From positions 1 to 64,000 of the forward strand of contig JAEACG010000005.1 in the NCBI GenBank assembly GCA_016401345.1: DNA of 64,000 bases, read 5' to 3'. The position numbers were made by a program, and so were the translations under genes. This document shows positions 1 to 64,000 of the stretch, in pieces; position 1 is the stretch's first letter; each line of letters starts with the position of its first letter. Source of the DNA: Fictibacillus nanhaiensis (GTDB taxonomy: Bacteria; Bacillota; Bacilli; Bacillales; Fictibacillaceae). The notes under the pieces were generated by a model, which was not told where the DNA came from, ran no database searches, and saw only the letters and a program-made list of their open reading frames with translations.

Positions 1-112
<112 letters not shown>

Positions 113-233
113 GTGTTTGTCTTGCTCTAGTTTTAAAACTGACGGAATTAATTCTTAATTCCTTACCTATTTCTTTTGTTCAGTTTTCAAAGAACTGCTT
201 GTTTCGTGCGTCGCTCGTTTTGGCGACTTTATT

Positions 234-262
234 AGGATATCATCTTAAAAACAAGATGTCAA
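234..262 (-). promoter_or_regulatory. rrn promoter P2
   Basis: On the minus strand a perfect TTGACA -35 (257-262) is followed after 17 bp by TATCCT (234-239), about 120 bp upstream of the 16S 5' end. Tandem SigA promoters are usual for Bacillus rrn operons. Confidence 0.8.
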
Positions 263-325
263 CCTGTTTTTTTATCGTGTTTCCCGACTGCAACATTGTT
301 TCTGTGTGTCGCAGCGACAAGAAAT

Positions 326-355
326 AATATAGCACGATATAGATAAACAGGTCAA
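326..355 (-). promoter_or_regulatory. rrn promoter P1
   Basis: On the minus strand TTGACC (350-355), an 18 bp spacer and TATATT (326-331) lie 92 bp upstream of the P2 box. The block TTGACNTGTTT is shared between P1 and P2, as expected for duplicated rrn promoters. Confidence 0.7.
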
Positions 356-374
356 CACCTTTTTAGAAAAAAGT

Positions 375-1241
375 TTATTCTTTTATTGAGTAGTAACGAT
401 GATACAGGTTTTTGCTCTTTGTTTCCCGCTTGATTGCCTTTATATAACCCTTGTCTTTTAAGTGCGTAAGAATCATAGGAAGATCGATCGCATAGTCTTG
501 AACCTCATCATGTTCCATCAATTCATGATATGCCCATTCATCCTTCTCTTTAATAATACCCAACAGATGATGCGCACCTAATTTTGTTTTAGAAGAAAGT
601 GAAAACTCTGATGCTAGTAATAGAAGTTCGATTCTTTTATCAATCGTCTCTTCTCCTGTTACAAGCTCTTCATACAACTTAAAGATTTCAGGTTGGATCA
701 TCTTCACCTGGTTCCAAACAGTAACTTCTGGATAATATCCATGTTCAATAACAGATAGACGAGCTAAATGATGAAGAGCATGCATGATGTTGTTAAATGC
801 ATCTAAATAATGGCCCGAGTGGAAGAGTTCTTTTCCATCGTTATATCGGCGAAGTAGTTTTGCAAACTCAAGACCAATCTTATGTGTTCTTTCTTCAGCA
901 GGAAACTCGTGAAGTCGGTCTCTTAATCTTGTTATGTACTCATTACGGTTAAATAGAACTTTCCCGTTCATCACCCAATCAACCGCTCTTTTATTCGTAC
1001 CGAGCATCAACCAAGAATTAAGCAGTTGTTCTGTCACAATGTGAAGCGCAGCTGAAGTTGACTCAAACTCGTAGTGTTTGATCATCAAAGGCTGATCGGA
1101 TTCTTTTACTATAATAAGAAGTATTGAATCAAAATGATCCGTGCCAGGGCTGAATGGTTTATTCTTTTCAACAAAAAGCACTCCTAATGTGTTTTCGTTG
1201 CTTGCTCTCTCCTGATACAGCGGGCGTAAAATATCTTCCAT
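375..1241 (-). CDS. ygxA: YgxA-type nucleotidyltransferase-like protein
   Basis: The 288-residue product matches the size and position of B. subtilis YgxA, a nucleotidyltransferase-like protein of unknown substrate that sits beside perR and an rRNA operon. The N-terminal ~120 residues look like a degenerate nucleotidyltransferase fold (GTDHFDSILLIIV region) and the remainder is helical, with a C-terminal winged-helix-like stretch. The open frame extends upstream to 1457, but the extension is hydrophobic, overlaps the divergent ygzB and has no ribosome binding site. The ATG at 1241 is preceded by GGGAG at a 9 nt distance, so it was chosen. The molecular function is not established. Confidence 0.85.
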   Translation of the reverse strand: MEDILRPLYQERASNENTLGVLFVEKNKPFSPGTDHFDSILLIIVKESDQPLMIKHYEFESTSAALHIVTEQLLNSWLMLGTNKRAVDWVMNGKVLFNRNEYITRLRDRLHEFPAEERTHKIGLEFAKLLRRYNDGKELFHSGHYLDAFNNIMHALHHLARLSVIEHGYYPEVTVWNQVKMIQPEIFKLYEELVTGEETIDKRIELLLLASEFSLSSKTKLGAHHLLGIIKEKDEWAYHELMEHDEVQDYAIDLPMILTHLKDKGYIKAIKRETKSKNLYHRYYSIKE

Positions 1242-1359
1242 GAAGGTCATCTCCCATTTTAACAAAATCCTGTTTGTTACTTTCAACATCAAATAAAGAA
1301 ATCCTTTTTCTTTTCCTAAGAGTTCATATGTTATACTAATGAACGGAGGAGGGACAGGT

Positions 1360-1725
1360 ATGATAAAGTATACGAGCAAAATCAATAAAATACGTACGTT
1401 CGCGTTAAGCCTTGTTTTTATAGGTATTATCATCATGTATGCAGGCCTGTTTTTCAAGACAAGTTTTGTCGTTATGTCTATTTTTATGGTGATTGGGTTT
1501 ATCGCAACGATCGCTAGTGCTGGTGTTTACTTCTGGATTGGTATGATCTCTACTCAGGCTGTGCAGGTTGTCTGCCCAAACTGCGGAAAAGTAACGAAAG
1601 TACTAGGACGTGTAGATGCATGTATGTCATGTAACCAGCCACTTACGATGGATAAAGGTCTTGAGGGCGAAGAATTTGATGAGAAATACAACTCAAAACG
1701 CCAGATGCGCAAAGAGAATAGATAA
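1360..1725 (+). CDS. ygzB: YgzB, UPF0295 small membrane protein
   Basis: This 121-residue protein has two hydrophobic segments (about residues 14-35 and 40-62), then a soluble tail with a zinc-ribbon-like CPNCGK ... CMSC arrangement (about residues 74-95) and a charged C-terminus. It corresponds to B. subtilis YgzB (UPF0295), in the same place between ygxA and perR. The start was set at the ATG preceded by GGAGGAGGG at 1344-1352; the in-frame ATG at 1339 lies upstream of that site. Divergent from ygxA, with a TATACT -10-like element just upstream. Function unknown; a membrane location is inferred. Confidence 0.85.
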
Positions 1726-1761
1726 AGCTGACTTACCGTAGTGGAAAGTCAGCTTTTTTTT
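1725..1761. terminator. Bidirectional terminator between ygzB and perR
   Basis: An 11 bp perfect stem (AAAGCTGACTT / AAGTCAGCTTT) with a 10 nt loop is flanked by a T-run on the plus side and A-rich sequence on the other. It lies between the convergent ygzB and perR stops. Confidence 0.85.
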
Positions 1762-2191
1762 AATGTTTTCTTTTGCAATCCGGGCATACTCCGTAAATTT
1801 CCATACGGTGTCGGCCTACATCAAACCCTGTTACAGATTCTGCTAGACTCTCAACCTCATCTAAACCGGGATAATGGAAATCCACTATCTTGCCGCATGA
1901 ATCACAGATGATATGGTAGTGATCAGTCGTCACACAATCAAATCGGCTTGATGAATCCCCATAAGTCAGTTCTTTTACAAGACCCGCTTCTTTAAAAACT
2001 CTAAGGTTATTGTAGACTGTTGCTACACTCATATTTGGAAATTTCCCCTCCAGCGCTTTGTAAATCTCATCAGCAGTCGGATGGGACATTGATTGGATAA
2101 GATGCTCTAAGATAGCATGACGCTGAGGTGTAATCCTTACACCTACTGATTTTAAGTTGTCGATTGCCGCGTTTATCTTAGCGCTTGACAT
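1760..2191 (-). CDS. perR: PerR, peroxide-sensing Fur-family repressor
   Basis: This 143-residue Fur-family repressor senses hydrogen peroxide by metal-catalysed histidine oxidation. The N-terminal winged helix contains [12 protein letters not shown] and [15 protein letters not shown]. All regulatory metal ligands of B. subtilis PerR are at the same positions (H37, D85, H91, H93, D104), with Asp rather than Glu at 104 as in peroxide sensors. The structural zinc site CDSC ... CPDC (C96, C99, C136, C139) is complete. The start at 2191 aligns residue for residue with B. subtilis PerR and is preceded by GGGGTG at 7 nt; an upstream ATG at 2206 has no ribosome binding site. Autoregulation is indicated by a Per box at 2226-2240. 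Confidence 0.95.
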
Positions 2192-2225
2192 CGTCATGCA
2201 CCCCATTTCTTTAAGAATTCTTACT

Positions 2226-2240
2226 TTATAATCGTTATAA
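2226..2240. promoter_or_regulatory. Per box upstream of perR
   Basis: TTATAATCGTTATAA differs from the Bacillus Per-box consensus TTATAATNATTATAA at one position. It lies 35 bp upstream of the perR start, which fits autorepression. Confidence 0.85.
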
Positions 2241-2298
2241 TTAGTCTACTGCTTTTCTACAGGTTTTGTCAATTGAAGTGTATGTATGCAGTATTGTA

Positions 2299-2847
2299 TT
2301 AGGACTGATTTTCGTGTAGAACTGGCTCTTTCACTTTCATTTGTTCGTTAACGTAACGTGCAGCAACGAAGAGGAAATCAGAAAGTCTGTTAAGATAAGA
2401 CAACACAAGTGGATTTACACCTTCAATTTCTACAGCAATACGTTCTGCTCGCCTCGCAATTGTTCGTGCGGTATGAAGAGCACTTGCTGACGGGGAACCA
2501 CCAGGAAGAATGAACTGCTTTAAAGGTTTCAGTCCCGCCTGCCAATGATCAATCGTCTCTTCAAGAAATGAGATATCTTCTTCTTTTAATTTCCACGCTA
2601 CTTCCTTACCCGCTGGAGTTGCTAGCTCAGCTCCAACATGAAACAAAACAGTCTGTACTTTTTGCATAACAGTTGTCGCTTTTTCTGCCCATTCTTCTCT
2701 CGGCAGCAAGCTTACGCCAAATCCGATCATGCTATTCGCTTCATCACATGTGCCATACGCGTCTACGCGCACATCGTTTTTAGAAACCCGTTCACCAAAG
2801 ATTAATGATGTTGTTCCTTTATCTCCAGTTTTTGTGTAAATTTTCAT
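2299..2847 (-). CDS. Cob(I)yrinic acid a,c-diamide adenosyltransferase, PduO type
   Basis: This 182-residue enzyme transfers adenosyl from ATP to cob(I)alamin, giving coenzyme B12. PduO-family hallmarks run in order: the N-terminal ATP motif KIYTKTGDKG, RVDAYGTCDEANSMIG, FILPGG, HTARTIARRAERIA and YLNRLSDFLFVAARY. Length is normal for the family (B. subtilis YvqK). The start at 2847 follows GGGGG at 8 nt; the longer frame begins inside the preceding gene. The upstream dehydrogenase stops at 2849, so the two are probably one transcript. No other B12 genes are nearby, so it probably serves salvage. Confidence 0.92.
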   Translation of the reverse strand: MKIYTKTGDKGTTSLIFGERVSKNDVRVDAYGTCDEANSMIGFGVSLLPREEWAEKATTVMQKVQTVLFHVGAELATPAGKEVAWKLKEEDISFLEETIDHWQAGLKPLKQFILPGGSPSASALHTARTIARRAERIAVEIEGVNPLVLSYLNRLSDFLFVAARYVNEQMKVKEPVLHENQS

Positions 2848-2848
2848 A

Positions 2849-3799
2849 CTAATACCCCCGGTCATATGGAATGATATTGATCATCTCTTTACGCTTATCA
2901 TTTCTATATAGAGTTAGATTATCACAAAAGATCTCGATCGCTCTTTCTTGATATTGAGGTGAAATCCCTGAAAGGTGCGGCGTAACCGTTACGTTCTTCA
3001 TATCCCATAATGGACTTTCTTCTACTAATGGCTCTTTTTCAAACACATCGAGAACGGCGTGGCCAATCTTCTCGGCTTGCAATGCTTGGATCAGCTCTTC
3101 TTCGTCTACCGTTTTCCCTCTTCCAATATTAATGAATACTGTGTTTCGCTTCATTAGAGAAAAGGCGCTCTTTTCAACGAAATGAAAAGTATGTGGCGTT
3201 GATGGGAGAACATTCACGATAAAATCACTTTCTTCATAAAGAGTGGAGATTCCTTCTTTATCCACGATTACATCACAGTTTTCAGCCGGATGCCCGCTTC
3301 TATTAAATCCGATGGTTTTCATATTAAAAGCTTTAGCAAGTCTTGCTATCTCGCATCCGATTGCTCCTGTTCCTAATATACCAAGCGTCTTTCCTGAGAT
3401 CTCAGTCATCGGCACTTTCCGATCCCACGTGTGCTGTTTTTGATTTTCTAAAAGCAGACTTGCTTTGCGTGAAACTTGCAGCATCATGGAAATCGTATAT
3501 TCTGCCATAGGCGTTTTGTGGATGCCTCTTGCATTCGTAATCAGAATATCTTGTTTTTCTAGAGCTTTAAACGGCATTTTATCAAGACCAGCTGAAATAA
3601 CCATGATCCATTGTAGTTCTTTTGATTCAGCTACTAATTCATCAGTTAGATCTTCCCCATAAGATAATAAGATTTCAGCTTGATTAAGATACGCCTTAGC
3701 TTCTTTCATGTTCTTATAAAAATGAAATTCTTCATTCGGGAACGTGTTCTTTAATCCATCTTTTATATCATCTCTTAATCGCGCGCTGGAAAGAATCAT
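2849..3799 (-). CDS. D-isomer-specific 2-hydroxyacid dehydrogenase family protein
   Basis: A 316-residue NAD(P)H-dependent 2-hydroxyacid dehydrogenase. The split catalytic domain surrounds a Rossmann fold with GILGTGAIGCEIA (about residue 140). The family triad is visible: Arg in NIGRGKTVDEEEL, Glu in FEKEPL and His in TPHLSG. The substrate cannot be told from sequence; glyoxylate/hydroxypyruvate reductase-like activity is possible. The ATG at 3799 has GAGGTG 6 nt upstream; an in-frame GTG at 3808 overlaps that site. It lies directly upstream of the adenosyltransferase and downstream of the terminator at 3825-3856. Confidence 0.85.
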   Translation of the reverse strand: MILSSARLRDDIKDGLKNTFPNEEFHFYKNMKEAKAYLNQAEILLSYGEDLTDELVAESKELQWIMVISAGLDKMPFKALEKQDILITNARGIHKTPMAEYTISMMLQVSRKASLLLENQKQHTWDRKVPMTEISGKTLGILGTGAIGCEIARLAKAFNMKTIGFNRSGHPAENCDVIVDKEGISTLYEESDFIVNVLPSTPHTFHFVEKSAFSLMKRNTVFINIGRGKTVDEEELIQALQAEKIGHAVLDVFEKEPLVEESPLWDMKNVTVTPHLSGISPQYQERAIEIFCDNLTLYRNDKRKEMINIIPYDRGY

Positions 3800-3824
3800 A
3801 AGGAACACCTCTTTTCGAGTAATA

Positions 3825-3856
3825 GAAAAAGCGGGAACGTGCTCCCCGCTTTTTTA
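3825..3856 (-). terminator. Terminator downstream of the aminopeptidase
   Basis: The stem AAAAAGCGGG / CCCGCTTTTTT ends in a T-run in the minus direction. It separates the aminopeptidase transcript from the dehydrogenase gene. Confidence 0.75.
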
Positions 3857-3913
3857 AGTTGTTGCTGTTTTGTTTTGGCTGTTTGTTTTTGAAAAGCTTT
3901 GTAGCTTGAGGGA

Positions 3914-4041
3914 GTTGATTTCCGCTCCAGGTGCTTCGCTTTCCGCGGGGCAGGCGGTGAGCCCCTTGCCGCTTTGCGCCCTTAAGGGTCTCACCTGACC
4001 GCTTGTCCCGCAGGAGTCTCACACCTTCTACTACAATCAAC
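3914..4041. repeat. Dispersed 128-bp intergenic repeat, full copy A
   Basis: A full-length copy of the family also found at 19521-19649, 31062-31190 and 49072-49199. It begins GTTGATT and ends AATCAAC, with inner imperfect inverted arms (AGGTGC near the left end, CACCT near the right). The core can fold into GC-rich hairpins: GCGGTGAG...CTCACCTGACCGC and GCCGC...GCGCC-like pairs. It lies between the aminopeptidase stop and its terminator. A 91-codon open frame here is a by-product of the GC-rich repeat. Confidence 0.85.
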
Positions 4042-4088
4042 AAGCAATGAAGATATCTCCAAAAGCAATAATACTTAGAGAAGAACGT

Positions 4089-5198
4089 TTATTTTAGGTT
4101 CTCCGGATTAAGTCCTTGAAGTTCCGGCAGTACGAACAAACCGTCTTTTCTGATTAATACATCATCAAAGTAGATCTCTCCACCACCGTACTCTGGACGT
4201 TGAATCAACACCATATCCCAGTGGATGCCTGATTCGTTTCCGTTGTAAGCATCTTGATACGCTCTTCCAGGTGTGAAGTGAATGCTACCGCCTATCTTTT
4301 CATCAAATAAGATATCTCCCATCGGGTGCTGGATCAGTGGATTTACCCCGATCGCAAATTCCCCAACATAACGAGCACCTTCATCTGTATTAAAGATCTC
4401 GTTTAATTTTTCGGTGTTGTCTGAAGTGGCTTCAACAATCTTTCCATCTTTGAATGTAAGTTTTACGTTGTTAAACGTTGTTCCGTGATAAGGACAAGGT
4501 GTGTTATAAGTAATGGTTCCATTCACACTGTCTTTTACGGGTGCCGTAAATACTTCTCCGTCAGGAATGTTATTTTCACCTGCACACATAACAGCTGGAA
4601 TTCCTTTGATCGAGAACGTTAGATCAGTTCCAGGAGCTGTGATGCGTACTTTATCTGTACTTTCCATTAATGCATGAAGTGGTTTTTGTGCTTCAGCCAT
4701 CGCCTTATAATCCACGTTACACACATCAAGTACAAAATCAGTGAACTTTTCTAAGCTCATTTTTGCCATTTGTGCAAGACCTGTAGTTGGGTAGTTTAAT
4801 AATACCCATTGTCGGTCATTGATGATCATGTTTTGAACAGGTTTATTGATCTCCGCTTTCATCTGGAAAATCTCACTTGGAACTTCTGAGAACTCTGCAT
4901 CATTGTTTTTACATTGAATAGAGATATACGCATCAATATCTTCTATGCGTGTAAGATCCCATTTCACTTGTGCCTCAGAATGCTCTTTCGTTGAGCCCAT
5001 CATTAATGCACGTGAAATTTCTTCGTCTGCTAGTTGTACGTAAGGAAAAGCTCCTAGTTTATATGTTTCTTGAACGAGTTCTTTTACAAGTGGCTTCCCA
5101 GCTAAGAATGAAGTAATAAGTACTTTTTGCCCTTTTTCAACCTTTAGTGAATGCGTCAGCAATGTTCTAGCCAACGTCGTTAAACGTTCATCTCTCAT
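4089..5198 (-). CDS. M29-family aminopeptidase
   Basis: A 369-residue metallo-aminopeptidase of family M29 (AmpS / aminopeptidase T type), expected to remove N-terminal residues from cytosolic peptides using two divalent metals. Visible motifs are the active-site segment NNIPDGEVFTAP (about residue 210), PCPYHGTTFNNV, and the C-terminal metal-binding region IQHPMGDILFDEKIGGSIHF ... GIHWDMVL. Length is typical for the shorter Bacillus M29 enzymes. There is no signal peptide, so it is cytosolic. The start at 5198 follows GGGGGTTATACATA, a modest site. Monocistronic with its own downstream repeat and terminator. Confidence 0.9.
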   Translation of the reverse strand: MRDERLTTLARTLLTHSLKVEKGQKVLITSFLAGKPLVKELVQETYKLGAFPYVQLADEEISRALMMGSTKEHSEAQVKWDLTRIEDIDAYISIQCKNNDAEFSEVPSEIFQMKAEINKPVQNMIINDRQWVLLNYPTTGLAQMAKMSLEKFTDFVLDVCNVDYKAMAEAQKPLHALMESTDKVRITAPGTDLTFSIKGIPAVMCAGENNIPDGEVFTAPVKDSVNGTITYNTPCPYHGTTFNNVKLTFKDGKIVEATSDNTEKLNEIFNTDEGARYVGEFAIGVNPLIQHPMGDILFDEKIGGSIHFTPGRAYQDAYNGNESGIHWDMVLIQRPEYGGGEIYFDDVLIRKDGLFVLPELQGLNPENLK

Positions 5199-5289
5199 TA
5201 TGTATAACCCCCGAATTTATATGTTATAAAATTCACACTATTTCATTTTATCACGCATAATCCATCATGCCTATTTATTAGGAACGAAA

Positions 5290-5320
5290 AGCATAGTCTA
5301 TCAGTCTCTGCTGCATACTA
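5290..5320 (+). promoter_or_regulatory. SigG-type promoter of sspH
   Basis: A perfect SigG -10 (CATACTA, 5314-5320) lies 18 bp downstream of AGCATA (5290-5295), one mismatch from the TG(A/C)ATA -35. The position fits forespore expression of the SASP gene at 5345. Confidence 0.75.
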
Positions 5321-5344
5321 TTTGGCGTGGAGGTGAATGAATTC

Positions 5345-5524
5345 ATGAACGTATCACGCGCTCAGCAGATCATTGAATCAGAAAAAGAGATCCAAGTGCT
5401 TCACAACGGAACTCCTGTATGGCTTCAATCTGTTGATGAAAACAATCAAACCGCTAGAGCTTACACAAGAGAACAGCCGGATCACGAAATGGACATACCG
5501 GTTAACGAACTTCAGGAAAGTTAA
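5345..5524 (+). CDS. sspH: Small acid-soluble spore protein, H type
   Basis: This 59-residue protein matches the SspH family in length and pattern: MNVSRAQQI at the N-terminus, VLHNGTPVWLQSVDE in the middle and a charged tail with VNELQES. H-type SASPs are minor forespore proteins packed in the spore core. The ATG at 5345 sits 9 nt after GGAGGTG; the in-frame ATG at 5327 would overlap that site. A SigG-like promoter precedes it and a shared terminator follows. Confidence 0.9.
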   Translation: MNVSRAQQIIESEKEIQVLHNGTPVWLQSVDENNQTARAYTREQPDHEMDIPVNELQES

Positions 5525-5552
5525 AAAGCCCCGATTTCTCAGGGCTTTTTTC
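5524..5552. terminator. Bidirectional terminator between sspH and bcp
   Basis: AAAAAGCCC / GGGCTTTTTT hairpin with an 11 nt loop, between two convergent stops. Confidence 0.8.
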
Positions 5553-6022
5553 TATGACAGATTTTCTTCTATAAATTTCAATGCTTCTTCAACATGATCC
5601 TTCACTTTAACTTTTCGATATTCTTTCGCGATGTTTCCTTCTCCATCAATAATAAACGTGGAGCGTTCGATTCCCATGTATTCCTTGCCAAAGTTCTTTT
5701 TCAGTTTCCAAACATCGTACAGCTCTGCAACTTTATGTTCCTCATCAGCTAAAAGGATGAACGGAAGACCATGCTTCTCGATAAATTTGTCATGTCGCGC
5801 TAGCGGGTCAGGACTAACTCCGAGAATAACGGTATTCTGTTTCTTAAAGTTTTCGTGACGATCTCTGAAATCACATGCTTGCGTTGTACATCCTGGCGTC
5901 ATATCTTTTGGATAAAAGTAGAGAACCACATTTTTGCCTTTGAAATCTATTAATTTAACTTCTTCTCCATTACTTGCCGGTAATGCAAAGTCAGGTGCTT
6001 TACTTCCTGTTTTTATCGTCAT
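5552..6022 (-). CDS. bcp: Thioredoxin-dependent thiol peroxidase (BCP/PrxQ)
   Basis: A 156-residue peroxiredoxin of the BCP/PrxQ group (YgaF in B. subtilis) that reduces hydrogen and organic peroxides using thioredoxin. The peroxidatic Cys45 in KDMTPGCTTQAC and the resolving Cys50 five residues later are both present, as in atypical two-cysteine PrxQ. Other fold markers are NVVLYFYPKD and GIERSTFIID. Its position near perR mirrors B. subtilis. No Per box is visible upstream, so PerR control is not supported here. Confidence 0.93.
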   Translation of the reverse strand: MTIKTGSKAPDFALPASNGEEVKLIDFKGKNVVLYFYPKDMTPGCTTQACDFRDRHENFKKQNTVILGVSPDPLARHDKFIEKHGLPFILLADEEHKVAELYDVWKLKKNFGKEYMGIERSTFIIDGEGNIAKEYRKVKVKDHVEEALKFIEENLS

Positions 6023-6088
6023 TGTATTTTAGACCTCCTTAAAGTTTCATCTTCTTTAAGGGTAGCCTATATGTCCGTTTTCAAACAA

Positions 6089-6505
6089 CTATTTTGCCAT
6101 CTTGTTATGGTGAACAACCGAAGATAACACGAAAGCAATCGGCAGCAAGTACCCGATCAGCGCTTGAAGAGCGGCTATCCACCTTCCTGCTCCAACAGGT
6201 ACGATGTCTCCATAACCTACTGACAAAATCGTCGTGCTGCTGAAATAGATGCATGCTTCTATAAAAGAGAAAAAGTCACTCTGATTCAATTCTAGTTTTA
6301 TGACGGGATAGCCCATCAGAGAGATAAGGGCATAAATGAGCCCAAATCCTGAAATGATCGTTCCATACACGATGAACAAGATCAGCAGATGACTCGCTGG
6401 CATCAGATGTTCTTTGATTCCAGGATGTTTAAAGAGCATCCATATACTTCTGATAATGAGACTAGCAGTTGTTATGATCAAGATTACTAATACGACATTT
6501 TCCAT
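6089..6505 (-). CDS. Two-TM potassium channel-like membrane protein
   Basis: A 138-residue integral membrane protein with the selectivity-filter motif TTILSVGYGDIVP (about residues 92-104) between hydrophobic helices, matching the Ion_trans_2 pore domain. There is one extra N-terminal helix (residues 3-22) and no RCK/TrkA-N domain, so it is a minimal channel of unknown gating. ATG 6505 has AGAGAGGTG 6 nt upstream; a GTG at 6514 overlaps that site. Monocistronic between bcp and the azoreductase-like gene. Confidence 0.85.
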   Translation of the reverse strand: MENVVLVILIITTASLIIRSIWMLFKHPGIKEHLMPASHLLILFIVYGTIISGFGLIYALISLMGYPVIKLELNQSDFFSFIEACIYFSSTTILSVGYGDIVPVGAGRWIAALQALIGYLLPIAFVLSSVVHHNKMAK

Positions 6506-6565
6506 TCTGTCCACCTCTCTTTATCCTATGAAAAAGAAAGATTGAATAGGACAGCCTTATGATCA

Positions 6566-6598
6566 AAAAAGACAGCCTGATTTTCACAGGCTGTCTTC
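6566..6598 (-). terminator. Terminator of the azoreductase-like gene
   Basis: Perfect 11 bp stem AAGACAGCCTG / CAGGCTGTCTT with a T-run in the minus direction, just after the stop at 6606. Confidence 0.85.
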
Positions 6599-6605
6599 TT
6601 ACTTT

Positions 6606-7151
6606 TTATTTAGCTTGGTTTACTGAAATCGCTTCTGTTAACTCTTTTAACTGAAGTGTTAACTCACGCACGCGCGTTTGTGCCAATTCATCAACGAGTA
6701 CGTTGCCTTCATCAAAATTAACTGGATCTGCAACAAATTGATCTGGCAGTACTAAGCTGTATACACCGCGGAGCACAGTGCGAAGATTAGTCAATGCGTT
6801 CATTCCGCCCTTTCCGCCTCCTGCAGCAACAGCAATTGCTGACGGTTTGTTCTTAAAATGCTTTCCTCCTAAGAAATCAAGCGCATTTTTCAATGCTCCG
6901 CTTATTCCGCTGTGATACTCTGGGCTCGTTACAAAAAAGCCATCAGCTTGTTCAGCATACTCAGCTAATTTTTTTACTGTCTCATTCTGAGCTGTCGTAG
7001 CATCTCCAGTAAATAAAGGTAACTTATCGATTCCAACATCAAAATACGAGACTTCAACGTTCATCTGTTTCAACGTTTCTGCAGCGAACTGTGCAATTCC
7101 TCTTGTTCTTGATTCTGCTGTCGGACTTCCTGCAATCACCATAATTTTCAT
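6606..7151 (-). CDS. NADPH-dependent FMN reductase / azoreductase-like flavoprotein
   Basis: A 181-residue flavodoxin-fold reductase of the NADPH-dependent FMN reductase family, close in pattern to B. subtilis Azr (YhdA). The phosphate-binding loop AGSPTAESRTRG is at residues 6-17, TSPEYHSGISGALKNALDF at about 75-93 and AAGGGKGGMNALTNLRTVLRGVY at about 107-129. It probably reduces quinones, azo compounds or flavin with NADPH in the cytosol. ATG 7151 follows GAGGAA at 6 nt; the longer frame adds an unlikely leader. It diverges from the ArsR-type operon, and a 14 bp palindrome lies in the shared upstream region. Confidence 0.88.
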   Translation of the reverse strand: MKIMVIAGSPTAESRTRGIAQFAAETLKQMNVEVSYFDVGIDKLPLFTGDATTAQNETVKKLAEYAEQADGFFVTSPEYHSGISGALKNALDFLGGKHFKNKPSAIAVAAGGGKGGMNALTNLRTVLRGVYSLVLPDQFVADPVNFDEGNVLVDELAQTRVRELTLQLKELTEAISVNQAK

Positions 7152-7232
7152 ATGTATTTCCTCATTTCTGCTATGCAATGTAATTTTGTTTATATCTTAC
7201 AGGATAATGAATGCTTATTTATAACAATAAGC

Positions 7233-7246
7233 TTTCACATGTGAAA
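7233..7246. promoter_or_regulatory. Perfect 14-bp palindrome in a divergent intergenic region
   Basis: TTTCACATGTGAAA is a perfect inverted repeat between the azoreductase-like gene and the divergent ArsR-type operon. It may be an operator for either side; the binding factor is unknown. Confidence 0.4.
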
Positions 7247-7275
7247 AATCAGGTCTTAAGTCCAGAAAATAAACA

Positions 7276-7304
7276 TTGACTTATCTCCTATTAGAATGTA
7301 AATT
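7276..7304 (+). promoter_or_regulatory. Putative SigA promoter of the ArsR/permease operon
   Basis: TTGACT (7276-7281), a 17 bp spacer and TAAATT (7299-7304), 85 bp upstream of the first start. The -10 is weak. Confidence 0.4.
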
Positions 7305-7388
7305 ATTTGTAATTTTGAAATTCTCAAAAACTAATTCGATCTTCAGCTAATCAAATAATATATCATACATAATGGAAGGACGATGAAA

Positions 7389-8435
7389 ATGGCACTTGTT
7401 TCAGTTGACTTTTCCCCTTTTAACGAAATGATAATGAGCCTCCACGTTATTCAAAATCCTGCTCACCACCCATATCGACTTGCATGGGCTGAAAAAGCAA
7501 AAAATAAATTACCGCAAGATCTTTTACTATTAATCAACAAATGGGGACCGCATTTTTATGACTGGATGTATTTCGTTAACATTCGAAACGAATTTCAATT
7601 TAATGAATCTACCGTCGAAGAGGCCATTGAACGTATAGCGCTCATTCCAGACTTAACGTTTTCCTATCTCTTGCTAGGTGAGAAATATGGAAGTGACTCT
7701 TTGCTCAAGTGGAAAAACAGCCCTGCATCAGCACCTCTTCACTCTATTGAACGAGACATTCTTTTACATGCTGCACCCTGGAAAAGGAAGGTTTGTGATT
7801 TCTTTTATGATTACAACCGTCACTTGTTTGCAGAAGAGCTTTTCAGAATTACGCCTTGGATTGCAAGAGCATCTGACAATTTCAAGAAAGAACTGAGTGA
7901 CTCGAAAATTGAAAGTTTAAACAGCATACATCCTGATGTTACAGTAACTTCTGATTCGATAAAAATTAAGAAGAATGATGTTTACACGTTTCCGTTTGAA
8001 GAGTTTCCTAGACTCGTGATTCAGCCATCCACATTCGCTACGCCACACGTCATGCTTTGCTGCAACCAAGACCGAGTTAGCATCGCACTCCATGTTGCTG
8101 TTCCGGATTCAGAAAAAAACCATGAACCACCTGAAGATTTAATTACCTTATTAAAAGTACTGAGTGAGCCAACAAGACTTAAGATCCTGCAAGACTTGCT
8201 TCACCATCCTTACAGCACGAAACAACTTGCTTATAAATACCATCTCACTGAAGCTACCGTATCGAATCATTTAAAGCAGTTGCTTTTATGTGGTTTAGCC
8301 GAAACACAAAGAAAAGGCTATTACGTTTTTTACACCGGTAAGCGAGAAAGACTGGAATCACTTCGTACAGATGTCGCTCAATTTATGCAGCAGCCTGTTT
8401 TGGACGAATATATTTTCACGGCAGACTTAACGTGA
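7389..8435 (+). CDS. ArsR-type HTH regulator with long N-terminal domain
   Basis: A 348-residue protein whose C-terminal ~95 residues form an ArsR-type winged helix (LKVLSEPTRLKILQDLLHH ... STKQLAYKYHLTEATVSNHLKQL). The N-terminal ~240 residues are a soluble domain of the kind seen in large DUF5937-like ArsR regulators, probably ligand sensing. No clustered Cys/His metal site like that of ArsR/SmtB is visible, so a metal signal is not indicated. ATG 7389 is 8 nt after GGAAGGA; the ATG at 7383 is too close. It is followed after 15 bp by two permease genes, which it probably controls. Confidence 0.8.
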   Translation: MALVSVDFSPFNEMIMSLHVIQNPAHHPYRLAWAEKAKNKLPQDLLLLINKWGPHFYDWMYFVNIRNEFQFNESTVEEAIERIALIPDLTFSYLLLGEKYGSDSLLKWKNSPASAPLHSIERDILLHAAPWKRKVCDFFYDYNRHLFAEELFRITPWIARASDNFKKELSDSKIESLNSIHPDVTVTSDSIKIKKNDVYTFPFEEFPRLVIQPSTFATPHVMLCCNQDRVSIALHVAVPDSEKNHEPPEDLITLLKVLSEPTRLKILQDLLHHPYSTKQLAYKYHLTEATVSNHLKQLLLCGLAETQRKGYYVFYTGKRERLESLRTDVAQFMQQPVLDEYIFTADLT

Positions 8436-8450
8436 AAGGAAGCTAAAGTC

Positions 8451-9377
8451 ATGAAGAAGTTATTCGTATTAATGAGACCTTATTTATTGCTGTCCATAGG
8501 AGTTGTTTTACTTTCTGCAACTCCGTCTTTATTTGCTGGAGAGAACAATTTGAAATTCAGCCTGTTTCGTTACGGACAGACTGTTATTGAGACAATTGTC
8601 CAACTAACCAAACCACATTCGTTAACTCTTTACACACAAACACAAACACTCGCCTTTCCTACAATGCCCGAAAACCGCTCAGTAGAGTTCCTTGATCAGA
8701 TCACTGAAAGACCATTATTTCCAGAGGTTTGGGGTATTGTCATCTATACTGCAGGACTCATCATAGCTAGTTTTACTATCGCTATCATTATGGCTATAGT
8801 ACTTGGATGGATGACAGAACTGCTTCCTTCCATCTTTAAGAAAGTACTTCTAAAATGCTGCAGTCTGCTAGAATCGATGCCAGATTTGTTCTTTGTTTTT
8901 TGCATACAGCTATTCGTTGTTTGGATTTATAAGCAAACTGGGTGGCTTGCTGCAAATCCTTTTACATCCAGCAAAGAACCTGCTCTTTTGATTCCGCTTG
9001 CAACACTCAGTATTGTACCTGGTATCTATTTGTTTAGAATGATGCTATTACTTTCAGAGACAGAGGTGGATAAGGATTATATCACCTTTGCTCGTTCAAA
9101 AGGGATCAGTAAATCCGCTATAATTTTGAAACATCGTTTAAGTAACACCATCTCTGAACTCAGTACACACTTCCCCATCATCATGCTTCTTTTATTCAGC
9201 CAGATGGTCGTATTGGAATACCTGTTTAATATGAATGGTGTTATTCAAATTCTATTAAGTGAACAGCCTTATGAAACGAAGGCTATGCTTTTACTGCTGA
9301 TCGTCACACCGTTATTTGCAGCAGTTAAAGGTTTACAAAAAGTGATCTTCAAGAGGAGGAATATTCATGTTGAGTAA
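8451..9377 (+). CDS. ABC transporter permease (DppB/NikB-like), orphan
   Basis: A 308-residue BPD-type permease. The first hydrophobic segment (residues 8-26) is followed by an extracytoplasmic stretch of ~60 residues, then five or more membrane helices. The cytoplasmic coupling (EAA) loop is recognisable in DYITFARSKGISKSAIILKH (about residues 204-223), as in DppB/OppB permeases, though the overall sequence is divergent. The next gene starts inside its 3' end (11 nt overlap), so translation is coupled. The expected ATPases and binding protein are absent from the operon. Confidence 0.78.
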   Translation: MKKLFVLMRPYLLLSIGVVLLSATPSLFAGENNLKFSLFRYGQTVIETIVQLTKPHSLTLYTQTQTLAFPTMPENRSVEFLDQITERPLFPEVWGIVIYTAGLIIASFTIAIIMAIVLGWMTELLPSIFKKVLLKCCSLLESMPDLFFVFCIQLFVVWIYKQTGWLAANPFTSSKEPALLIPLATLSIVPGIYLFRMMLLLSETEVDKDYITFARSKGISKSAIILKHRLSNTISELSTHFPIIMLLLFSQMVVLEYLFNMNGVIQILLSEQPYETKAMLLLLIVTPLFAAVKGLQKVIFKRRNIHVE

Positions 9378-10290
9378 AATTCCTCTTTTCTTTACAGGTT
9401 TCTTTTTGCTGTTGTTCATTTTGGCTGCTAGTATTGTCGTTCCGCTCGCATTTTCTGAACCTGAAGTAAACCAATTTCGATACTCTGATTCCTTAAAAAA
9501 GTTGGACATTCCGCCTTATAGTCCTTCTAAAGAGAATTGGCTTGGTACAGATCGTATTGGAAAGGATTTATTTTATATCTTAGTTGACGGTGCCAAATAT
9601 ACGATTCTTTTTGCCTGTATCATTACGTTAGCAAGAATCTTAATTTCTGTTATTTTGGGATTGTTTTTTAAACGCTTGTTTAATAGCAGCTGGTTCAGCG
9701 ATCTGATCCAAAGCTTCCAATACGTTCCACCATCCCTTATTGTACTGCTGACTTTGTCGCCTTTTCTTTTTTACGAATTAAGAAATGAATCTGTGCTCTC
9801 AACTTCAGAAACATTATTTCTTCAGTTGCTTGTTCTTATTGCAGTTGGTGTTCTGCCGCTCGGAAAAATCATCGCTGAAACGACTGAACTGTTATCGAGG
9901 ACGGATTATGTTATCTGTGCCAAACTCATGGGTGCTTCTTCCTTTCAAATCACAGCAAAACATATTTTTCCCCATTTATGGCCGAGACTGTTTGTTTTAG
10001 TCGGCCGCCAATTTGCACAAGTTCTAACGTTAATGCTTCACTTAGCAATCTATCATCTTTTTATTGGCGGTGTGCAAATCACTTCCGGTCAAGAGCATGA
10101 CCAATTCAACCATTATGCTTCGGTTTCTAATGAATGGACTGGCTTAATCTCTGCTTATCACAAGGAACTAATGCTAGAGCCATTTATCGTTATGGTTCCT
10201 GTAACCGCTTTTGCCCTTTTGGTGCTTTGTATTAACATCATGACGAAAGATTTAGAACAGCATTTTAAGAACCGATTTTTGTCTAAATGA
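9367..10290 (+). CDS. ABC transporter permease (DppC/NikC-like), orphan
   Basis: A 307-residue second permease of the pair. The N-terminal helix is followed by the family mark NWLGTDRIGKDLFYILVDGA (residues 58-77, compare the HWFGTDEFGRDILSRV motif in the DppC-type protein at 17518-18438), then about five helices. The EAA-like loop is DYVICAKLMGASSFQITAKH (about residues 180-199). Its start has an AGGAGGAAT site inside the upstream gene. The substrate is unknown; peptides or nickel are typical for the family. It must borrow ATPases from another locus, such as the importer at 17.5-23.4 kb, or work differently. Confidence 0.8.
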   Translation: MLSKIPLFFTGFFLLLFILAASIVVPLAFSEPEVNQFRYSDSLKKLDIPPYSPSKENWLGTDRIGKDLFYILVDGAKYTILFACIITLARILISVILGLFFKRLFNSSWFSDLIQSFQYVPPSLIVLLTLSPFLFYELRNESVLSTSETLFLQLLVLIAVGVLPLGKIIAETTELLSRTDYVICAKLMGASSFQITAKHIFPHLWPRLFVLVGRQFAQVLTLMLHLAIYHLFIGGVQITSGQEHDQFNHYASVSNEWTGLISAYHKELMLEPFIVMVPVTAFALLVLCINIMTKDLEQHFKNRFLSK

Positions 10291-10327
10291 AATGGCTGTT
10301 TTTGTATTCGTTGTTGCTTTTGAGAGT

Positions 10328-10425
10328 AGTTGATCTCCGTTTTAAATTGGTCACTTTTCGCGGGGCAGGCGGTGTGCCACATTGGTACGTTTCACTTTCA
10401 AGTGTTATACCTGCCCAGCTGTCCT
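10328..10425. repeat. Dispersed intergenic repeat, degenerate copy B
   Basis: Starts GTTGATCTCCG and keeps the CGCGGGGCAGGCGGTG block, but the right half is eroded and lacks the AATCAAC end. It lies between the orphan permease operon and the ABC-2 operon. Confidence 0.6.
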
Positions 10426-10469
10426 AGAACGATTTCGGCAAAATAAGTCTAGTATGGAAAATTAAACAA

Positions 10470-10507
10470 CAAAAACCGCTCTCTCAATTAAGGAGAACGG
10501 TTTTTCT
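10470..10507 (-). terminator. Terminator of the ABC-2 exporter operon
   Basis: AAAAACCG / CGGTTTTT outer stem with inner CTC/GAG pairing, ending in T's on the minus strand, directly after the stop at 10508. Confidence 0.75.
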
Positions 10508-11293
10508 TTAGTTACCAGCGCCTCTATACTTTGTCACTCCAACGTTCCATAACGTTACAGCGATCAAGAAAAACACGATTCCAACAACCGGTGTTAAGAA
10601 CGCATACGTATACCACTCTTCACGTTCTAAAAAATAGGAAGATGGATATACACCGACAAACGCGAACGGAAGGATCCACGTTAACACATACTTGATCACT
10701 TTGTTGTAGATATCAACTGGATATCTTCCGTAGTTTCCGATGTTGTACATCATCGGCATTATATCTGTTCTCGAATCAGACCAGAACCCGATCGTTGCAA
10801 GAGCAATAAAAATACCTGCATACACGAGTGCTCCGCCTATTACTAACAGAATGAAGATGAACGGATCGTACCAGCTGATCTCTAGACCCAGCTTATCACC
10901 TGCATAGAACATGACCACTAATCCTGTAACTACACCGAAAAGTGATTCTAGCTCCATTCGTTCAAGTACAATTTGAAAAAGACTGTGAACGGGTCTTGTT
11001 AAGATACGATCCATCTCGCCTTTTACAATATATCTGTCTGTAAAATCCCAAATATTAAAGAAAGAAGCAAAGATCGAGAATGGAACTAAGAAGAATCCGT
11101 AAATAAAGATCATCTCATCCTTACTCCATCCGGCAAGAAGATTCGTATGGCCGAATACGACCAGGATAAAAACTAAATTTACCGCTTGAAATAATAGATC
11201 TGAAAAGATTTCGACGATCATATCAGCACGATACGTAAGCCTAGTTTTTAAATATTGTCCGACGTATTGAAAAAAGATTGAAATATACTCCAT
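10508..11293 (-). CDS. ABC-2 family exporter permease (DUF990 type), second subunit
   Basis: A 261-residue membrane protein with six predicted helices. Its pattern (MEYISIFFQYVGQYLKTRLTYRADMIVEI at the start, GEMDRILTRPVHSLFQIVLER in the middle) is that of the ABC2_membrane_6 / DUF990 family. These permeases occur in pairs with one ATPase; the substrate is unknown. It is the last gene of a three-gene minus-strand operon and begins 6 bp after the preceding permease. Confidence 0.87.
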   Translation of the reverse strand: MEYISIFFQYVGQYLKTRLTYRADMIVEIFSDLLFQAVNLVFILVVFGHTNLLAGWSKDEMIFIYGFFLVPFSIFASFFNIWDFTDRYIVKGEMDRILTRPVHSLFQIVLERMELESLFGVVTGLVVMFYAGDKLGLEISWYDPFIFILLVIGGALVYAGIFIALATIGFWSDSRTDIMPMMYNIGNYGRYPVDIYNKVIKYVLTWILPFAFVGVYPSSYFLEREEWYTYAFLTPVVGIVFFLIAVTLWNVGVTKYRGAGN

Positions 11294-11299
11294 CTGCTT

Positions 11300-12091
11300 C
11301 TAACCCCCTTGAACCACAAGCTGACGCTTCGCCAAAATCCATAGCCCATACACCGGAATGATAAGGAGTAGCGACCATATTGCTTGGTTAAGAAGGGCTT
11401 CATAGATCTGTGAACCTTTAAACCCTTCAGTAAAAATCATACTCGGGATATAGCTGATCCCTTGAAACGGCAAGTAGCTCATCACGTTCTGAGCCCACAT
11501 CGGATAGAAACTGAGCGGTAAGATAAGTCCAGAAAACAAATCGATCACTACACGTTTTGCCCGAATCAAGCCATCATTATTAAATAAGAAGAAAGTTGCG
11601 ATTCCAGCTAACAGATTGATCTGTGTGTTAATGATAAAGCTGAACGTGATCGATAGGAAAAATAACAACCATGTACTTGCGTTCGTGGATAATTCAATCG
11701 GAAACACGAGCGCTACAATGATCATTCCAGGAACAGAGAAAAATAAAAGCCTGAAGATTCCTTCTCCTAAGCCTTGCATCATCTTCATGTTTAAATACGG
11801 ATAAGGACGGACCATCTCAACGGCCACTTTTCCTTCTTTAATCTCCATCGCAATCTCTCGGTCGATGTTGTTAAAATAAAAGGCTCTTGCCATCCACGCC
11901 ACAGCTATATACGTTGTCATCTGAGTGATAGAAAGACCTTGTATGTTTTCTTTTCCTCCATAGATGGCACTCCATAGAAAGTAATAAGCTCCTATATTAA
12001 TGCTATAAATGAGTATTCCACTGTAATAGTTCGTCCGGTATGCAAGCATCATTAAAAAACGGATGCGAATCATCTCGATATACTTACCCAT
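11300..12091 (-). CDS. ABC-2 family exporter permease (DUF990 type), first subunit
   Basis: A 263-residue paralogue of the next permease with six helices and the same GKVAVEMVRPYPYLNMKMMQGLGE loop. ATG 12091 overlaps the ATPase stop by 8 nt and has GAAGGTG 9 nt upstream; a longer frame would lie inside the ATPase gene. The two permeases presumably form the heterodimeric channel of the exporter encoded by 10508-13100. Confidence 0.87.
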   Translation of the reverse strand: MGKYIEMIRIRFLMMLAYRTNYYSGILIYSINIGAYYFLWSAIYGGKENIQGLSITQMTTYIAVAWMARAFYFNNIDREIAMEIKEGKVAVEMVRPYPYLNMKMMQGLGEGIFRLLFFSVPGMIIVALVFPIELSTNASTWLLFFLSITFSFIINTQINLLAGIATFFLFNNDGLIRAKRVVIDLFSGLILPLSFYPMWAQNVMSYLPFQGISYIPSMIFTEGFKGSQIYEALLNQAIWSLLLIIPVYGLWILAKRQLVVQGG

Positions 12092-13100
12092 GACGAACAG
12101 CACCTTCAACATAAATATTTCGGATGATCTCTTCTGTCGAGATCTCAAGGATCTTCAAATCAGCAATCTTTTTAGCTGCTGTCACTTTTCCGATCACACC
12201 TGAAATCACGGTCTCGTCAGCATCAACCGAAGCAACCCATACTAGGTCACTCTCCCCTTTTTCCCAAACTACAAGATGTTCTTGTGTAAGATGCTGCAAC
12301 TCTTCCAACGTTGCTTTTTCACTAAACTGAAACTGAATCTGTTTTCCTTCTGCCCAATTTTCACGAAGCTCTTTTAGTGGTCCATCATAGATTATTTTTC
12401 CTTCATCAAGCATAACCACTCGTTCACACAGCGCTTCAATATCTGAAAGGTCATGCGTTGTTAAAAGAATCGTCGTACCGTATTTCTCGTTAATTCTCTT
12501 TAGAAACTCACGAATTTTTAACTTTACGAGCACATCAAGTCCGATTGTCGGCTCGTCCAGAAACAATAGCGGCGGATTATGAATAAGAGCTGCAGCAAGT
12601 TCACAGCGCATGCGTTGTCCGAGTGAAAGTTTGCGGACAGGCTTGTCGAGCAACGGTCCGATATCAAGCGTCTCTATCACATCTTTCATATGCTCTTCAT
12701 ACTGTTGATCCGGCACATTGTAGATTTTCTTTAATAATCTGAAAGACTCTTGAACAGCAATATCCCACCATAACTGCGATCTTTGGCCAAAGACGACGCC
12801 AATCGTTTTTACAAACTTCTCCCGCTCTTTATGCGGATTCATACCGTTAACAACAATTTTTCCGTCAGTCGGCGTGAGGATCCCTGTCAGCATTTTAATG
12901 GAAGTCGACTTACCTGCACCGTTCTCCCCGATATAACCGACCATCTCCCCTTTTTTTATCGTAAAAGAGATATCATCAACAGCTGTCTTGATCGTGTAGT
13001 TTCGTGTGAAAAGATCACGAAACGCCCCCTTCAGACCTGATCGGCTGGAGAAGGATTTAAATTCTTTTTTTAAACCTTGTACATCTATAATGTTCTGCAT
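12084..13100 (-). CDS. ABC exporter ATP-binding protein
   Basis: A 338-residue ATPase of the ABC-2 (drug/polysaccharide exporter) type. The motifs are in order: Walker A GENGAGKST (about 58-66), Q-loop FGQRSQLWWD, signature LSLGQRMR, Walker B LLFLDEPTIGLD and H-loop TTHD. An extra ~80-residue C-terminal domain follows, as in many ABC-2 ATPases. The QLWWD variant after the Q-loop is typical of ATPases paired with DUF990 permeases. First gene of the operon; the start follows GGAGGCATTTCT. Confidence 0.92.
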   Translation of the reverse strand: MQNIIDVQGLKKEFKSFSSRSGLKGAFRDLFTRNYTIKTAVDDISFTIKKGEMVGYIGENGAGKSTSIKMLTGILTPTDGKIVVNGMNPHKEREKFVKTIGVVFGQRSQLWWDIAVQESFRLLKKIYNVPDQQYEEHMKDVIETLDIGPLLDKPVRKLSLGQRMRCELAAALIHNPPLLFLDEPTIGLDVLVKLKIREFLKRINEKYGTTILLTTHDLSDIEALCERVVMLDEGKIIYDGPLKELRENWAEGKQIQFQFSEKATLEELQHLTQEHLVVWEKGESDLVWVASVDADETVISGVIGKVTAAKKIADLKILEISTEEIIRNIYVEGAVRHG

Positions 13101-13149
13101 AGAAATGCCTCCGTATTTTTTTTCGCTATAAATGTTGTTCTTTAAAGTG

Positions 13150-13356
13150 GTTGATCTGCGCTTCAGGTGCTTCGCTTTCCGTGGGGCAGGCGGTGAGCCA
13201 CTTGCCGCTTTGCGCCCTAAAGTGTCTCACTGACCGCTTCAAGGAAGTATCTTGCTCCTGCGTCTACTAGTAAATGCTGCTGCAGTAAGATTCCTCGTCG
13301 CATGCCTTGCAAGCTGCCTCTCATGCAGTAGGCACGCACCTTCCGCTCCAATCAAC
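13150..13356. repeat. Dispersed intergenic repeat, copy C with replaced core
   Basis: The left part (GTTGATC ... CTGACCGCTT, to 13239) and the right end (CACCTTCCGCTCCAATCAAC, from 13337) match the family. In other copies these are joined by a ~18 bp CCCGCAGGAGTCTC segment; here 97 bp of unrelated sequence (13240-13336) takes its place. The insert has its own short palindromes (GCATGC, CTGCAG). This is intergenic space between the exporter operon and hemL. Confidence 0.75.
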
Positions 13357-13571
13357 TAGTCAATCAAGAAAATATCAAAATAGAAAGTAACCTTTCTTAG
13401 AGAATCCAATTCTTAGCATTGTAAGGTCCCAATTTTGCAATGTGAAATTTAAAGTTTCCTAAATAGAGAAACTCAAGGCACTCGATAAGTTTACTCCAAT
13501 CACATTCATAAACTCAAATAGTTGAGACTGCTTTGTCATAGTTTTCCATACCTGTTCCTCGCGCTTATTCA

Positions 13572-13580
13572 TGCTACAAT
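13572..13580 (+). promoter_or_regulatory. Putative hemL promoter (extended -10)
   Basis: TGCTACAAT forms an extended -10 about 47 bp upstream of the hemL start; no good -35 is visible, which extended -10 promoters tolerate. The rest of 13357-13626 shows no convincing gene. Confidence 0.5.
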
Positions 13581-13626
13581 ATGAATTGAACTTAACTGAC
13601 GTATCGTTTACAGGAGGTATTTATAG

Positions 13627-14913
13627 ATGAAACACACGAAATCTGAAGCTCTATATGATGAAGCGCTTCTACATATTGTTGGCGGTGTTAACAGTCCGTC
13701 CCGATCATTTAAAGCAGTTGGCGGTGGTGCACCTGTATTTATGGAACGTGCACAAGGCGCATATTTTTGGGATGAAGACGGTAATCGTTACATCGATTAT
13801 CTAGCTGCATATGGTCCTATTATTACCGGACATGCTCATCCTCATATCACAAAGGCGATCGTGACAGCCGCAGAAAATGGTGTTCTCTATGGAACGCCTA
13901 CTTCTCTTGAAGTAAAATTCGCGAAGATGTTAAAAGAAGCGATGCCTGCCATGGATAAAGTTCGTTTCGTAAACTCTGGAACAGAAGCGGTCATGACAAC
14001 AATCCGCGTCGCTCGTGCTTATACCGGCTGCGATAAGATCATCAAGTTCGCTGGCTGCTATCACGGCCATTCCGATTTAGTTTTAGTTGCAGCTGGCTCT
14101 GGTCCTTCGACTCTAGGTACTCCCGATTCAGCTGGTGTTCCAAAATCTATCGCGCAAGAAGTGATTACCGTTCCATTTAATGATGTTGACGCTTATCGTG
14201 AGGCGATGGATAAATGGGGAGATCAGATCGCTGCAGTTTTAGTGGAACCGATCGTTGGAAACTTCGGGATCGTCGAACCGAAAGAAGGCTTTTTGCAAGC
14301 AGTTAACGATATCACCCATGAGCATGGCGCACTTGTAATCTATGATGAAGTGATTACAGCTTTCCGTTTCATGTATGGTGGCGCACAAGATCTTCTTGGT
14401 GTTAAACCAGACATGACCGCGCTCGGAAAGATTATCGGCGGCGGACTGCCGATCGGCGCATATGGCGGTAAACAAGAGATCATGGAAAAAGTAGCACCAC
14501 TCGGACCTGCATATCAAGCTGGAACAATGGCAGGAAACCCAGCATCGATTTCAGCGGGTATCGCTTGTTTAGAAGTTTTAAAAGAAGAAGGCGTTTACGA
14601 GGAAATGGACCGCTTGGGTGCTATTCTTGAAAAAGGTTTGCTTGAACAAGCTGAGAAACATGGTGTTTCCGTAACGATCAACCGCTTGAAAGGTGCTTTA
14701 ACACTTTATTTTTCAGATGAAAAGATCGAGAACTATGTACAAGCAGAAGCAACAGATGGTGAGATTTTCGGAAGATACTTCAAACACATGCTACATGAAG
14801 GGATCAACCTTGCTCCATCCAAATATGAAGCGATGTTCTTAACAACAGCGCACACCGAAGAAGACGTTCGCGCAACGATCGAAGCAGCTGGGAGAGCATT
14901 CAGCTCCCTATAA
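13627..14913 (+). CDS. hemL: Glutamate-1-semialdehyde 2,1-aminomutase
   Basis: A 428-residue PLP enzyme that converts glutamate-1-semialdehyde to 5-aminolevulinate in the C5 heme pathway. Markers are the N-terminal [15 protein letters not shown], the PLP phosphate region [15 protein letters not shown] (about 119-133), the aspartate motif YDEVITAFR and the Schiff-base lysine in [17 protein letters not shown] (about residue 267). Length matches B. subtilis GsaB/HemL. In B. subtilis the equivalent gene (gsaB) lies between ygaE and bcp/perR, as here. The start has AGGAGGT at 8 nt. Monocistronic with a terminator at 14928. Confidence 0.95.
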
Positions 14914-14927
14914 GTTTTATAGAAATA

Positions 14928-14961
14928 TGAAAGAATCCGTCATGGTACGGATTCTTTTTTT
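14928..14961 (+). terminator. hemL terminator
   Basis: AAAGAATCCGT / ACGGATTCTTT stem with a 6 nt loop and T-run. Confidence 0.88.
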
Positions 14962-15126
14962 GATTTAAGGGAAAACCTGTAATAGAGCGTATTTGTTTTT
15001 CATAAGGTATATAGGTCTGTTACTTTTCACAATTTGTTAACAGATATTTACTTGATTAAAAGGTCGAAACAGTTTATAGTGTTTGAGATTATTAACATTT
15101 TTTATGAGAAAGGAATTATTGCAGTT

Positions 15127-16197
15127 ATGAAACTAGGAGCCCGAATGATTAAAACGGGTTTAGCCATTTCTTTATCGATCTACTTAGCGATGTTGTTTCA
15201 ATTGGATCAGCCGGTCTATGCCGCGATTGCCGCTACATTTGCGATCCAGCCATCCATCTATAGATCGTATCAAACCATTTTAGAACAAGTTCAAGGTAAC
15301 TTGGTGGGTGCCATTTTTGCTATTATCTTTGTAATTTTACTAGGAAACAACCCATTTGTTATCGGATTCGTTGTCGTACTTGTCATTGCAGCAAACTTAA
15401 AAATGAAGATTGAGAAAACGATTCCGTTATCCATCGTTACCGTGATCGTGATCATGGAGAGCCATACGGAAAACTTTATCGGTTTTGCGATCGACCGTTT
15501 CTTATTGATCATGCTCGGCGTATTATCAGCGTTCTTAGTTAACCTGGTATTCATGCCGCCTAAATACGAAACGAAACTGTACTATAAAATTTCCGATCAC
15601 ACGGACGAAATCATAAAATGGATTCGCATGATTACCCGTCATGCTACAGAACATAGTGCCATTAAAGAAGATCTGACTCATCTCAAAGAAAACCGCTTTA
15701 AGATGGATCAATATTACTTATTGTATAAAGAAGAACGAACGTATTTTAGAAGCAATAAGTACACCAAAACACGAAAACTGGTTCTTTACCGCCAGATGAT
15801 ACAAACGACAAACAAAGCACTAGAACTGTTGAAGAGTCTTCACCGCCATGAAAACGAATTGAACAACATGCCTGAACCTCTTCAAGAGCTGATCCAATTA
15901 AAACTCGATGGCTTGACCAACTTCCACGAACAGATGCTGTTGAAATACACAGACAAGATCCGTGCACAGCATACGCTTGATATGGATGATGCTATCAATA
16001 AAAAAGCACTCATGAAATGCATCATGAGCTATTACAAAAATCCTGAGAACGAAGATTGGATCGAACTATTCCCTGTTTTCGCTCTAATCATAGATTACGC
16101 GGACCAATTGGAACACTTGAACACACTGGTAGAAAGCTTTAAGAACTACCACCAGGAAGACAGTGAAGTGCAGTTGGACCAGCGGTTTGAGGACTAA
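15127..16197 (+). CDS. ygaE: YgaE-like aromatic acid exporter family membrane protein
   Basis: Starting at 15127 the protein has 356 residues, the length I recall for B. subtilis YgaE, which also flanks gsaB/hemL. The N-terminal ~165 residues hold about six hydrophobic helices in the ArAE/FUSC arrangement (MKLGARMIKTGLAIS, VYAAIAATFAIQPSIYRSYQ). The C-terminal half is a soluble helical domain. The family is predicted to export small aromatic acids, but the substrate here is unknown. The GAAAGGA site is 12 nt from the start, somewhat far; a start at 15034 would add 31 residues with no ribosome binding site. Confidence 0.75.
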   Translation: MKLGARMIKTGLAISLSIYLAMLFQLDQPVYAAIAATFAIQPSIYRSYQTILEQVQGNLVGAIFAIIFVILLGNNPFVIGFVVVLVIAANLKMKIEKTIPLSIVTVIVIMESHTENFIGFAIDRFLLIMLGVLSAFLVNLVFMPPKYETKLYYKISDHTDEIIKWIRMITRHATEHSAIKEDLTHLKENRFKMDQYYLLYKEERTYFRSNKYTKTRKLVLYRQMIQTTNKALELLKSLHRHENELNNMPEPLQELIQLKLDGLTNFHEQMLLKYTDKIRAQHTLDMDDAINKKALMKCIMSYYKNPENEDWIELFPVFALIIDYADQLEHLNTLVESFKNYHQEDSEVQLDQRFED

Positions 16198-16208
16198 TAA
16201 TATGTATT

Positions 16209-16242
16209 GGAAGCCAGCCCATTTTTGAGGGTTGGTTTTTTG
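16209..16242 (+). terminator. Terminator after the ygaE-like gene
   Basis: GCCAGCCC / GGGTTGGT stem with G-U pairing and a T-run. Confidence 0.75.
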
Positions 16243-16300
16243 TTTGTGTGGACACTTGCTTAAAGCGCCGTGTCGAAATATGTTTATAATTGTAATCTCG

Positions 16301-16426
16301 TCAATATATGCTTAGATTTGGTCAAATTACGCATTTAATTGCTCAAATTATAGTTGTTTTCTTCTAAATTAAGTATTAAATATTTCAAATTAGTAAATTT
16401 CCACACTCAAAATAGTAATCTTACCT
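16301..16426. repeat. Degenerate 21-bp-period direct repeat array
   Basis: TCAAATTA occurs at 16322, 16343 and 16385, and a variant CTAAATTA at 16364, all in one 21 bp register. The register extends back to TCAATATA at 16301 and forward to 16406. The units are AT-rich and degenerate outside the TCAAATTA core. The array fills the space upstream of the NERD gene, where no clear promoter is seen. Confidence 0.55.
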
Positions 16427-16454
16427 TTTGATTACGACATATAAAAAATTCAAA

Positions 16455-17471
16455 ATGAAAATGTACACAAAAAAACGGGATATTGGAGGAGTAATTATTA
16501 AAAAACATAGGAAAATTCCTATTTATATAACCAAATTATCAAAACTAATTAAACGTATGCCCCAAACACATAATAAGTTGCTTGAACTTCAACAGAAATT
16601 GAAAAACCACATCACTGGTTATAAAGGTGAAAAATCACTTGAATTTTTCTATCGATATCTACCTAAAGATGTTTATTTCCTACATAACATACGTATTCTT
16701 CAGAATGATTATTATTTTCAAATGGACACCGTAATTCTTTCTCCTAGCTTCATTACAATACTAGAAATAAAAAATTTAGTTGGACATCTATACTTTGATG
16801 ATCGTTTTTCCCAACTTATTCGGACTTATGAAGGTAAAAAAGAAGCGTTCTCAAATCCCATAGAACAAGTTGAACGCCAAAAGTTACATTTATATAAAAT
16901 ACTAAATCAATATAAATTCACGTCACTTCCCATTGAAACCCTTGTAGTCATTACTAACCCTTCATCAATTATTGAAGCTTCTCCAACTTATCTAGAAGCT
17001 TCCGAAAAAGTAATTAGAAGCTCTAGCCTACAACATAAATACGCAAACCTATCTCGAAAGCATCCCAATATATTGTATACACATAAGGATATAAAGAAGT
17101 TAAGTAAAATACTTTCCAAAGTAAGTTCTTCTTACGATCCCGATGTTTGTAAATTATATAAAATAAATAAAAATGAGCTAATCCGAGGTGTGTTCTGCTC
17201 AAATTGTGATCATTCTTCAATGAGCTATGTTTGGGGGAATTGGTATTGCCCTACTTGCTCATCTTCATCTAAAACAGCTCATATCACGGCACTACAAGAT
17301 TATGCTCTATTAATTTCTCATACCATCACTACAAGTGAATGTAGTGATTATTTAAACTTATCATCAAAAAAACAAGCATATAATCTTTTACGATTATTAG
17401 ACCTTCCTTTTACAGGGAATAGAAAATCCCGCAAATACATCCTAACCCCCCTCCTAGAAAAAACCACATAA
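16455..17471 (+). CDS. NERD nuclease-domain protein with zinc ribbon
   Basis: The NERD-type nuclease domain is visible as GYKGEKSLEFF followed by YYFQMDTVILS ... ITILEIKN, giving the D-(x)n-E-x-K endonuclease core. A C-terminal zinc ribbon (CSNC ... CPTC) and a small helical HTH-like tail follow. The start is uncertain. The best ribosome binding site, GGAGGAG at 16485-16491, is followed by GTA ATT ATT AAA with no ATG, GTG or TTG, and family members typically begin at the equivalent of the ATT codons. The ATG at 16455 is taken as a conservative start but has no ribosome binding site. Base composition is clearly more AT-rich than the neighbours, suggesting transfer. A DNA/RNA nuclease role, possibly in defence, is inference. 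Confidence 0.75.
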   Translation: MKMYTKKRDIGGVIIKKHRKIPIYITKLSKLIKRMPQTHNKLLELQQKLKNHITGYKGEKSLEFFYRYLPKDVYFLHNIRILQNDYYFQMDTVILSPSFITILEIKNLVGHLYFDDRFSQLIRTYEGKKEAFSNPIEQVERQKLHLYKILNQYKFTSLPIETLVVITNPSSIIEASPTYLEASEKVIRSSSLQHKYANLSRKHPNILYTHKDIKKLSKILSKVSSSYDPDVCKLYKINKNELIRGVFCSNCDHSSMSYVWGNWYCPTCSSSSKTAHITALQDYALLISHTITTSECSDYLNLSSKKQAYNLLRLLDLPFTGNRKSRKYILTPLLEKTT

Positions 17472-17517
17472 AAAAGAAGCTCAGCCTAAGCCAAGCTTCC
17501 TCACATTCAACTAATCG

Positions 17518-18438
17518 CTAACTTTTCATCCGTGGATCTAGTGCATCACGCAGGCCGTCACCCATCAGGTTGAATCCGAGTACCGTTAGCATGATCGCTA
17601 AGCCTGGAAACAATACGGTCCATGGCGCTTGAATGATAAAGTCTTTTGAATCCGCGAGCATCTTACCCCACTCAGGTGTTGGCGGCTGTGCACCCATTCC
17701 TAGGAATCCAAGAGCTGCTGCTTCAATGATCGCCGTTGCGATGGCAAGTGTTCCTTGAACGATAATTGGAGCGAGACTGTTCGGGAGGATATGATGAATC
17801 AGTATCCTGAAGTCGCTCATTCCGACCGCTCGAGCTGCTGTAATGTATTCCTCTTCTTTTACACTAAGCACTCTCGAGCGCAATAAGCGTCCGAACGTTG
17901 GAATGTTGATAATCGCGATTGCAATCAACGCGTTCTTTAGTGATGGTCCGAGTACAGATACTACCGCAATGGCAAGTAAGATACTTGGAAACGCCAGCAA
18001 AATATCAAAAATACGGGAAATGATGCCATCGACCCATCTTCCATAATATCCTGCAATAATGCCAAGCAAGGAACCTACGATAACGGAGCCAGCTACCGAG
18101 AAAAATCCTACCCAAAGCGAGATGCGAGCACCATGAATGACACGGCTTAAGATATCACGGCCGAATTCATCCGTTCCAAACCAATGTTCAGCAGATGGAG
18201 CGATGTGTTTATCTTTCAGCTCAACTTCACTATAGCTGTAAGGTGCAATCAAGTCCGCGAATATCGCAATCAAGATAAATAGCGATACGATCGATAGACC
18301 GACAAGAGCGATCTTATTCTTTTTGAAACTTCTCCAAGCATCTTTCCAAGGAGAGATTACTTTGTCTTCCACAGGTTCCACTGGCATATGCTGTGGCTGC
18401 GGAACTACGGGAGGTGTTGATCTTGTGAGTTCTGACAT
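17518..18438 (-). CDS. Peptide ABC importer permease (DppC/AppC-type)
   Basis: A 306-residue permease with a long cytoplasmic N-terminus (residues 1-38), a first helix at about 39-60, the family motif EHWFGTDEFGRDILSRVIHG (about 84-103) and five further helices. The EAA loop is EEEYITAARAVGMSDFRILIHH (about 193-214). It is the last gene of a five-gene importer whose order (two ATPases, binding protein, two permeases) equals appDFABC of B. subtilis. It starts 11 bp after the preceding permease. Confidence 0.9.
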   Translation of the reverse strand: MSELTRSTPPVVPQPQHMPVEPVEDKVISPWKDAWRSFKKNKIALVGLSIVSLFILIAIFADLIAPYSYSEVELKDKHIAPSAEHWFGTDEFGRDILSRVIHGARISLWVGFFSVAGSVIVGSLLGIIAGYYGRWVDGIISRIFDILLAFPSILLAIAVVSVLGPSLKNALIAIAIINIPTFGRLLRSRVLSVKEEEYITAARAVGMSDFRILIHHILPNSLAPIIVQGTLAIATAIIEAAALGFLGMGAQPPTPEWGKMLADSKDFIIQAPWTVLFPGLAIMLTVLGFNLMGDGLRDALDPRMKS

Positions 18439-18449
18439 TCTAATCCCTC

Positions 18450-19454
18450 CTACTTGAATTTGATTCTCGGGTCAATTGCTGCGTACAGCAAATCAACGAG
18501 TAGATTGATTAATACGAAAATCGTTGCGACTACTAAAATACCAGATTGGATAACCGGATAATCACGGTACGAGATCGCATCATAAATGTATGTACCAATG
18601 CCTGGCCATCCAAAGATCGTTTCAGTCAGAATCGCACCGCCCAATAGCAGTCCCGTCTGAAGACCGATAACAGTTACTACTGGGATTAACGCGTTTTTCA
18701 ATGAGTGCTTATACACGACCCAGAACATTTTCATGCCCTTAGCGCGAGCCGTTCGAATGTAGTCTGAGCGCATTACCTCAAGCATGCTTGAGCGAGTCAT
18801 ACGCGCGATGATTGCCATCGGAATCGTAGCTAGAGCCGCTCCTGGCAAGATAAGATGTTTTACGACCTCTGCAAACTGATCCATCCTTCCTTGAATCAAT
18901 GTGTCGATCAAATACAGATGGGTGATCGGATCAACCGGAACACGAATGTTGTCACGCCCCGTAGTCGGCAAAAGATCAAGGTGAATGGAAAATACATATT
19001 GCTCCATAAGGCCAAGCCAGAAGATTGGCATAGAAACTCCAACGAGCGCAAGAACCATAGCCGTATAATCGAACCAAGAGTTTTGGAACCACGCAGAAAT
19101 GATACCTGCGTTAACCCCGATCACGATCGCGATAACCATCGCAACGAAAGCAAGTTCAATAGTAGCTGCTAGATACGGCCAAACCTCTTCTGCGATCGGA
19201 ACGTTCGTTTTTAGTGAAACACCTAGGTCCCCTGTAAAAAGACCTGTCAAATAATCAATAAATTGCGTGTACCACGGTTGGTCTAATCCAAGTCGCTGAG
19301 TTAATGCAGCAACAGCTTCCTTTGTGGCCTGTTGCCCTAAAATTAATTGTGCTGGATTACCCGGGATAGCGCGAATCATCATGAACACGATAAATGTCAT
19401 CCCTAAAAGTACAGGAACGAGCGTTGCTAACCGTCTGATCGTATAGGCAAACAT
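18450..19454 (-). CDS. Peptide ABC importer permease (DppB/AppB-type)
   Basis: A 334-residue permease beginning MFAYTIRRLATLVPVLLGMTFIVF, with the family motif IPGNPAQLILG, a conserved EAA loop (SDYIRTARAKGMKMFWVVYKH) and the C-terminal ETIFGWPGIGTYIYDAI region. Six helices are expected. It pairs with the permease at 17518-18438. A dispersed repeat and a terminator lie between it and the upstream binding-protein gene, so the permeases may be expressed at a lower level or from readthrough. Confidence 0.92.
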   Translation of the reverse strand: MFAYTIRRLATLVPVLLGMTFIVFMMIRAIPGNPAQLILGQQATKEAVAALTQRLGLDQPWYTQFIDYLTGLFTGDLGVSLKTNVPIAEEVWPYLAATIELAFVAMVIAIVIGVNAGIISAWFQNSWFDYTAMVLALVGVSMPIFWLGLMEQYVFSIHLDLLPTTGRDNIRVPVDPITHLYLIDTLIQGRMDQFAEVVKHLILPGAALATIPMAIIARMTRSSMLEVMRSDYIRTARAKGMKMFWVVYKHSLKNALIPVVTVIGLQTGLLLGGAILTETIFGWPGIGTYIYDAISYRDYPVIQSGILVVATIFVLINLLVDLLYAAIDPRIKFK

Positions 19455-19520
19455 AGGGTCACCTCTTTCTTAAGAAGAATTACAAGTATGTTAGGTTAAG
19501 AGTTGTTATTCTTGAAAGGC

Positions 19521-19649
19521 GTTGCTTTCCACTCCAGGATGCTCGCTTTCCGGGGGGCGTGCGGTGAGCCTCTTAGCGCTAGGCGCTATTAAGAGTCTCA
19601 CCTGTCCCGCTGATCCCCCAGGAGTCTCGCACCTAACTTTCCAATCAAC
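19521..19649. repeat. Dispersed 129-bp intergenic repeat, full copy D
   Basis: Full copy with ends GTTGCTT ... CCAATCAAC and the family core CGCTTTCCGGGGGGCGTGCGGTGAGCC and GTCCCGCTGATCCCCCAGGAG. It sits inside the peptide importer operon, between the binding-protein terminator and the permease gene. Confidence 0.82.
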
Positions 19650-19693
19650 GTATCAAAGGGGTTAAGAAAGACTACCTTCTAGAGAATCGTTTT

Positions 19694-19731
19694 CCAAAAA
19701 AAGAGGAGCAGGCTATTTTAGGCCATACTCC
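19694..19731 (-). terminator. Putative terminator/attenuator after the peptide-binding protein gene
   Basis: In the minus direction GGAG-GGC / GCC-CTCC pairing with small internal loops is followed by TCTTTTTTT. It would lower permease expression relative to the binding protein. Confidence 0.6.
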
Positions 19732-19741
19732 CCGCCATACA

Positions 19742-21343
19742 TTATTCGAAAGATACGTCCGCGAAAGATTGAGAACCTGTTGGATGTGGAACGAATCCTT
19801 TAATCTTGCTTGCTCCAGCTAACTGAGGCTTAGAGTGAACAAGTGGTACCCATGGAGCATCTTCATGGATGATTACTTGTGCTTGTTTGTAAAGCTCTTC
19901 ACGCTTCGCTTCGTCAGCCGTTGTTTGAGCTTCAACTAAAAGCTTATGAACGTCTTCGTTCGCATAACGAGAGTAGTTGTTAGAGTCGATTGTGTCTTTG
20001 TCAAGAAGCGTATAAAGGAAGTTATCCGCATCTCCATTGTCACCTGTCCAACCTAACATGAACATTGGTGCTTCACCTTTTTGAACTTTCTCAAGGTAAG
20101 TACCCCACTCAAATGTTACGATGTTCGCTTTAATATTCACTTTTGCAAGTTTTGCTTGAATCGCTTCAGCTACTTTTTGACCATTTGGCATATATGGGCG
20201 TGCTACAGGCATTGCCCAAAGATCCATTTCGAATCCTTTTTCCATACCTGCTTTTGCTAAAAGTTCTTTTGCTTTTGCTTCGTCATACTCACGATCTTGA
20301 ATCTCATCGTTGTATCCAGCGATTGAAGGAGGCATTGGGTTTTTAGCCGGCTCAGCTGTTCCTTCATAGAAGTTGTCGATGATCGCTTGCTTGTCGATCA
20401 AGTGGCTGATCGCCTGACGTACTTCTTTTTTATCAAATGGTGCTTTTTCAACGTTAAATCCTAGGTAACCAACATTCATAGATGGACGTTCGAACAACTG
20501 AAGTTTTCCATTGTCTGAAACTTTTTTCATATCAGATGGATTAAGAGCATCCATTAAGTCGATTTCGCCTTTTGTTAGTGCATTCAAACGAGAAGAGTTA
20601 TCTTTGATTACTTTAAACGTTACGCCATCAAGTTTCGGCATATCTTTTACCCAATAGTCAGCATTCTTTTCAAGAACGATCGTATCGTTTGGCTTCCAGC
20701 TCTTGAATTTGAAAGGACCAGTACCAACTGGCTCTTTGCTTAGCTTGTCGCCGTCTAAGGATTTAGGACTCGCGATTGCGAACGGGCTCATGGCAACGTT
20801 CTTCAAGAATGGAGCTTGTGGCTTGTTCAACGTAATAACTACTTTGTTCTCGCCATCTGCTTTTACATCTTTAATTACATGGCCTTCGTCACCTTCAAAT
20901 CCACCAAACATAGATCCGTAGTATGCGAATTTCTCGCCATCTTTACTTTGTGCCCAACGATCGAAGTTCTTTACTACTGCATCAGCGTTGAACTTCTCGC
21001 CATCGTGGAACTTAACACCTTCTTCAAGCTCGAACGTATACGTCAAGCCATCTTCAGAGATCTCCCATTTCTTTGCAAGACCAGGAACGATATCTGTGTT
21101 ATCTTTTCCATAATTTACAAGCGGCTCGTAGATTTGCTCGGTTACGATGAATGATTCACCGTCAGTAACAACAGCTGGATCAAGTGCTACAGAATCTCCG
21201 CCACGACCGTAGATCATGACATTGTTCGGATCGACTTTTTCGTCGTCTCCTCCACTGCTGCTATCTCCTCCTGATGAACACCCTGCCAACGCAAGAGATA
21301 AAGCGAGCATTAAAGCAAATAAAGTTAATAAACTTTTCTTCAT
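19742..21343 (-). CDS. Peptide ABC importer substrate-binding lipoprotein (family 5)
   Basis: A 533-residue extracytoplasmic solute-binding protein (SBP_bac_5). The lipoprotein signal peptide is MKKSLLTLFALMLALSLALAGC... with lipobox LAGC (Cys near residue 22), then a Ser/Gly linker. Family features are IYEPLVNYG, PGLAKKWEISEDGLTYTFEL and VRQAISHLIDKQAI. The pattern is closer to DppA-type dipeptide/glutathione-binding proteins than to AppA, although the gene order is App-like. ATG 21343 has GGGGG at 7 nt; a longer frame runs back into the ATPase gene. Membrane-anchored by lipid on the outer face. Confidence 0.93.
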   Translation of the reverse strand: MKKSLLTLFALMLALSLALAGCSSGGDSSSGGDDEKVDPNNVMIYGRGGDSVALDPAVVTDGESFIVTEQIYEPLVNYGKDNTDIVPGLAKKWEISEDGLTYTFELEEGVKFHDGEKFNADAVVKNFDRWAQSKDGEKFAYYGSMFGGFEGDEGHVIKDVKADGENKVVITLNKPQAPFLKNVAMSPFAIASPKSLDGDKLSKEPVGTGPFKFKSWKPNDTIVLEKNADYWVKDMPKLDGVTFKVIKDNSSRLNALTKGEIDLMDALNPSDMKKVSDNGKLQLFERPSMNVGYLGFNVEKAPFDKKEVRQAISHLIDKQAIIDNFYEGTAEPAKNPMPPSIAGYNDEIQDREYDEAKAKELLAKAGMEKGFEMDLWAMPVARPYMPNGQKVAEAIQAKLAKVNIKANIVTFEWGTYLEKVQKGEAPMFMLGWTGDNGDADNFLYTLLDKDTIDSNNYSRYANEDVHKLLVEAQTTADEAKREELYKQAQVIIHEDAPWVPLVHSKPQLAGASKIKGFVPHPTGSQSFADVSFE

Positions 21344-21401
21344 CTTCTTTCCCCCAGTTCTCATTTTAGTTATGCCTTTGTTTATATGTACGTGTCTGCC
21401 G

Positions 21402-22376
21402 TTATTCGTAAAGGTGGCAGGCAGCGTAGTGGCCTTCAGCAACTTCTTTTAAAACAGGCTTTACGGTTCCACAATGATCCATCGCTGCAGGGCAACGTGT
21501 ATGGAACGGACAACCAGCAGGCGGATTCGATGGACTCGGAACATCTCCTTGCAGGATGACACGGTCCTTTCGATGCTCTACATCTGGTATAGGAACAGCT
21601 GATAAAAGAGCTTGTGTATATGGATGTTTTGGATCATCATAAAGCTTTTCACTATCAGCAAGCTCTACGATATGACCCAAATACATAACTCCCACTCGGT
21701 CACTGATATGGCGGACTACGCCAAGGTCATGCGCGATAAACAAATACGTAAGATCGAACTCTTTTTGTAGATCTTGTAAAAGGTTTAATACTTGAGATTG
21801 AATGGAAACATCCAGTGCAGATACCGGCTCGTCCGCGATAATGAGCTTCGGATTCACGGCAAGTGCTCGTGCGATTCCGATACGCTGTCTTTGTCCTCCT
21901 GAAAATTGGTGAGGATATCGCTTTGCGTGCCAGCTTGAGAGTCCTACCACTTCAAGCAGTTCTTTTACTCGTCTTTTTCGTTCCGCTTTATCTTTTACAC
22001 CATGAACGATTAGTGGCTCTTCTAAAATTTTCTCAACCGTATGACGCGGGTTCAGGGAAGCAAAAGGATCTTGAAACACCATCTGCATCTCGCGGCGTTT
22101 CTTCCTCATCTCACTCGAGGATAATTTCGTTATATCCTCGCCTTCAAAGTAGATCTTTCCTTCAGTAGGTTCTAAAAGTCTTAAGAGCATGCGTCCTGTC
22201 GTGGACTTACCGCACCCGCTCTCTCCTACAAGGCCGAGTGTCTCCCCTTTTTTTATGTAAAAAGAGATTCCGTCTACTGCCTTTACTTCGCCAACGGTCT
22301 TGCTCAAGAGTCCGCCTTTAATCGGAAAGTGCATCTTTAAATTTTCAACTTTAACTAATGGCTGTGTCTGACTCAT
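21402..22376 (-). CDS. Peptide ABC importer ATP-binding protein (DppF/AppF-type)
   Basis: A 324-residue ATPase: Walker [11 protein letters not shown]-loop [12 protein letters not shown], signature [15 protein letters not shown], Walker [13 protein letters not shown] and H-loop IAHD. The C-terminal oligopeptide/dipeptide extension contains CPFHTRCP with further cysteines (C-(x)n-C pattern of OppF/DppF). It overlaps the end of the upstream ATPase by 26 nt and precedes the binding-protein gene by 58 bp. Heterodimerises with the other ATPase to power the permeases. Confidence 0.94.
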
Positions 22377-23361
22377 GCAGATTCACTCCTTTCCCGTCCT
22401 CGTAAAGCCAGCATCTGACTTGATGACTGCCTTCTTGAGTTTTAAGATGAGGAGTTTCAGTTATACACCTTGTTCCTGCATGCTCACAACGAGGTGCAAA
22501 CGAACAACCCGTTTTGACCGAACCAGGTTTCGGTACGTTTCCTGGTATTGAGTATAGACGGCCAACCTTTTCCCTCATATCTGGTACGGACTTGATCAAC
22601 CCAACCGTATAAGGGTGCTTCGGATCTTGGAAGATGGTTTTCACTTCACCTTCTTCGACCACTTTTCCAGCGTACATTACAACAACGCGCTCACACATCT
22701 CAGCAACTACACCAAGATCATGCGTAATCATCATGATGGCGGTGTCTGTTTCTTTGTTTAGTCGTTTCATCAGATCTAAAATCTGGGCTTGAATCGTAAC
22801 ATCCAAAGCGGTAGTAGGCTCGTCCGCTATCAGAAGTTTAGGGTCACAGATCATGGCCATGGCGATCATGACACGCTGACGCATACCTCCTGATAATTGA
22901 TGAGGATATTCTTTTACAAGCTCTTCTGCCCGTGGAAGCCCCACTAGCTTAAGCATCTCAACGGCTTTGCCCATCGCTTCTTTTTTGGACCATTTTCTAT
23001 GTATGCGTAGTGATTCAATAAGCTGCTCACCGATTGTTATAACCGGGTTCAAGCTTGTCATCGGCTCCTGAAAAATCATTCCGATTTCATTGCCTCTAAT
23101 TTGCCGCATCCTTCTTTCTGGTGCTGAAGCAATATTTTCACCTTTAAAGAGAATCTCTCCTTCAATTTTCCCAGGCGGTGTAGGTACTAGTCCCATTACG
23201 GATAGTGACGTCACACTTTTACCGCAGCCCGATTCTCCTACGATACCAAGCACTTCACCAGGATTAACGTGGAAATCAACTCCGTCCACAGCAGGGATTG
23301 CGCCATCGTCTGTAAGGAAAGAAGTTCTTAAGTTCTTCACTTCTAGAACTGGATTTCCCAT
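22351..23361 (-). CDS. Peptide ABC importer ATP-binding protein (DppD/AppD-type)
   Basis: A 336-residue ATPase, first gene of the peptide importer operon. Walker [11 protein letters not shown]-loop [11 protein letters not shown], signature [15 protein letters not shown], Walker [14 protein letters not shown]-loop ITHD, and the C-terminal [14 protein letters not shown] cysteine cluster of the OppD/DppD family. The start follows GAAAGGAGTGAGATCTC. A SigA promoter (23422-23450) and a CodY-like box (23456-23470) lie upstream, so the operon is probably induced on amino acid limitation. Confidence 0.94.
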
Positions 23362-23421
23362 GAGATCTCACTCCTTTCTCTAAGCTGCCAAATTTCCTAG
23401 AATATTACTTCTCTGTTGAGA

Positions 23422-23450
23422 ATTATGACACTACTCTGACAATTTGACAA
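23422..23450 (-). promoter_or_regulatory. SigA promoter of the peptide importer operon
   Basis: On the minus strand TTGTCA (23445-23450), 17 bp spacer, CATAAT (23422-23427), about 60 bp upstream of the first start. Confidence 0.6.
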
Positions 23451-23455
23451 TATTT

Positions 23456-23470
23456 AATTTTCAGAATAGT
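23456..23470. promoter_or_regulatory. CodY-like box upstream of the peptide importer operon
   Basis: AATTTTCAGAATAGT matches the CodY consensus AATTTTCWGAAAATT at 13 of 15 positions and ends 5 bp upstream of the -35 box. CodY control of peptide importers is established in Bacillus; here it is inferred from the motif. Confidence 0.55.
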
Positions 23471-23548
23471 CGACAAATATGTCTTATGTTGTAGTTCTTT
23501 CGTATGATTTTCATGTTCCTTTGAAACTACAATCCAGTTTAAAAGCTA

Positions 23549-23576
23549 TAAAAAAGACCAGCATCTCTGCTGGTCT
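23549..23576 (-). terminator. ygaD terminator
   Basis: GACCAGCA / TGCTGGTC perfect 8 bp stem with a 4 nt loop and T-run in the minus direction. Confidence 0.85.
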
Positions 23577-23585
23577 CGTCTAAAA

Positions 23586-25328
23586 TTAACTTAGTTGTTG
23601 AACCATGAATAGGTCATAATAAGCGCCTTGTTTTTCCATCAATTTCTTATGGTTGCCGATTTCTACGATCCTGCCGTGATCAATCACGATGATTCGATCA
23701 GCATGCGTTATAGTGGAAAGTCGGTGGGCCACAATGAACGTTGTTCGATCTTTTGCAAGTTTTTCTAAAGCTTCCTGAATTAAATGTTCACTCTCAAGGT
23801 CGAGTGCAGAAGTTGCTTCATCAAGAATAAGGAGCGGTGGATTTTTTAAAAAGACACGAGATATAGCCACTCGCTGCTTCTGACCGCCAGATAATTTAAC
23901 TCCACGTTCCCCGATCTTCGTGTCATAACCCTCCGGAAGGCTCATTATGAACTCATGTGCATTAGCCGCTTTAGCAGCCGCAATCATCTCTTCATCTGAA
24001 GCCTCTGGATTACCCATAAGAATATTCGCGCGAACAGATTCACTAAAAAGAATATTATCTTGAAGAACCATACCGATATTATCTCTTAGCGTTCGCACTT
24101 TAAAATCTCGGATATCCGTTCCATCGAGCTTGATGCTTCCTTCTGATACGTCATAAAAGCGTGGAATCAAGCTGATCAACGAAGATTTACCTCCGCCACT
24201 CATTCCCACAAGAGCAATCGTTTCACCTGCTTCAACCGATAAGGAAACATTATGTAACACATCCGCTTCTTCCTCGTTGTAAGTGAATGATACATTTTCA
24301 AAATCAAGCTTTCCTTTTACCGATGTTAAGGGTTTCGCCTGAGGAGAGTCTTCAATATCATAGGACTCATCTAAAAACTCAAACATTCGGTCCATAGACG
24401 CAATCGATTGTGTCAATGTTGTAGATGAATTCACTAGTCGTCTAAGTGGATTATATAGTCTATCCATATACGCTACAAAAGCAACTAAAGCCCCAATTGT
24501 AATGTTTCCTTGAATGCCTTGATACGCTGCAAACCCAATAACAAGAAGCGGCGCGATATCTGTTACAGTATTTACGACCGAGAATGTCTTTGCGTTCCAT
24601 TTTGTGTGATCCATTGCACGGTCTAAGAAGTTGCGGTTTCGTTTATCAAACTGAACCTGCTCGTGATCTTCGAGTGCAAAACTGCGGATGACTGACATAC
24701 CTTGAACGCGTTCATGCAGATGGCCTTGCACTTCAGCCAGAGCCTGCGAACGATCTTTCGTTAATTGACGAAGTCGGGCATAGAAAAATTTTACCGAAAA
24801 CCCGTAAACCGGAAGCATGGATAAGGCTACGATCGTTAGCCAAAAATCCATAGAGAACATGATGGCCGCAGCAATTATAATCGTCGCCATATCTAGCCAT
24901 ACATTCATAAGACCGGTAATGACAAACGTTTTTGTTTGCTCAACGTCATGGATGACTCTTGAAATAATTTCGCCTGATTTATTGTTCGAATAAAAACGCA
25001 AACTCAAGCGTTGGATATGATCAAACATCTTATCACGAATGTCATATAAAACCTTTGTTCCTACCCATTGTGCATAATATTGTCTCCAGTATTCGATTGG
25101 TGGTCGAAGCACAACAAATATGAGTGCAGCTCCACCCATGAGCCAGTAAAGTTTGTTTAACTTTTCATCTACCGGCAATGAGACTTGAATGATATCATCC
25201 ACTACATATTTTAAAATCAGTGGTGTTAGCAACGGGATACCAAACTTGGCTAACCCGATTAAAATCGTCCAAAAGATTTGCCACTTGTATGGTTTTACAA
25301 ATTTCAAATAACGTTTAATACTATCCAT
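23586..25328 (-). CDS. ygaD: YgaD-type ABC exporter (fused membrane and ATPase domains)
   Basis: A 580-residue half-transporter. Six membrane helices span residues ~15-310, followed by the nucleotide-binding domain: Walker [10 protein letters not shown] (about 376), Q-loop VLQDNILFS, signature [13 protein letters not shown], Walker [13 protein letters not shown] and H-loop VAHRLST. Such proteins dimerise as multidrug/lipid exporters. The position next to the DUF402 gene ygaC equals ygaD in B. subtilis. Two terminator-like hairpins precede it, so it has its own promoter or is attenuated. Confidence 0.92.
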
Positions 25329-25350
25329 TTCATTTCACCATTCTTTCTTT

Positions 25351-25382
25351 CATAAAAAGAAAACTTGGCAAAGCGCCAAGTT
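25351..25382 (-). terminator. Second hairpin in the ygaC-ygaD gap
   Basis: AACTTGGC / GCCAAGTT perfect 8 bp stem followed by TTCTTTTT in the minus direction. It ends only ~23 nt before the ygaD start, so it may act as an attenuator in the leader rather than as a second terminator. Confidence 0.6.
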
Positions 25383-25398
25383 AACCAAAGATAAGATA

Positions 25399-25441
25399 AA
25401 AAAAGGATAACCTGTTGACTCTTCAACAGGTTTTCCTTTTT
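25399..25441 (-). terminator. ygaC terminator
   Basis: Long stem pairing AGGATAACCTGTTGA with TCAACAGGTTTTCCT, 4 nt loop, T-run in the minus direction, immediately after the ygaC stop. Confidence 0.85.
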
Positions 25442-25967
25442 ATCGGAATTCTAAATATCTTTCGTACCATTGTTCCACAAATCCAGGTTCAAACGGTCCC
25501 TTTTTTTGTGTGACCATCAAGATTAATTCTTGAAGGTTCTTCTTAATGATCGTATCGAGCTGACTCGGATACCTCATCATTCTTTTATGCAGCTCATATT
25601 CATCTTCATCCAATAAGATATAAGTGCCATCTGGAAATACTTTTATATCAAGATCATAATCAATATACTTCAATGCTTCCTTGTCCCACATGAATGGTGA
25701 GCCTAGGTTGCAGTAGTAATAAATCCCGTCTTCTCGTATCATTCCGATCACGTTAAACCATTGCTTCGCGTTAAAGTAGCATATGGCCGGTTCCCTCGTG
25801 CGCCATTGACGCCCGTCAGATTCAGTAACAAGAATCCGGTCGTTACCACAAATCACCTGACTAGGAGTCCCTTTCAAAATAACCGTATCTTCCCAGTTTC
25901 TATGAAGATAACCGTTATGCTTATAGCTTTGGATATTGATTATACTTCCGGTTGCAGGAAAACTCAT
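25440..25967 (-). CDS. ygaC: YgaC, DUF402 nucleoside tri/diphosphate phosphatase
   Basis: A 175-residue DUF402 protein matching B. subtilis YgaC in length and order. Family markers are [18 protein letters not shown] (residues 14-31), [17 protein letters not shown], and the metal-binding [23 protein letters not shown] (about 103-125). Members characterised in staphylococci hydrolyse nucleoside tri- and diphosphates with divalent metal. The start follows AAAGGAGAGAGAG. Confidence 0.9.
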
Positions 25968-26359
25968 CTCTCTCTCCTTTCTGCCCGAGTTCCGGAAGCT
26001 AATGTTACCTATTGAATTGTTAATTCTCCTTCCTCTTTAACCAATTGTCGGTAATTCACCAGCTCCATTAATAAACCTCGTTCTTCATTTTTTTCGATGT
26101 TTTTATTCCCGATCATTACTTTCTTTCATAACACACGCTTTTTTTCTCTTCTTTATTATATCGTTTTAAGAATAGTTTGGAAATGTACTTGTCCCTGTTT
26201 TTTTCATAAAAGCGCCTTTTTTCAAATAATTCCACTCGTCACTAGTATTCCCATCGGTCATGTTTAGAAAACGTATGTAATTCTTGTGAATGTCAGATAA
26301 AAAATGAAGAGGAACCAAAAAATGCTCCCTAGTGATTAGGGAGCATTCCTGGATAGAGG
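25968..26359. other. Intergenic region ygaC-sspE without a clear gene
   Basis: About 390 bp of AT-rich sequence. B. subtilis has ygaB here; I see no convincing equivalent. A 35-codon minus-strand frame (26009-26116, coding for a charged peptide containing [15 protein letters not shown]) lacks a good ribosome binding site. The sspE terminator occupies the right end. Confidence 0.4.
26315..26348 (-). terminator. sspE terminator
   Basis: AATGCTCCCTA / TAGGGAGCATT 11 bp stem with a T-run on the minus strand. Confidence 0.88.
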
Positions 26360-26530
26360 TTATTTTTGTTGTTGGTTTTTACCTTGTTGAGACTGTTGGT
26401 TTTGTTGGCGAACTTCTTGAGCGTTAGTTTCGCTAGCAAATTCAGTCCCGTAAGATTGACCAGCTTGTTGTTGTTGAGCGTTTTGTTGCTTTTGACGAGC
26501 TTGTTGTTGTTGTTTTTGTTGTTTGTCCAT
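26360..26530 (-). CDS. sspE: Gamma-type small acid-soluble spore protein
   Basis: A 56-residue, glutamine-rich protein. The germination-protease recognition site YGTEFASETN is at about residues 27-36, flanked by Q/K-rich stretches, which defines the gamma-type SASPs used as an amino acid store in the spore. Only one cleavage repeat is present, whereas B. subtilis SspE has two. ATG 26530 follows GGAGGTG at 6 nt. The ygaC-sspE order matches B. subtilis. Confidence 0.92.
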   Translation of the reverse strand: MDKQQKQQQQARQKQQNAQQQQAGQSYGTEFASETNAQEVRQQNQQSQQGKNQQQK

Positions 26531-26676
26531 GTTTTTCACCTCCACGAAATATAATTTACCCGGGGTAGTCCTTTTTTATAAGCACTTTTTTTATTAGATT
26601 TTTCCAGTATTAAAACATTGAGATATAGGGGATAAATGAATGAATAAACAATTCTTGAAAAAAGGAGGGACAACTC

Positions 26677-26901
26677 ATGTATGTAGGAAGAGATATGACG
26701 GAATTGAGTATGACGAGTAAGACCGATTGGAAGGATGCGGAACTCGCATATTTTCACCACTCTTTGCAGCAGGTGGCTCCTTATTTAAACGAAGAAGGAA
26801 CTAGCATGCACCGCGAGATCATTAAAGAGATTGAAGCAAGAGGCGGAATGAAACGAGATGAAGCCGATTGGACGCATGGGACTGAGGTTAAATACGATTG
26901 A
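26677..26901 (+). CDS. yfhS: YfhS-like small protein
   Basis: A 74-residue soluble protein (MYVGRDMTELSM at the start, DWKDAELAYFHHSLQQVAPYLNEEG in the middle, GTEVKYD at the end) with an AAAGGAGGG site. The length and mutY-fabL-sspE neighbourhood point to B. subtilis YfhS, a sporulation-period protein of unknown role; the assignment rests on remembered similarity and position. No membrane segment or known catalytic motif. Confidence 0.65.
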   Translation: MYVGRDMTELSMTSKTDWKDAELAYFHHSLQQVAPYLNEEGTSMHREIIKEIEARGGMKRDEADWTHGTEVKYD

Positions 26902-26942
26902 TATCCTGATTGACTTAAAATCGCTCATAAACCCTGGGAATC

Positions 26943-26977
26943 GCTCGTCCAGCAAGCCTACCAGCTGCTGGACGAGC
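26943..26977. repeat. Perfect 12-bp inverted repeat
   Basis: GCTCGTCCAGCA and TGCTGGACGAGC flank an 11 nt loop, just upstream of a second, terminator-type hairpin. No T-run follows, so it is not itself a terminator. Confidence 0.7.
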
Positions 26978-26983
26978 ACAAAC

Positions 26984-27019
26984 AAACAAGCCCCTGCACA
27001 CTGCAGGGGCTTGTTTTTC
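26984..27019. terminator. Bidirectional terminator
   Basis: AACAAGCCCCTGCA / TGCAGGGGCTTGTT 14 bp stem with a 3 nt loop and T-run, between convergent genes. Confidence 0.9.
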
Positions 27020-27030
27020 CTTCATATCCT

Positions 27031-27786
27031 TTAAAAATTACTATAAGACTGTCCGCCATCCACGTTCAGCGTACTTCCAACGACCCATGATGACTTTTTG
27101 GAAGCTAAAAACACTACAACGTTGGCTACTTCTGCTACCGTCCCAAATCGGCCAGCAGAAATATGTTCCTCTACAAACGAATTGATTTTGTCTGGATCTT
27201 GTTCCAATCTTTTTTTCCAATTTCCTGTTTCATGCAAGATCGATCCAGGGGCGACACCATTTACTCGAATCCCCTTCTTGATCATCTCATCACCAAATGA
27301 CTTTGTGAAAGAAATCATGGCTGCCTTACTTGCATTGTACGTAGGCTTACCACCAGATTCCCGGCCAAAAATAGATGAAATATTAATAATAGCTCCACCG
27401 TCTGATTTCCCGCTCATTATCGCTGCCGCTCTTTTACTCAGATCAACTGCTGAAAGAAAATTCAGATGCATGGCTTCTTCAAACTGCTCGATGCTTGTCT
27501 CCATAACAGAAGATCCATTGCTTCCACCTGCATTGTTAACCAAAACATCTATCGTTCCAAACTTTGTAACGAACTCATTCATCACTTCTTCACGATCATC
27601 GGCCTTCGTTACATCACCTTGAAAAATTTCGATCCCATCTGTTTGAGCAGCTTCCAGATCAGCCAAGTTACGACCGACGATTCCTACTTTTGCACCTTCT
27701 TCTAAAAAGGCATGGGCAATACCTTGACCGATCCCTTTAGATCCACCTGTAACAAGCACAACTTTTCCTTCAAGATCTAAGTTCAT
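27031..27786 (-). CDS. Classical short-chain dehydrogenase/reductase
   Basis: A 251-residue SDR with TGGSKGIGQG (residues 13-22), NNAGG (about 88), catalytic Ser in NISSIFGRESGGKP, Tyr/Lys in TYNASKAA (YxxxK) and VDGGQSY at the C-terminus. It resembles 3-oxoacyl-ACP reductase-type SDRs; the substrate is unknown. It occupies the fabL position of B. subtilis but is not FabL, whose active site has YxxxxxxK spacing. Its ATG overlaps the mutY stop by 4 nt (ATGA), so it is translationally coupled to mutY. Confidence 0.88.
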   Translation of the reverse strand: MNLDLEGKVVLVTGGSKGIGQGIAHAFLEEGAKVGIVGRNLADLEAAQTDGIEIFQGDVTKADDREEVMNEFVTKFGTIDVLVNNAGGSNGSSVMETSIEQFEEAMHLNFLSAVDLSKRAAAIMSGKSDGGAIINISSIFGRESGGKPTYNASKAAMISFTKSFGDEMIKKGIRVNGVAPGSILHETGNWKKRLEQDPDKINSFVEEHISAGRFGTVAEVANVVVFLASKKSSWVVGSTLNVDGGQSYSNF

Positions 27787-28904
27787 ACAATTAATGCCTC
27801 CTTTACAAGCCGAATGATTTTTTGATGAGAGACAGGAAATGGATATGTGTCAAGCTCGTTTACACTGACCCATTTCCAATCCGCCGGCAGCTGTTCTAGA
27901 TTATCTTCATTTTCGATTTTCCCCTGCCATATTTGAATTTCCCATTTCAAGTGAGAAAAAACATGCTCAATGTATCCTGCTTTATTGTCTACAATTGCTT
28001 CCAAATTTGTCTGTTCTTGCACATATCCAGCCAATGCGTCTACCTCTGCATCTTTGTGCTCCCCAACATACTCGGTGTTCGGAAATTCCCACATGTTAGC
28101 AAGCAAGCCTTCTGATGGTCTTTTGTGAATAAGAATTTTTCTATTACTATTCACTAGCACACCTGCAGTCATCTTAGCTGTTCTTACTTTTGTTTTTCCT
28201 AACTTTACAGGAAGTTCAGCTTGTCTTCCACTCTCAAACCCTTTGCATAATTCTCGCATCGGACATAATAAGCAAGCTGGTGATTTGGGTGTACAAATCA
28301 ATGCTCCTAGCTCCATTAATGCTTGATTAAAAGAAGACGGATCTTCATGTGAGATCAGTTCCCTCACTGCTTTTTCAAAGAGTATACGCGTTTTTGGTTT
28401 ACTGATGTCTTCTTCAATCAATAGAATTCGTGATAAAACACGCATAACATTACCATCAACGGCAGGTTCTGGAATACCGTACGCAATACTTAGCACCGCG
28501 CCTGCTGTATATGGGCCAACTCCCTTTAATCCAGCGATCTCTTTTGGCGTATTTGGCACTTTTCCCCCATAAGATTCGCATACTTCTCTTACTGCGGTTT
28601 GTAAGTTTCGAACTCGGGAATAATAACCTAGACCCTCCCATGCTTTTAAGACTTTTTCTTCATCCGCATAAGCGAGGTCCTGAAGCGTTGGGAACAGTTG
28701 AGTAAAACGTTCGAAATAAGGAATAACCGTATCTACTCTTGTTTGCTGAAGCATAATCTCAGAGACCCAAACACGATAGGGGTCTTGATTTTCTCTCCAA
28801 GGCAATGTTCGTTTGTTCTCGTTATACCAAGTTAACAAATGGTCTTGAAATTGTTTCACATATGAATCATTGAGGGAAAATATACTATTACTTGTTGTGT
28901 TCAA
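27783..28904 (-). CDS. mutY: Adenine DNA glycosylase MutY
   Basis: A 373-residue glycosylase that removes adenine opposite 8-oxoguanine. The HhH-GPD domain contains WVSEIMLQQTRVDTVIPYF with the catalytic Glu, LKGVGPYTAGAVLSIA and VDGNVMRVLSR with the catalytic Asp. The [4Fe-4S] ligands are C-x6-C-x2-C-x5-C (CTPKSPACLLCPMRELC). A NUDIX-like C-terminal domain reads 8-oxoG. The TTG at 28904 was chosen: it follows the upstream stop by 1 nt, has AAGGAAGA 8 nt before it, and gives the family length. A longer frame would overlap the preceding gene. Confidence 0.94.
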   Translation of the reverse strand: MNTTSNSIFSLNDSYVKQFQDHLLTWYNENKRTLPWRENQDPYRVWVSEIMLQQTRVDTVIPYFERFTQLFPTLQDLAYADEEKVLKAWEGLGYYSRVRNLQTAVREVCESYGGKVPNTPKEIAGLKGVGPYTAGAVLSIAYGIPEPAVDGNVMRVLSRILLIEEDISKPKTRILFEKAVRELISHEDPSSFNQALMELGALICTPKSPACLLCPMRELCKGFESGRQAELPVKLGKTKVRTAKMTAGVLVNSNRKILIHKRPSEGLLANMWEFPNTEYVGEHKDAEVDALAGYVQEQTNLEAIVDNKAGYIEHVFSHLKWEIQIWQGKIENEDNLEQLPADWKWVSVNELDTYPFPVSHQKIIRLVKEALIV

Positions 28905-28905
28905 T

Positions 28906-29220
28906 TTACAGATCTTCCTTTGTATTAAGCTTTTCAAACGCCCAGCAATGGACTTTTTCAAGTCCTCCTGTTACACATTCATTAAGTAATGAAAAAACAG
29001 GATGCTGAAGTGTAGTTCGATTTTTTTTAATCGTATCATATGATTCTTGATCATTAACTTGGAAACATTCAACATATAGTGAAGGCTGATCTGCTGCCCT
29101 ATACCATTGAATATCAGAAGCTCCAAAAGCTTTAAGTTCTTGAATCACAGAAACCATTTGAGACTCATAATATTGAATGGAATCCGGACTTACTTTATAC
29201 TCCATAAAAACCGTTAACAT
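28906..29220 (-). CDS. Small dimeric alpha-beta barrel-like protein upstream of mutY
   Basis: A 104-residue protein of unknown function. The pattern FMEYKVSPDSIQYYESQMVSVIQ ... YVECFQVNDQESYDTIKKNR ... GGLEKVHCWAFEKL resembles ferredoxin-like dimeric barrels (antibiotic-monooxygenase or NIPSNAP-like), without recognisable catalytic residues. It ends one base before the mutY TTG, so the two are cotranslated. The ATG follows GGAGTGA at 7 nt. It starts 37 bp from the divergent yfhP. Confidence 0.65.
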   Translation of the reverse strand: MLTVFMEYKVSPDSIQYYESQMVSVIQELKAFGASDIQWYRAADQPSLYVECFQVNDQESYDTIKKNRTTLQHPVFSLLNECVTGGLEKVHCWAFEKLNTKEDL

Positions 29221-29257
29221 ATTATTTCACTCCATTCCTACATAGGAGGTGATCGCC

Positions 29258-30259
29258 TTGGATACAGGCACACATATTGTAATGGGGCTCGGGTTAGGTG
29301 GATTAGCGATGCTGGACCCTGCAATTGCAAATGATCCAGTGACCTCCCAAGCCATTCTTGCTGGGACACTAATCGGTTCCCAAGCACCAGACTTTGACAC
29401 AGTACTTAAACTTAAAAATAATGCGGTATACATCCGCAATCATAGAGGGCTTACACATTCATTGCCTGCTCTTGTGATCTGGCCGCTGCTTTTATTTGGG
29501 GCTATCTCGTTATTTGTTCCTGAAGCTGATAACGGAAAACTATTGTTATGGACAGCGATCGCAGTTTTCCTTCATGTATTCGTTGATATCTTTAATGCTT
29601 ACGGCACACAGGCACTGTACCCTGTTTCAAAGAAATGGATCGCACTAGGTGTCATCAGTATCTTTGATCCCTTTATCTTTTTCTTGCATATAGGAGGTTT
29701 GTTGCTCTGGTATGTTGGTGTTGATCCAGGATACACGTTCCTAACGGTATATATCATACTCGTCGTTTATTACATCATTCGAATCATGTCCAGGCAGCGA
29801 GTAAATAAGATTGTGCTCAAAAAGATTCCAGAAGCTGAAGAGATTTATGCTAGCCCTACGATTCGTTGGGGACAATACCATCTTGCCATTAAATCGAAGC
29901 ATGAATTCTTTGTAGCCGGTTTGAAAAATGGAAAAGTTACGGTTTGGGATACGTTTGATCGCCTAGCTGTTCCAAAAACGAAATTGATCGATGCAGCGAA
30001 AAAAGATAAAAATATATCTGCCTTTCTTTCCTTTTCTCCTGTACACAGGTGGGAAGTCGAGAAAAACGATCACGGGCACCTCGTTCAATTTATTGATCTT
30101 CGATATAGAAGTAAAGGACACTATCCTTTTGTCGCGATGGTACAGTTAGATGAGAACTTGAACATCATTACTTCTTTTACAGGCTGGGTTTATTCTGAAG
30201 ACCGCTTAAAAAAGAAGATGGAATTCTCTCCACTCGACCTCATCAACAATAATGAATAG
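29258..30259 (+). CDS. yfhP: YfhP, membrane-embedded metal-dependent hydrolase family
   Basis: A 333-residue membrane protein of the YbcI/DUF457 'metal-dependent hydrolase' family. The N-terminal motif DTGTHIVMGLGLGGLAML, GSQAPDFDTVLKL and NHRGLTHSLPALVIWP (conserved His/Asp residues) is followed by helices to about residue 180 and a soluble C-terminal domain. B. subtilis YfhP, also divergent from mutY, has the same architecture and affects expression of the neighbouring yfhO/csbB functions. The TTG start at 29258 is 6 nt after AGGAGGTG. Confidence 0.9.
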   Translation: MDTGTHIVMGLGLGGLAMLDPAIANDPVTSQAILAGTLIGSQAPDFDTVLKLKNNAVYIRNHRGLTHSLPALVIWPLLLFGAISLFVPEADNGKLLLWTAIAVFLHVFVDIFNAYGTQALYPVSKKWIALGVISIFDPFIFFLHIGGLLLWYVGVDPGYTFLTVYIILVVYYIIRIMSRQRVNKIVLKKIPEAEEIYASPTIRWGQYHLAIKSKHEFFVAGLKNGKVTVWDTFDRLAVPKTKLIDAAKKDKNISAFLSFSPVHRWEVEKNDHGHLVQFIDLRYRSKGHYPFVAMVQLDENLNIITSFTGWVYSEDRLKKKMEFSPLDLINNNE

Positions 30260-30262
30260 GAA

Positions 30263-30297
30263 GAAGACGGGCTTATTGAATAGGCCCGTCTTTTTTT
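30263..30297. terminator. Bidirectional terminator between yfhP and yfhJ
   Basis: AGACGGGC / GCCCGTCT stem with an 11 nt loop and T-run, overlapping the yfhJ 3' end. Confidence 0.8.
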
Positions 30298-30539
30298 ACA
30301 AATCGCTGAAATTTAGGATTGTTTGAAAAATACTCATGAAGCTTATGGCCATATGAAGTAATCAATTGGGTTACCATCTTCTCAGTAACCTCTTGTCCTT
30401 CATACTCCCATCCCGCTTTCGCTCGAGTAGACTCAAAATCTTCCCATAATCCTTCCACCCATTCCCTTGCTTCTTGATTTGTAAGGGCTGGGTTCTTTTT
30501 TTGCAGTAGTTTCGCCAATCTGTCAAAACGCTCTTCCAT
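30273..30539 (-). CDS. yfhJ: YfhJ, WVELL-family protein
   Basis: An 88-residue soluble protein with REWVEGLWEDFESTRAKAGWEYEGQEVTEKMV, the signature of the WVELL/YfhJ family; the length equals B. subtilis YfhJ. Function unknown. The start has GGAGGGAGAATA upstream. Divergent from sspK as in B. subtilis. Confidence 0.88.
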   Translation of the reverse strand: MEERFDRLAKLLQKKNPALTNQEAREWVEGLWEDFESTRAKAGWEYEGQEVTEKMVTQLITSYGHKLHEYFSNNPKFQRFVKKDGPIQ

Positions 30540-30578
30540 TATTCTCCCTCCTTAACCAATTTTTAAAGAAACCCCCGT

Positions 30579-30609
30579 CACATAAAGGGTTCTCTCACGT
30601 TTCATACTA
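30579..30609 (+). promoter_or_regulatory. SigG-type promoter of sspK
   Basis: Perfect SigG -10 CATACTA (30603-30609) with CACATA 18 bp upstream (two mismatches to the -35), 31 bp before the sspK start. Confidence 0.65.
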
Positions 30610-30639
30610 GTTGAGAACCGATAATAAGGAGGTAATCAC

Positions 30640-30795
30640 ATGCGCAATAAATCGAAAAACTTCCCTAATCGGATCTCCTTCTCAGGTGAGCCGAGATCAA
30701 AAGAAGAATTCTCTTCTAAACGGCCAGATGGATCCATTCGTGACCATCCGCAGGAACGAATGTTTTTATCCAATCAACACCGAGATGATCAGTAA
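30640..30795 (+). CDS. sspK: Small acid-soluble spore protein, K type
   Basis: A 51-residue protein ([10 protein letters not shown]..., [25 protein letters not shown]) matching SspK in pattern, length and position next to yfhJ. It is a minor forespore SASP. The ribosome binding site is AAGGAGGT, 6 nt from ATG. Another frame over the same bases is longer but lacks this match. A SigG-type promoter precedes it. Confidence 0.85.
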
Positions 30796-30834
30796 CTCTT
30801 GCGGTTATGAATTTCATTCTGGGGGGTGAATCAG

Positions 30835-31002
30835 TTGAACAAGAAAGACTACTTCTCATCAACGCGATTTAACGGTAAATATTCTGACCCCTTTCACTCA
30901 CCGCGTGCCAATTCGAAGCATGCGTACAACCAAGTGAACGGGGAGACCCAGCAAGCATTGAATAACTATGTGCTTGAAATTCAAACACGTAAGCGTTCAT
31001 AG
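30835..31002 (+). CDS. YpzG-family small protein
   Basis: A 55-residue polar protein with SPRANSKHAYNQVNGETQQ in the centre and a TRKRS tail, the pattern of YpzG-like proteins found in Bacillus sporulation contexts. The TTG start is 5 nt after GGGGTGA. It follows sspK by 39 bp and is probably cotranscribed. Function unknown. Confidence 0.65.
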   Translation: MNKKDYFSSTRFNGKYSDPFHSPRANSKHAYNQVNGETQQALNNYVLEIQTRKRS

Positions 31003-31061
31003 TGACGAATAAAGGAGCGGTCCTGCACCGCTTCTTTATTTTGTTCACGGTGTTTTAAGTG

Positions 31062-31190
31062 GTTGATCTCCGTTACAGGTGCTCGCTTTCCGGGGGGCGT
31101 GCGGTGAGCCACCTCGTCGCCTTGCGACCTTAGGTGTCTCTCCTGTCCCGCTGATCCCCCAGGAGTCTCGCACCTTACACTCCATTCAAC
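31062..31190. repeat. Dispersed 129-bp intergenic repeat, full copy E
   Basis: Full copy (GTTGATC ... CATTCAAC) with the CTTTCCGGGGGGCGTGCGGTGAGCC core, between the YpzG-like gene and yfhH. A long plus-strand open frame crossing it is a composition effect. Confidence 0.82.
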
Positions 31191-31235
31191 AGCAAAGAAG
31201 CTTTAAACAAAAAACAAAGAAAAGAGCCTTCAAAA

Positions 31236-31541
31236 TTATTCAAGAACTGAAATCGGCAACGCTTCGAGTGCACTTTGTTTATTTTTGTAACCCCAGGCAA
31301 AAATACCATTTAGGTACAGCACAGAAAAAGTCGAACCCGGGTCCCCTTGAATTCCGTACTCTTTTCCGCTTTCGATCGTTGACGGGTCCATCAGATAGCA
31401 TTTACCCATCGCGATCTTGCGTTCATAAACAGCGTACTCACTTACCATACCCATTTGTTCTGCTTTTTGTGCTTTTGCTCGAAGGGAAGCAATTTCGCCT
31501 TTAATTTCAACTTCTGTCATCTCGCTGAATCTTTTTTCCAT
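31236..31541 (-). CDS. yfhH: YfhH family protein (DUF1811)
   Basis: A 101-residue protein with an N-terminal coiled helix pair (residues 5-45) and a beta-rich SH3-like C-terminus (YLMDPSTIESGKEYGIQGDPGSTFSVLYLNGIFAWGY). Length and position near recX match B. subtilis YfhH. Function unknown. Start follows AAAGGAAG. Confidence 0.88.
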   Translation of the reverse strand: MEKRFSEMTEVEIKGEIASLRAKAQKAEQMGMVSEYAVYERKIAMGKCYLMDPSTIESGKEYGIQGDPGSTFSVLYLNGIFAWGYKNKQSALEALPISVLE

Positions 31542-31608
31542 TTGATTACTTCCTTTCTTTTCTGTACCCTATATATGCTTAAGAACTAACTACATAGGAG
31601 TGATAATT

Positions 31609-32280
31609 TTGAGTAAGACTGTCATTATTACGGGCGGCGGTTCAGGCTTAGGACTCGCACTAGCCCGCGAATATAATAAAACGTACAACGTATATCTCGT
31701 TGGTCGTAATGAGAAAAAATTAGAACAAGCTGTTCAATCATTCACTCACAGCGAAAACAAGGTATCGTATAAAGTTTGTGATGTAACCAATTACGAACAA
31801 ACCGAATCCATATTGCAATCCATCTTTCAAAGTGAGAACGTTCACTTGTTGATCAATAATGCAGGTATGGGAGTTTTCGAGCCTCTTGAAAAGTTATCTA
31901 AAACAAATATTACAGGAATGCTTGAAACGAATGTTTATGGCACGATTTTCCCAACGAAGATTGCTTTCCCGTTATTTAAAAAACAGGGCTTTGGCAAGGT
32001 CATGAACATCATTTCCACTGCAGGCTTACGCGGAAAGGTAAATGAATCCGTCTATTGTGCTTCTAAGTTTGCCGTTAGAGGATTTACAGAGAGCATCGTA
32101 AAGGAATGGGACGGATCGAATATCAATCCCACAGCCGTCTATATGGGCGGAATGGATACGCCATTCTGGGATGAATCCACTCATATTGCAGATCGCTCAC
32201 GTTTAAAGTCTCCAGAGCAAGTTGCGTCACTAATCGTAGAACAGGACGACAACCGACCTGAAATCTTTATAGATCGTTAA
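31609..32280 (+). CDS. Short-chain dehydrogenase/reductase
   Basis: A 223-residue SDR, shorter than the classical type. Cofactor motif TGGGSGLGLAL (residues 8-18), NNAGMG (about 81), catalytic Ser in ISTAGL, YCASK (YxxxK) and a short C-terminus. Substrate unknown. The TTG at 31609 is 6 nt after AGGAGTG. Its 3' end overlaps the convergent recX stop by 14 nt. Confidence 0.85.
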   Translation: MSKTVIITGGGSGLGLALAREYNKTYNVYLVGRNEKKLEQAVQSFTHSENKVSYKVCDVTNYEQTESILQSIFQSENVHLLINNAGMGVFEPLEKLSKTNITGMLETNVYGTIFPTKIAFPLFKKQGFGKVMNIISTAGLRGKVNESVYCASKFAVRGFTESIVKEWDGSNINPTAVYMGGMDTPFWDESTHIADRSRLKSPEQVASLIVEQDDNRPEIFIDR

Positions 32281-33082
32281 TTTCATCCCCGTTAAGCAGT
32301 TCTGAAATCACTTCGGAATTGAAGCCTTTGCTGTACAGAAATTTCTTCATGCGTGACTCGTATTCAAACCCACTGTACTTTTTGTATTTATGGTGAGCTT
32401 TGCGAGCATGTGCCAGCAAGGCTTCTTTTTCATCTTCAGCAGATTGACTGATCTTCGCTTCTTGAAATGCCATCTCAATAACATCCCACATATAGCCTTT
32501 TTGCTGAAGCTGCTGAGCAATCCTTTGCTTTTGTTCTTTCTCAGAACGTTTCTTTCCGCTTGAAAATTGTTTTTGAATAAACGCAATGCTAGCTTCTAGT
32601 TGCTCGTCATAACTGAACTGATCAAGTGCTTCTTCCGTGTGACGATCACTGATTCCTTTTTTCTTCAGCTCCTGCCGAATCATTCCAGGTCCTTTAAAGG
32701 ATGTGTTCATACGGCTTCTTACGAGTGATTTTGCGAATGTTTGGTCATTCACAAAATCATACTCCGAAAGTTTTTGCAGAACGCGTTTGATCGTGGCTTC
32801 AGGAACTTCCTTCTTTTCTAGATATACCTCGATCTCATGAGCCGTTCGCATTCGAAAAGATAAATAGTGAAGAGCTTTATTAAAAGCTTTTCGATATTGA
32901 TTTTCTTCAATGATGGATACCCATTCTTCTTCATCGATCTCCATACCTTTTTGAAGTGAAAACTTTATTAAAACATCTGCGTCTACGCTAAACGCAAATT
33001 CTTCTTTTGAGCCTTTTTGTATAAAAATATTGAATCGTTCGTCGTTTTTTTGCTGAGCAGAAATCCTTGTTATAACAGCCAT
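32267..33082 (-). CDS. recX: Regulatory protein RecX
   Basis: A 271-residue RecX that modulates RecA filaments. Three-helix repeats are visible: ALHYLSFRMRTAHEIEVYLEKK, FVNDQTFAKSLVRSRMNTSFKGPGMIRQELKKKGI, and a C-terminal set ending in RMKKFLYSKGFNSEVISELL. Length matches B. subtilis RecX (264). Located as in B. subtilis between yfhF and yfhH. The start follows a weak GAAGGTGGGTAG site. Confidence 0.93.
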   Translation of the reverse strand: MAVITRISAQQKNDERFNIFIQKGSKEEFAFSVDADVLIKFSLQKGMEIDEEEWVSIIEENQYRKAFNKALHYLSFRMRTAHEIEVYLEKKEVPEATIKRVLQKLSEYDFVNDQTFAKSLVRSRMNTSFKGPGMIRQELKKKGISDRHTEEALDQFSYDEQLEASIAFIQKQFSSGKKRSEKEQKQRIAQQLQQKGYMWDVIEMAFQEAKISQSAEDEKEALLAHARKAHHKYKKYSGFEYESRMKKFLYSKGFNSEVISELLNGDEINDL

Positions 33083-33485
33083 CTACCCACCTTCTTTCAC
33101 CAATTAGTGTACCATATTTAATGAATTTCGTACTGTTTGAACAGTCTGCGAACCATTGATTTGTAACTATAAGAGAATGTTAACGAAACAAGCACTTTAT
33201 CGTTGGATGAAGTAGAGGATATAAGCAGCATCGGTGGTTAGAGTTGATTTTCAAGTGTAGAAAGTTCAGTTACAGGTGCTTACGCAGCATTCTCAGGTGG
33301 AATTCCGTACATTACAGGTCATTAACCTCACTTTACCGGCGAACGCGTAATAAATAAAAGAACACGTACCGTAAAAAGCAGATTCCACACCAGAGGCTCA
33401 TCTACTCATCAAATAAAAAAGCATCCTCTCGGTTTAGGAGAGAATGCTTTTTCGTGAAAGTGCAACCTGCACTTATGAAGGCTTA
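33083..33485. other. Intergenic region recX-ybdD with strongly degenerate repeat
   Basis: From 33244 (GTTGATT) a weak resemblance to the dispersed repeat can be followed through TTACAGGTGCTTACGC; the right half is not recognisable. No gene is seen. The ybdD terminator lies at the right end. Confidence 0.4.
33415..33453 (-). terminator. cstA-ybdD terminator
   Basis: AAAGCATCCTCTC / GAGAGAATGCTTT stem with one mismatch, 8 nt loop, T-run on the minus strand. Confidence 0.82.
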
Positions 33486-33692
33486 TCAACAACGTTTTGC
33501 ATTTGCGCCATATTTATTCTCGAGCAACTCTGCAAAAAACTCTTTTTCAGTAGGCGGTGTGCGCTCTGGATGATTTTCTTTTAGGTGCTTCACATATGCT
33601 TGATAATCAGGCAGATTTGAGATGCCCTTTCCGATATATAAAAGGATCTGGAAAATGTTTTTCACCCATTGCCAAGCGGCATGAAATGTCAC
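33486..33692 (-). CDS. YbdD/YjiX family partner of CstA
   Basis: A 68-residue protein of the YbdD/YjiX family (DUF466) with the family pattern GISNLPDYQAYVKHLKENHPERTPPTEKEFF. In enterobacteria YbdD and YjiX are needed together with CstA or BtsT for pyruvate uptake. The GTG start overlaps the cstA stop by 4 nt (GTGA), showing translational coupling. Confidence 0.9.
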   Translation of the reverse strand: MTFHAAWQWVKNIFQILLYIGKGISNLPDYQAYVKHLKENHPERTPPTEKEFFAELLENKYGANAKRC

Positions 33693-35791
33693 GATACATC
33701 ACCAAGCTTTGTTTGTACAAACGGCTCTTCTGATGTTTCTAAAGGCTTCTCGCTCTTGACCGCCTTGTACCAGATGCGCATCGCATCAATCAGCACTCCT
33801 AAAATAAGTAACATAAAAATCGCGGTTAAATAAGCGTTTAACGTATTGTTAAAGACCAGCTGTTTAGCAGCTTCCATGGAAGGTACAGTTGCAGGCAAAT
33901 TGCCGCTCGCTATTGCTTCCTTCATCACTTCTGCTTGCTTCAAGAAACCAATTTTCGGAACATCAGAAAAAATCTTTTGCCAAGCAGCTGAGAACGTTAC
34001 GATCATCAGCCAAGCAAGGGGAACTAATGTAACCCATACGAACTTCTTCTTGCCCATCTTCAAGATAACAGTTGTTGCCACGATAAGTGCGATGGCCGCT
34101 AACATTTGGTTAACGATACCGAACAATGGCCACAGTGTATTGATTCCGCCTAACGGATCAGTTACACCAACAACTAAGAAATAACCCCAGCCTGCAACGA
34201 CTAACGCACTCGTGAAATATACAGCCGGCATAGAGTCTGTTTTTCGAAGCGGCTTATATATTTGTCCGAGAAGATCCTGCAACATAAACCTGCCTACCCG
34301 TGTACCTGCGTCTATGGTGGTTAGTATGAACACGGCTTCAAATAGTATCGCAAAATGGTACCAGAACGCCATCAATTGTGGCCCACCAATCACTTGCGAG
34401 AAAATTTGGGCGATACCTACTGCTAACGAAGGAGCACCGCCTGTACGAGAAAGAATAGATTCTTCATCGACATTTTTAGCGAGATCATTGATCTCATCTG
34501 CTGATACTGTGAAACCCCAAGAGGATATCGTGGTAGCAGCGGTCGCGACATCCGTTCCGATCGCAGCACCTGGTGAGTTGATCGCAAAGTAAATCCCTGG
34601 AGTTAATAGCGTTGCCGCTACCATCGCCATAATCGCAACAAATGATTCAGTTAACATTCCGGCGTAACCGATCATAGGAGCATGCTGCTCGTTCGCAATC
34701 AGTTTAGGAGATGTTCCTGAAGAGATCAGAGCATGGAAACCAGAGATGGCTCCGCACGCAATCGTAATGAACAAGAACGGAAAGAGGTTCCCTGCGAATA
34801 CAGGCCCTGTTCCATCAATAAATTTAGTAAGTGCAGGCATCTGAATCTCAGGCATTACGATAAGAATACCGAGTGCCATCATTCCGATTACCCCTACTTT
34901 TAGAAACGTACTTAAATAGTCTCTTGGTGCAAGAAGCATCCAAACAGGTAGAACGGATGCAAGGAAGCCATAAACAATCAGCATCCAAGCTAAAGTCTCA
35001 CCATCGAAAGTAAAAAGAGGTGCTAGTGTTGGTGAGTCCGCTACCCATTGGCCGCTGACCAAAGCAAATATTAACAATACAAAACCAATTATAGACGCTT
35101 CCCCTACTCTTCCCGGGCGTAAATATCGCATATAAACACCCATGAAAAGAGCGATTGGAATGGTCATGGCAATCGTATATGTACCCCATGGGCTGGACTT
35201 AAGTGCGTTAACAACTACTAGTGCAAGCACGGCAATTAAAATAACCATAATAGCAAAAACACCGATTAGCGCTAGCATTCCACCAACTGGCCCTATTTCT
35301 TCCTTTGCAATCTGACCGATTGATTTACCTCTACGTCTCATGGAAATAATTAAAATAACAAAGTCTTGTACAGCACCAGCAAGAACAGCTCCGACAATAA
35401 TCCAGATGGTTCCTGGAAGATATCCCATCTGTGCCGCTAATGTTGGACCTACAAGGGGACCTGCACCTGCGATCGCTGCAAAATGGTGTCCATATAGAAC
35501 CCATTTGTTTGTTGGTACATAATCCTTCCCATCTGCATACCTTTCTGCAGGTGTTGCATTGTTTTTATTAAGGCTGAAGATTTTTGTAGCAATAAATCGT
35601 GCATAAAAGCGGTACGCAATAGCATACGTACACAATGAAGCAACAACAAACCAGATCGCGTTGATCTTCTCATCTCTTTGAAGCGCGATGATTGACAAGG
35701 CGATTCCACCAGCTAAAGCAATCCCAATCCATAAGAGCGCTTTCAAAAAGGGGTTCTTCTTTTTTGCTTGCACATTTCTTTGGAGCTCCAT
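33689..35791 (-). CDS. cstA: Carbon starvation protein CstA/BtsT-type transporter
   Basis: A 700-residue integral membrane transporter with at least 16 hydrophobic segments. Typical CstA signatures are LYGHHFAAIAGAGPLVGPTLAAQMGYLPG (near residues 95-125) and CGAISGFHALISSGTSPK. The length is that of the E. coli CstA/BtsT type, and a coupled YbdD partner is present, so pyruvate or peptide uptake under carbon limitation is the likely role. ATG 35791 has AGGAGGAAAGAAGG upstream. It interrupts the yfhF-recX order of B. subtilis, so it is an insertion relative to that genome. Confidence 0.92.
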   Translation of the reverse strand: MELQRNVQAKKKNPFLKALLWIGIALAGGIALSIIALQRDEKINAIWFVVASLCTYAIAYRFYARFIATKIFSLNKNNATPAERYADGKDYVPTNKWVLYGHHFAAIAGAGPLVGPTLAAQMGYLPGTIWIIVGAVLAGAVQDFVILIISMRRRGKSIGQIAKEEIGPVGGMLALIGVFAIMVILIAVLALVVVNALKSSPWGTYTIAMTIPIALFMGVYMRYLRPGRVGEASIIGFVLLIFALVSGQWVADSPTLAPLFTFDGETLAWMLIVYGFLASVLPVWMLLAPRDYLSTFLKVGVIGMMALGILIVMPEIQMPALTKFIDGTGPVFAGNLFPFLFITIACGAISGFHALISSGTSPKLIANEQHAPMIGYAGMLTESFVAIMAMVAATLLTPGIYFAINSPGAAIGTDVATAATTISSWGFTVSADEINDLAKNVDEESILSRTGGAPSLAVGIAQIFSQVIGGPQLMAFWYHFAILFEAVFILTTIDAGTRVGRFMLQDLLGQIYKPLRKTDSMPAVYFTSALVVAGWGYFLVVGVTDPLGGINTLWPLFGIVNQMLAAIALIVATTVILKMGKKKFVWVTLVPLAWLMIVTFSAAWQKIFSDVPKIGFLKQAEVMKEAIASGNLPATVPSMEAAKQLVFNNTLNAYLTAIFMLLILGVLIDAMRIWYKAVKSEKPLETSEEPFVQTKLGDVS

Positions 35792-35894
35792 AAGCCTTCT
35801 TTCCTCCTTAATAGGGTAATATAATATGTACAAGATGAATTATATCAAATATTCATAATTTTTAAATAAATAAATCGGAAAGAGGTGGATTACC

Positions 35895-36788
35895 TTGAAA
35901 AGAATCTTAGTAACCGGAGGCACTGGCTTTGTAGGGGGATTTCTAACCAAGCACCTTACAGCGCTTGGAAATGAAGTCTATATTCTGACAAGAAAAGATA
36001 AACAGTCAGAGAAAAAAGGCGTTCAATATGTGCAATGGATGGGAAGCAATGAACCTGACCTGCCTCCGATCGATGCCGTTGTTAACCTTGCTGGAGAATC
36101 TATAAATGGCAGATGGACCGATGAAAAGAAAAAATCGATTTTAAACAGCCGCTTAAAGGTGACAGAAGAATTATTAAAGCTTGTTAAGAAGATGCCTCAA
36201 AAGCCTTCTGTTTGGGTTAACGCTTCTGCCATAGGCTATTATGGTACTTCTGAAACCGAAGTGTTCACAGAGAGATCCTCAAAGCATGGCTCTGACTTTT
36301 TAGCTGAAGTCGTAAAAGCCTGGGAAACAAAAGCATCAGCAGCAGAATCCCTTGGTATCAGAACGGTTTTCACACGGTTCGGCCTCGTACTAGGTAAAGA
36401 CGGTGGAGTACTTCCCCAGCTAAGCCTTCCCTATCGATTCTTTGCAGGGGGTACGGTTGGTTCAGGTGAGCAGTGGGTTTCATGGGTGCACGTGGAAGAT
36501 GTAGCAAAACTCATTACAGAAGCGATAGAGAATGAACAATATTCAGGACCTGTAAACGTTACTTCCCCACATCCTGTTAAGATGAAAGAATTTGGTCAAG
36601 TAACAGCTGACGTTATGCATCGCCCACACTGGCTCCCGGCACCATCTATAGCTTTTAAAATCATGTTTGGAGAGATGAGTATGTTGATTCTCAAGGGACA
36701 GCACGTCCTTCCTGAAAAAGCGGGAAACTTAGGCTATACGTTTACATATCCTCACTTAAAGGGGGCTTTACATGATTTGTTACAATGA
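35895..36788 (+). CDS. yfhF: YfhF, TIGR01777-family epimerase-like oxidoreductase
   Basis: A 297-residue atypical SDR (SDR39U1). The Rossmann motif TGGTGFVGGFL is at residues 7-17, NLAGESINGRWTDEKKKSI at about 68-86, NASAIGYYG at about 112-120, and a C-terminal DUF1731-like segment ends the protein. Length matches B. subtilis YfhF (303). Substrate unknown. The TTG start is 6 nt after AGAGGTGG. Confidence 0.9.
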   Translation: MKRILVTGGTGFVGGFLTKHLTALGNEVYILTRKDKQSEKKGVQYVQWMGSNEPDLPPIDAVVNLAGESINGRWTDEKKKSILNSRLKVTEELLKLVKKMPQKPSVWVNASAIGYYGTSETEVFTERSSKHGSDFLAEVVKAWETKASAAESLGIRTVFTRFGLVLGKDGGVLPQLSLPYRFFAGGTVGSGEQWVSWVHVEDVAKLITEAIENEQYSGPVNVTSPHPVKMKEFGQVTADVMHRPHWLPAPSIAFKIMFGEMSMLILKGQHVLPEKAGNLGYTFTYPHLKGALHDLLQ

Positions 36789-36818
36789 TAATAAAAATAA
36801 TTTATCAGGTGACACATT

Positions 36819-37949
36819 ATGAAAACATTAATCCAAAAAGCAAAAGTATATCCGATTACGAGCAGCGAACTTCAGCAAGGAGATGTTCTAGTAGAAAACG
36901 GCAAAATCTCAGCTGTCGAAGCACACATAGAACCGTCAGCTGACATGGAGATCATCCAAGCTGAAAACCTGCATCTTCTTCCAGGATTCATTGATGTTCA
37001 TACTCATTTAGGTTTGTATGATGAAGGAACAGGCTGGGCTGGCAATGATGCTAACGAGACGCACGAGGTGCTCACACCTCACATCCGTGCGATCGACGGC
37101 TGCCACCCTCTAGACATCGCCTTTAAAGATGCTGTTCGTTTTGGAGTAACTACTGCTCACATCATGCCCGGAAGTGCAAATGTTATTGGTGGAACAACCT
37201 CTGTTATCAAAACGCATGGTCATGACATCAGAAAGATGATTATTAAGGAAACAGCAGGACTTAAAATCGCGTTGGGTGAAAATCCAAAACGTATTCATAG
37301 TGGACGTCATAATGATTCCATCACCCGTATGGGAATTATGGGCATGCTTCGTGAAGCCTTCTATCAAGCAAAAGATTCAGCGTATCAAGATAATTTGCGT
37401 GTTGCACCGATCGCAGCTGCTTTAAACCGTGAGATTCCTGTTCGCATTCATGCTCACCGTGCAGATGATATACTTTCGGCTATCCGTTTTGCGGAGGAAT
37501 TCAACTTAGATTTTCGTATTGAACACTGTACAGAAGGCCACCTTATTGCAGACTCATTTAAAGACTTGAACTTGAAAGTAAGCGTTGGTCCTACTCTGAC
37601 ACGAAAGTCCAAAATCGAACTGAAGAACAAATCATGGGAAACGTACCGTATACTATCTGAAAATAATGTTGATGTTTCCATTACGACCGATCATCCTTAC
37701 ATCCCTATACAGTATTTAAACGTTTGTGCGGCAATTGCTGTAAGGGAAGGTTTGAGTGAAAAAAAGGCGCTTGAAGGGATCACCATCGCTCCTGCCAGAA
37801 ATCTTGGAATAGATGATCAAGTAGGCAGTATCGAGCCAGGAAAAGATGCAGATTTATCCCTTTGGACCGAGCATCCGTTCCACTTTTCTGCTACCCCTGT
37901 TATGACCATGATTGACGGTGAAATAATTTACAAAAAATCTACAAAATAA
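36819..37949 (+). CDS. Amidohydrolase family protein
   Basis: A 376-residue metal-dependent amidohydrolase, imidazolonepropionase-like. Metal ligands are recognisable: HTHLG (residues ~62-66), the HAHRAD His (about 211), the following RIEHCTEGH His and the TTDHP Asp (about 288); the C-terminal GSIEPGKDADLSLW motif is typical. The substrate is unknown; cyclic amides or peptides are likely. The start follows a weak TCAGGTGAC site 30 bp after yfhF. Not part of the B. subtilis yfh block. Confidence 0.85.
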   Translation: MKTLIQKAKVYPITSSELQQGDVLVENGKISAVEAHIEPSADMEIIQAENLHLLPGFIDVHTHLGLYDEGTGWAGNDANETHEVLTPHIRAIDGCHPLDIAFKDAVRFGVTTAHIMPGSANVIGGTTSVIKTHGHDIRKMIIKETAGLKIALGENPKRIHSGRHNDSITRMGIMGMLREAFYQAKDSAYQDNLRVAPIAAALNREIPVRIHAHRADDILSAIRFAEEFNLDFRIEHCTEGHLIADSFKDLNLKVSVGPTLTRKSKIELKNKSWETYRILSENNVDVSITTDHPYIPIQYLNVCAAIAVREGLSEKKALEGITIAPARNLGIDDQVGSIEPGKDADLSLWTEHPFHFSATPVMTMIDGEIIYKKSTK

Positions 37950-38081
37950 CTATTTTCTTTTTTGAAAAAATGTCTTATGATACAAATAGAGCAACATGCG
38001 GATTAAGCGAATCCGGAACATTTTAAAAGTCGCTCAAGAGTCAAATACAACATTATTTTCATAAATTAAATATTGAAGCAA

Positions 38082-38141
38082 GGGAAGGCAATTGGTGCGC
38101 CACCAGCTATGACTGGTCCTAGTGGGTTCGATTCCCACCCC
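38082..38141 (+). promoter_or_regulatory. tRNA-like cloverleaf in the GNAT gene leader
   Basis: The sequence folds as a truncated tRNA. Short acceptor GGG (38082-38084) / CCC (38139-38141); two-base linker AA; D-arm GGC/GCC (38087-38089, 38099-38101) with a loop containing the GG pair; anticodon-like stem ACCAG/CTGGT (38102-38106, 38113-38117) with a 6 nt loop; variable region CCTA; and a canonical T-arm, GTGGG-TTCGATT-CCCAC (38122-38138). The acceptor is too short and there is no CCA end, so it is not a functional tRNA gene. The role is inferred to be regulatory. Confidence 0.6.
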
Positions 38142-38197
38142 GAATTAATTTTTATTCTTAATTCGAGGGTGGGGGATACTTCTGCCCTCTAGGAGGG
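38134..38197 (+). promoter_or_regulatory. Alternative hairpins controlling the ribosome binding site of the GNAT gene
   Basis: CCCACCC (38134-38140), used by the T-arm and acceptor, can instead pair with GGGTGGG (38167-38173) in a 15 bp hairpin that also contains CGAATTAA/TTAATTCG. GAGGG (38165-38169) can pair with CCCTC (38185-38189). CCCTC can instead pair with the GAGGG (38193-38197) of the ribosome binding site. The chain forms mutually exclusive on and off states. No T-run follows, so control would be translational. Confidence 0.55.
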
Positions 38198-38203
38198 ATT
38201 AAA

Positions 38204-38770
38204 TTGTTGAAAAAGCGTGATTTATCAGAGAGTCATGTTCTTTACAATTTAATGGTGCACCCAGACGTCTTCCCTTTTGTGCGTCAAAAAGCGGCTTCAT
38301 TCGAAGAATTTCTATTTCTAACGAAGCAAACGATCGAGGAAGAGGACCAAGGAAACATTATTTCCAGAACGATTTTGGATGAGTGGCATAATCCAATCGG
38401 CACCATTAATTTATTTGATGTCCAAGATGGCTATGGCTTTCTTGGCACCTGGATTGGTCAGCCTTACTTCGGAAAAGGGTACAATTCTTTAGCAAAAGAT
38501 GCTTTCTTTTCTGAATTGTTTTATGAAAAAGATATCCACACAATCTTTATGCGTATTCGTAAAGTAAATATTCGTTCACAAAAAGCAGCTGAAAAAATTC
38601 CTTATGTGACGTTAGCCAACGAAACAAGAAAAGATGTTTATAATCAGTTAAACCAAGGTCAGGATATCTATAACCTATATCAGATTGAAAAAGATAACTA
38701 TCTCATGCACATGCTTCGTACGCAATCACAGCCTCTTGAAATTGTGGAAGAACAGTTAAAGGAAGCTTAA
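38204..38770 (+). CDS. GNAT family N-acetyltransferase (RimJ/RimL-like)
   Basis: A 188-residue protein. The GNAT core is seen in NPIGTINLFDV (beta strand 2-4 region), GTWIGQPYFGKGYNSLAKDAFF (acetyl-CoA-binding QxxGKGxNS-type loop, about residues 83-104) and the strand IHTIFMRIRKVNIRSQKAAEKI, which carries the N-x-x-S/A-x-x-x-x-E pattern of RimJ/RimL-like enzymes. The substrate is unknown. The TTG start is 6 nt after GGAGGG, which is embedded in the alternative hairpins described upstream. Confidence 0.82.
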   Translation: MLKKRDLSESHVLYNLMVHPDVFPFVRQKAASFEEFLFLTKQTIEEEDQGNIISRTILDEWHNPIGTINLFDVQDGYGFLGTWIGQPYFGKGYNSLAKDAFFSELFYEKDIHTIFMRIRKVNIRSQKAAEKIPYVTLANETRKDVYNQLNQGQDIYNLYQIEKDNYLMHMLRTQSQPLEIVEEQLKEA

Positions 38771-38807
38771 TACAGGTAATGTGTACACTTACTCTGCGCA
38801 TACTAAT

Positions 38808-38842
38808 GAACATCACTCCTATTGAGTGGTGTTTATTTTTTT
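38808..38842 (+). terminator. GNAT gene terminator
   Basis: AACATCACTC / GAGTGGTGTT stem, 5 nt loop, T-rich tail. Confidence 0.8.
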
Positions 38843-38858
38843 CTAAGGAGGTAAAGTT

Positions 38859-38996
38859 ATGGAAAGCCGTAAACAACAAGCAAAAGAAAGAAACAACGAT
38901 CTAACAAAAACACAAGAAATTCTATATAAAGAGGAATTAAAGTCTGCAGAATCAACGGCAGAGACACAAGAGATGACAAACGAAGATAATTCCTAA
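38859..38996 (+). CDS. yfhE: YfhE-like small protein
   Basis: A 45-residue, highly charged peptide (MESRKQQAKERNNDLTKTQE...) with the KTQEILYKEELKSAE core of YfhE-like proteins, and an AAGGAGGT site. It lies next to a yfhD-like gene, as yfhD-yfhE do in B. subtilis. Function unknown; expression in sporulation is plausible. Confidence 0.65.
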   Translation: MESRKQQAKERNNDLTKTQEILYKEELKSAESTAETQEMTNEDNS

Positions 38997-39010
38997 GTTT
39001 TTTTCATAGG

Positions 39011-39046
39011 CACGTCCCGTGGAAAGCGAGCATCTGTAACGGATTT
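39011..39046. repeat. Dispersed repeat, end fragment
   Basis: CCCGTGGAAAGCGAGCATCTGTAACGG matches one end of the 128-bp repeat; the rest is missing. Confidence 0.6.
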
Positions 39047-39171
39047 TCTAAAAGGATGATTCTTCCTATAATATTTAGCTGAAAAATGCACATTCTATAG
39101 TTGAGGACAAGTTCCTCAATTGCTTTTGTTTTACGTTTCAAACATCGTGATATCTTTAAGGAGGTATTTGT

Positions 39172-39336
39172 GTGGAAAAACGTAACCGAAAGTCCTCATT
39201 GCACAATAATGCTAAAGCTTCTCAAGCCAAAGGACTTGATGTCGAGTACTCAAGTGAATTGGCAGATCAAAACGATCTTGAAGCACAAGCACGTGCACAA
39301 GCCGCTGACCGACGCCAGAAAAAAAGTCGTCGCTAA
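39172..39336 (+). CDS. yfhD: YfhD-like small protein
   Basis: A 54-residue polar protein with the diagnostic GLDVEYSSELADQNDLEAQA and AQAADRRQKK pattern of the YfhD family. The GTG start at 39172 is 6-7 nt after AAGGAGGT; a longer frame in another register covers the same bases without family similarity. Neighbour of the yfhE-like gene. Function unknown. Confidence 0.75.
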   Translation: MEKRNRKSSLHNNAKASQAKGLDVEYSSELADQNDLEAQARAQAADRRQKKSRR

Positions 39337-39340
39337 GTGC

Positions 39341-39373
39341 AAAAAGACCTGCTGGGATAGCAGGTCTTTTTTT
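39341..39373 (+). terminator. yfhD terminator
   Basis: AAAGACCTGCT / AGCAGGTCTTT 11 bp stem with a long T-run. Confidence 0.88.
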
Positions 39374-39403
39374 AGTATAGAAATCCTTATGGTTTTAATA
39401 TAT

Positions 39404-39531
39404 TGTGGACAAAGTTATCCACAACACTGTTGATAATGTTGATATTTCAAATTAACATAATAGTTATTGTGTGCAAATTTGTGCAAATCACAATAGTTAT
39501 GCACATTTTCTGTGGAAAAACATGTGGATAG
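39404..39531. promoter_or_regulatory. Cluster of DnaA-box-like sites
   Basis: In 128 bp: a perfect DnaA box TTATCCACA (39415-39423, plus); TTATGCACA (39497-39505, plus) and TTTTCCACA (39511-39519, minus), both fitting TTWTNCACA; and single-mismatch sites TTGTCCACA (39404-39412, minus), TTATCAACA (39428-39436, minus) and CTATCCACA (39523-39531, minus). The surroundings are very AT-rich. The position between yfhD and maa is far from any dnaA-like gene in this window, so a DnaA-titrating cluster is more likely than an origin. Confidence 0.6.
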
Positions 39532-39567
39532 TGTGTATATTTCTGAATTTTTTAAGCTTTAAATATA

Positions 39568-40131
39568 TTATTTCATTTCAATCGTTTTAATGATTCTTGC
39601 TGGGTTACCCCCAACTACTACGTTAGCCGGTACATTTTTGGTGACTACAGCTCCAGAAGCTACAACCACATTATCTCCAATTGTTACACCTGGATTAATA
39701 ATGACTCCCCCACCGAGCCAAACGTTATTTCCAATTTCAACAGGTTTTCCATACTCTACACCCGAATTTCTTTCACTAGGATCTAATGGATGTGTAGCCG
39801 CATAGACATGAACACCTGGTGCCAGCATACAATTATCTCCAAACCGAACTTCACACACATCTAAAATGGTACAGTCAAAGTTGGCATAAAAGTTTTCCCC
39901 AACATGAATGTTATAGCCATAATCACATTTAAAGTTCGGTTCTATTCCAACATTCTGACCGGTTGATCCGAATAATTTTTTTATTAAAGATGTACGCTTA
40001 TCCATTTCCTCTTCCGTTGTTGCATTGTACTCTCGAGTCAGTCTTCTTGCTTGAATTCGTTCGTTTACAAGCTGCTCATCATCGGGACGATACATCTCGC
40101 CATCTATCATTTTCTCTTTTTCCGTTTTCAC
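39568..40131 (-). CDS. maa: Maltose/galactoside O-acetyltransferase family
   Basis: A 187-residue left-handed beta-helix acetyltransferase. The N-terminal cap ([18 protein letters not shown]) and hexapeptide repeats with the catalytic His in [16 protein letters not shown] (about residue 113) are those of Maa/LacA enzymes, which acetylate sugars with acetyl-CoA. Length close to B. subtilis Maa (184). The start at 40131 follows a weak AAGGGAATG site. Physiological substrate unknown, possibly sugar detoxification. Confidence 0.9.
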
Positions 40132-40158
40132 ACAGCAGCATTCCCTTCGTGTCTTGAC

Positions 40159-41550
40159 TTATTTCAGTACTAACGTACAAACAGCTTCAACTTGTGATGT
40201 TTGCGGAAACATATCCACAGGAGTAATTTGTTCTACTTTATAACCATTACTTATTAACATGTGGACATCTTTTGCTAATGTTGACGGATTACATGAAACG
40301 TAAATCATTTTTTTAGGTTTTGTTTTTATGATTGTATCTAAGAAAACAGGATCACACCCCGTTCTTGGTGGATCCACTACTACAACGTCGGGTTGCCAGC
40401 CTTCTTTAACCCATTTCGGGAGAAGTTTTTCTGCTTTTCCCGTTTCATAAAAAGCATTTTTGATGTGATGTTTGTCAGCATTTTTTCTAGCATCCATGAT
40501 GGATTCTTTAATAATATCCATCCCTCTCACTTCTTGGGCATCTTTTGCAAGCCACATGCCGATCGTACCTGACCCACAATATGCATCAACGACCTTTTCA
40601 TTACCAGTAAGGTTCGCCTGCCTTTTTACCTCGTTATATAAGTTCACGGTTTGCTCAGGATTCAATTGAAAAAATGCACGCGCTGATAGCTCAAAACGAA
40701 GATCGCCAAGATGCTCAGTAATCGTATCTTTTCCGTAAATCTCATCCGTCTGATCACCAAATACAAGCGAAGTTTTCTCTTCGTTTACATTTTGAACAAG
40801 AGATGTCACTTGAGGCAGTCTTTTCTTGATCTCTTCAATAAAAAGTTCTTTTTTCGGCAGCTCATTGGTTGCAGTTACGATGACTAGCTGAATTTCATCT
40901 GTACGGAAAGCCGTCCTAACTACAATCGTACGAATGCTACCAGTTTGTTCTTTTTCGTCATATACAGGCAGGTTCAGATCTCTTATAATCTGTTTCACTT
41001 TATTCGTTACAATATTTGTATCTTCGTGTTGAACGAGACAATGATCAATGTTAATCAGCTTGTGTGAGTTACTGCTGTAAAGACCAGCAATGATAGTATC
41101 ATCGATTTTACCCACCTGAAACTGAGACTTGTTGCGATAGGCCCAAGGCTCATCCATTCCAATTGTTTTTCTCACATTCAATTTATCCCTATGAATCTTT
41201 GTGTATCGCTCAAAAGCCTGCACAACAATATCTCGTTTTTCTTTTAGTTGCGCCGGATAGGACATATGCTGAATCTGACATCCCCCGCACGTCTCATAGA
41301 TCGGGCAAGGTGGTGTTACTCTATCCTTTGACTTTTTAAATACTTTTTTAATCTTTGCTTCTGCTCGATTTGGAAAGACTTTTGTAATAATAACCGACAT
41401 TTCTTCACCCGGAATCCCTCCAGGGACAAATACAACTTGTCGTTCATGAAATCCGATCCCTTCTCCATTGATACCTAATCGTTTAATGGATAAAGGAATT
41501 GTCTCACCAATCTTCATAATGGGATTATTTTGTTTAGTATTCTTCATCAT
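40159..41550 (-). CDS. rlmCD: 23S rRNA (uracil-5-)-methyltransferase RlmCD
   Basis: A 463-residue RumA-type enzyme. N-terminal TRAM domain (residues ~12-70, [14 protein letters not shown]), [4Fe-4S] cysteines in [15 protein letters not shown] (C82, C88, C91) with a fourth in DHCLVQH, SAM motif [23 protein letters not shown], and the catalytic Cys in [13 protein letters not shown]. subtilis RlmCD (YefA) methylates U747 and U1939 of 23S rRNA with the same layout. The ribosome binding site GAGTGAAG is weak; the second ATG (41547) is equally possible. Confidence 0.92.
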
Positions 41551-41668
41551 ATCTTCACTCGTTTCTTAGCTAAAAGTGGCTTTCCTTATTGTAGACGAAA
41601 CTTGCTTGTTCTACCAACTTCAATCTCAATCAAAAAAGAGTTTATATAAAAATAATACTAAAGTCAGA

Positions 41669-41697
41669 TTGTCTTGAATTTTTATAATCTCTATAAT
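41669..41697 (+). promoter_or_regulatory. SigA promoter of the GH16 glucanase
   Basis: TTGTCT (41669-41674), 17 bp spacer, perfect TATAAT (41692-41697). The predicted start point falls at the edge of operator 1. Confidence 0.7.
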
Positions 41698-41704
41698 AGC
41701 TTTA

Positions 41705-41720
41705 ACGAAAGCGCTTTCGT
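41705..41720. promoter_or_regulatory. Operator 1, LacI/CcpA-type palindrome
   Basis: ACGAAAGCGCTTTCGT is a perfect 16 bp palindrome with the central CG of LacI-family operators; the core GAAAGCGCTTTC equals a cre core. It overlaps the predicted transcription start. Confidence 0.75.
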
Positions 41721-41748
41721 AAATAGCGCTTATCATTTTTTGTATTTT

Positions 41749-41762
41749 CGAAACCGCTTTCG
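41749..41762. promoter_or_regulatory. Operator 2, LacI/CcpA-type
   Basis: CGAAACCGCTTTCG, one inner mismatch from operator 1, 42 bp centre to centre downstream; pairs of such sites allow looping or roadblock repression. Confidence 0.65.
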
Positions 41763-41796
41763 TTTCAATATTTATAATAAAGGAGGATATTGCTCA

Positions 41797-44229
41797 GTGA
41801 AAAAAATCTATGCCTTTGCTCTCTCTGCTTTATTAATGATGCCTAGCGGGGGGACTGCCTCTGCAGATGACGATGTGGATAAAGAAGTACAAAAAAAGAA
41901 AGGGAAAGCGAAATGGTCTCTTACTTGGTCAGATGAATTTAACAAACCTCAAATTGACCCAAAAAAGTGGACGTATGATATCGGTAACTGGATAAAAGAT
42001 GAAGATGGGAATCTCATTACACCAGGCTGGGGAAACAATGAAAAACAGTATTACACGAACTCAGATGAGAACTCATTTATCAAAGATGGTAAATTGATTA
42101 TCCGTGCTAAAAAAGAGAGTACAACTGATGACTCAGGTACTTATGATTATACGTCTGCCAAATTAAAAACAAAGGGATTATTCAGTCAAACGTATGGCCG
42201 GTATGAGGTTCGCGCTAAATCTCCTACAGGTAAGGGATTGTGGCCAGCGGTTTGGATGTTACCCGAAAAGGATCGATATGGCGGATGGGCTGCATCAGGG
42301 GAAATAGACATCATGGAAGCTTGGGGAAGTAAACCTAATAAAGCAGCTGGCACGCTCCATTATGGGGAGACTTGGCCAAACAATCGGTATACAGGTAAAG
42401 AGTTTGAATTCCCTTTTAACGAAGGAATCAATACTTGGCACACATATGCCATCGAATGGGAACCTGGTGAGATCAGATGGTATGTAGACGGTGAACTGTA
42501 TCAAACGCAAAATGAGTGGTATGCAAAAGGACCAAATAATCCGATCAAGTTTTCTTATCCAGCACCTTTTGATCAAAACTTTTATTTAATCATGAACCTA
42601 GCTGTTGGTGGTTGGTTTGATGGAGATCCTGATGAAACGACTACGTTCCCTCAACAGATGGAGATTGATTATGTTCGTGTATATGAGATGAAAAACCACG
42701 ATTACCGAGATCCAGTGGAACCTACTCCAAAGCCTGTTGAACTGCCTGAAGATGCTAAACAACCTCTTGATGATGGAAACCTGATTTATGACGGAAACTT
42801 TGAAAGACCTTTGACTCGCATCGATCAAAATGAAACACCATTCGATCCAACCTACTGGAACCTTGTTACCCTTCCTGACTTTGGTGGTGAAGCTTCTGCT
42901 GATAAAGAAATGATCGATAATAAGAATTTTGCAGTGATCACTCCACAAGTTCCTGGAGCATTTTCACATTCTGTTCAAGCGATCCAACTTCTTTCACTCG
43001 GCAAAAGCGGACGTTACAAAGTTAGTTTTGATGCAAAAGCAGCATCTGACCGACAAATGACTGTTAAAGTTGGCGGTGGCGCAGAGCGAGGTTGGGGTAA
43101 ATACTCCAATGAAGAAAATATCAAATTAGGCACTGCACTTTCAAGTTATTCCTTTACCTTTGATATGCTTGCCGATACAGATCTTGCTGCTCGATTAGAA
43201 TTCAATCTAGGGAACAACGGAAGCGTTCCTGTTTGGATCGGTAACGTGCGTGTAGAAGAAGTTACAAATGAGCCCATTGATGAGTCCGCCTCTAAGCCAC
43301 CACTTCGCGATGGTAACCACATTTATAACGGAACATTCGATCAAGGCGCAATGGATCGATTAACGTATTGGAACTTTGTTTCCAAACACAAAAAAGATAG
43401 AGCTGTTGTTAGCGAGAAATCTCGTGAATTTCATGCTGATTTAAAGGGACACTCTACTAACAAAACAGATAAATACCTTGTTCAAAAAGGAATCCAATTG
43501 ATCAAAGGAAATGATTACCTTTTAACTTTTAAAGGAAAAGCCGATAGAGCTCGATCCATTGCAATTGGTGTGTTAAATGAAAGCGGCAAACAGTTCTATG
43601 TAAAACCAGCTAAAGTAACTCTAAACAAAAAGAGTGATACGCACGAGGTAAGGTTTACGTATGAAGGAGAAACGTCAGATTATAATAGCCAGTTAATCTT
43701 TTACTTAGGCGGCAATCCTGCTGATGTTTACTTAGATGATATTGTTTTGAAAAAATTAACCAACATTCCTGATTACAACGATGTGGACATGAAACCATTA
43801 AAAAATGGAGATTTTCTTTCCGGCCTTTCATTTTGGAGCCCCTACATTCATTACGATGCTAACGCTGAAATTGTGAGTGAGGAAGGCAAAGCCATGATTA
43901 ACATCAATTCTGAAGGAAATGAGCCATGGAGCGTTCTTTTAGAACAAGGCAATTTAAAATTAGTTGAGGGATTGAATTACGAACTACGTTTTTCGGTTTC
44001 CTCACAGATCGCTCGCAACATAGAGGTAACTTTAGAGAACGCACAGTACAAGCGTTATTTTGCTGAGAGCATTGAAATTGGAACTGAAAAAACCACCTAT
44101 ACGTACAAAATAACCCCTACTGATACAGATACGTTGTCTTTAAAATTCCTTTTTGGAAAGAGTCTAGGATCACCACTAGGCGAACATGAGATCTATCTCG
44201 ATGACGTGCAGCTATCTGTTTTAAAATAA
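41797..44229 (+). CDS. Secreted GH16 beta-glucanase with three CBM4/9-like modules
   Basis: An 810-residue secreted protein. Signal peptide residues 1-23 (KKIYAFALSALLMMP ... TASA), then a GH16 catalytic domain to about residue 300 with the active-site motif SGEIDIMEAWG (Glu169, Asp171, Glu174), as in laminarinase-type endo-1,3-beta-glucanases. Three CBM_4_9-type modules follow, beginning near residues 327 (NLIYDGNFE), 506 (NHIYNGTFD) and 667 (PLKNGDFLSG). The GTG at 41797 has AAGGAGG 10 nt upstream; the frame before it crosses the promoter and operators. Expression is probably repressed by a LacI-type factor or CcpA. Confidence 0.92.
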   Translation: MKKIYAFALSALLMMPSGGTASADDDVDKEVQKKKGKAKWSLTWSDEFNKPQIDPKKWTYDIGNWIKDEDGNLITPGWGNNEKQYYTNSDENSFIKDGKLIIRAKKESTTDDSGTYDYTSAKLKTKGLFSQTYGRYEVRAKSPTGKGLWPAVWMLPEKDRYGGWAASGEIDIMEAWGSKPNKAAGTLHYGETWPNNRYTGKEFEFPFNEGINTWHTYAIEWEPGEIRWYVDGELYQTQNEWYAKGPNNPIKFSYPAPFDQNFYLIMNLAVGGWFDGDPDETTTFPQQMEIDYVRVYEMKNHDYRDPVEPTPKPVELPEDAKQPLDDGNLIYDGNFERPLTRIDQNETPFDPTYWNLVTLPDFGGEASADKEMIDNKNFAVITPQVPGAFSHSVQAIQLLSLGKSGRYKVSFDAKAASDRQMTVKVGGGAERGWGKYSNEENIKLGTALSSYSFTFDMLADTDLAARLEFNLGNNGSVPVWIGNVRVEEVTNEPIDESASKPPLRDGNHIYNGTFDQGAMDRLTYWNFVSKHKKDRAVVSEKSREFHADLKGHSTNKTDKYLVQKGIQLIKGNDYLLTFKGKADRARSIAIGVLNESGKQFYVKPAKVTLNKKSDTHEVRFTYEGETSDYNSQLIFYLGGNPADVYLDDIVLKKLTNIPDYNDVDMKPLKNGDFLSGLSFWSPYIHYDANAEIVSEEGKAMININSEGNEPWSVLLEQGNLKLVEGLNYELRFSVSSQIARNIEVTLENAQYKRYFAESIEIGTEKTTYTYKITPTDTDTLSLKFLFGKSLGSPLGEHEIYLDDVQLSVLK

Positions 44230-44235
44230 TCCTTG

Positions 44236-44283
44236 AACGCTTAAACCACTGTTTTCTCAAAAGCAAAGGTTTAAGCGTTTTTT
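44236..44283 (+). terminator. Glucanase gene terminator
   Basis: AACGCTTAAACC / GGTTTAAGCGTT 12 bp stem with a ~20 nt loop and T-run. Confidence 0.8.
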
Positions 44284-44298
44284 GTATCCTTTTAGTAC

Positions 44299-44336
44299 AA
44301 AAAGAAACACCTTCGCAAAGTATGCAAAAGTGTTTT
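44299..44336 (-). terminator. pdaA terminator
   Basis: AAACAC-TTTGCA / GCGAA-GTGTTT type stem with mismatches and TTTCTTTTT in the minus direction. Confidence 0.65.
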
Positions 44337-45152
44337 TTAAGACTTAAACAATAATGGTGTTGGCACAGATTTCTTAAGCTGTAAGTCGTCTAAGCTTTTG
44401 AATGTGTAGCCTCTTTTTTGAAGAGCTTCAATCGTGCGTTCGAGGGCATCTGCATTGTCTTTAGAAACTGTATGCAAAAGCATGATGCTACCTGGATGAA
44501 TCTGCTTCATGATCTGATTGTATGAATATTGCCAACCACGCTGTTTATTGGTTTCCCAATCTAAAAAGGCAAGTGACCAGAACACATGTGTATAGCCTTC
44601 TTGTTTAGCAAGCATAATCGTTCTTTCGCTAAACACTCCTCTTGGAGGTCGAATATAGCTCATATCAGTTTTTCCGGTTATCTCCGTGTATCTGTGCTTT
44701 ACTTTTTCAAGCTCGTTCTTCAAACGTGCATCAGACACTTGGGTAAGATCTGGATGGTAATAAGAGTGATTCCCAACAATATGCCCTTCTTCAGCCATTC
44801 GTTTAATTAGGTGAGGGTGAGTCTTCATAAATTGTCCGGTTACAAAAAAGGCTGCAGGTACTTTCTTTCTCTTCAAAACATCCAAAACGTTATCGGTATA
44901 ACCGTTTTCGTATCCATTATCAAAGGTTAAATAGATATCTTTTTTGGTCGGGTCCCCAATAAAAAGGCTATCGTATTTATGGACGAGCTCCATGTATCTT
45001 GCATCTGTAATCGGAGGCTTCTCTTCCCCTTTTTTCTCAAAGTACCATTCCAGTCTTTGATTGGATACGCCTCTTTGAGCATAAATAACATGCGTTTGTG
45101 TAAAAAATATGATTGAAACCAATATTAGGCACAGGAGCCGATTGATTTTCAT
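44337..45152 (-). CDS. pdaA: Delta-lactam-biosynthetic de-N-acetylase PdaA
   Basis: A 271-residue polysaccharide deacetylase. N-terminal signal sequence (residues 1-25), then YLTFDNGYENGYTDNVLDVLK, where TFDNG replaces the usual TFDDG as in PdaA, the zinc-binding HSYYHPDLT (H-x3-H), IRPPRGVFSERT and LLHTVSKDN. PdaA makes muramic delta-lactam in the spore cortex. ATG 45152 is 7 nt after AAGGAGG. The yfj/yfk synteny (yfkAB, yfkD nearby) supports the assignment. Confidence 0.93.
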   Translation of the reverse strand: MKINRLLCLILVSIIFFTQTHVIYAQRGVSNQRLEWYFEKKGEEKPPITDARYMELVHKYDSLFIGDPTKKDIYLTFDNGYENGYTDNVLDVLKRKKVPAAFFVTGQFMKTHPHLIKRMAEEGHIVGNHSYYHPDLTQVSDARLKNELEKVKHRYTEITGKTDMSYIRPPRGVFSERTIMLAKQEGYTHVFWSLAFLDWETNKQRGWQYSYNQIMKQIHPGSIMLLHTVSKDNADALERTIEALQKRGYTFKSLDDLQLKKSVPTPLLFKS

Positions 45153-45270
45153 TAAACTTCCTCCTTCAAGCGACAACCTATACCTTTATTTTGGTGTAAT
45201 TGTAGAAAACCATGCTAGGGATATAAAGGAAACGAGTGTAATTTGTTGAAACCAAATATCCTGGCGTTTT

Positions 45271-45417
45271 ATATCCGATAGTTTATATGGTGAATCCTAA
45301 ATTTTTCTGCTTCAATCCACAAATTTTGATGCTCAATCCTAAAGTTTTGTGCTTCAATCCACAAGTTTTAATGCCCAATCCTAAAGTTTTTGCGATTTAT
45401 CCACGAGTCTACAGGTA
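45271..45417. repeat. 21-bp tandem repeat array (A/B alternating units)
   Basis: Seven consecutive 21 bp units. Units from 45292 alternate between CAATCCTAAAGTTTTGTGCTT-like (45292, 45334, 45376) and CAATCCACAAGTTTTAATGCC-like (45313, 45355, 45397) forms; an eroded unit precedes at 45271. Unit spacing is exactly 21 bp with no gaps. The last unit contains TTATCCACG, one mismatch from a DnaA box. It lies between pdaA and fumarase. Because 21 is divisible by 3 an open frame of heptapeptide repeats exists, but it has no ribosome binding site. Confidence 0.8.
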
Positions 45418-45443
45418 TAGACAAATTTCGACATCCGAACCGC

Positions 45444-45479
45444 AAAAAAAAAACCACAGTTCCATATCAGAACTGTGGC
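45444..45479 (-). terminator. Fumarase gene terminator
   Basis: CCACAGTTC / GAACTGTGG 9 bp stem with a T9 run in the minus direction. Confidence 0.88.
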
Positions 45480-45492
45480 TCACACATTCATT

Positions 45493-47040
45493 TTATTTAA
45501 ATACGGGATCTTTAAACTGCTCTAACTTCTGTAAGGACGACTTCTCCACATGCTCATGAAGACTGTTTCCGTGTGAATCCATCGTTACAACGGCTGTAAA
45601 TCCATTAACGCGAATGTGCCACATCGCTTCTGGAACACCGAATTCCATCAGGTCAACACCTTCTACTTTCTCCATGCACTCTGCGTAATATTGTGCAGCT
45701 CCACCAATAGCGTTCAAATAGACACCACCATGTTCTTTAAGAGCTGCTAATGTTTTTGAACCCATTCCACCTTTACCAATAACTGCCCGGATTCCGAACT
45801 TTTTCATAATATCACCTTGGTATGGTTCCTCACGAATACTTGTAGTCGGTCCTGCCGCTTTTACAACCCAGTTTCCTTCAGCGTCTTTTGCCATTACTGG
45901 TCCGCAGTGATAGATGATCTGACCGTTCAGATCGATTGGAGCAGGATTATCCATTAAGTGTTTATGAATAGCATCTCGACCTGTATGCATCATTCCGTTG
46001 ATCGTCACAACATCTCCGACTTTTAGCTCTCGAATCTGCTCTTCGGTAATAGGAGCTTCAAGTGTGACGCTTCTCGTCTTTTCTTCCTGCTGTTCAACAG
46101 CAGCAGCTGCTTCCTCTTCAGCTTTAGTGAAGTCCACTTCTTCGCCTTCTGTATACAACCAATCTAGAATTTCTCCCGTTTCAGCGTTCAGTTTTACACC
46201 TAAACGACGGTATGCCCAGCAGTTATAAGCTACTGATACAAAGAAACTCGCTGGAATACGATTGATCACACCAACTTTACAGCCAAGTAATGTCGTTTCA
46301 CCGCCAAAGCCCATCGTACCGATACCGAGCTTATTCGCGTTCTCCATCACATACTCTTCAAGTTTACGAAGATTTTCGTTCGGATTAACGTCATCTACCG
46401 AACGGAATAGCATCTCTTTAGCAAGCTCATAACCTGATGTACGGTCACCACCGATCCCAACACCGATAAAGCCAGCACTACAGCCTTGGCCTTGAGCTTG
46501 GTAAACGGAGTGCATAATACATTTACGAATCCCGTCTAAATCACGTCCCGCACGTCCTAAGCCTTCTAACTCAGCAGGAAGACTATATTGAATGTTTTTG
46601 TTCTCACACCCGCCGCCTTTTAAAATCAGCCGCGCATCGATGTAATCTTCTTCCCACTGCTCAAATTTAATAACAGGCGTCCCGTCTCCTAAGTTGTCTC
46701 CACTGTTGTCTCCAGTGATCGAATCAACTGAGTTCGGACGAAGCTTCGTATCTTTTGTTGCATCCGCGATCGCTTGACGAATCGCTTTTTTCATCTTAAT
46801 CTGGTTCGCTCCTACAGGAACTTTGATCTTAAAAGTAGGAAGTCCCGTATCCTGACAGATCGGTGAAACATTTTCATCAGCTTTTAAAATATTATCCGTA
46901 ATCGTATCTAAAGACATCGCAGCACGTGTTCCGGCGTTTTCTTTTAGCTTAGCTGCAAGAATGGCACGGCGAACGTCTTTTGGCAATTTCGTTGATGTTT
47001 CTACAATCAGCTTGTACATGCTTTCTTGAAATTTCTCCAT
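45493..47040 (-). CDS. fumA: Class I fumarate hydratase (Fe-S)
   Basis: A 515-residue class I fumarase with fused alpha and beta parts. Cluster and active-site regions: SPICQDTGLPTF (Cys about 62), GQGCSAGFIGVGIGGDRTSGYELAK, ETTLLGCKVG, and in the beta part YHCGPVMAKD, GPTTSIREEPYQ and GKGGM. It interconverts fumarate and malate using an oxygen-sensitive [4Fe-4S] cluster, unlike the class II FumC of B. subtilis. Start follows GGGGTAGTGAAGAG. Confidence 0.94.
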   Translation of the reverse strand: MEKFQESMYKLIVETSTKLPKDVRRAILAAKLKENAGTRAAMSLDTITDNILKADENVSPICQDTGLPTFKIKVPVGANQIKMKKAIRQAIADATKDTKLRPNSVDSITGDNSGDNLGDGTPVIKFEQWEEDYIDARLILKGGGCENKNIQYSLPAELEGLGRAGRDLDGIRKCIMHSVYQAQGQGCSAGFIGVGIGGDRTSGYELAKEMLFRSVDDVNPNENLRKLEEYVMENANKLGIGTMGFGGETTLLGCKVGVINRIPASFFVSVAYNCWAYRRLGVKLNAETGEILDWLYTEGEEVDFTKAEEEAAAAVEQQEEKTRSVTLEAPITEEQIRELKVGDVVTINGMMHTGRDAIHKHLMDNPAPIDLNGQIIYHCGPVMAKDAEGNWVVKAAGPTTSIREEPYQGDIMKKFGIRAVIGKGGMGSKTLAALKEHGGVYLNAIGGAAQYYAECMEKVEGVDLMEFGVPEAMWHIRVNGFTAVVTMDSHGNSLHEHVEKSSLQKLEQFKDPVFK

Positions 47041-47108
47041 CTCTTCACTACCCCTTTATGACTTGCTATTGTAAGCGTAATCAAAATTATTAATGAGTTC
47101 ATTATAAC

Positions 47109-47143
47109 AAAAAAAACCGCTTCTTTAATAAAGAAACGGTTTT
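47109..47143 (-). terminator. Terminator after the SE1561-family gene
   Basis: AAACCG-TTCTTT / AAGAA-CGGTTT stem with one mismatch, T-run on the minus strand. Confidence 0.8.
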
Positions 47144-47148
47144 CGAGC

Positions 47149-47340
47149 TTATTTTTCTTCCCAATCGTGACGGAACTGTTTGCACTTTTCTTCTAAGTCG
47201 TCCAGCATTCCGATGATTCGGTCGATCTCTTCAATTCCAGCTGTTTCAGCATCTATAGAATCTAAAACATCAACTAATAAGTCAATACGATTTTTAATAT
47301 ATTCTTTTTGAGAGGATTTATCCTGAATAGAGTTACCCAT
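47149..47340 (-). CDS. SE1561-family small protein
   Basis: A 63-residue helical protein starting MGNSIQDKSSQKEYIKNR, with DSIDAETAGIEEIDRIIGMLDDLEEKCKQFRHDW, the pattern of the SE1561 family found across Bacillales. Function unknown; no membrane segment. The start has GGAGAG upstream. It diverges from yfkAB. Confidence 0.8.
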   Translation of the reverse strand: MGNSIQDKSSQKEYIKNRIDLLVDVLDSIDAETAGIEEIDRIIGMLDDLEEKCKQFRHDWEEK

Positions 47341-47474
47341 GTTGCTCTCTCCTTTCCATCCCTTCTACTTTAACAAGGTCAACCGATTTTGCCAACAGAA
47401 TATTATCCTTTTTCTTTAATGAGGCTTCGGTTAAGATAGATACTGTCCATTTATGGTCGCAAAGGAGATGTATG

Positions 47475-48593
47475 ATGGTGTTAAAAACCGAATTAAAAGC
47501 GATAACCCCAAAGAACGATCCGTGGGAAGCTTATTTAGATATGAGTGAACATAAAAAACTTCAGCTATCCAATATAGAAATTACGACAACCACATTGTGC
47601 AACATGCGTTGTGCACACTGCGCTGTCGGATACACGCTGCAAACAAAAGACCCTGAGCCTCTTCCACTTGACCTTGTCATCAAAAGACTCGATGAGATCC
47701 CTCAATTAAGAGCATTCAGTATTACTGGCGGTGAGCCGATGCTTTCCTTAAAATCAGTAAATAATTACGTTGTGCCACTTTTAAAATACGCAAGAGAACG
47801 TGGTGCACGCACTCAGATCAACTCAAATTTAACTTTAGATTTAGCACGCTACGAAAAAATTATTCCGTATTTGGATGTGCTTCACATTTCCCATAACTGG
47901 GGAACGGTGGAGGAATTTTCTGATACTGGTTTTGCGATGATGGAAAAGAAGCCTTCTGTTGAACAACGCCAAGCGTATTTCACCCGCTTAGTTGAAAACG
48001 CACAAGCTTTAACAAAAGCTGGTGTGATGGTATCTGCTGAAACGATGTTAAATAAGAAGACGTTGCCCTACTTAGAAGAGATACATAAACACGTTCTTGA
48101 GATGGGCTGTCAGCGTCATGAGATTCACCCTATGTACCCGAGCGATTTCGCGAGTACTTTGGAAACAATCTCTCTACATGAAATGCGTGAAAGTATTCAT
48201 CATCTACTCAATATTCGTGATAAGAACACATGGATGCTATTCGGAACTCTTCCCTTCTATGCTTGCTCCCAAGACGAAGAGGACTTAAGGTTGATCAGAA
48301 GACTTCAAACAGAAGAAAATGTTACAGTGCGTAATGACCCTGATGGAAGATCGAGGTTAAACATCAACCTGTTTGATGGCAATATTATTGTTACAGACTT
48401 TGGGGATGCTCCTGCTCTCGGGAACATTAAAGACACGAGCTTGCTTGATGCTTATGAAGCATGGAACCAATCAGAACTTGCTAAAGAACTAGGCTGTCAT
48501 TGCCCAGCTGTGCAATGTTTAGGACCGAACGTGCTTGTAAAGCATTCTTACTATCAAGAAGTTGATTTTAAAAATAATACCTCAAAGCTTTAA
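47475..48593 (+). CDS. yfkAB: YfkAB radical SAM / CxCxxxxC-motif protein
   Basis: A 372-residue radical SAM protein. The N-terminal CNMRCAHC (CxxxCxxC) cluster motif is at about residues 42-49, followed by FSITGGEPML (GGE motif). The C-terminal CHCPAVQC gives the CxCxxxxC second metal site after which the YfkAB family is named. Length equals B. subtilis YfkAB (373). The reaction is not known. Two ATGs compete (47472, 47475); the second is 7 nt from AAGGAG. Confidence 0.92.
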   Translation: MVLKTELKAITPKNDPWEAYLDMSEHKKLQLSNIEITTTTLCNMRCAHCAVGYTLQTKDPEPLPLDLVIKRLDEIPQLRAFSITGGEPMLSLKSVNNYVVPLLKYARERGARTQINSNLTLDLARYEKIIPYLDVLHISHNWGTVEEFSDTGFAMMEKKPSVEQRQAYFTRLVENAQALTKAGVMVSAETMLNKKTLPYLEEIHKHVLEMGCQRHEIHPMYPSDFASTLETISLHEMRESIHHLLNIRDKNTWMLFGTLPFYACSQDEEDLRLIRRLQTEENVTVRNDPDGRSRLNINLFDGNIIVTDFGDAPALGNIKDTSLLDAYEAWNQSELAKELGCHCPAVQCLGPNVLVKHSYYQEVDFKNNTSKL

Positions 48594-48704
48594 AGCGTTA
48601 AAAAGTTATAAACTTTACAAAAGTAAGTTTAAACCGTATAATAGGAGGCAAATATAGACTGTAGAAAAAGCATCGTTTTTTCATATAGATTGAGGTGAAT
48701 GATA

Positions 48705-49022
48705 ATGGATTATAGCACGATGTGTCCGAAGTACGAAGTAGCCATGGATATTATCGGCAAAAAATGGACAGGACTCATCATTCGCGTTTTGATGGATGGC
48801 CCTAAACGGTTTAAAGACATCAAGTCCCAGATTCCCGAAATGAGCGATCGTATGCTTACAGAACGGATGAAGGAATTAGAGTCTGTGGGAATTGTGAAAC
48901 GTAACGTTTACCCAGAGACGCCTGTGCGAATTGAGTATTCACTGACGGATAAAGGTAATTCTTTAAAAACAATTATCAATGCCATTCAAGACTGGAGCGA
49001 ACAATGGGTGGACCATTGTTAA
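48705..49022 (+). CDS. HxlR-family transcriptional regulator
   Basis: A 105-residue MarR/DUF24 (HxlR) winged-helix regulator: CPKYEVAMDIIGKKWTGLIIRVL, RFKDIKSQIPEMSDRMLTERMKELE, and the wing RIEYSLTDKG. The N-terminal Cys7 is at the place used for redox sensing in YodB and HypR, so a thiol-stress role is possible. ATG 48705 is 6 nt after GAGGTGA. Monocistronic; the target is unknown. Confidence 0.88.
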   Translation: MDYSTMCPKYEVAMDIIGKKWTGLIIRVLMDGPKRFKDIKSQIPEMSDRMLTERMKELESVGIVKRNVYPETPVRIEYSLTDKGNSLKTIINAIQDWSEQWVDHC

Positions 49023-49071
49023 TTTTTTAATGCTGAGAGATGGTACTTTTAATCCGTCCTCTTCATTGACA

Positions 49072-49199
49072 GTTGATTGAAGTGAAAGGTGCGAGACTCC
49101 TACGGGACGAGCGGTCAGGTGGAGACTCCTAATGGCGCAAAGCGGCAGGAGGCTCACCGTTCGCCCCGTGGAAAGCGAGCACCTGTAGCGGAAATCAAC
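49072..49199. repeat. Dispersed 128-bp intergenic repeat, full copy H (opposite orientation)
   Basis: Full copy in the reverse orientation to copies A-E: GTTGATTGAAGTGAAAGGTGCGAGACTCC at the left end, CCCCGTGGAAAGCGAGC and GAAATCAAC at the right. It lies between the HxlR gene and its terminator. Confidence 0.85.
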
Positions 49200-49227
49200 T
49201 ACTTTCAAAGTACAACAAAGGTGAAGC

Positions 49228-49266
49228 AAAAAGAAAGGACAGCTGATTAAGGAGCTGTCCTTTTTT
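49228..49266. terminator. Bidirectional terminator HxlR / yfkD
   Basis: AAAGGACAGCT / AGCTGTCCTTT 11 bp stem, 8 nt loop, T-run. Confidence 0.88.
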
Positions 49267-50110
49267 ACATATTGCTTGTATGAAAACTGAATGAGACGTG
49301 GTCTTGAACCGGAATCCAAGCACCAATTCCTTGCTGTGTAACGTTTTGAATGACGATCTCTCTCTTACCGCCTTTTAGAACGATATACACTTCTCCGTAA
49401 GTTACTCTTCCTCTTTCATTTACGGCTGGGACATAACTATTTAAATATCCTACCTGTTTTGGTGACACATGGTATACGTTTGATTTCTTTGTACCCGCAC
49501 CAACAGCAGTTTGGAACGATAACGGCAGCTTCGATTTTTCTGCTGCTGTGATGAGCATCATCTTTTGAACGGCTTCACTATTAGGAATAGAAGCTGTCAG
49601 GCCACCACTCACTTTTTTATGAGCCGTTTGATTATAAGACAATTTCGCAACGGCTTTTGCACCCCTATTGTCTAAACGGTTCGTGTTAATCTGTTGATGT
49701 TCCCAGTTCACGGTCGTCTCTGTTGATTGATAAGACAGCGGCCATTGACCTAAGTAAATTTTTGCACGGTACCAGAAAGCTACTTTTGATCCATTGATCG
49801 TCGACTCATTCAATAATCGAATGAGATCCGGATTTGTGATTGGAACATCAGACGTTTTAAGCATTGCTTTTGCGAGCTTGCTCGGTTCTAAGTACGGAAG
49901 ATCTTGTGCAGAGTTAGGATACGTGTTCTCTTTTGATATGCTAAGAACAGAACTCGGTACTTTTATATCTGCCTTTGGAGCAGCCTTTTCTATTTTTTCT
50001 GCTTGTTTTTGTTCTTGTTCTGGCTGTTGTTTTGTTTTTTCAGCTGCTAGCGCTGTATTGGATAACACAAAAAGCATGACAAATAACATAATAAAAATTC
50101 TCTTTTTCAT
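49265..50110 (-). CDS. yfkD: YfkD family secreted protein
   Basis: A 281-residue exported protein. Signal peptide MKKRIFIMLFVMLFVLSNTALAA, then a Q/E/K-rich linker and a YfkD-family domain (VPSSVLSISKENTYPN, YRAKIYLGQWPLSYQSTETTVNWEHQ, GEVYIVLKGGKREIVIQNVT). Position beside yfkAB matches B. subtilis. Function unknown; membrane-external. ATG 50110 follows AAAGGAGGATGTT. Confidence 0.87.
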   Translation of the reverse strand: MKKRIFIMLFVMLFVLSNTALAAEKTKQQPEQEQKQAEKIEKAAPKADIKVPSSVLSISKENTYPNSAQDLPYLEPSKLAKAMLKTSDVPITNPDLIRLLNESTINGSKVAFWYRAKIYLGQWPLSYQSTETTVNWEHQQINTNRLDNRGAKAVAKLSYNQTAHKKVSGGLTASIPNSEAVQKMMLITAAEKSKLPLSFQTAVGAGTKKSNVYHVSPKQVGYLNSYVPAVNERGRVTYGEVYIVLKGGKREIVIQNVTQQGIGAWIPVQDHVSFSFHTSNM

Positions 50111-50194
50111 AACATCCTCCTTTCCCCTATTTTTTTCTAACCCACAAAATTTATCCACGTTCCTTACTTTGTTTCGTACGGGTATTGTTGGAAA

Positions 50195-50225
50195 TAAAAA
50201 AACCTGATTCTCTAAAGAACCAGGG
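50195..50225 (-). terminator. Terminator of the OsmC-like gene
   Basis: CCTGATTCT / AGAACCAGG stem with one mismatch, T-run on the minus strand. Confidence 0.78.
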
Positions 50226-50231
50226 TATTAT

Positions 50232-50615
50232 TCAAGCTTGAATGGTGAAACTTTCGGTGATTTTTATACTATCTTTAACGGACTGGACCATGGAGCAATT
50301 TTTTCGCGTTACATGTAATGCTTTTTCAACCTTTTCCTCAGACAAATTCTTACCTTTTATTAAAAAATGAAGATGAATTTCAGATACTCTGTTAGCCTCT
50401 TTTTCCACTCTCGTCTCTTTAGCTTGAACAGTAATATCTTCATAAGGCATTCTCATCCGCTCTAGTACTTTACGTAGAACTCCACCACTGCATACGGCGA
50501 TAGATGAAACGAGCAGTTGAAACGGTCGATAACCATACTCCGCGTTCCCGCTTATTTCGAGTGTTCCGAAATCTACCTCGGTTTCAAAACCATTTTCAGT
50601 CATCTTAAATTCCAA
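50232..50615 (-). CDS. OsmC family protein
   Basis: A 127-residue OsmC/YhfA-like protein. The two family cysteines are in SSIAVCSGGVLRKVL (about residue 43) and VTRKNCSMVQSVKDS (about residue 106), the arrangement used for thiol-based reduction of organic hydroperoxides, though YhfA-type members have unclear activity. The TTG start is 7 nt after GAGGTG; the ATG four codons later is too far from it. Confidence 0.85.
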   Translation of the reverse strand: MEFKMTENGFETEVDFGTLEISGNAEYGYRPFQLLVSSIAVCSGGVLRKVLERMRMPYEDITVQAKETRVEKEANRVSEIHLHFLIKGKNLSEEKVEKALHVTRKNCSMVQSVKDSIKITESFTIQA

Positions 50616-50706
50616 ATTTACACACCTCTAATCTTGAACTTTACACTCAACTTTTTATGATTTCCATTGTACAATGGTTTTAGTTTGTTTTGAAAAGGAG
50701 ATGCTC

Positions 50707-51885
50707 ATGCAGCTTTCTACGTATAAATTCTCAGTTTTAGTCAGCATTGTTTTTATTTCAGGTTTCGCTCAAGGCATGCTGCTTCCTTTAATTGCAGTCA
50801 TTTTTGAACAGGACGGTACATCCGCTTCCTTAAATGGTTTTCATGCAACAGCTCTTTATATAGGGATCTTGATCGCTTCTCCATTTATTGAGAAGCCTCT
50901 TAGAAGGTTTGGGTATAAACCACTCATATTAGCTGGTCTGTTAGCTGTCGTACTCTGTTTTGCAATGTTTCCCGTCTGGAAAGTATTTTGGTTTTGGTTT
51001 GTATTAAGACTGTTGATCGGTATTGGAGATCATATGCTGCATTTCTCTACGCAAACTTGGATCACGACAAGTAGCCCTGAAAACAAGAGAGGCAGAAATA
51101 TCTCTATATATGGGATTGCGTTCGGAGCAGGATTTGGAATCGGACCTCTTATGACGAAGATGTTAGAAGTGAACGAAAACCTTCCTTTTTGGCTTGCTGC
51201 AGGTCTTTGTTTTCTTTCTTTTCTTCTTATGACATCGATACGCAACGAAAGACCTGAAACAGAATCTGCTCGTACTTCTGGCATTACTGCCATCGATCGC
51301 TATAAAGATGTACTGAAATTAGCATGGGTATCTTTGTTGCCGCCATTTGGTTACGGCTTTTTAGAAGCGACTCTTCACGGCTCTTTTCCCGTATTTGCAC
51401 TTCGCAACGGGATAAGCTTAGATTGGGTAGCGCTTCTGCTGCCAGCCTTCGTGTTAGGCAGCCTTGTTTTCCAGCTGCCACTTGGAATTCTCAGTGATAA
51501 ATTGGGGCGAAAACCAATTCTCATCTTTTCTTTCGTCTCCGGCTTCTTCTCGTTTTTGGCAACATATTGGAGCATGAATAACTTTTGGCTTCTTATCAGT
51601 TTGTTCTTTTTATCTGGAATGTTTGTCGGATCGATGTTCTCTCTAGGGATCGCGTATATGAGTGATCTACTTCCTAAATATCACCTTCCAGCAGGTAATA
51701 TCTTAGCAGGCATCAGCTTTAGCATAGGCAGCATGTCTGGTCCTATGATCGGCGGAAGCTTCATAAGCTGGTTCGATGGCGGTGCTTTTGTATTTGCCAT
51801 CTGCGGTATGTTATTTGTACTCTGCTTACCGATTCTTTTTATTAAAAATAAACATGAGATCGCGCTTAAGTCTAAAACAGCTTAA
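50707..51885 (+). CDS. yfkF: MFS transporter, YfkF-like
   Basis: A 392-residue major facilitator with 12 predicted helices. Helix 1 and loop read SVLVSIVFISGFAQGMLLPLIAVIFEQ; the inter-half motif is GILSDKLGRKPILI (motif A copy). B. subtilis YfkF (391 residues) is in the same neighbourhood as yfkD. Likely an efflux transporter; substrate unknown. ATG 50707 is 6 nt after AAAGGAG. Confidence 0.87.
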   Translation: MQLSTYKFSVLVSIVFISGFAQGMLLPLIAVIFEQDGTSASLNGFHATALYIGILIASPFIEKPLRRFGYKPLILAGLLAVVLCFAMFPVWKVFWFWFVLRLLIGIGDHMLHFSTQTWITTSSPENKRGRNISIYGIAFGAGFGIGPLMTKMLEVNENLPFWLAAGLCFLSFLLMTSIRNERPETESARTSGITAIDRYKDVLKLAWVSLLPPFGYGFLEATLHGSFPVFALRNGISLDWVALLLPAFVLGSLVFQLPLGILSDKLGRKPILIFSFVSGFFSFLATYWSMNNFWLLISLFFLSGMFVGSMFSLGIAYMSDLLPKYHLPAGNILAGISFSIGSMSGPMIGGSFISWFDGGAFVFAICGMLFVLCLPILFIKNKHEIALKSKTA

Positions 51886-52005
51886 AAATAATATTTTTCT
51901 TTTTACACCATATTAATAAAGCAGGAATTTTGACTTTAGTTGTTCAATCTTTAAACTAGAAATTAGATAACTTAACTATCTTCAAAACAAGGAGTAGATA
52001 TTTTT

Positions 52006-52458
52006 ATGATGAGATTACGTTCGGATATGCCAGAACTCAGTGGTGCTACACAATGGATTAATGGAGAAGTTTCTAAAAGTGACTTGATTGGAAACAAACC
52101 AACGCTTATTCATTTTTGGTCTGTAAGCTGCGGATTATGTAAGGATGCAATGCCTATCATTAATCAATTCCGCAATGACTATAAAGACGAACTGAACGTT
52201 ATAGCGGTTCATATGCCTCGTTCAGAAAAAGATTTGGATATCGATCAAATTAAAGAAGTAGCAGCAGAACACGATATTACACAGCCCATCTTCGTTGATA
52301 ACGACCACGCTCTAACAGACGCGTTTGAAAATGAATACGTACCTGCTTATTATGTTTTTGATGCAGAAGGAAAGCTACGTCATTACCAAGCTGGTGGGGA
52401 CGGTATGAAGATGCTAACAAAGCGTGTTAACCGTGTACTAGGAAAAGAAACAAAGTAA
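52006..52458 (+). CDS. TlpA/ResA-like thioredoxin-fold protein
   Basis: A 150-residue thioredoxin-fold protein with the redox motif WSVSCGLCKDAMP (CGLC, about residues 42-45) and cis-Pro region EYVPAYYVFD. There is no signal peptide or membrane anchor, so it should be cytosolic, unlike ResA or StoA. The active-site dipeptide GL is unusual. The start has AAGGAG 11 nt upstream. Monocistronic with a strong terminator. Confidence 0.85.
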   Translation: MMRLRSDMPELSGATQWINGEVSKSDLIGNKPTLIHFWSVSCGLCKDAMPIINQFRNDYKDELNVIAVHMPRSEKDLDIDQIKEVAAEHDITQPIFVDNDHALTDAFENEYVPAYYVFDAEGKLRHYQAGGDGMKMLTKRVNRVLGKETK

Positions 52459-52465
52459 GTATACT

Positions 52466-52505
52466 AAAACCGGACAGCTATAATCGCTGTCCGGTTTCTT
52501 TTATC
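52466..52505. terminator. Terminator after the thioredoxin-like gene
   Basis: AAACCGGACAGC / GCTGTCCGGTTT 12 bp stem, 7 nt loop, T-rich tail; convergent with the VanZ gene. Confidence 0.88.
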
Positions 52506-52527
52506 TTATAAAATTCTTGCTTTAGAT

Positions 52528-52974
52528 TTATTTTAGCAATCGTTCAATCCAACGAAAGAGCACCGCTAAGAACTTATATAAAAACAGTCCTAGCATCGCA
52601 CCGATACCGTTAAGAAATATATCATCGATATCGAATATTCGTTTGAAATACTCATATTGAAGAACCTCTATAATAAAGCTTGTACCAAAACCAAAAATGA
52701 AAATAAAACGCCATGAGTTAAACACTCGGTAAATTAAAGGCAGCAACAAACCAAATGGTACAAACAAAATAACATTTCCTATTATGTTCTTCAGAATGAG
52801 CCAATCATCATCGCTTCTCCACATCAGCCTTATACTGTCAAACAAAACGAGATTAGCTGATCTTCCATAAACGTACTCATTAAATGAGAAAAGAGTGGCT
52901 TTAATCAAAACTGCCATGTACACGATAAAAAGAAGTGTACCTAAAATGCTAAAGATGAATCTTACTTTTTTCAT
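52528..52974 (-). CDS. VanZ family membrane protein
   Basis: A 148-residue protein with about four membrane helices and the VanZ-like pattern NIIGNVILFVPFGLLLPL and FIIEVLQYEYFKRIFDIDDIFLNGIGAMLG. VanZ proteins confer low-level teicoplanin resistance in some settings, but most chromosomal homologues have no known role. Start preceded by GGCAGGAGAAAAGGCAGT. Confidence 0.88.
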   Translation of the reverse strand: MKKVRFIFSILGTLLFIVYMAVLIKATLFSFNEYVYGRSANLVLFDSIRLMWRSDDDWLILKNIIGNVILFVPFGLLLPLIYRVFNSWRFIFIFGFGTSFIIEVLQYEYFKRIFDIDDIFLNGIGAMLGLFLYKFLAVLFRWIERLLK

Positions 52975-53157
52975 ACTGCCTTTTCTCCTGCCTTTTTTAA
53001 AGAAATTCCCATAAGTGCCTTTTTAGTGTAACACGCAAAGCTCTTAAGGAGATACAGGTAAAAGACACAAACTTTCTCCCATTACCTATACACATTTCGC
53101 ATAGTTCATTCAAAACATGTACTTCTTATGTACTTTTTCATTGCCGATTCTAAACAA

Positions 53158-53189
53158 ATAAAAAAGCCGCCCTGCTAAGAGGACAGCTT
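53158..53189 (-). terminator. Terminator of the small Asn/Lys-rich gene
   Basis: AAGC-G-CCT / AGG-C-GCTT stem with mismatches followed by T6 on the minus strand. Confidence 0.65.
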
Positions 53190-53208
53190 CATACTTGTTC
53201 GTGTTCGA

Positions 53209-53310
53209 TTAATGAAAGTCATTCTTTTTGTTAGAAGACTTACTCGTCTTATGCTGACTATCATTTTTGTTGTTCTTATTGTTGTGGGTCTGTTTATTGC
53301 TTTTTCCCAT
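53209..53310 (-). CDS. Small Asn/Lys/Ser-rich hydrophilic protein
   Basis: A 33-residue peptide (MGKSNKQTHNNKNNKNDSQ...), strongly basic and uncharged-polar, without hydrophobic residues. It has a good site (AAGGAGGT, 9 nt from ATG) and its own terminator, so it is probably real. The composition resembles minor spore proteins, but I do not recognise a family. Confidence 0.6.
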   Translation of the reverse strand: MGKSNKQTHNNKNNKNDSQHKTSKSSNKKNDFH

Positions 53311-53352
53311 ATCAATAATACCTCCTTAACGACAAGGTATGTATAGTTTTTC

Positions 53353-54228
53353 CTAGGATTCAGCCTTTAACAAGCCCCTTTTCTTGGCAAAATCAATCTT
53401 AAACTTATGGAATGTGGCATTAAGGACTCCACCTGATAAAAGTACGATACCTGTAAGATAAAACCAAAGCATAAGAACAATAATCGCTCCAATACTTCCA
53501 TAGGTAGCTGTATAATTCCCAAAATGATCCACATAGAATGCGAAACCGAACGAAACGATCTGCCAAAAGAATGTAGCAACAAGTGAACCGTACCAGATCT
53601 CACTATATTTCAGCTTTTTGCATGGAGCTAAATAATAGAGAACAGATACAACTGTCGAGATGATAAGAAAACTAATCAACCACCGTAACACTCCCCAGAT
53701 TTGCAGGAACTCATCACTCAACCCTAAATAAGAAAACGCTGCGTTCCCAATCATCTTTCCGAATACAGGAAAAACAAGTGCAACTACAAAAGCAAAAATA
53801 ACACCAAACGTTAAGAAAATAGCCAACAACCTTGTTTTAATGAAACTACGGCATTCTTTAACTCCGTATGCTTCATTTAACGTCTTAATTACTGCATTGA
53901 TCGCATTAGAAGCTGACCATATCGTAGCTAGAATTCCAATAGATAAGAGACCACCGCTTCTGCCTTCTAATACAGCAAGTAAATTCTCCCGAACAGAATC
54001 CATCGCCTCTGTTGGTACAAAATGCTCTAACAGATCGAGCGCTTCTTTCGGTTCTATAAAAAAGGCACCGAGCGTTAATAAGAAGATAAGAAAAGGGAAC
54101 AGGGAAAGCAGAAAATAATAAGCAAGCTGTGCTGCAAGTCCTGTAACATCTCCTCTTTGAAAACCATGCATGAATTCGATTCCAAATGCTTTGGCTTTCA
54201 TATGTTTGAGTATATGCCATAACGTCAA
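53353..54228 (-). CDS. YihY/BrkB family membrane protein (YfkH-like)
   Basis: A 291-residue protein with six membrane helices and the YihY signatures DVTGLAAQLAYYFLLSLFPFLIF (about 27-49), GLLSIGILATIWSASNAINAVI and YGSIGAIIVLMLWFYLTGIVLLSGG. The name 'virulence factor BrkB' is historical; it is not an established RNase. YfkH occupies this position in B. subtilis. The TTG at 54228 is 9 nt after AGGGGTG; a GTG at 54240 overlaps that site, and ATG 54201 is another option. Confidence 0.85.
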   Translation of the reverse strand: MTLWHILKHMKAKAFGIEFMHGFQRGDVTGLAAQLAYYFLLSLFPFLIFLLTLGAFFIEPKEALDLLEHFVPTEAMDSVRENLLAVLEGRSGGLLSIGILATIWSASNAINAVIKTLNEAYGVKECRSFIKTRLLAIFLTFGVIFAFVVALVFPVFGKMIGNAAFSYLGLSDEFLQIWGVLRWLISFLIISTVVSVLYYLAPCKKLKYSEIWYGSLVATFFWQIVSFGFAFYVDHFGNYTATYGSIGAIIVLMLWFYLTGIVLLSGGVLNATFHKFKIDFAKKRGLLKAES

Positions 54229-54313
54229 AGTTTCTCTCACCCCTTACTTATTTTTATACATTTCCCTTTATCTTTCCCCTTACTTAGGGTGATAAAAACT
54301 TTTTTCAGGATAA

Positions 54314-54338
54314 GTTTATAATTTTTTATAATGGGTAA
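54314..54338 (+). promoter_or_regulatory. Putative SigB promoter of the GlsB-like gene
   Basis: GTTTAT (54314-54319), 13 bp, GGGTAA (54333-54338): each box is one base from the SigB consensus GTTTAA / GGGTAT. Confidence 0.5.
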
Positions 54339-54389
54339 CTTAAGAATAATTCCATATTACAACCTACAAAAAAAAAGGAGGAATTTTAC

Positions 54390-54644
54390 ATGAGTTTATT
54401 ATGGGCACTTATAATTGGAGGAATCATCGGTTGGTTAGCAGGTCTTTTAACAGGGCGTGACGTACCAGGCGGAATCATCGGTAACATCATCGCAGGTTTT
54501 GTTGGTGCATGGTTAGGTGGATTATTGTTAGGTGATTGGGGACCAATGGTAGCAGGATTTGCAATCGTTCCAGCTATTATCGGTGCAGTTGTAGTAGTAC
54601 TTATCGTAAGCTGGATCATGCGCAGTATGCGTAGCCGTGCTTAA
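54390..54644 (+). CDS. GlsB/YeaQ/YmgE-family stress membrane protein
   Basis: An 84-residue, glycine-rich protein with three helices and the family pattern GGIIGWLAGLLTGRD ... GGIIGNIIAGFVGAWLGG. Members are induced by general stress. The start follows AAAAGGAGGAATTTTAC. A SigB-like promoter supports stress control; a strong terminator follows. Confidence 0.88.
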   Translation: MSLLWALIIGGIIGWLAGLLTGRDVPGGIIGNIIAGFVGAWLGGLLLGDWGPMVAGFAIVPAIIGAVVVVLIVSWIMRSMRSRA

Positions 54645-54679
54645 TAAGATTTACTAAAACATAACCCATTTACAAGAGA

Positions 54680-54732
54680 AAAGCTGGCTAAGGTTCGATC
54701 ATAACATGATCTTCCTTGGCCAGCTTTTTACT
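54680..54732 (+). terminator. GlsB-like gene terminator
   Basis: AAAGCTGGC / GCCAGCTTT outer stem and an inner AAGG / CCTT and GATCAT / ATGATC pairing, T-run. Confidence 0.85.
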
Positions 54733-54849
54733 TTGCTACAATAGTTATGCAATGCATTTAGGTTGCATAAGGTTTCCCGTTCGTTTAGTCGAGATTATAG
54801 CACTGATTAATGCTCTTCCGTCAATATTTATAATCGATGCTCAGCTACT

Positions 54850-55275
54850 TTAAAATCTCTTTTTAAACACATAGCTCGGCATCTCATAATTCATCTTTTC
54901 TGTATAAAAACGGTGAGCGTCTTTACGGTCCACATTTGAACTCAGTGCAACACAATTACAGTTATTTTGAAGTGCAAAGGACTCCAAAAATGCAAGAAGT
55001 TCCTCACCATATCCTTTTGATCTTTCGTTTGAATCAGTGATTAGATCGTATAAATAAATATGCTTGCCGTCGTAAAGGTTTGTCAGCATCGCAAAACCAG
55101 CCACAGCAACAATTTTTCCTTCATGAACATTGGCGAATAACGTATAACCTTCTTTCTCCATCTGCAAAAATAATTCATAGAAAAGGTCTTCTGAAAGATG
55201 TGTACGAAGCTGATTCATAACCGGAAAAGCATCACGTACTTCTTGTTCTGATGATAATTGACGAATTTCACCCAT
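54850..55275 (-). CDS. GNAT family N-acetyltransferase
   Basis: A 141-residue acetyltransferase. The acetyl-CoA loop is SNERSKGYGEELLAFLESFA (R/Q-x-x-G-x-G type, about 84-103), with the preceding strand HIYLYDLITD and the C-terminal DRKDAHRFYTEKMNYE motif. Substrate unknown. ATG follows AGGAGGATATCGG. Its start is 15 bp downstream of the yfkJ stop, so the two are cotranscribed. Confidence 0.88.
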   Translation of the reverse strand: MGEIRQLSSEQEVRDAFPVMNQLRTHLSEDLFYELFLQMEKEGYTLFANVHEGKIVAVAGFAMLTNLYDGKHIYLYDLITDSNERSKGYGEELLAFLESFALQNNCNCVALSSNVDRKDAHRFYTEKMNYEMPSYVFKKRF

Positions 55276-55290
55276 CCGATATCCTCCTGA

Positions 55291-55761
55291 TTATAACGAT
55301 TCTCTATTTTTTATTTCTATTAGAAGTCTCTCACAGCCGATTGTCACAAGATCATATACTTCTTGAAAATTACCAGTAAAGTACGGATCAGGAACATCCT
55401 CTTTTTCAACTTCAGGTACAAAGTCCATTAGTCTTGCGATCATACCTGTTTGAGTTTGTCCCGCCATCCTATGCATGTTACCGATATTCTCAGCGTCCAT
55501 CCCGATGATATAATCGTAATCTGTTAAATCTTTTGTCTTCACTTGCCGTGCTTTTTGGCCATCATAGGATATTTGGTTTTCTTTCAAGATGTTCCTTGTT
55601 CCCTCATGCGGCGGTTCACCTGCATGCCAGTTTCCTGTTCCAGCAGAATCAATCGAAATGATTTCAGATAATCCTTCTCGTTTTACAAGATCTCGAAAAA
55701 TTGCCTCCGCCATAGGAGATCGACATATGTTTCCCAAGCATACAAAGAGTACTTTAATCAT
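55291..55761 (-). CDS. yfkJ: Low-molecular-weight protein tyrosine phosphatase YfkJ
   Basis: A 156-residue LMW-PTP. The P-loop CLGNICRSPMAEA (Cys8, Arg14) is N-terminal and the catalytic acid is in EDVPDPYFTG (about Asp123-Asp125). B. subtilis YfkJ lies in the same yfk cluster and takes part in ethanol-stress resistance. Cytosolic. The start follows AAAGGGGTATG. Confidence 0.93.
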   Translation of the reverse strand: MIKVLFVCLGNICRSPMAEAIFRDLVKREGLSEIISIDSAGTGNWHAGEPPHEGTRNILKENQISYDGQKARQVKTKDLTDYDYIIGMDAENIGNMHRMAGQTQTGMIARLMDFVPEVEKEDVPDPYFTGNFQEVYDLVTIGCERLLIEIKNRESL

Positions 55762-55831
55762 GAATCATACCCCTTTCGTCTTCCTTTTAAAGGTATAACA
55801 ATTTCATCCAATAATAAAGAGGAAATATACA

Positions 55832-55867
55832 TAAAAAGAAAACCGAGCTTCTACCGACCCGGTTTCA
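55832..55867 (-). terminator. Terminator-like hairpin upstream of yfkJ
   Basis: AAACCGGG / CTCGGTTT type stem followed by TTCTTTTT in the minus direction. It probably ends the liv transcript, which lacks a nearer terminator. Confidence 0.6.
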
Positions 55868-55924
55868 TTTGTTCTGTAAACTATGCTGTTGAATTTACAA
55901 TAGATTGTTTCGAAAAGCTGCTTG

Positions 55925-55962
55925 CCCTCGGAACACGAGCATCCTGTGACGGATCGAAATCA
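55925..55962. repeat. Dispersed repeat, degenerate end fragment
   Basis: CCCTCGGAACACGAGCATCCTGTGACGGATCGAAATCA resembles one end of the 128-bp repeat, just outside the full but split copy at 56036. Confidence 0.45.
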
Positions 55963-56035
55963 CTAAGTACTTTGGTATGAACTGGTCTTTTTGTGAAGTT
56001 CTTCTTAACTGTCTTTTCTTTCACTTCACTGACTA

Positions 56036-56289
56036 GTTGATTGGAGTGCAAGATGGGAGACTCCTACGGGACGAGCGGTCAGTCCGAAAAGTGGAAGTGA
56101 CTCGTTCAGCCCCGACAAGCAAAAGTTGAATGGGCTAGGAAGGCGCACTTTGCATTCTTGACCATTCAACTTTTGACCTAGAGGGGCTAGTCACTGGAAC
56201 TAGACAGGTGGGAGACTCCTAATGGCGCAAAGCGGCAGGAGGCTCACCGCACGCCCCGTGGAAAGCGAGCATCTGGAACGCAAATCAAC
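56036..56289. repeat. Dispersed intergenic repeat, copy I split by an insert
   Basis: The outer 129 bp (56036-56082 and 56208-56289) match the reverse-orientation copy at 49072-49199 almost throughout (GACTCCTACGGGACGAGCGGTCAG, then CTCCTAATGGCGCAAAGCGGCAGG). A 125 bp insert separates them. Located between livF and yfkJ. Confidence 0.85.
56083..56207. mobile_element. 125-bp hairpin-forming insert within a repeat (MITE-like)
   Basis: The insert is flanked by CAG (56080-56082 and 56205-56207), consistent with a 3 bp target duplication. It contains nested inverted repeats: AAAAGTTGAATGG with CCATTCAACTTTT, AGCCCC with GGGGCT, and AGTGACT with AGTCACT. It has no coding capacity. A non-autonomous mobile element is inferred. 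Confidence 0.55.
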
Positions 56290-56323
56290 TGCTTACAAAG
56301 CATCGTTTGCTATAACCGTCTAG

Positions 56324-57031
56324 TTAAGCCAGATAAGCCTCTCGAACAGACTCATTTGTAATGAGCTCATTCCCTTGACCAGCCATCACGATCTCTCCAG
56401 TCTGAAGCACATACCCTCGATTGGCGATTTGCAGAGCCTGAAATGCGTTTTGTTCAACGAGAAGAATCGTCATTCCTTCTTTATTGAGATCACTTATAAT
56501 ATCAAAAATTTGTTCTACAATAACAGGGGCTAATCCCATTGAAGGTTCATCAAGCAACAATAGACGCGGCTTTGACATAAGGGCACGACCCATGGCGAGC
56601 ATCTGCTGCTCACCGCCACTCATCGTACCTCCTTTTTGGGTTAAACGTTCTCTCAACCTTGGAAAATAGTCGAAGACCTGTTCCATTCGTTCCTTGATGA
56701 CTTTTTTGTCTTTTACGATAAAAGCACCCATCTCTAAATTCTCTTTTACCGAAAGTCTTGGAAATATCCTTCTTCCTTCAGGAACGTGGGCAATACCCGT
56801 TTGAGCAGTAATGTGCGCAGGTTGTTTAGAGATATCCTTTCCTTCATAGATAACAGAACCTGTTTTCGGCAGAACCTGTCCGCTGATCGTCTTTAATGTT
56901 GTGGATTTCCCTGCACCGTTCGATCCGATTAATGTAACGATTTCCCCTTTTTCTACAGAAATGCTGATACCTTTTAGCGCATGAATACCACCGTAATATG
57001 TGTTAATTTCTTTTAATTGCAGAATACTCAT
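56324..57031 (-). CDS. livF: Branched-chain amino acid ABC transporter ATPase LivF
   Basis: A 235-residue ATPase: Walker A GSNGAGKST, signature MSGGEQQMLAMGRAL, Walker B LLLLDEPSMGLA (the typical LivF form), H-loop VEQN. Last gene of the liv operon; starts 12 bp after livG with AAGGAGGAGAACG. Confidence 0.95.
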   Translation of the reverse strand: MSILQLKEINTYYGGIHALKGISISVEKGEIVTLIGSNGAGKSTTLKTISGQVLPKTGSVIYEGKDISKQPAHITAQTGIAHVPEGRRIFPRLSVKENLEMGAFIVKDKKVIKERMEQVFDYFPRLRERLTQKGGTMSGGEQQMLAMGRALMSKPRLLLLDEPSMGLAPVIVEQIFDIISDLNKEGMTILLVEQNAFQALQIANRGYVLQTGEIVMAGQGNELITNESVREAYLA

Positions 57032-57042
57032 CGTTCTCCTCC

Positions 57043-57819
57043 TTACGCTGGTGTTACGGCACTTTTTCCAAGATAAGCTTCAATCACTTTTACATCATTA
57101 CGGATTTCAGCAGGCTTACCTTCAGCGATCTTTTCACCATGATCCAATACAAAGATCTGTTCAGATATCTCCATTACTAGCTTCATATCATGTTCGATCA
57201 AAACGATTGTTACGTCTAGGTCCTCTCTCATACGATGGATAAACTCCGTTAACTCACGCGTTTCTCTCGGGTTCATCCCTGCTGCAGGTTCATCTAGCAG
57301 CAAGAGTTTAGGTTTCGTAGCCAGTGCACGCGCAATCTCTAGCCTGCGCTGAGCTCCATAAGATAGATTCTGAGCATCTTCGTTCAGATGCTTGGCAAGG
57401 CCGACATATTCAAGCCAATGGTAAGCCTCTTCTTTTGCCAGCTGTTCTTCTTCTCTTACCTTTTTTGTTTGAAACAGAGTACCAACGATTCCCGCTTTCA
57501 ACTGTTTATGCAACCCTACCATTACATTCTCGAGAACGGTAATGTTTGAAAAAAGACGAATGTTTTGGAACGTACGAGCAATTCCGTGCCGGGAAATCTC
57601 GTGTGGCTTCAACCCAACTAAAGAAGTCGGTCCGAGTTGCACATTCCCGTTATCCGGCTGGTATACCCCTGTGATTAGGTTAAAAAAGGTAGTCTTCCCT
57701 GCTCCGTTCGGTCCGATCACAGCTGTTATCGAACCTTTTTCCACTGTCATATCAACTGAATTTACAGCAACCAGTCCGCCAAACTGTTTCGTAAGATTAC
57801 TAACTGTTAGAATCGACAT
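57043..57819 (-). CDS. livG: Branched-chain amino acid ABC transporter ATPase LivG
   Basis: A 258-residue ATPase: Walker A GPNGAGKTT, FNLITGVYQPDNG, FQNIRLFSNITVLENV, signature LSYGAQRRLEIARAL, Walker B LLLLDEPAAGMNP, H-loop IEHD. The C-terminal EAYLG end is typical of LivG. It pairs with LivF. Confidence 0.95.
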   Translation of the reverse strand: MSILTVSNLTKQFGGLVAVNSVDMTVEKGSITAVIGPNGAGKTTFFNLITGVYQPDNGNVQLGPTSLVGLKPHEISRHGIARTFQNIRLFSNITVLENVMVGLHKQLKAGIVGTLFQTKKVREEEQLAKEEAYHWLEYVGLAKHLNEDAQNLSYGAQRRLEIARALATKPKLLLLDEPAAGMNPRETRELTEFIHRMREDLDVTIVLIEHDMKLVMEISEQIFVLDHGEKIAEGKPAEIRNDVKVIEAYLGKSAVTPA

Positions 57820-57833
57820 CTTTATACCGCCTC

Positions 57834-59123
57834 CTATGCCTGAAACCCTTTGTCAGGTTCAACCGTAATCTGTTCTTTTCTGTGCTTTTTAGACCCCTCT
57901 TTAAGAGACTCTTCATCAAACACAGGATTTTTAGATGGTATCAACCCTTGAGGGCGATAGATGGCAAATATGATTAAAATCGCTCCAAAGATAAATCGTT
58001 GCATTTTTGCTGGAGCAAGTGCTTCTGGAAAGCTGATCACACCGTCAAGACTCAATTGATTTAAGTAATTTGTAACCTCTGTTAGCACCTGTAGATTTAG
58101 TATGGTAATCACCGCTGCACCAAGGATTACACCTGGTACACTTCCCATGCCTCCTAAGATAACCATTACTAGGATGGTGATAGATTCTAGTAGTGTAAAA
58201 CTTGTAGGGTCAACGAATGTTTGTTTCGCTGCAAATACAACTCCCATCATTCCTGAAAAAGAAGCCCCGATTGCAAATGCTAAAAGCTTTGTACGCACAA
58301 GGTGGATACCCATTGATTGTGCAGCGATCTCGTTCTCTCTAACCGCTTTCCATGAGCGGCCAATTTTTGAGAACTCGAATCTTCTAACAGCTAGAATGAC
58401 AAGAAACAAGATACCAAGAACGATATAGTAGAATTGGTTTGGATATACAAACTGATAACCAAAGATCTCTGGAGGTTTAACAGATGCTAATCCCATTGCT
58501 CCATTCGTGATATTCACAGGTTTATCTAGATTATTAAATACAATTCTAATGATCTCACCGAAACCAAGCGTAACGATCGCTAAGTAGTCTCCTTTTACAC
58601 GAAGTACAGGGATACCTAATAAGACACCGAAAAGCGCAGCTACAAAGCAGCCTATTAAAATAAAGATCCAAAAGCTCTCCCCCGATAACGGGAACGTTCC
58701 GAATGGCATAAAGTTAGCAGCTTGTCCTGTTGCAAAGATTCCATACGTATATGCCCCGATCGCAAAGAAGGCTACGAACCCGAGGTCTAGTAAACCTGCT
58801 AAACCAACTACAATATTAAGTCCTAATGCCATCGCTACATAGATACCGACAACTGTAGCGACTTCCATATACGACTGATAACCCGGTCCGGTGCTCGATA
58901 CAAAAGGTATTACACCGATAAGGACGACGCCTGCTATCAACCATTTTAGCCGGTCTGGCAACTCTGTATAGTACAGAAGCAACAATGAGAACAACAGCAA
59001 GAGAAAAGCTGTTACAGATGCTTGAGCAAGATATAGGCTCAACGAGGTAATCAGTACATAAAGGACGAGCAGAATAATTTGTGCCAGCTTGTTGCCTTTT
59101 AGTTTACTTGTCAGCTTATTCAT
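57834..59123 (-). CDS. livM: Branched-chain amino acid ABC transporter permease LivM
   Basis: A 429-residue permease with about ten helices. The family core YVAMALGLNIVVGLAGLLDLGFVAFFAIGAY (about residues 92-122) and the EAA-like loop RSWKAVRENEIAAQSMGI are present. The ~90-residue N-terminal extension of extra helices and the soluble C-terminal tail are as in long LivM forms. Starts 10 bp after livH. Confidence 0.94.
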   Translation of the reverse strand: MNKLTSKLKGNKLAQIILLVLYVLITSLSLYLAQASVTAFLLLLFSLLLLYYTELPDRLKWLIAGVVLIGVIPFVSSTGPGYQSYMEVATVVGIYVAMALGLNIVVGLAGLLDLGFVAFFAIGAYTYGIFATGQAANFMPFGTFPLSGESFWIFILIGCFVAALFGVLLGIPVLRVKGDYLAIVTLGFGEIIRIVFNNLDKPVNITNGAMGLASVKPPEIFGYQFVYPNQFYYIVLGILFLVILAVRRFEFSKIGRSWKAVRENEIAAQSMGIHLVRTKLLAFAIGASFSGMMGVVFAAKQTFVDPTSFTLLESITILVMVILGGMGSVPGVILGAAVITILNLQVLTEVTNYLNQLSLDGVISFPEALAPAKMQRFIFGAILIIFAIYRPQGLIPSKNPVFDEESLKEGSKKHRKEQITVEPDKGFQA

Positions 59124-59133
59124 CGCTCTTCAC

Positions 59134-60120
59134 CTACACTTTCTCAGTAACTGCTTTGCCGAACAGTCCTTCTGGTTTGAAAATTAATACGACAATTAGA
59201 ATGGCGAACGCGAATACATCTTTATACTCTGCGCCGAAGATCCCACCCGTTAAGAGCTGCAGATTGGCAGCTGCGAACATCTCTAAAATCCCTAACATTA
59301 ATCCTCCAGCCATAGCACCGCGTATATTTCCGATGCCTCCAAGAACTGCAGCTGTAAATGCTTTTAATCCTAGAATAAAGCCAATGTACGGATCAATCGT
59401 TCCATATTGCACAGCAAATAGAACACCTGTTGCTCCACCTAGAGCTGATCCGATAAAAAAGGTCAACGAGATTACTTTGTTCACATTGATAGACATAAGG
59501 GAAGCTGTTTCACGATCTTGAGCTACTGCTCTCATCGCCATGCCCCACTTCGTTTTATTAACGAAAAAGTCCAGGCCGATCATCATGATCACTACTGCAA
59601 TGATTAAGATCAATGTAGATGTTTTAAAGAAAGCATCACTAAACGAAGATGAGATGCTAGAAAATTTTATGGAAAATTGCTCATTAAACATAGATGGACC
59701 TGTTAAGATATAATTTCCTCTTTTGTATTCCGTAATAAAACGTACGAGATCTTGCAGCAGGAAAGATACACCGATCGCCGAGATCAACGTGATCAGTTTA
59801 GGCGAATTCCTGAGTGGTCTGTACGCCATCCGCTCTATCCCAACACCCATGAAACCGGTCAGGATCGACGTAACGACCAACACAAGAATTAAAGCAAGAA
59901 TGGCAGGCATTGCCGCTAGCCAGCCCATGCCTGTCATGAGAATCAGCATCGCAACTCCGATAAAAGCACCTGTCATAAAAATTTCACCGTGGGCGAAATT
60001 GATGAGCTCTAAAATCCCATAAACCATCGTATAACCAAGTGCAATAACTGCGTATATCGCACCAAGAGCAATACCATCTACAAGTACTTGAGGCAGACTT
60101 TGTAAAATTTCAGCTAACAT
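59134..60120 (-). CDS. livH: Branched-chain amino acid ABC transporter permease LivH
   Basis: A 328-residue permease, about eight helices. Markers: DGIALGAIYAVIALGYTMVYGILELINFAHGEIFMTGAF (residues 15-53) and the loop KWGMAMRAVAQDRETASLMSIN. Start follows AGAGAGGAATATTT. It is separated from the binding-protein gene by a hairpin. Confidence 0.95.
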   Translation of the reverse strand: MLAEILQSLPQVLVDGIALGAIYAVIALGYTMVYGILELINFAHGEIFMTGAFIGVAMLILMTGMGWLAAMPAILALILVLVVTSILTGFMGVGIERMAYRPLRNSPKLITLISAIGVSFLLQDLVRFITEYKRGNYILTGPSMFNEQFSIKFSSISSSFSDAFFKTSTLILIIAVVIMMIGLDFFVNKTKWGMAMRAVAQDRETASLMSINVNKVISLTFFIGSALGGATGVLFAVQYGTIDPYIGFILGLKAFTAAVLGGIGNIRGAMAGGLMLGILEMFAAANLQLLTGGIFGAEYKDVFAFAILIVVLIFKPEGLFGKAVTEKV

Positions 60121-60159
60121 AAATATTCCTCTCTTTCACGTCTGGGGAGTGTATGTAAA

Positions 60160-60203
60160 AAAGAAGAGGGACATGGCCGTTAGGGTCATTCCCTCTCTTG
60201 TAA
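60160..60203 (-). terminator. Attenuator-type hairpin between livJ and livH
   Basis: AAGAGGGA / TCCCTCTT outer stem with GACC/GG inner pairing and a TTCTTTTTT tail in the minus direction. It would give more binding protein than permease. Confidence 0.7.
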
Positions 60204-60211
60204 ACATAAGT

Positions 60212-61411
60212 TTACTTACTGATTTCGCCTTCTTGAACGCCTGGATATTTAGCTTCACTGAACTTGTAGATGTATACTTTTGCAAACTTGTTGTCTCCGA
60301 TATCATCGAAACCAACCTTCGTAACAACACCTTGGAAATCTTGAATCTTACGAATTTCTTCTGCTACTTTCTCACGTGCCGGAACGTCTCCGTCACTTCC
60401 TTCGATCGCTGCCTCTAATCCTTTTAATAGTACGCTCATAGAATCATAGCCATAAGCTGAATAAGACTCTACGTTTTTGTTGAACTTCTCTTTGTATTTA
60501 GAAGAGAAATCTTTGCCTTCTGTTGATTTGCTCGCATCAGCTGCTACAGAAGTATAATAAACGTCTTTTACAGAATCTCCTGCGATCTCAACTAGAGTAG
60601 AGGAATCCATACCATCTCCGCCCATGAATGGAATCTTAATTCCTTTGTCACGAGCTTGTCTGATCAACTGACCGCCTTCTGTGTATAATCCACCAAAGAA
60701 AACTAAATCAGGTTTCTTTGATAATACTTGTGTGAGTACACCGTTAAAGTCTTTCTCACCAACGGTAATTCCTTCGTAACCAAGAATTTCTGCTCCAGCT
60801 TCTTCAGCTGCCTCCTTAAATGCATCGGCAAGCCCTGTTCCGTAAGCTGTTTTGTCTTGGATAACGAAGATCTTTTTTGCTCCTAATTTATTGATCGCAA
60901 AGTCTGCACCTGCAGGACCTTGGAAATCATCACGTGCTACGATACGGTTCACTGTTTTAAGTCCTCGGTCCGTTACCTCTGTCGCAGTATTTGCTGGAGA
61001 TACCATCGGGACTTTATATTTTTCATAAACTTCAGATGAAGGGATGGATACGCCTGAATTCAAGTGACCTACTACCCCAAGGATCGATTTATCTGACCCA
61101 ATCAGCTGTGCATTTGCTACACCTTTTTTAGGATCTGCTTGATCATCATACGGCTGAAGCTGGAGCTTGTACCCTAAGTCTTCAAACTTCTTCTTGTTTT
61201 CTTCCAACGCCAGTTGCGCACCAAGCTTAATAGATTCCCCAAGTGTTGCACTACCGCCAGACAAAGGAGTTTGCGTTGCAATCTTGATTACTTTTCCGCT
61301 TCCTCCCCCTCCATTGCTTCCTTCTGAGCCACCAGAAGAATTACAACCTGCCAAAAGTCCTAGTGATAATGCGGAAACCGCTAATACTTTTAACCCTCTC
61401 TTAATCCCCAC
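60212..61411 (-). CDS. livJ: Branched-chain amino acid-binding lipoprotein
   Basis: A 399-residue family-6 periplasmic-binding-type lipoprotein. Signal peptide with lipobox LLAGC (Cys about 23), Gly/Ser linker, then VIKIATQTPLSGGSATLGESIKLGAQLALEE, the start of the LivJ/LivK fold, and VKMVSPANTATE-like ligand region (VPMVSPANTATEVT). First gene of the liv operon. The GTG start is 7 nt after AGGGGG. Confidence 0.94.
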   Translation of the reverse strand: MGIKRGLKVLAVSALSLGLLAGCNSSGGSEGSNGGGGSGKVIKIATQTPLSGGSATLGESIKLGAQLALEENKKKFEDLGYKLQLQPYDDQADPKKGVANAQLIGSDKSILGVVGHLNSGVSIPSSEVYEKYKVPMVSPANTATEVTDRGLKTVNRIVARDDFQGPAGADFAINKLGAKKIFVIQDKTAYGTGLADAFKEAAEEAGAEILGYEGITVGEKDFNGVLTQVLSKKPDLVFFGGLYTEGGQLIRQARDKGIKIPFMGGDGMDSSTLVEIAGDSVKDVYYTSVAADASKSTEGKDFSSKYKEKFNKNVESYSAYGYDSMSVLLKGLEAAIEGSDGDVPAREKVAEEIRKIQDFQGVVTKVGFDDIGDNKFAKVYIYKFSEAKYPGVQEGEISK

Positions 61412-61493
61412 CTAAAATCCCCCTTATTTGAATATTATGATAATTTCCACTATTTAAAAAAATAGTACATGAAGAAAAGGGATTAGACAACTA

Positions 61494-61508
61494 AATTTTT
61501 GGAAAAAT
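61494..61508. promoter_or_regulatory. Putative CodY box upstream of the liv operon
   Basis: AATTTTTGGAAAAAT matches AATTTTCWGAAAATT at 12 of 15 positions, 83 bp upstream of livJ. CodY control of branched-chain amino acid uptake is well known, but AT-rich sequence makes chance matches common. Confidence 0.4.
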
Positions 61509-61704
61509 AGAATTTTTATGTTAAATTTAAAAGTTTTCCCTATTATTCAACATATTTCTTTTTCATTCGATGCCTAGAACTTTAGTAGGAAATAAAAAAG
61601 GTTCACTGTTATATCCTTTAAATTAAAGACTTTGCCATTTCTACTGTTTCTTCACAAAAACTGACGAGGCAGAATAATTAAAAAAGGACTTTCACGGTGT
61701 ACAT

Positions 61705-61741
61705 GTAATATATATATTGAATAATGCAATATATATGTTAC
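61705..61741. promoter_or_regulatory. Long inverted repeat upstream of the XRE gene
   Basis: GTAATATATATATTG and CAATATATATGTTAC (14 of 15 paired) flank a 7 nt spacer. It is 30 bp upstream of the XRE regulator start and is probably its autoregulatory operator. Confidence 0.55.
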
Positions 61742-61770
61742 GATTTATTTGTAAGGAGGGATTATATCAT

Positions 61771-61974
61771 TTGGAAAACAAAGTTAAGATAGCTCGTATA
61801 CAGGTTGATTTAACGCAACAACAGTTAGCTGAAAGAATAGGTGTTACTCGGCAAACAATTAGCTTGATAGAAAAAGGAAAATATAATCCAACATTAAAGT
61901 TGTGTCTAGATATTTGCTATGCAGTTAATAAAACATTAGATGAAGTATTTTGGATAGAAAGGAAGAGTGATTAA
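61771..61974 (+). CDS. XRE-family small HTH regulator
   Basis: A 67-residue single-domain Cro/C1 HTH protein: KVKIARIQVDLTQQQLAERIGVTRQTISLIEKGKYNP is the helix-turn-helix and LDEVFW ends the fold, as in the YozG/YgzD-type group that regulates adjacent membrane-protein genes. The TTG start is 10 nt after AAGGAGGG; upstream in-frame starts lie inside the inverted repeat. The next gene begins 2 bp after its stop. Confidence 0.85.
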   Translation: MENKVKIARIQVDLTQQQLAERIGVTRQTISLIEKGKYNPTLKLCLDICYAVNKTLDEVFWIERKSD

Positions 61975-61976
61975 AA

Positions 61977-62402
61977 ATGAACAAAATAACAGATGAACGT
62001 TTAGTATTACAGAATTTAAAAAACATCCGCATTGCGTATATTGTTCAAACAGTTGGTATTCTTGGAATTTTAGGATATGACTTTGTTACAAAAGGGTTAG
62101 ATGGAATGAGAGAAAATCCCCTATGGCTTGTATTTATATTAACCACAGCTATTTCCGCTTATTTATCAATGAGTATTAGTGCAGACCACGAAAGCAATAA
62201 AATTAACCCCAAAAAGAGTCTAAGTATTTCATTGGTTGTGATTGTTTTCATTTCAACTGTTATCGGATTTTTTGTATCTCTTACTGATGGTTTTGATATA
62301 ATTGATGGAGTAATTATGGGTGGAATTTTATTTATTTGCGGCTTTATTCCAATAGTCTATATCTATAGTCTAAGGAAAAAAAGACAAGATGCCGATGAAT
62401 AG
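61977..62402 (+). CDS. Four-TM membrane protein paired with the XRE regulator
   Basis: A 141-residue protein with four predicted helices (about residues 18-36, 48-67, 83-103, 110-131), arranged as two hairpins, and charged ends. I do not recognise a named family; small XRE/membrane-protein pairs of this kind are common in Firmicutes. Cotranscribed with the regulator; a strong terminator follows. More AT-rich than the neighbouring core genes. Confidence 0.7.
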   Translation: MNKITDERLVLQNLKNIRIAYIVQTVGILGILGYDFVTKGLDGMRENPLWLVFILTTAISAYLSMSISADHESNKINPKKSLSISLVVIVFISTVIGFFVSLTDGFDIIDGVIMGGILFICGFIPIVYIYSLRKKRQDADE

Positions 62403-62453
62403 AACTTTTCACTAACAAGGGCTTTACTTGAATGACAGAAATAAAACAAGATG

Positions 62454-62488
62454 AAAAACGCTTGAAGAAATCTTCAAGCGTTTTTTTG
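62454..62488 (+). terminator. Terminator of the XRE/membrane pair
   Basis: AAAACGCTTGAAG / CTTCAAGCGTTTT 13 bp stem, 4 nt loop, T-run. Confidence 0.92.
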
Positions 62489-62620
62489 TGCTACATTAAC
62501 TGTAAATTGTATCGCTATCTCTATTGCTTTTTGTAATTGAAATAGGACTGTTCATTTTAATTTTCTTCACATTAACTGAACTACTTAGTTATATCAGTGA
62601 ACCTTCTTTTATGGATATAT

Positions 62621-63022
62621 TTATTTGTTCAAAATCTTCACATGATACTTTCGTGTCCGTGGACCATCAAACTCACAAAAGTAAATTCCTTGCCAAGTCC
62701 CTAAGAGAAGCTTGCCGTTTTGAATAAACACAACTTGCGAAGAACCAACAGTACTTGCTTTAAGATGTGAAGCGGAGTTGCCTTCAGCATGGCGATACTT
62801 CGGGTGTTCCCACGGATATATCTCATCCAGTCGCATAAGCATATCATGAACAACATCCGGATCTGCATTCTCGTTAATTGTTATTCCTGCTGTCGTATGC
62901 GGACAATATATGTACATCACACCATCGTTTACACGCTGCTCTTCTAGATAAGCCTCCAATGTACTCGTAATCTCATACATCTCATCTCTTTGATGCGTTT
63001 GTATCGTAAATACATGTGCCAT
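62621..63022 (-). CDS. yjbQ: YjbQ family (UPF0047) thiamine-phosphate synthase-like protein
   Basis: A 133-residue YjbQ/UPF0047 protein. The conserved active-site region is [23 protein letters not shown] (about 44-66), with [14 protein letters not shown] and [18 protein letters not shown] later. Some members have weak thiamine-phosphate synthase activity; the true role is unclear. ATG 63022 is 6 nt after GGAGG. Confidence 0.9.
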
Positions 63023-63102
63023 CTTATCCCTCCTCAATCTTCTTATTTTGATGTTTCCCTATGAAAATCCTTTTTAAAAGTTAATCTATCAGTATCAATA
63101 GG

Positions 63103-63140
63103 CAAAAAAAGAGAGGAGTGGCCATAAAACCATTCCTCTT
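63103..63140 (-). terminator. rsgA terminator
   Basis: AGAGGAGTGG / CCATTCCTCT stem with one G-U pair, 8 nt loop, T7 run on the minus strand. Confidence 0.85.
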
Positions 63141-63149
63141 GCATTTCAA

Positions 63150-64000
63150 TTATTTACGATGAACGCGCGTACGGTCACCAGCGAGTTTTTTCCACTTTGC
63201 TCTTTCGGCATTCGCTAACTTCTGATCTTCTTTGCGAGCGAAGTAAGCTAATTCACGTTGAAGTTTTACATAACTGTTATAGCGGTCTTCTTTTAACTCA
63301 CCTGTTTCAATCGCTTCTTGCACTTTGCACCCTGGTTCATTTTGATGGGTACAATCACGAAAACGGCATTGCTCCGCATATCCTTCAACATCCTGAAAGC
63401 TTTGGCTTAAACTGTTGTCGCCTTCCCACAATTGAAGCTCTCTCATTCCCGGAGTATCGATTAAGATTCCACCACTTTCAAGAACAAGCAGTTCACGATG
63501 TGTGGTCGTATGTTTTCCTTTTCCATCTTCTTCACGAATAACGTTTGTTTTCAATACCTCTGAGCCGAAAAGTTTGTTTGCAAGCGTCGATTTCCCAACA
63601 CCGGATGAACCTAATAGAGCAACGGTTTCACCCTCTGTAATATATGCTGCAAGCTCATCAAGACCCGAACCAGTTTCTGCACTAACTGCAAATGTAGGAA
63701 CACCAAACGCAATGGTTTCCACTTCATCTAAGAACTTTTGAACTTCATCACAAAGATCCGCCTTGCTTAAAACGATAACAGGAGTCGCACCGCTTTCCCA
63801 AGCCATTAACAAATAGCGTTCAAGTCTACGAAGGTTGAAGTCCTGATTTAGAGCATTCACTAAAAAGACTGTATCTACGTTTGTCGCGACAATCTGTTCA
63901 TCTGTTGTTAAGCCTGCTGCTTTTCGAGAAAACTTACTCTTGCGGGGCAGTATGCCGTGAACGTAAGCTTTTCCTTCATGCGGAATAGCCTGAACAGCGA
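63150..64000 (-). CDS. rsgA: Ribosome small subunit-dependent GTPase RsgA (5' truncated by window end)
   Basis: A circularly permuted GTPase that assists 30S subunit maturation. In-frame codons continue to the window edge (AAGLTTDEQIVATNVDTVFLVNALN), so the N-terminal OB-fold part lies outside. Visible: G4 SKADL, G1 GSSGVGKST, G3 DTPGMREL, and the C-terminal zinc site C-x4-C-x-H-x6-C (CRFRDCTHQNEPGC). The last segment is basic. Given only the partial frame, it could be the second, longer RsgA paralogue present in many Bacillus genomes. Terminator at 63103-63140. Confidence 0.93.
   Translation of the reverse strand, partial: AVQAIPHEGKAYVHGILPRKSKFSRKAAGLTTDEQIVATNVDTVFLVNALNQDFNLRRLERYLLMAWESGATPVIVLSKADLCDEVQKFLDEVETIAFGVPTFAVSAETGSGLDELAAYITEGETVALLGSSGVGKSTLANKLFGSEVLKTNVIREEDGKGKHTTTHRELLVLESGGILIDTPGMRELQLWEGDNSLSQSFQDVEGYAEQCRFRDCTHQNEPGCKVQEAIETGELKEDRYNSYVKLQRELAYFARKEDQKLANAERAKWKKLAGDRTRVHRK

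What the first reader, a model, noticed from the sequence alone, without database searches (positions are those of the whole stretch)
38082..38203. tRNA-like leader coupled to a chain of mutually exclusive hairpins: a possible new translational switch
The 120 nt upstream of a GNAT gene contain a truncated tRNA cloverleaf with a canonical T-arm (GTGGG-TTCGATT-CCCAC) and a D-loop carrying GG, so the tRNA elbow could form. Its 3' strand CCCACCC (38134-38140) can instead pair with GGGTGGG (38167-38173). GAGGG (38165-38169) overlaps that strand and can pair with CCCTC (38185-38189); CCCTC can instead sequester the GAGGG of the ribosome binding site (38193-38197). This gives an ordered on/off logic: cloverleaf formed means the binding site is free; cloverleaf lost means the site is hidden. 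No riboswitch class known to me has this form. Inference: the cloverleaf is recognised by a tRNA-binding protein, perhaps the GNAT product itself, which would then act on a tRNA or aminoacyl-tRNA.
Basis: partly seen in the sequence, partly recalled or inferred. Interest (0 to 1): 0.87.

Follow-up and report, generated by a model that had tools for sequence, protein, structure and literature searches.

The report
tRNA-shaped switch before an acetyltransferase gene
In front of one acetyltransferase gene, many relatives of Bacillus carry an almost unchanged stretch of RNA that folds like a shortened transfer RNA and probably turns the gene's translation on when something steadies that fold; what it senses is not known.

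Summary
Leader 38082-38141 folds as a cloverleaf matching tRNA without the outer four acceptor pairs. RNAalifold finds the fold unaided on 113 distinct cores, with covariation in T and anticodon arms. A covariance model of it otherwise detects tRNA genes (14 of 14 best weak hits tested). In 348 genomes of the order, 266 have the leader and all 266 the GNAT gene; 4 have the GNAT without it. The core is about 98% identical between species whose GNAT third codon positions are 40% identical. Rfam 15 has no credible match. The hairpin chain holds in part: keeping the cloverleaf raises the mean chance of a free ribosome site from 0.19 to 0.47 over 143 leaders, and the full chain occurs in 74 of 143 against 2.9% of shuffles, but 60 of 143 show little change. 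Prediction favours OFF, so something must stabilise the cloverleaf. 'No known riboswitch has this form' is wrong: yjdF (RF01764) activates translation through a tRNA-like fold. This leader is not that family but probably works like it. Recognition by the acidic GNAT product is unsupported. Verdict: a new, apparently undescribed tRNA-like ON switch; ligand unknown.

The parts
37947..37982 (+). conserved promoter-like block (-10 TATGAT 37976-37981; -35 position TTTTCT 37953-37958, far from consensus)
   Evidence: motif of 19.2 bits over 96 upstream regions against 8.2-8.6 bits in 5 shuffled sets; placed in the window by eye
38082..38141 (+). tRNA-like cloverleaf (putative aptamer): P1 38082-38084/38139-38141; J1/2 AA; D arm 38087-38089/38099-38101; anticodon-like arm 38102-38106/38113-38117; variable loop 38118-38121; T arm 38122-38126/38134-38138 with T loop TTCGATT 38127-38133
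38134..38173 (+). anti-cloverleaf hairpin (OFF): 38134-38148 with 38158-38165 and 38167-38173; uses up the T-arm and P1 3' strands
   Evidence: -22.1 kcal/mol, z -3.9 for 38134-38175; at least 5 of 8 strand bases pair downstream in 136 of 143 leaders against 22.7% of shuffles
38165..38189 (+). ON-state hairpin (38165-38175 with 38179-38189) that holds the anti-SD away
   Evidence: -15.3 kcal/mol, z -3.5 for 38165-38192; in 120 of 143 leaders at least 3 of the partner bases re-pair downstream, against 13.0% of shuffles
38185..38197 (+). anti-SD CCCTC 38185-38189 pairing with GAGGG 38193-38197 (OFF)
38192..38197 (+). Shine-Dalgarno GGAGGG
38204..38770 (+). GNAT N-acetyltransferase gene (188 aa, TTG start), the only gene family found directly behind the leader
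   Evidence: PF13302 E 1.3e-10; found behind 108 of 111 named leaders, the other 3 being cut off by the end of the stretch held, and behind 52 of 52 leaders

Best explanation
A cis-acting ON switch of translation. The leader's 60-nt core folds as a shortened tRNA: a 3-pair acceptor stem, D arm, variable anticodon-like arm and canonical T arm, with a D-loop/T-loop elbow (G18-G19 with U55-C56; the elbow is inferred). Left alone the mRNA is predicted to favour folds in which a long hairpin takes the T-arm and acceptor 3' strands and, in many species, CCCTC covers the Shine-Dalgarno site. A trans factor, most likely a small molecule as in yjdF, stabilises the cloverleaf. The freed GAGGGTGG then pairs with CCCTC, the site opens, and the acetyltransferase is made, probably to acetylate that molecule or a related one. 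Shown by sequence comparison: fold, conservation, exclusive gene link, direction of the predicted switch. Inferred: elbow, ligand, physiological role.
For: RNAalifold gives the cloverleaf unaided on 113 cores. Covariation in T arm (3 of 5 pairs) and anticodon arm (2 of 5; 3 of 5 with divergent members). The 14 best weak hits of the model in 398 genomes of the phylum are tRNA genes, aligned from tRNA position 5; ARAGORN calls the leader itself a tRNA-Lys in 2 of 46 relatives. One match in each of the 37 positive genomes and in 20 of 20 genomes at E up to 1e-10. Strong match in 266 of 348 genomes, all 266 with the GNAT. Directly before the GNAT wherever enough sequence is held, with varied further neighbours. 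SD free 0.47 with the cloverleaf held, 0.19 with it barred; shuffled linkers 0.30/0.24; the two states lie within 5 kcal/mol in 104 of 143. Full chain 74 of 143 against 2.9% of shuffles. Precedent for tRNA-like ON control with small-molecule ligands: yjdF.
Against: No ligand or experiment. P1 and the D arm hardly vary, so they have no covariation support; L274 breaks one D-arm pair, and L275/L291 depart at P1 in the alignment because of an extra A in J1/2. 60 of 143 leaders change by 0.2 or less and L092 goes the other way; only 30 of 143 meet the strictest chain test. For the window's own leader (same core as L001, which stands for it in the set) the site is free 0.39 held, 0.17 barred, but 0.36 unconstrained although the cloverleaf is hardly populated, so a third fold frees it partly. 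L157 (0.00 held, 0.08 barred) and L281, L286, L289, L283, L285 show no switching (the start chosen for L283 is doubtful), so a conserved core can lack a recognisable platform and may have a second role. Folding energies ignore the elbow, cotranscriptional folding and Mg2+. GNAT orthologs outside the leader's range do without it.
Confidence: 0.55

Rival explanations
1. A protein that knows the tRNA elbow (a T-arm modification enzyme, another tRNA-binding protein, or the GNAT itself) rather than a small molecule stabilises the cloverleaf; the leader reports on tRNA handling and the GNAT acts on aminoacyl-tRNA or aminoacyl-nucleotides.
For: Elbow residues 18, 19, 53-58 and 61 are tRNA-like and invariant in 113 cores (several of these columns were fixed by the search pattern for the named loci). 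Nearest solved relative by profile is MccE, E 9.3e-7, the microcin C7 self-immunity acetyltransferase, solved with AMP (title); its action on aminoacyl-nucleotides is recalled.
Against: GNAT acidic, median pI 5.4; core positions 8, 21 and 48 are A, G, A, not the usual tRNA residues (recalled), which fits a changed core or ligand pocket better than pure mimicry; product binding to the ON state would be positive feedback.
Confidence: 0.22
2. The folded tRNA-like leader acts mainly as a direct translation enhancer that engages the ribosome, with little or no sensing.
For: In PMC9142559 tRNA elements placed upstream of a Shine-Dalgarno site raised translation 2- to 6.3-fold (passage). Cores stay conserved where no switching is predicted (L157, L281, L286).
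Against: The chain of alternative hairpins far above shuffles and the near balance of the two states would be pointless; the link to one gene family would be odd.
Confidence: 0.13
3. Ribosome- or tRNA-mediated attenuation: a uORF starting in the D loop (ATG/TTG) or a T-box-like tRNA sensor.
For: The variable D-loop base gives ATG in 117, TTG in 25 and CTG in 1 of 143 leaders.
Against: Frame not conserved (58/45/40 across the three length classes mod 3), and the peptides printed differ after about four residues. No T-box match at Rfam's gathering score and no terminator-like site in the leader.
Confidence: 0.04
4. A dead tRNA pseudogene or integration scar without function.
For: tRNA-like sequence beside a gene.
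Against: Mean core identity 97.6% between species whose GNAT third codon positions are 40.0% identical; not found without the GNAT in 348 genomes; covariation.
Confidence: 0.01

Closest known systems
azaaromatic (yjdF) riboswitch, Rfam RF01764 (PMC9142559)
   Same: tRNA-like four-arm fold with D-loop/T-loop elbow; variable anticodon-like arm; the folded state frees the Shine-Dalgarno site and turns translation on; the unliganded mRNA hides it (paper).
   Different: Different sequence family (no match either way). yjdF has a ten-base J1/2 pocket, here AA. Its L4 is not the canonical T loop (the paper swaps that in as a mutant), here TTCGATT. In yjdF bases of P4 pair with the ribosome site directly (paper), here a relay of hairpins. 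Different gene. Both occur in one genome, G018.
tRNA genes
   Same: Cloverleaf from position 5 to 68; A14, G18, G19, G53, U54, U55, C56, G57, A58, C61; 5-nt variable loop counting position 44 (numbering recalled).
   Different: Only 3 acceptor pairs, anticodon arm of varying length, positions 8, 21 and 48 changed; not called by ARAGORN in the window.
B. cereus pseudo-tRNA tRNA-Other (PMC3399842; abstract and passages read)
   Same: A tRNA-like element inside a longer regulatory RNA.
   Different: A predicted pseudo-tRNA reported only from the B. cereus group, next to a thioesterase gene, with proposed targets elsewhere in the genome.
Guanidine-IV riboswitch and its Gd4v variant (PMC9788692; passages read)
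   Same: Can precede GNAT genes.
   Different: Studied by transcription termination, several gene classes, no tRNA-like form in the passages read; no Rfam match here.

Membership tests
azaaromatic (yjdF) riboswitch RF01764 | matches the Rfam covariance model | tested here: not met
   No RF01764 match up to E 10 in the window; none at gathering in 20 relatives; 1 of 31 genomes has a yjdF RNA, G018, away from the leader, and model R1 gives at most 7.1 bits on that locus
azaaromatic (yjdF) riboswitch RF01764 | extended purine-rich J1/2 pocket | tested here: not met
   J1/2 is AA in 113 of 113 cores, AAA as read in L275 and L291; the yjdF alignment shows ten bases
azaaromatic (yjdF) riboswitch RF01764 | binds azaaromatics and turns translation on | not testable with these tools
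   needs binding and reporter assays
tRNA gene | 7-pair acceptor stem, 7-nt anticodon loop, recognised by tRNA finders | tested here: not met
   ARAGORN 0 genes in the window; leader called tRNA-Lys in 2 of 46 relatives; 3 acceptor pairs, anticodon arm of varying length
tRNA-like fold (structural class) | cloverleaf with D- and T-loop residues for the elbow | tested here: met
   secondary structure and residues; the three-dimensional contact is not tested
T-box leader (RF00230) | Rfam match; terminator/antiterminator | tested here: not met
   no match at gathering; no terminator-like site between the promoter block and 38203
riboswitch (any class) | direct ligand binding changes expression | not testable with these tools
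   only the architecture (conserved core, alternative pairings reaching the SD) was tested

The most novel reading that the evidence does not exclude
A second, independent case of the tRNA fold turned into a regulator: a riboswitch class of Bacillales with an invariant tRNA-derived core that senses a small molecule (for example an amine-bearing or aminoacyl-nucleotide antimicrobial) and switches on the one acetyltransferase that disarms it.
Probability: 0.33. Interest if true: 0.88.

Novelty: new variant of a known kind. Interest (0 to 1): 0.78.

Why it matters
In the papers I read, one tRNA-like ON switch of translation is described (yjdF). A second, unrelated sequence family, present in about three quarters of the genomes sampled from an order (266 of 348) and found before one gene family, would show that the tRNA elbow is a reusable sensor fold. 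It gives a clean way to ask what the ligand is: one leader, one gene, a small enzyme whose substrate can be screened.

Tried and rejected
Rfam at gathering and at E up to 10: no credible match. Simple sigma-70 scan of 152 upstream regions: no excess over shuffles; the de novo motif replaced it. uORF idea: frame not conserved. Operon clue: upstream neighbours differ (amidohydrolase in 47, TIGR01777-like in 36, RecX-like in 34 of 111 loci) and a MATE-like gene lies downstream in 20 of 111 (RecX and MATE are names from recall); none constant. Divergent leaders before GNAT orthologs elsewhere: 26 loci scanned without filters, best 11.6 bits, E 0.26, not upstream of the GNAT on its strand; the only match near the leader's place is a partial 7.8-bit one in L265, E 2.9. 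These were 4 exceptions of the order and a hand-picked part of the other GNAT genomes. In one search the OFF constraint was wrong (strands left unpaired); one search replaces it and only that is used.

Literature: eight searches on this RNA in open PMC papers showed no tRNA-like leader of a GNAT gene in the listings; subscription journals and supplements were not searched. PMC11109978, PMC8632094 and PMC6429828 were only searched for words. PMC9561280 and the MccE papers were seen as search listings only.

Full report
OBSERVATION. The leader 38082-38203 lies between an amidohydrolase gene (36819-37949) and a GNAT gene (38204-38770, PF13302). Folded apart, the cloverleaf 38082-38144 gives -20.4 kcal/mol, the anti-hairpin 38134-38175 -22.1, the hairpin 38165-38192 -15.3 and the SD hairpin 38180-38203 -7.0. 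Only the two middle hairpins are unusual against shuffles; the cloverleaf needs comparison.

CONSERVATION. A DNA search finds the leader in 37 of 41 genomes, the window's own included, and gives matches in 23 of 299 genomes of the class; one of these 23, G063, is a 23-base piece that reads like a tRNA T arm. The titles of the bearers include Priestia, Metabacillus, Neobacillus, Peribacillus, Halobacillus, Oceanobacillus, Alkalibacillus, Psychrobacillus, Domibacillus and Fictibacillus. The GNAT follows in 108 of the 111; in L072, L109 and L127 the stretch held ends before it could appear. It also follows in 52 of 52 leaders (the window's genome is in twice, and the 53rd locus, L053, is the G063 piece). 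Between 63 orthologs the core, without the anticodon loop, is 97.6% identical on average (minimum 88%), the GNAT protein 58.2%, its third codon positions 40.0%. The scan pattern fixed part of the core, so this identity is somewhat inflated for loci L054-L173.

GENE LINK. The covariance model R1 was run over 348 genomes of the order: 315 have a match at E up to 0.01. By my count of the listing 266 have a strong one (E 1.1e-16 or better) and 49 only weak ones (E 3.1e-4 or worse). The GNAT search over the same 348 genomes (E up to 1e-20) gives 270. I compared the two lists by handle; genomes not printed were inferred from missing handle numbers. 266 have both, 4 the GNAT only (G230, G381, G523, G446), 0 the leader only, 78 neither. 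In the class sample 84 of 299 genomes have a GNAT match at E up to 1e-15, 22 of them with the leader. So the enzyme is wider than the leader, and the leader was not seen without the enzyme. In 26 loci before leaderless or more distant GNAT genes no credible relative of the core was found (in one of them, L272, the GNAT itself was not located).

tRNA LIKENESS. RNAalifold on 113 distinct cores returns the four-arm cloverleaf without being told. 99.6% of cells pair; T arm 3 of 5 and anticodon arm 2 of 5 pairs show changes on both sides, P1 and D arm none. In a set with 20 low-scoring strong matches and 18 others (35 distinct rows) 98.6% of cells pair and 6 pairs change on both sides; that alignment was fitted to the model, so it leans towards the structure. 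In 398 genomes of the phylum the model has 6 strong matches and many weak ones. The 14 best weak loci are all tRNA genes by ARAGORN (6 Asn, 4 Gln, one each His, Ser, Arg, Thr), aligned from tRNA position 5; the other weak hits, those among them, were not tested. ARAGORN calls the leader itself tRNA-Lys in L038 and L061, 2 of 46 relatives. Invariant in all 113: A14, G18, G19, G53, U54, U55, C56, G57, A58, C61; unlike usual tRNAs: A8, G21, A48 (numbering and usual residues recalled). The elbow residues are kept while the inner core differs.

SWITCH. For 143 distinct leaders I folded the region to 25 nt into the gene with the T arm and P1 either enforced or their 5' strands kept open. The SD is unpaired 0.47 and 0.19 on average; the difference exceeds 0.2 in 82, lies within 0.2 in 60 and is below -0.2 in 1, L092. 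With shuffled linkers the values are 0.30 and 0.24, and 18% of shuffles exceed 0.2. The two states differ by 2.7 kcal/mol on average in favour of OFF (104 of 143 within 5), against -4.5 in shuffles; unconstrained, the cloverleaf is populated at 0.05 and the SD is free 0.21. The window's own leader is not the best case: 0.39 held, 0.17 barred, 0.36 unconstrained (L001). In one search the anti-hairpin takes at least 5 of the 8 strand bases in 136 of 143 (shuffles 22.7%), its partner strand re-pairs downstream in ON in 120 (13.0%), the SD is paired upstream in OFF in 113 (43.6%), the same segment serves both in 78 (3.1%), and the full chain holds in 74 (2.9%). The strictest form, with the SD also nearly free in the ON fold, holds in 30 (0.5%). 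Among leaders with altered T-arm strands that one search printed, L041, L057, L074, L118, L146 and L115 keep 5 of 5 bases paired downstream, L049 and L050 3, L058 and L141 none. Against the model, seven divergent leaders were tried: L281, L286, L289, L283 and L285 change by 0.05 or less (the start chosen for L283 is doubtful), L284 and L275 gave no value. So a conserved core can stand without predicted switching and may do something more than compete for strands.

TRANSCRIPTION. A 36-nt block AA.CTATTTcCTTTTt...aaaaaT.TaGTAT.ATA is found 3-122 nt (median 52) upstream of the core in 96 regions, 19.2 bits against 8.2-8.6 in 5 shuffled sets. In the window, placed by eye, its -10 is 37976-37981. 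A plain sigma-70 scan shows no excess. A start downstream of 38141 is therefore unlikely, though not mapped.

THE ENZYME. The AlphaFold model has mean pLDDT 93. By fold the first solved proteins are SpeG, then two Pseudomonas GNATs (8gxj, 8gxk, named in PMC9561280 on the toxin PacT; search listing only), with RimL, FdhC and MccE among the first 50; by profile MccE is first, E 9.3e-7. Substrate cannot be read from this. The protein is acidic in 64 orthologs, median pI 5.4, range 4.35-7.99, which does not suggest general tRNA binding.

KNOWN SYSTEMS. PMC9142559 reports that the yjdF riboswitch takes a tRNA-like fold with activating ligand, freeing the SD and activating translation, and that its activators are antimicrobial azaaromatics. 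The present leader shares that working principle but fails the family tests: no RF01764 match, no cross match of R1 to a real yjdF RNA in G018, a two-base J1/2, a canonical T loop. I file it as a new variant of a known kind: a tRNA-like ON switch, not a yjdF member. That it is undescribed rests on Rfam 15 and eight searches of open papers only.

Noticed in passing
37947-37982 and upstream of 96 relatives: Strongly conserved promoter-like block with a clear -10 but a -35 region (TTTCCT inside a conserved CTATTTcCTTTTt tract) far from sigma-A consensus; perhaps a regulator site.
   Followed up: partly
L248-L257, L271 (GNAT upstream regions of another family of the class): GNAT orthologs there show no cloverleaf but, by eye, a different conserved 5' leader with a GGTTC.AAC piece and a GAGG-rich end, possibly another regulatory RNA for the same gene.
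   Followed up: no
38859-38996 and 39172-39336: Two small genes after the GNAT: YfhE-like (E 2.7e-4, below Pfam's cut-off) and YfhD-like (E 2.4e-14).
   Followed up: no
38805-38837: Terminator-like hairpin followed by a T run between the GNAT and the next gene, consistent with a one-gene transcript.
   Followed up: no
1-111: 5' end of a 16S rRNA gene on the minus strand at the window edge.
   Followed up: no
L273 1501-1604 (genome G018): A yjdF/azaaromatic riboswitch in a genome that also has the GNAT leader.
   Followed up: yes
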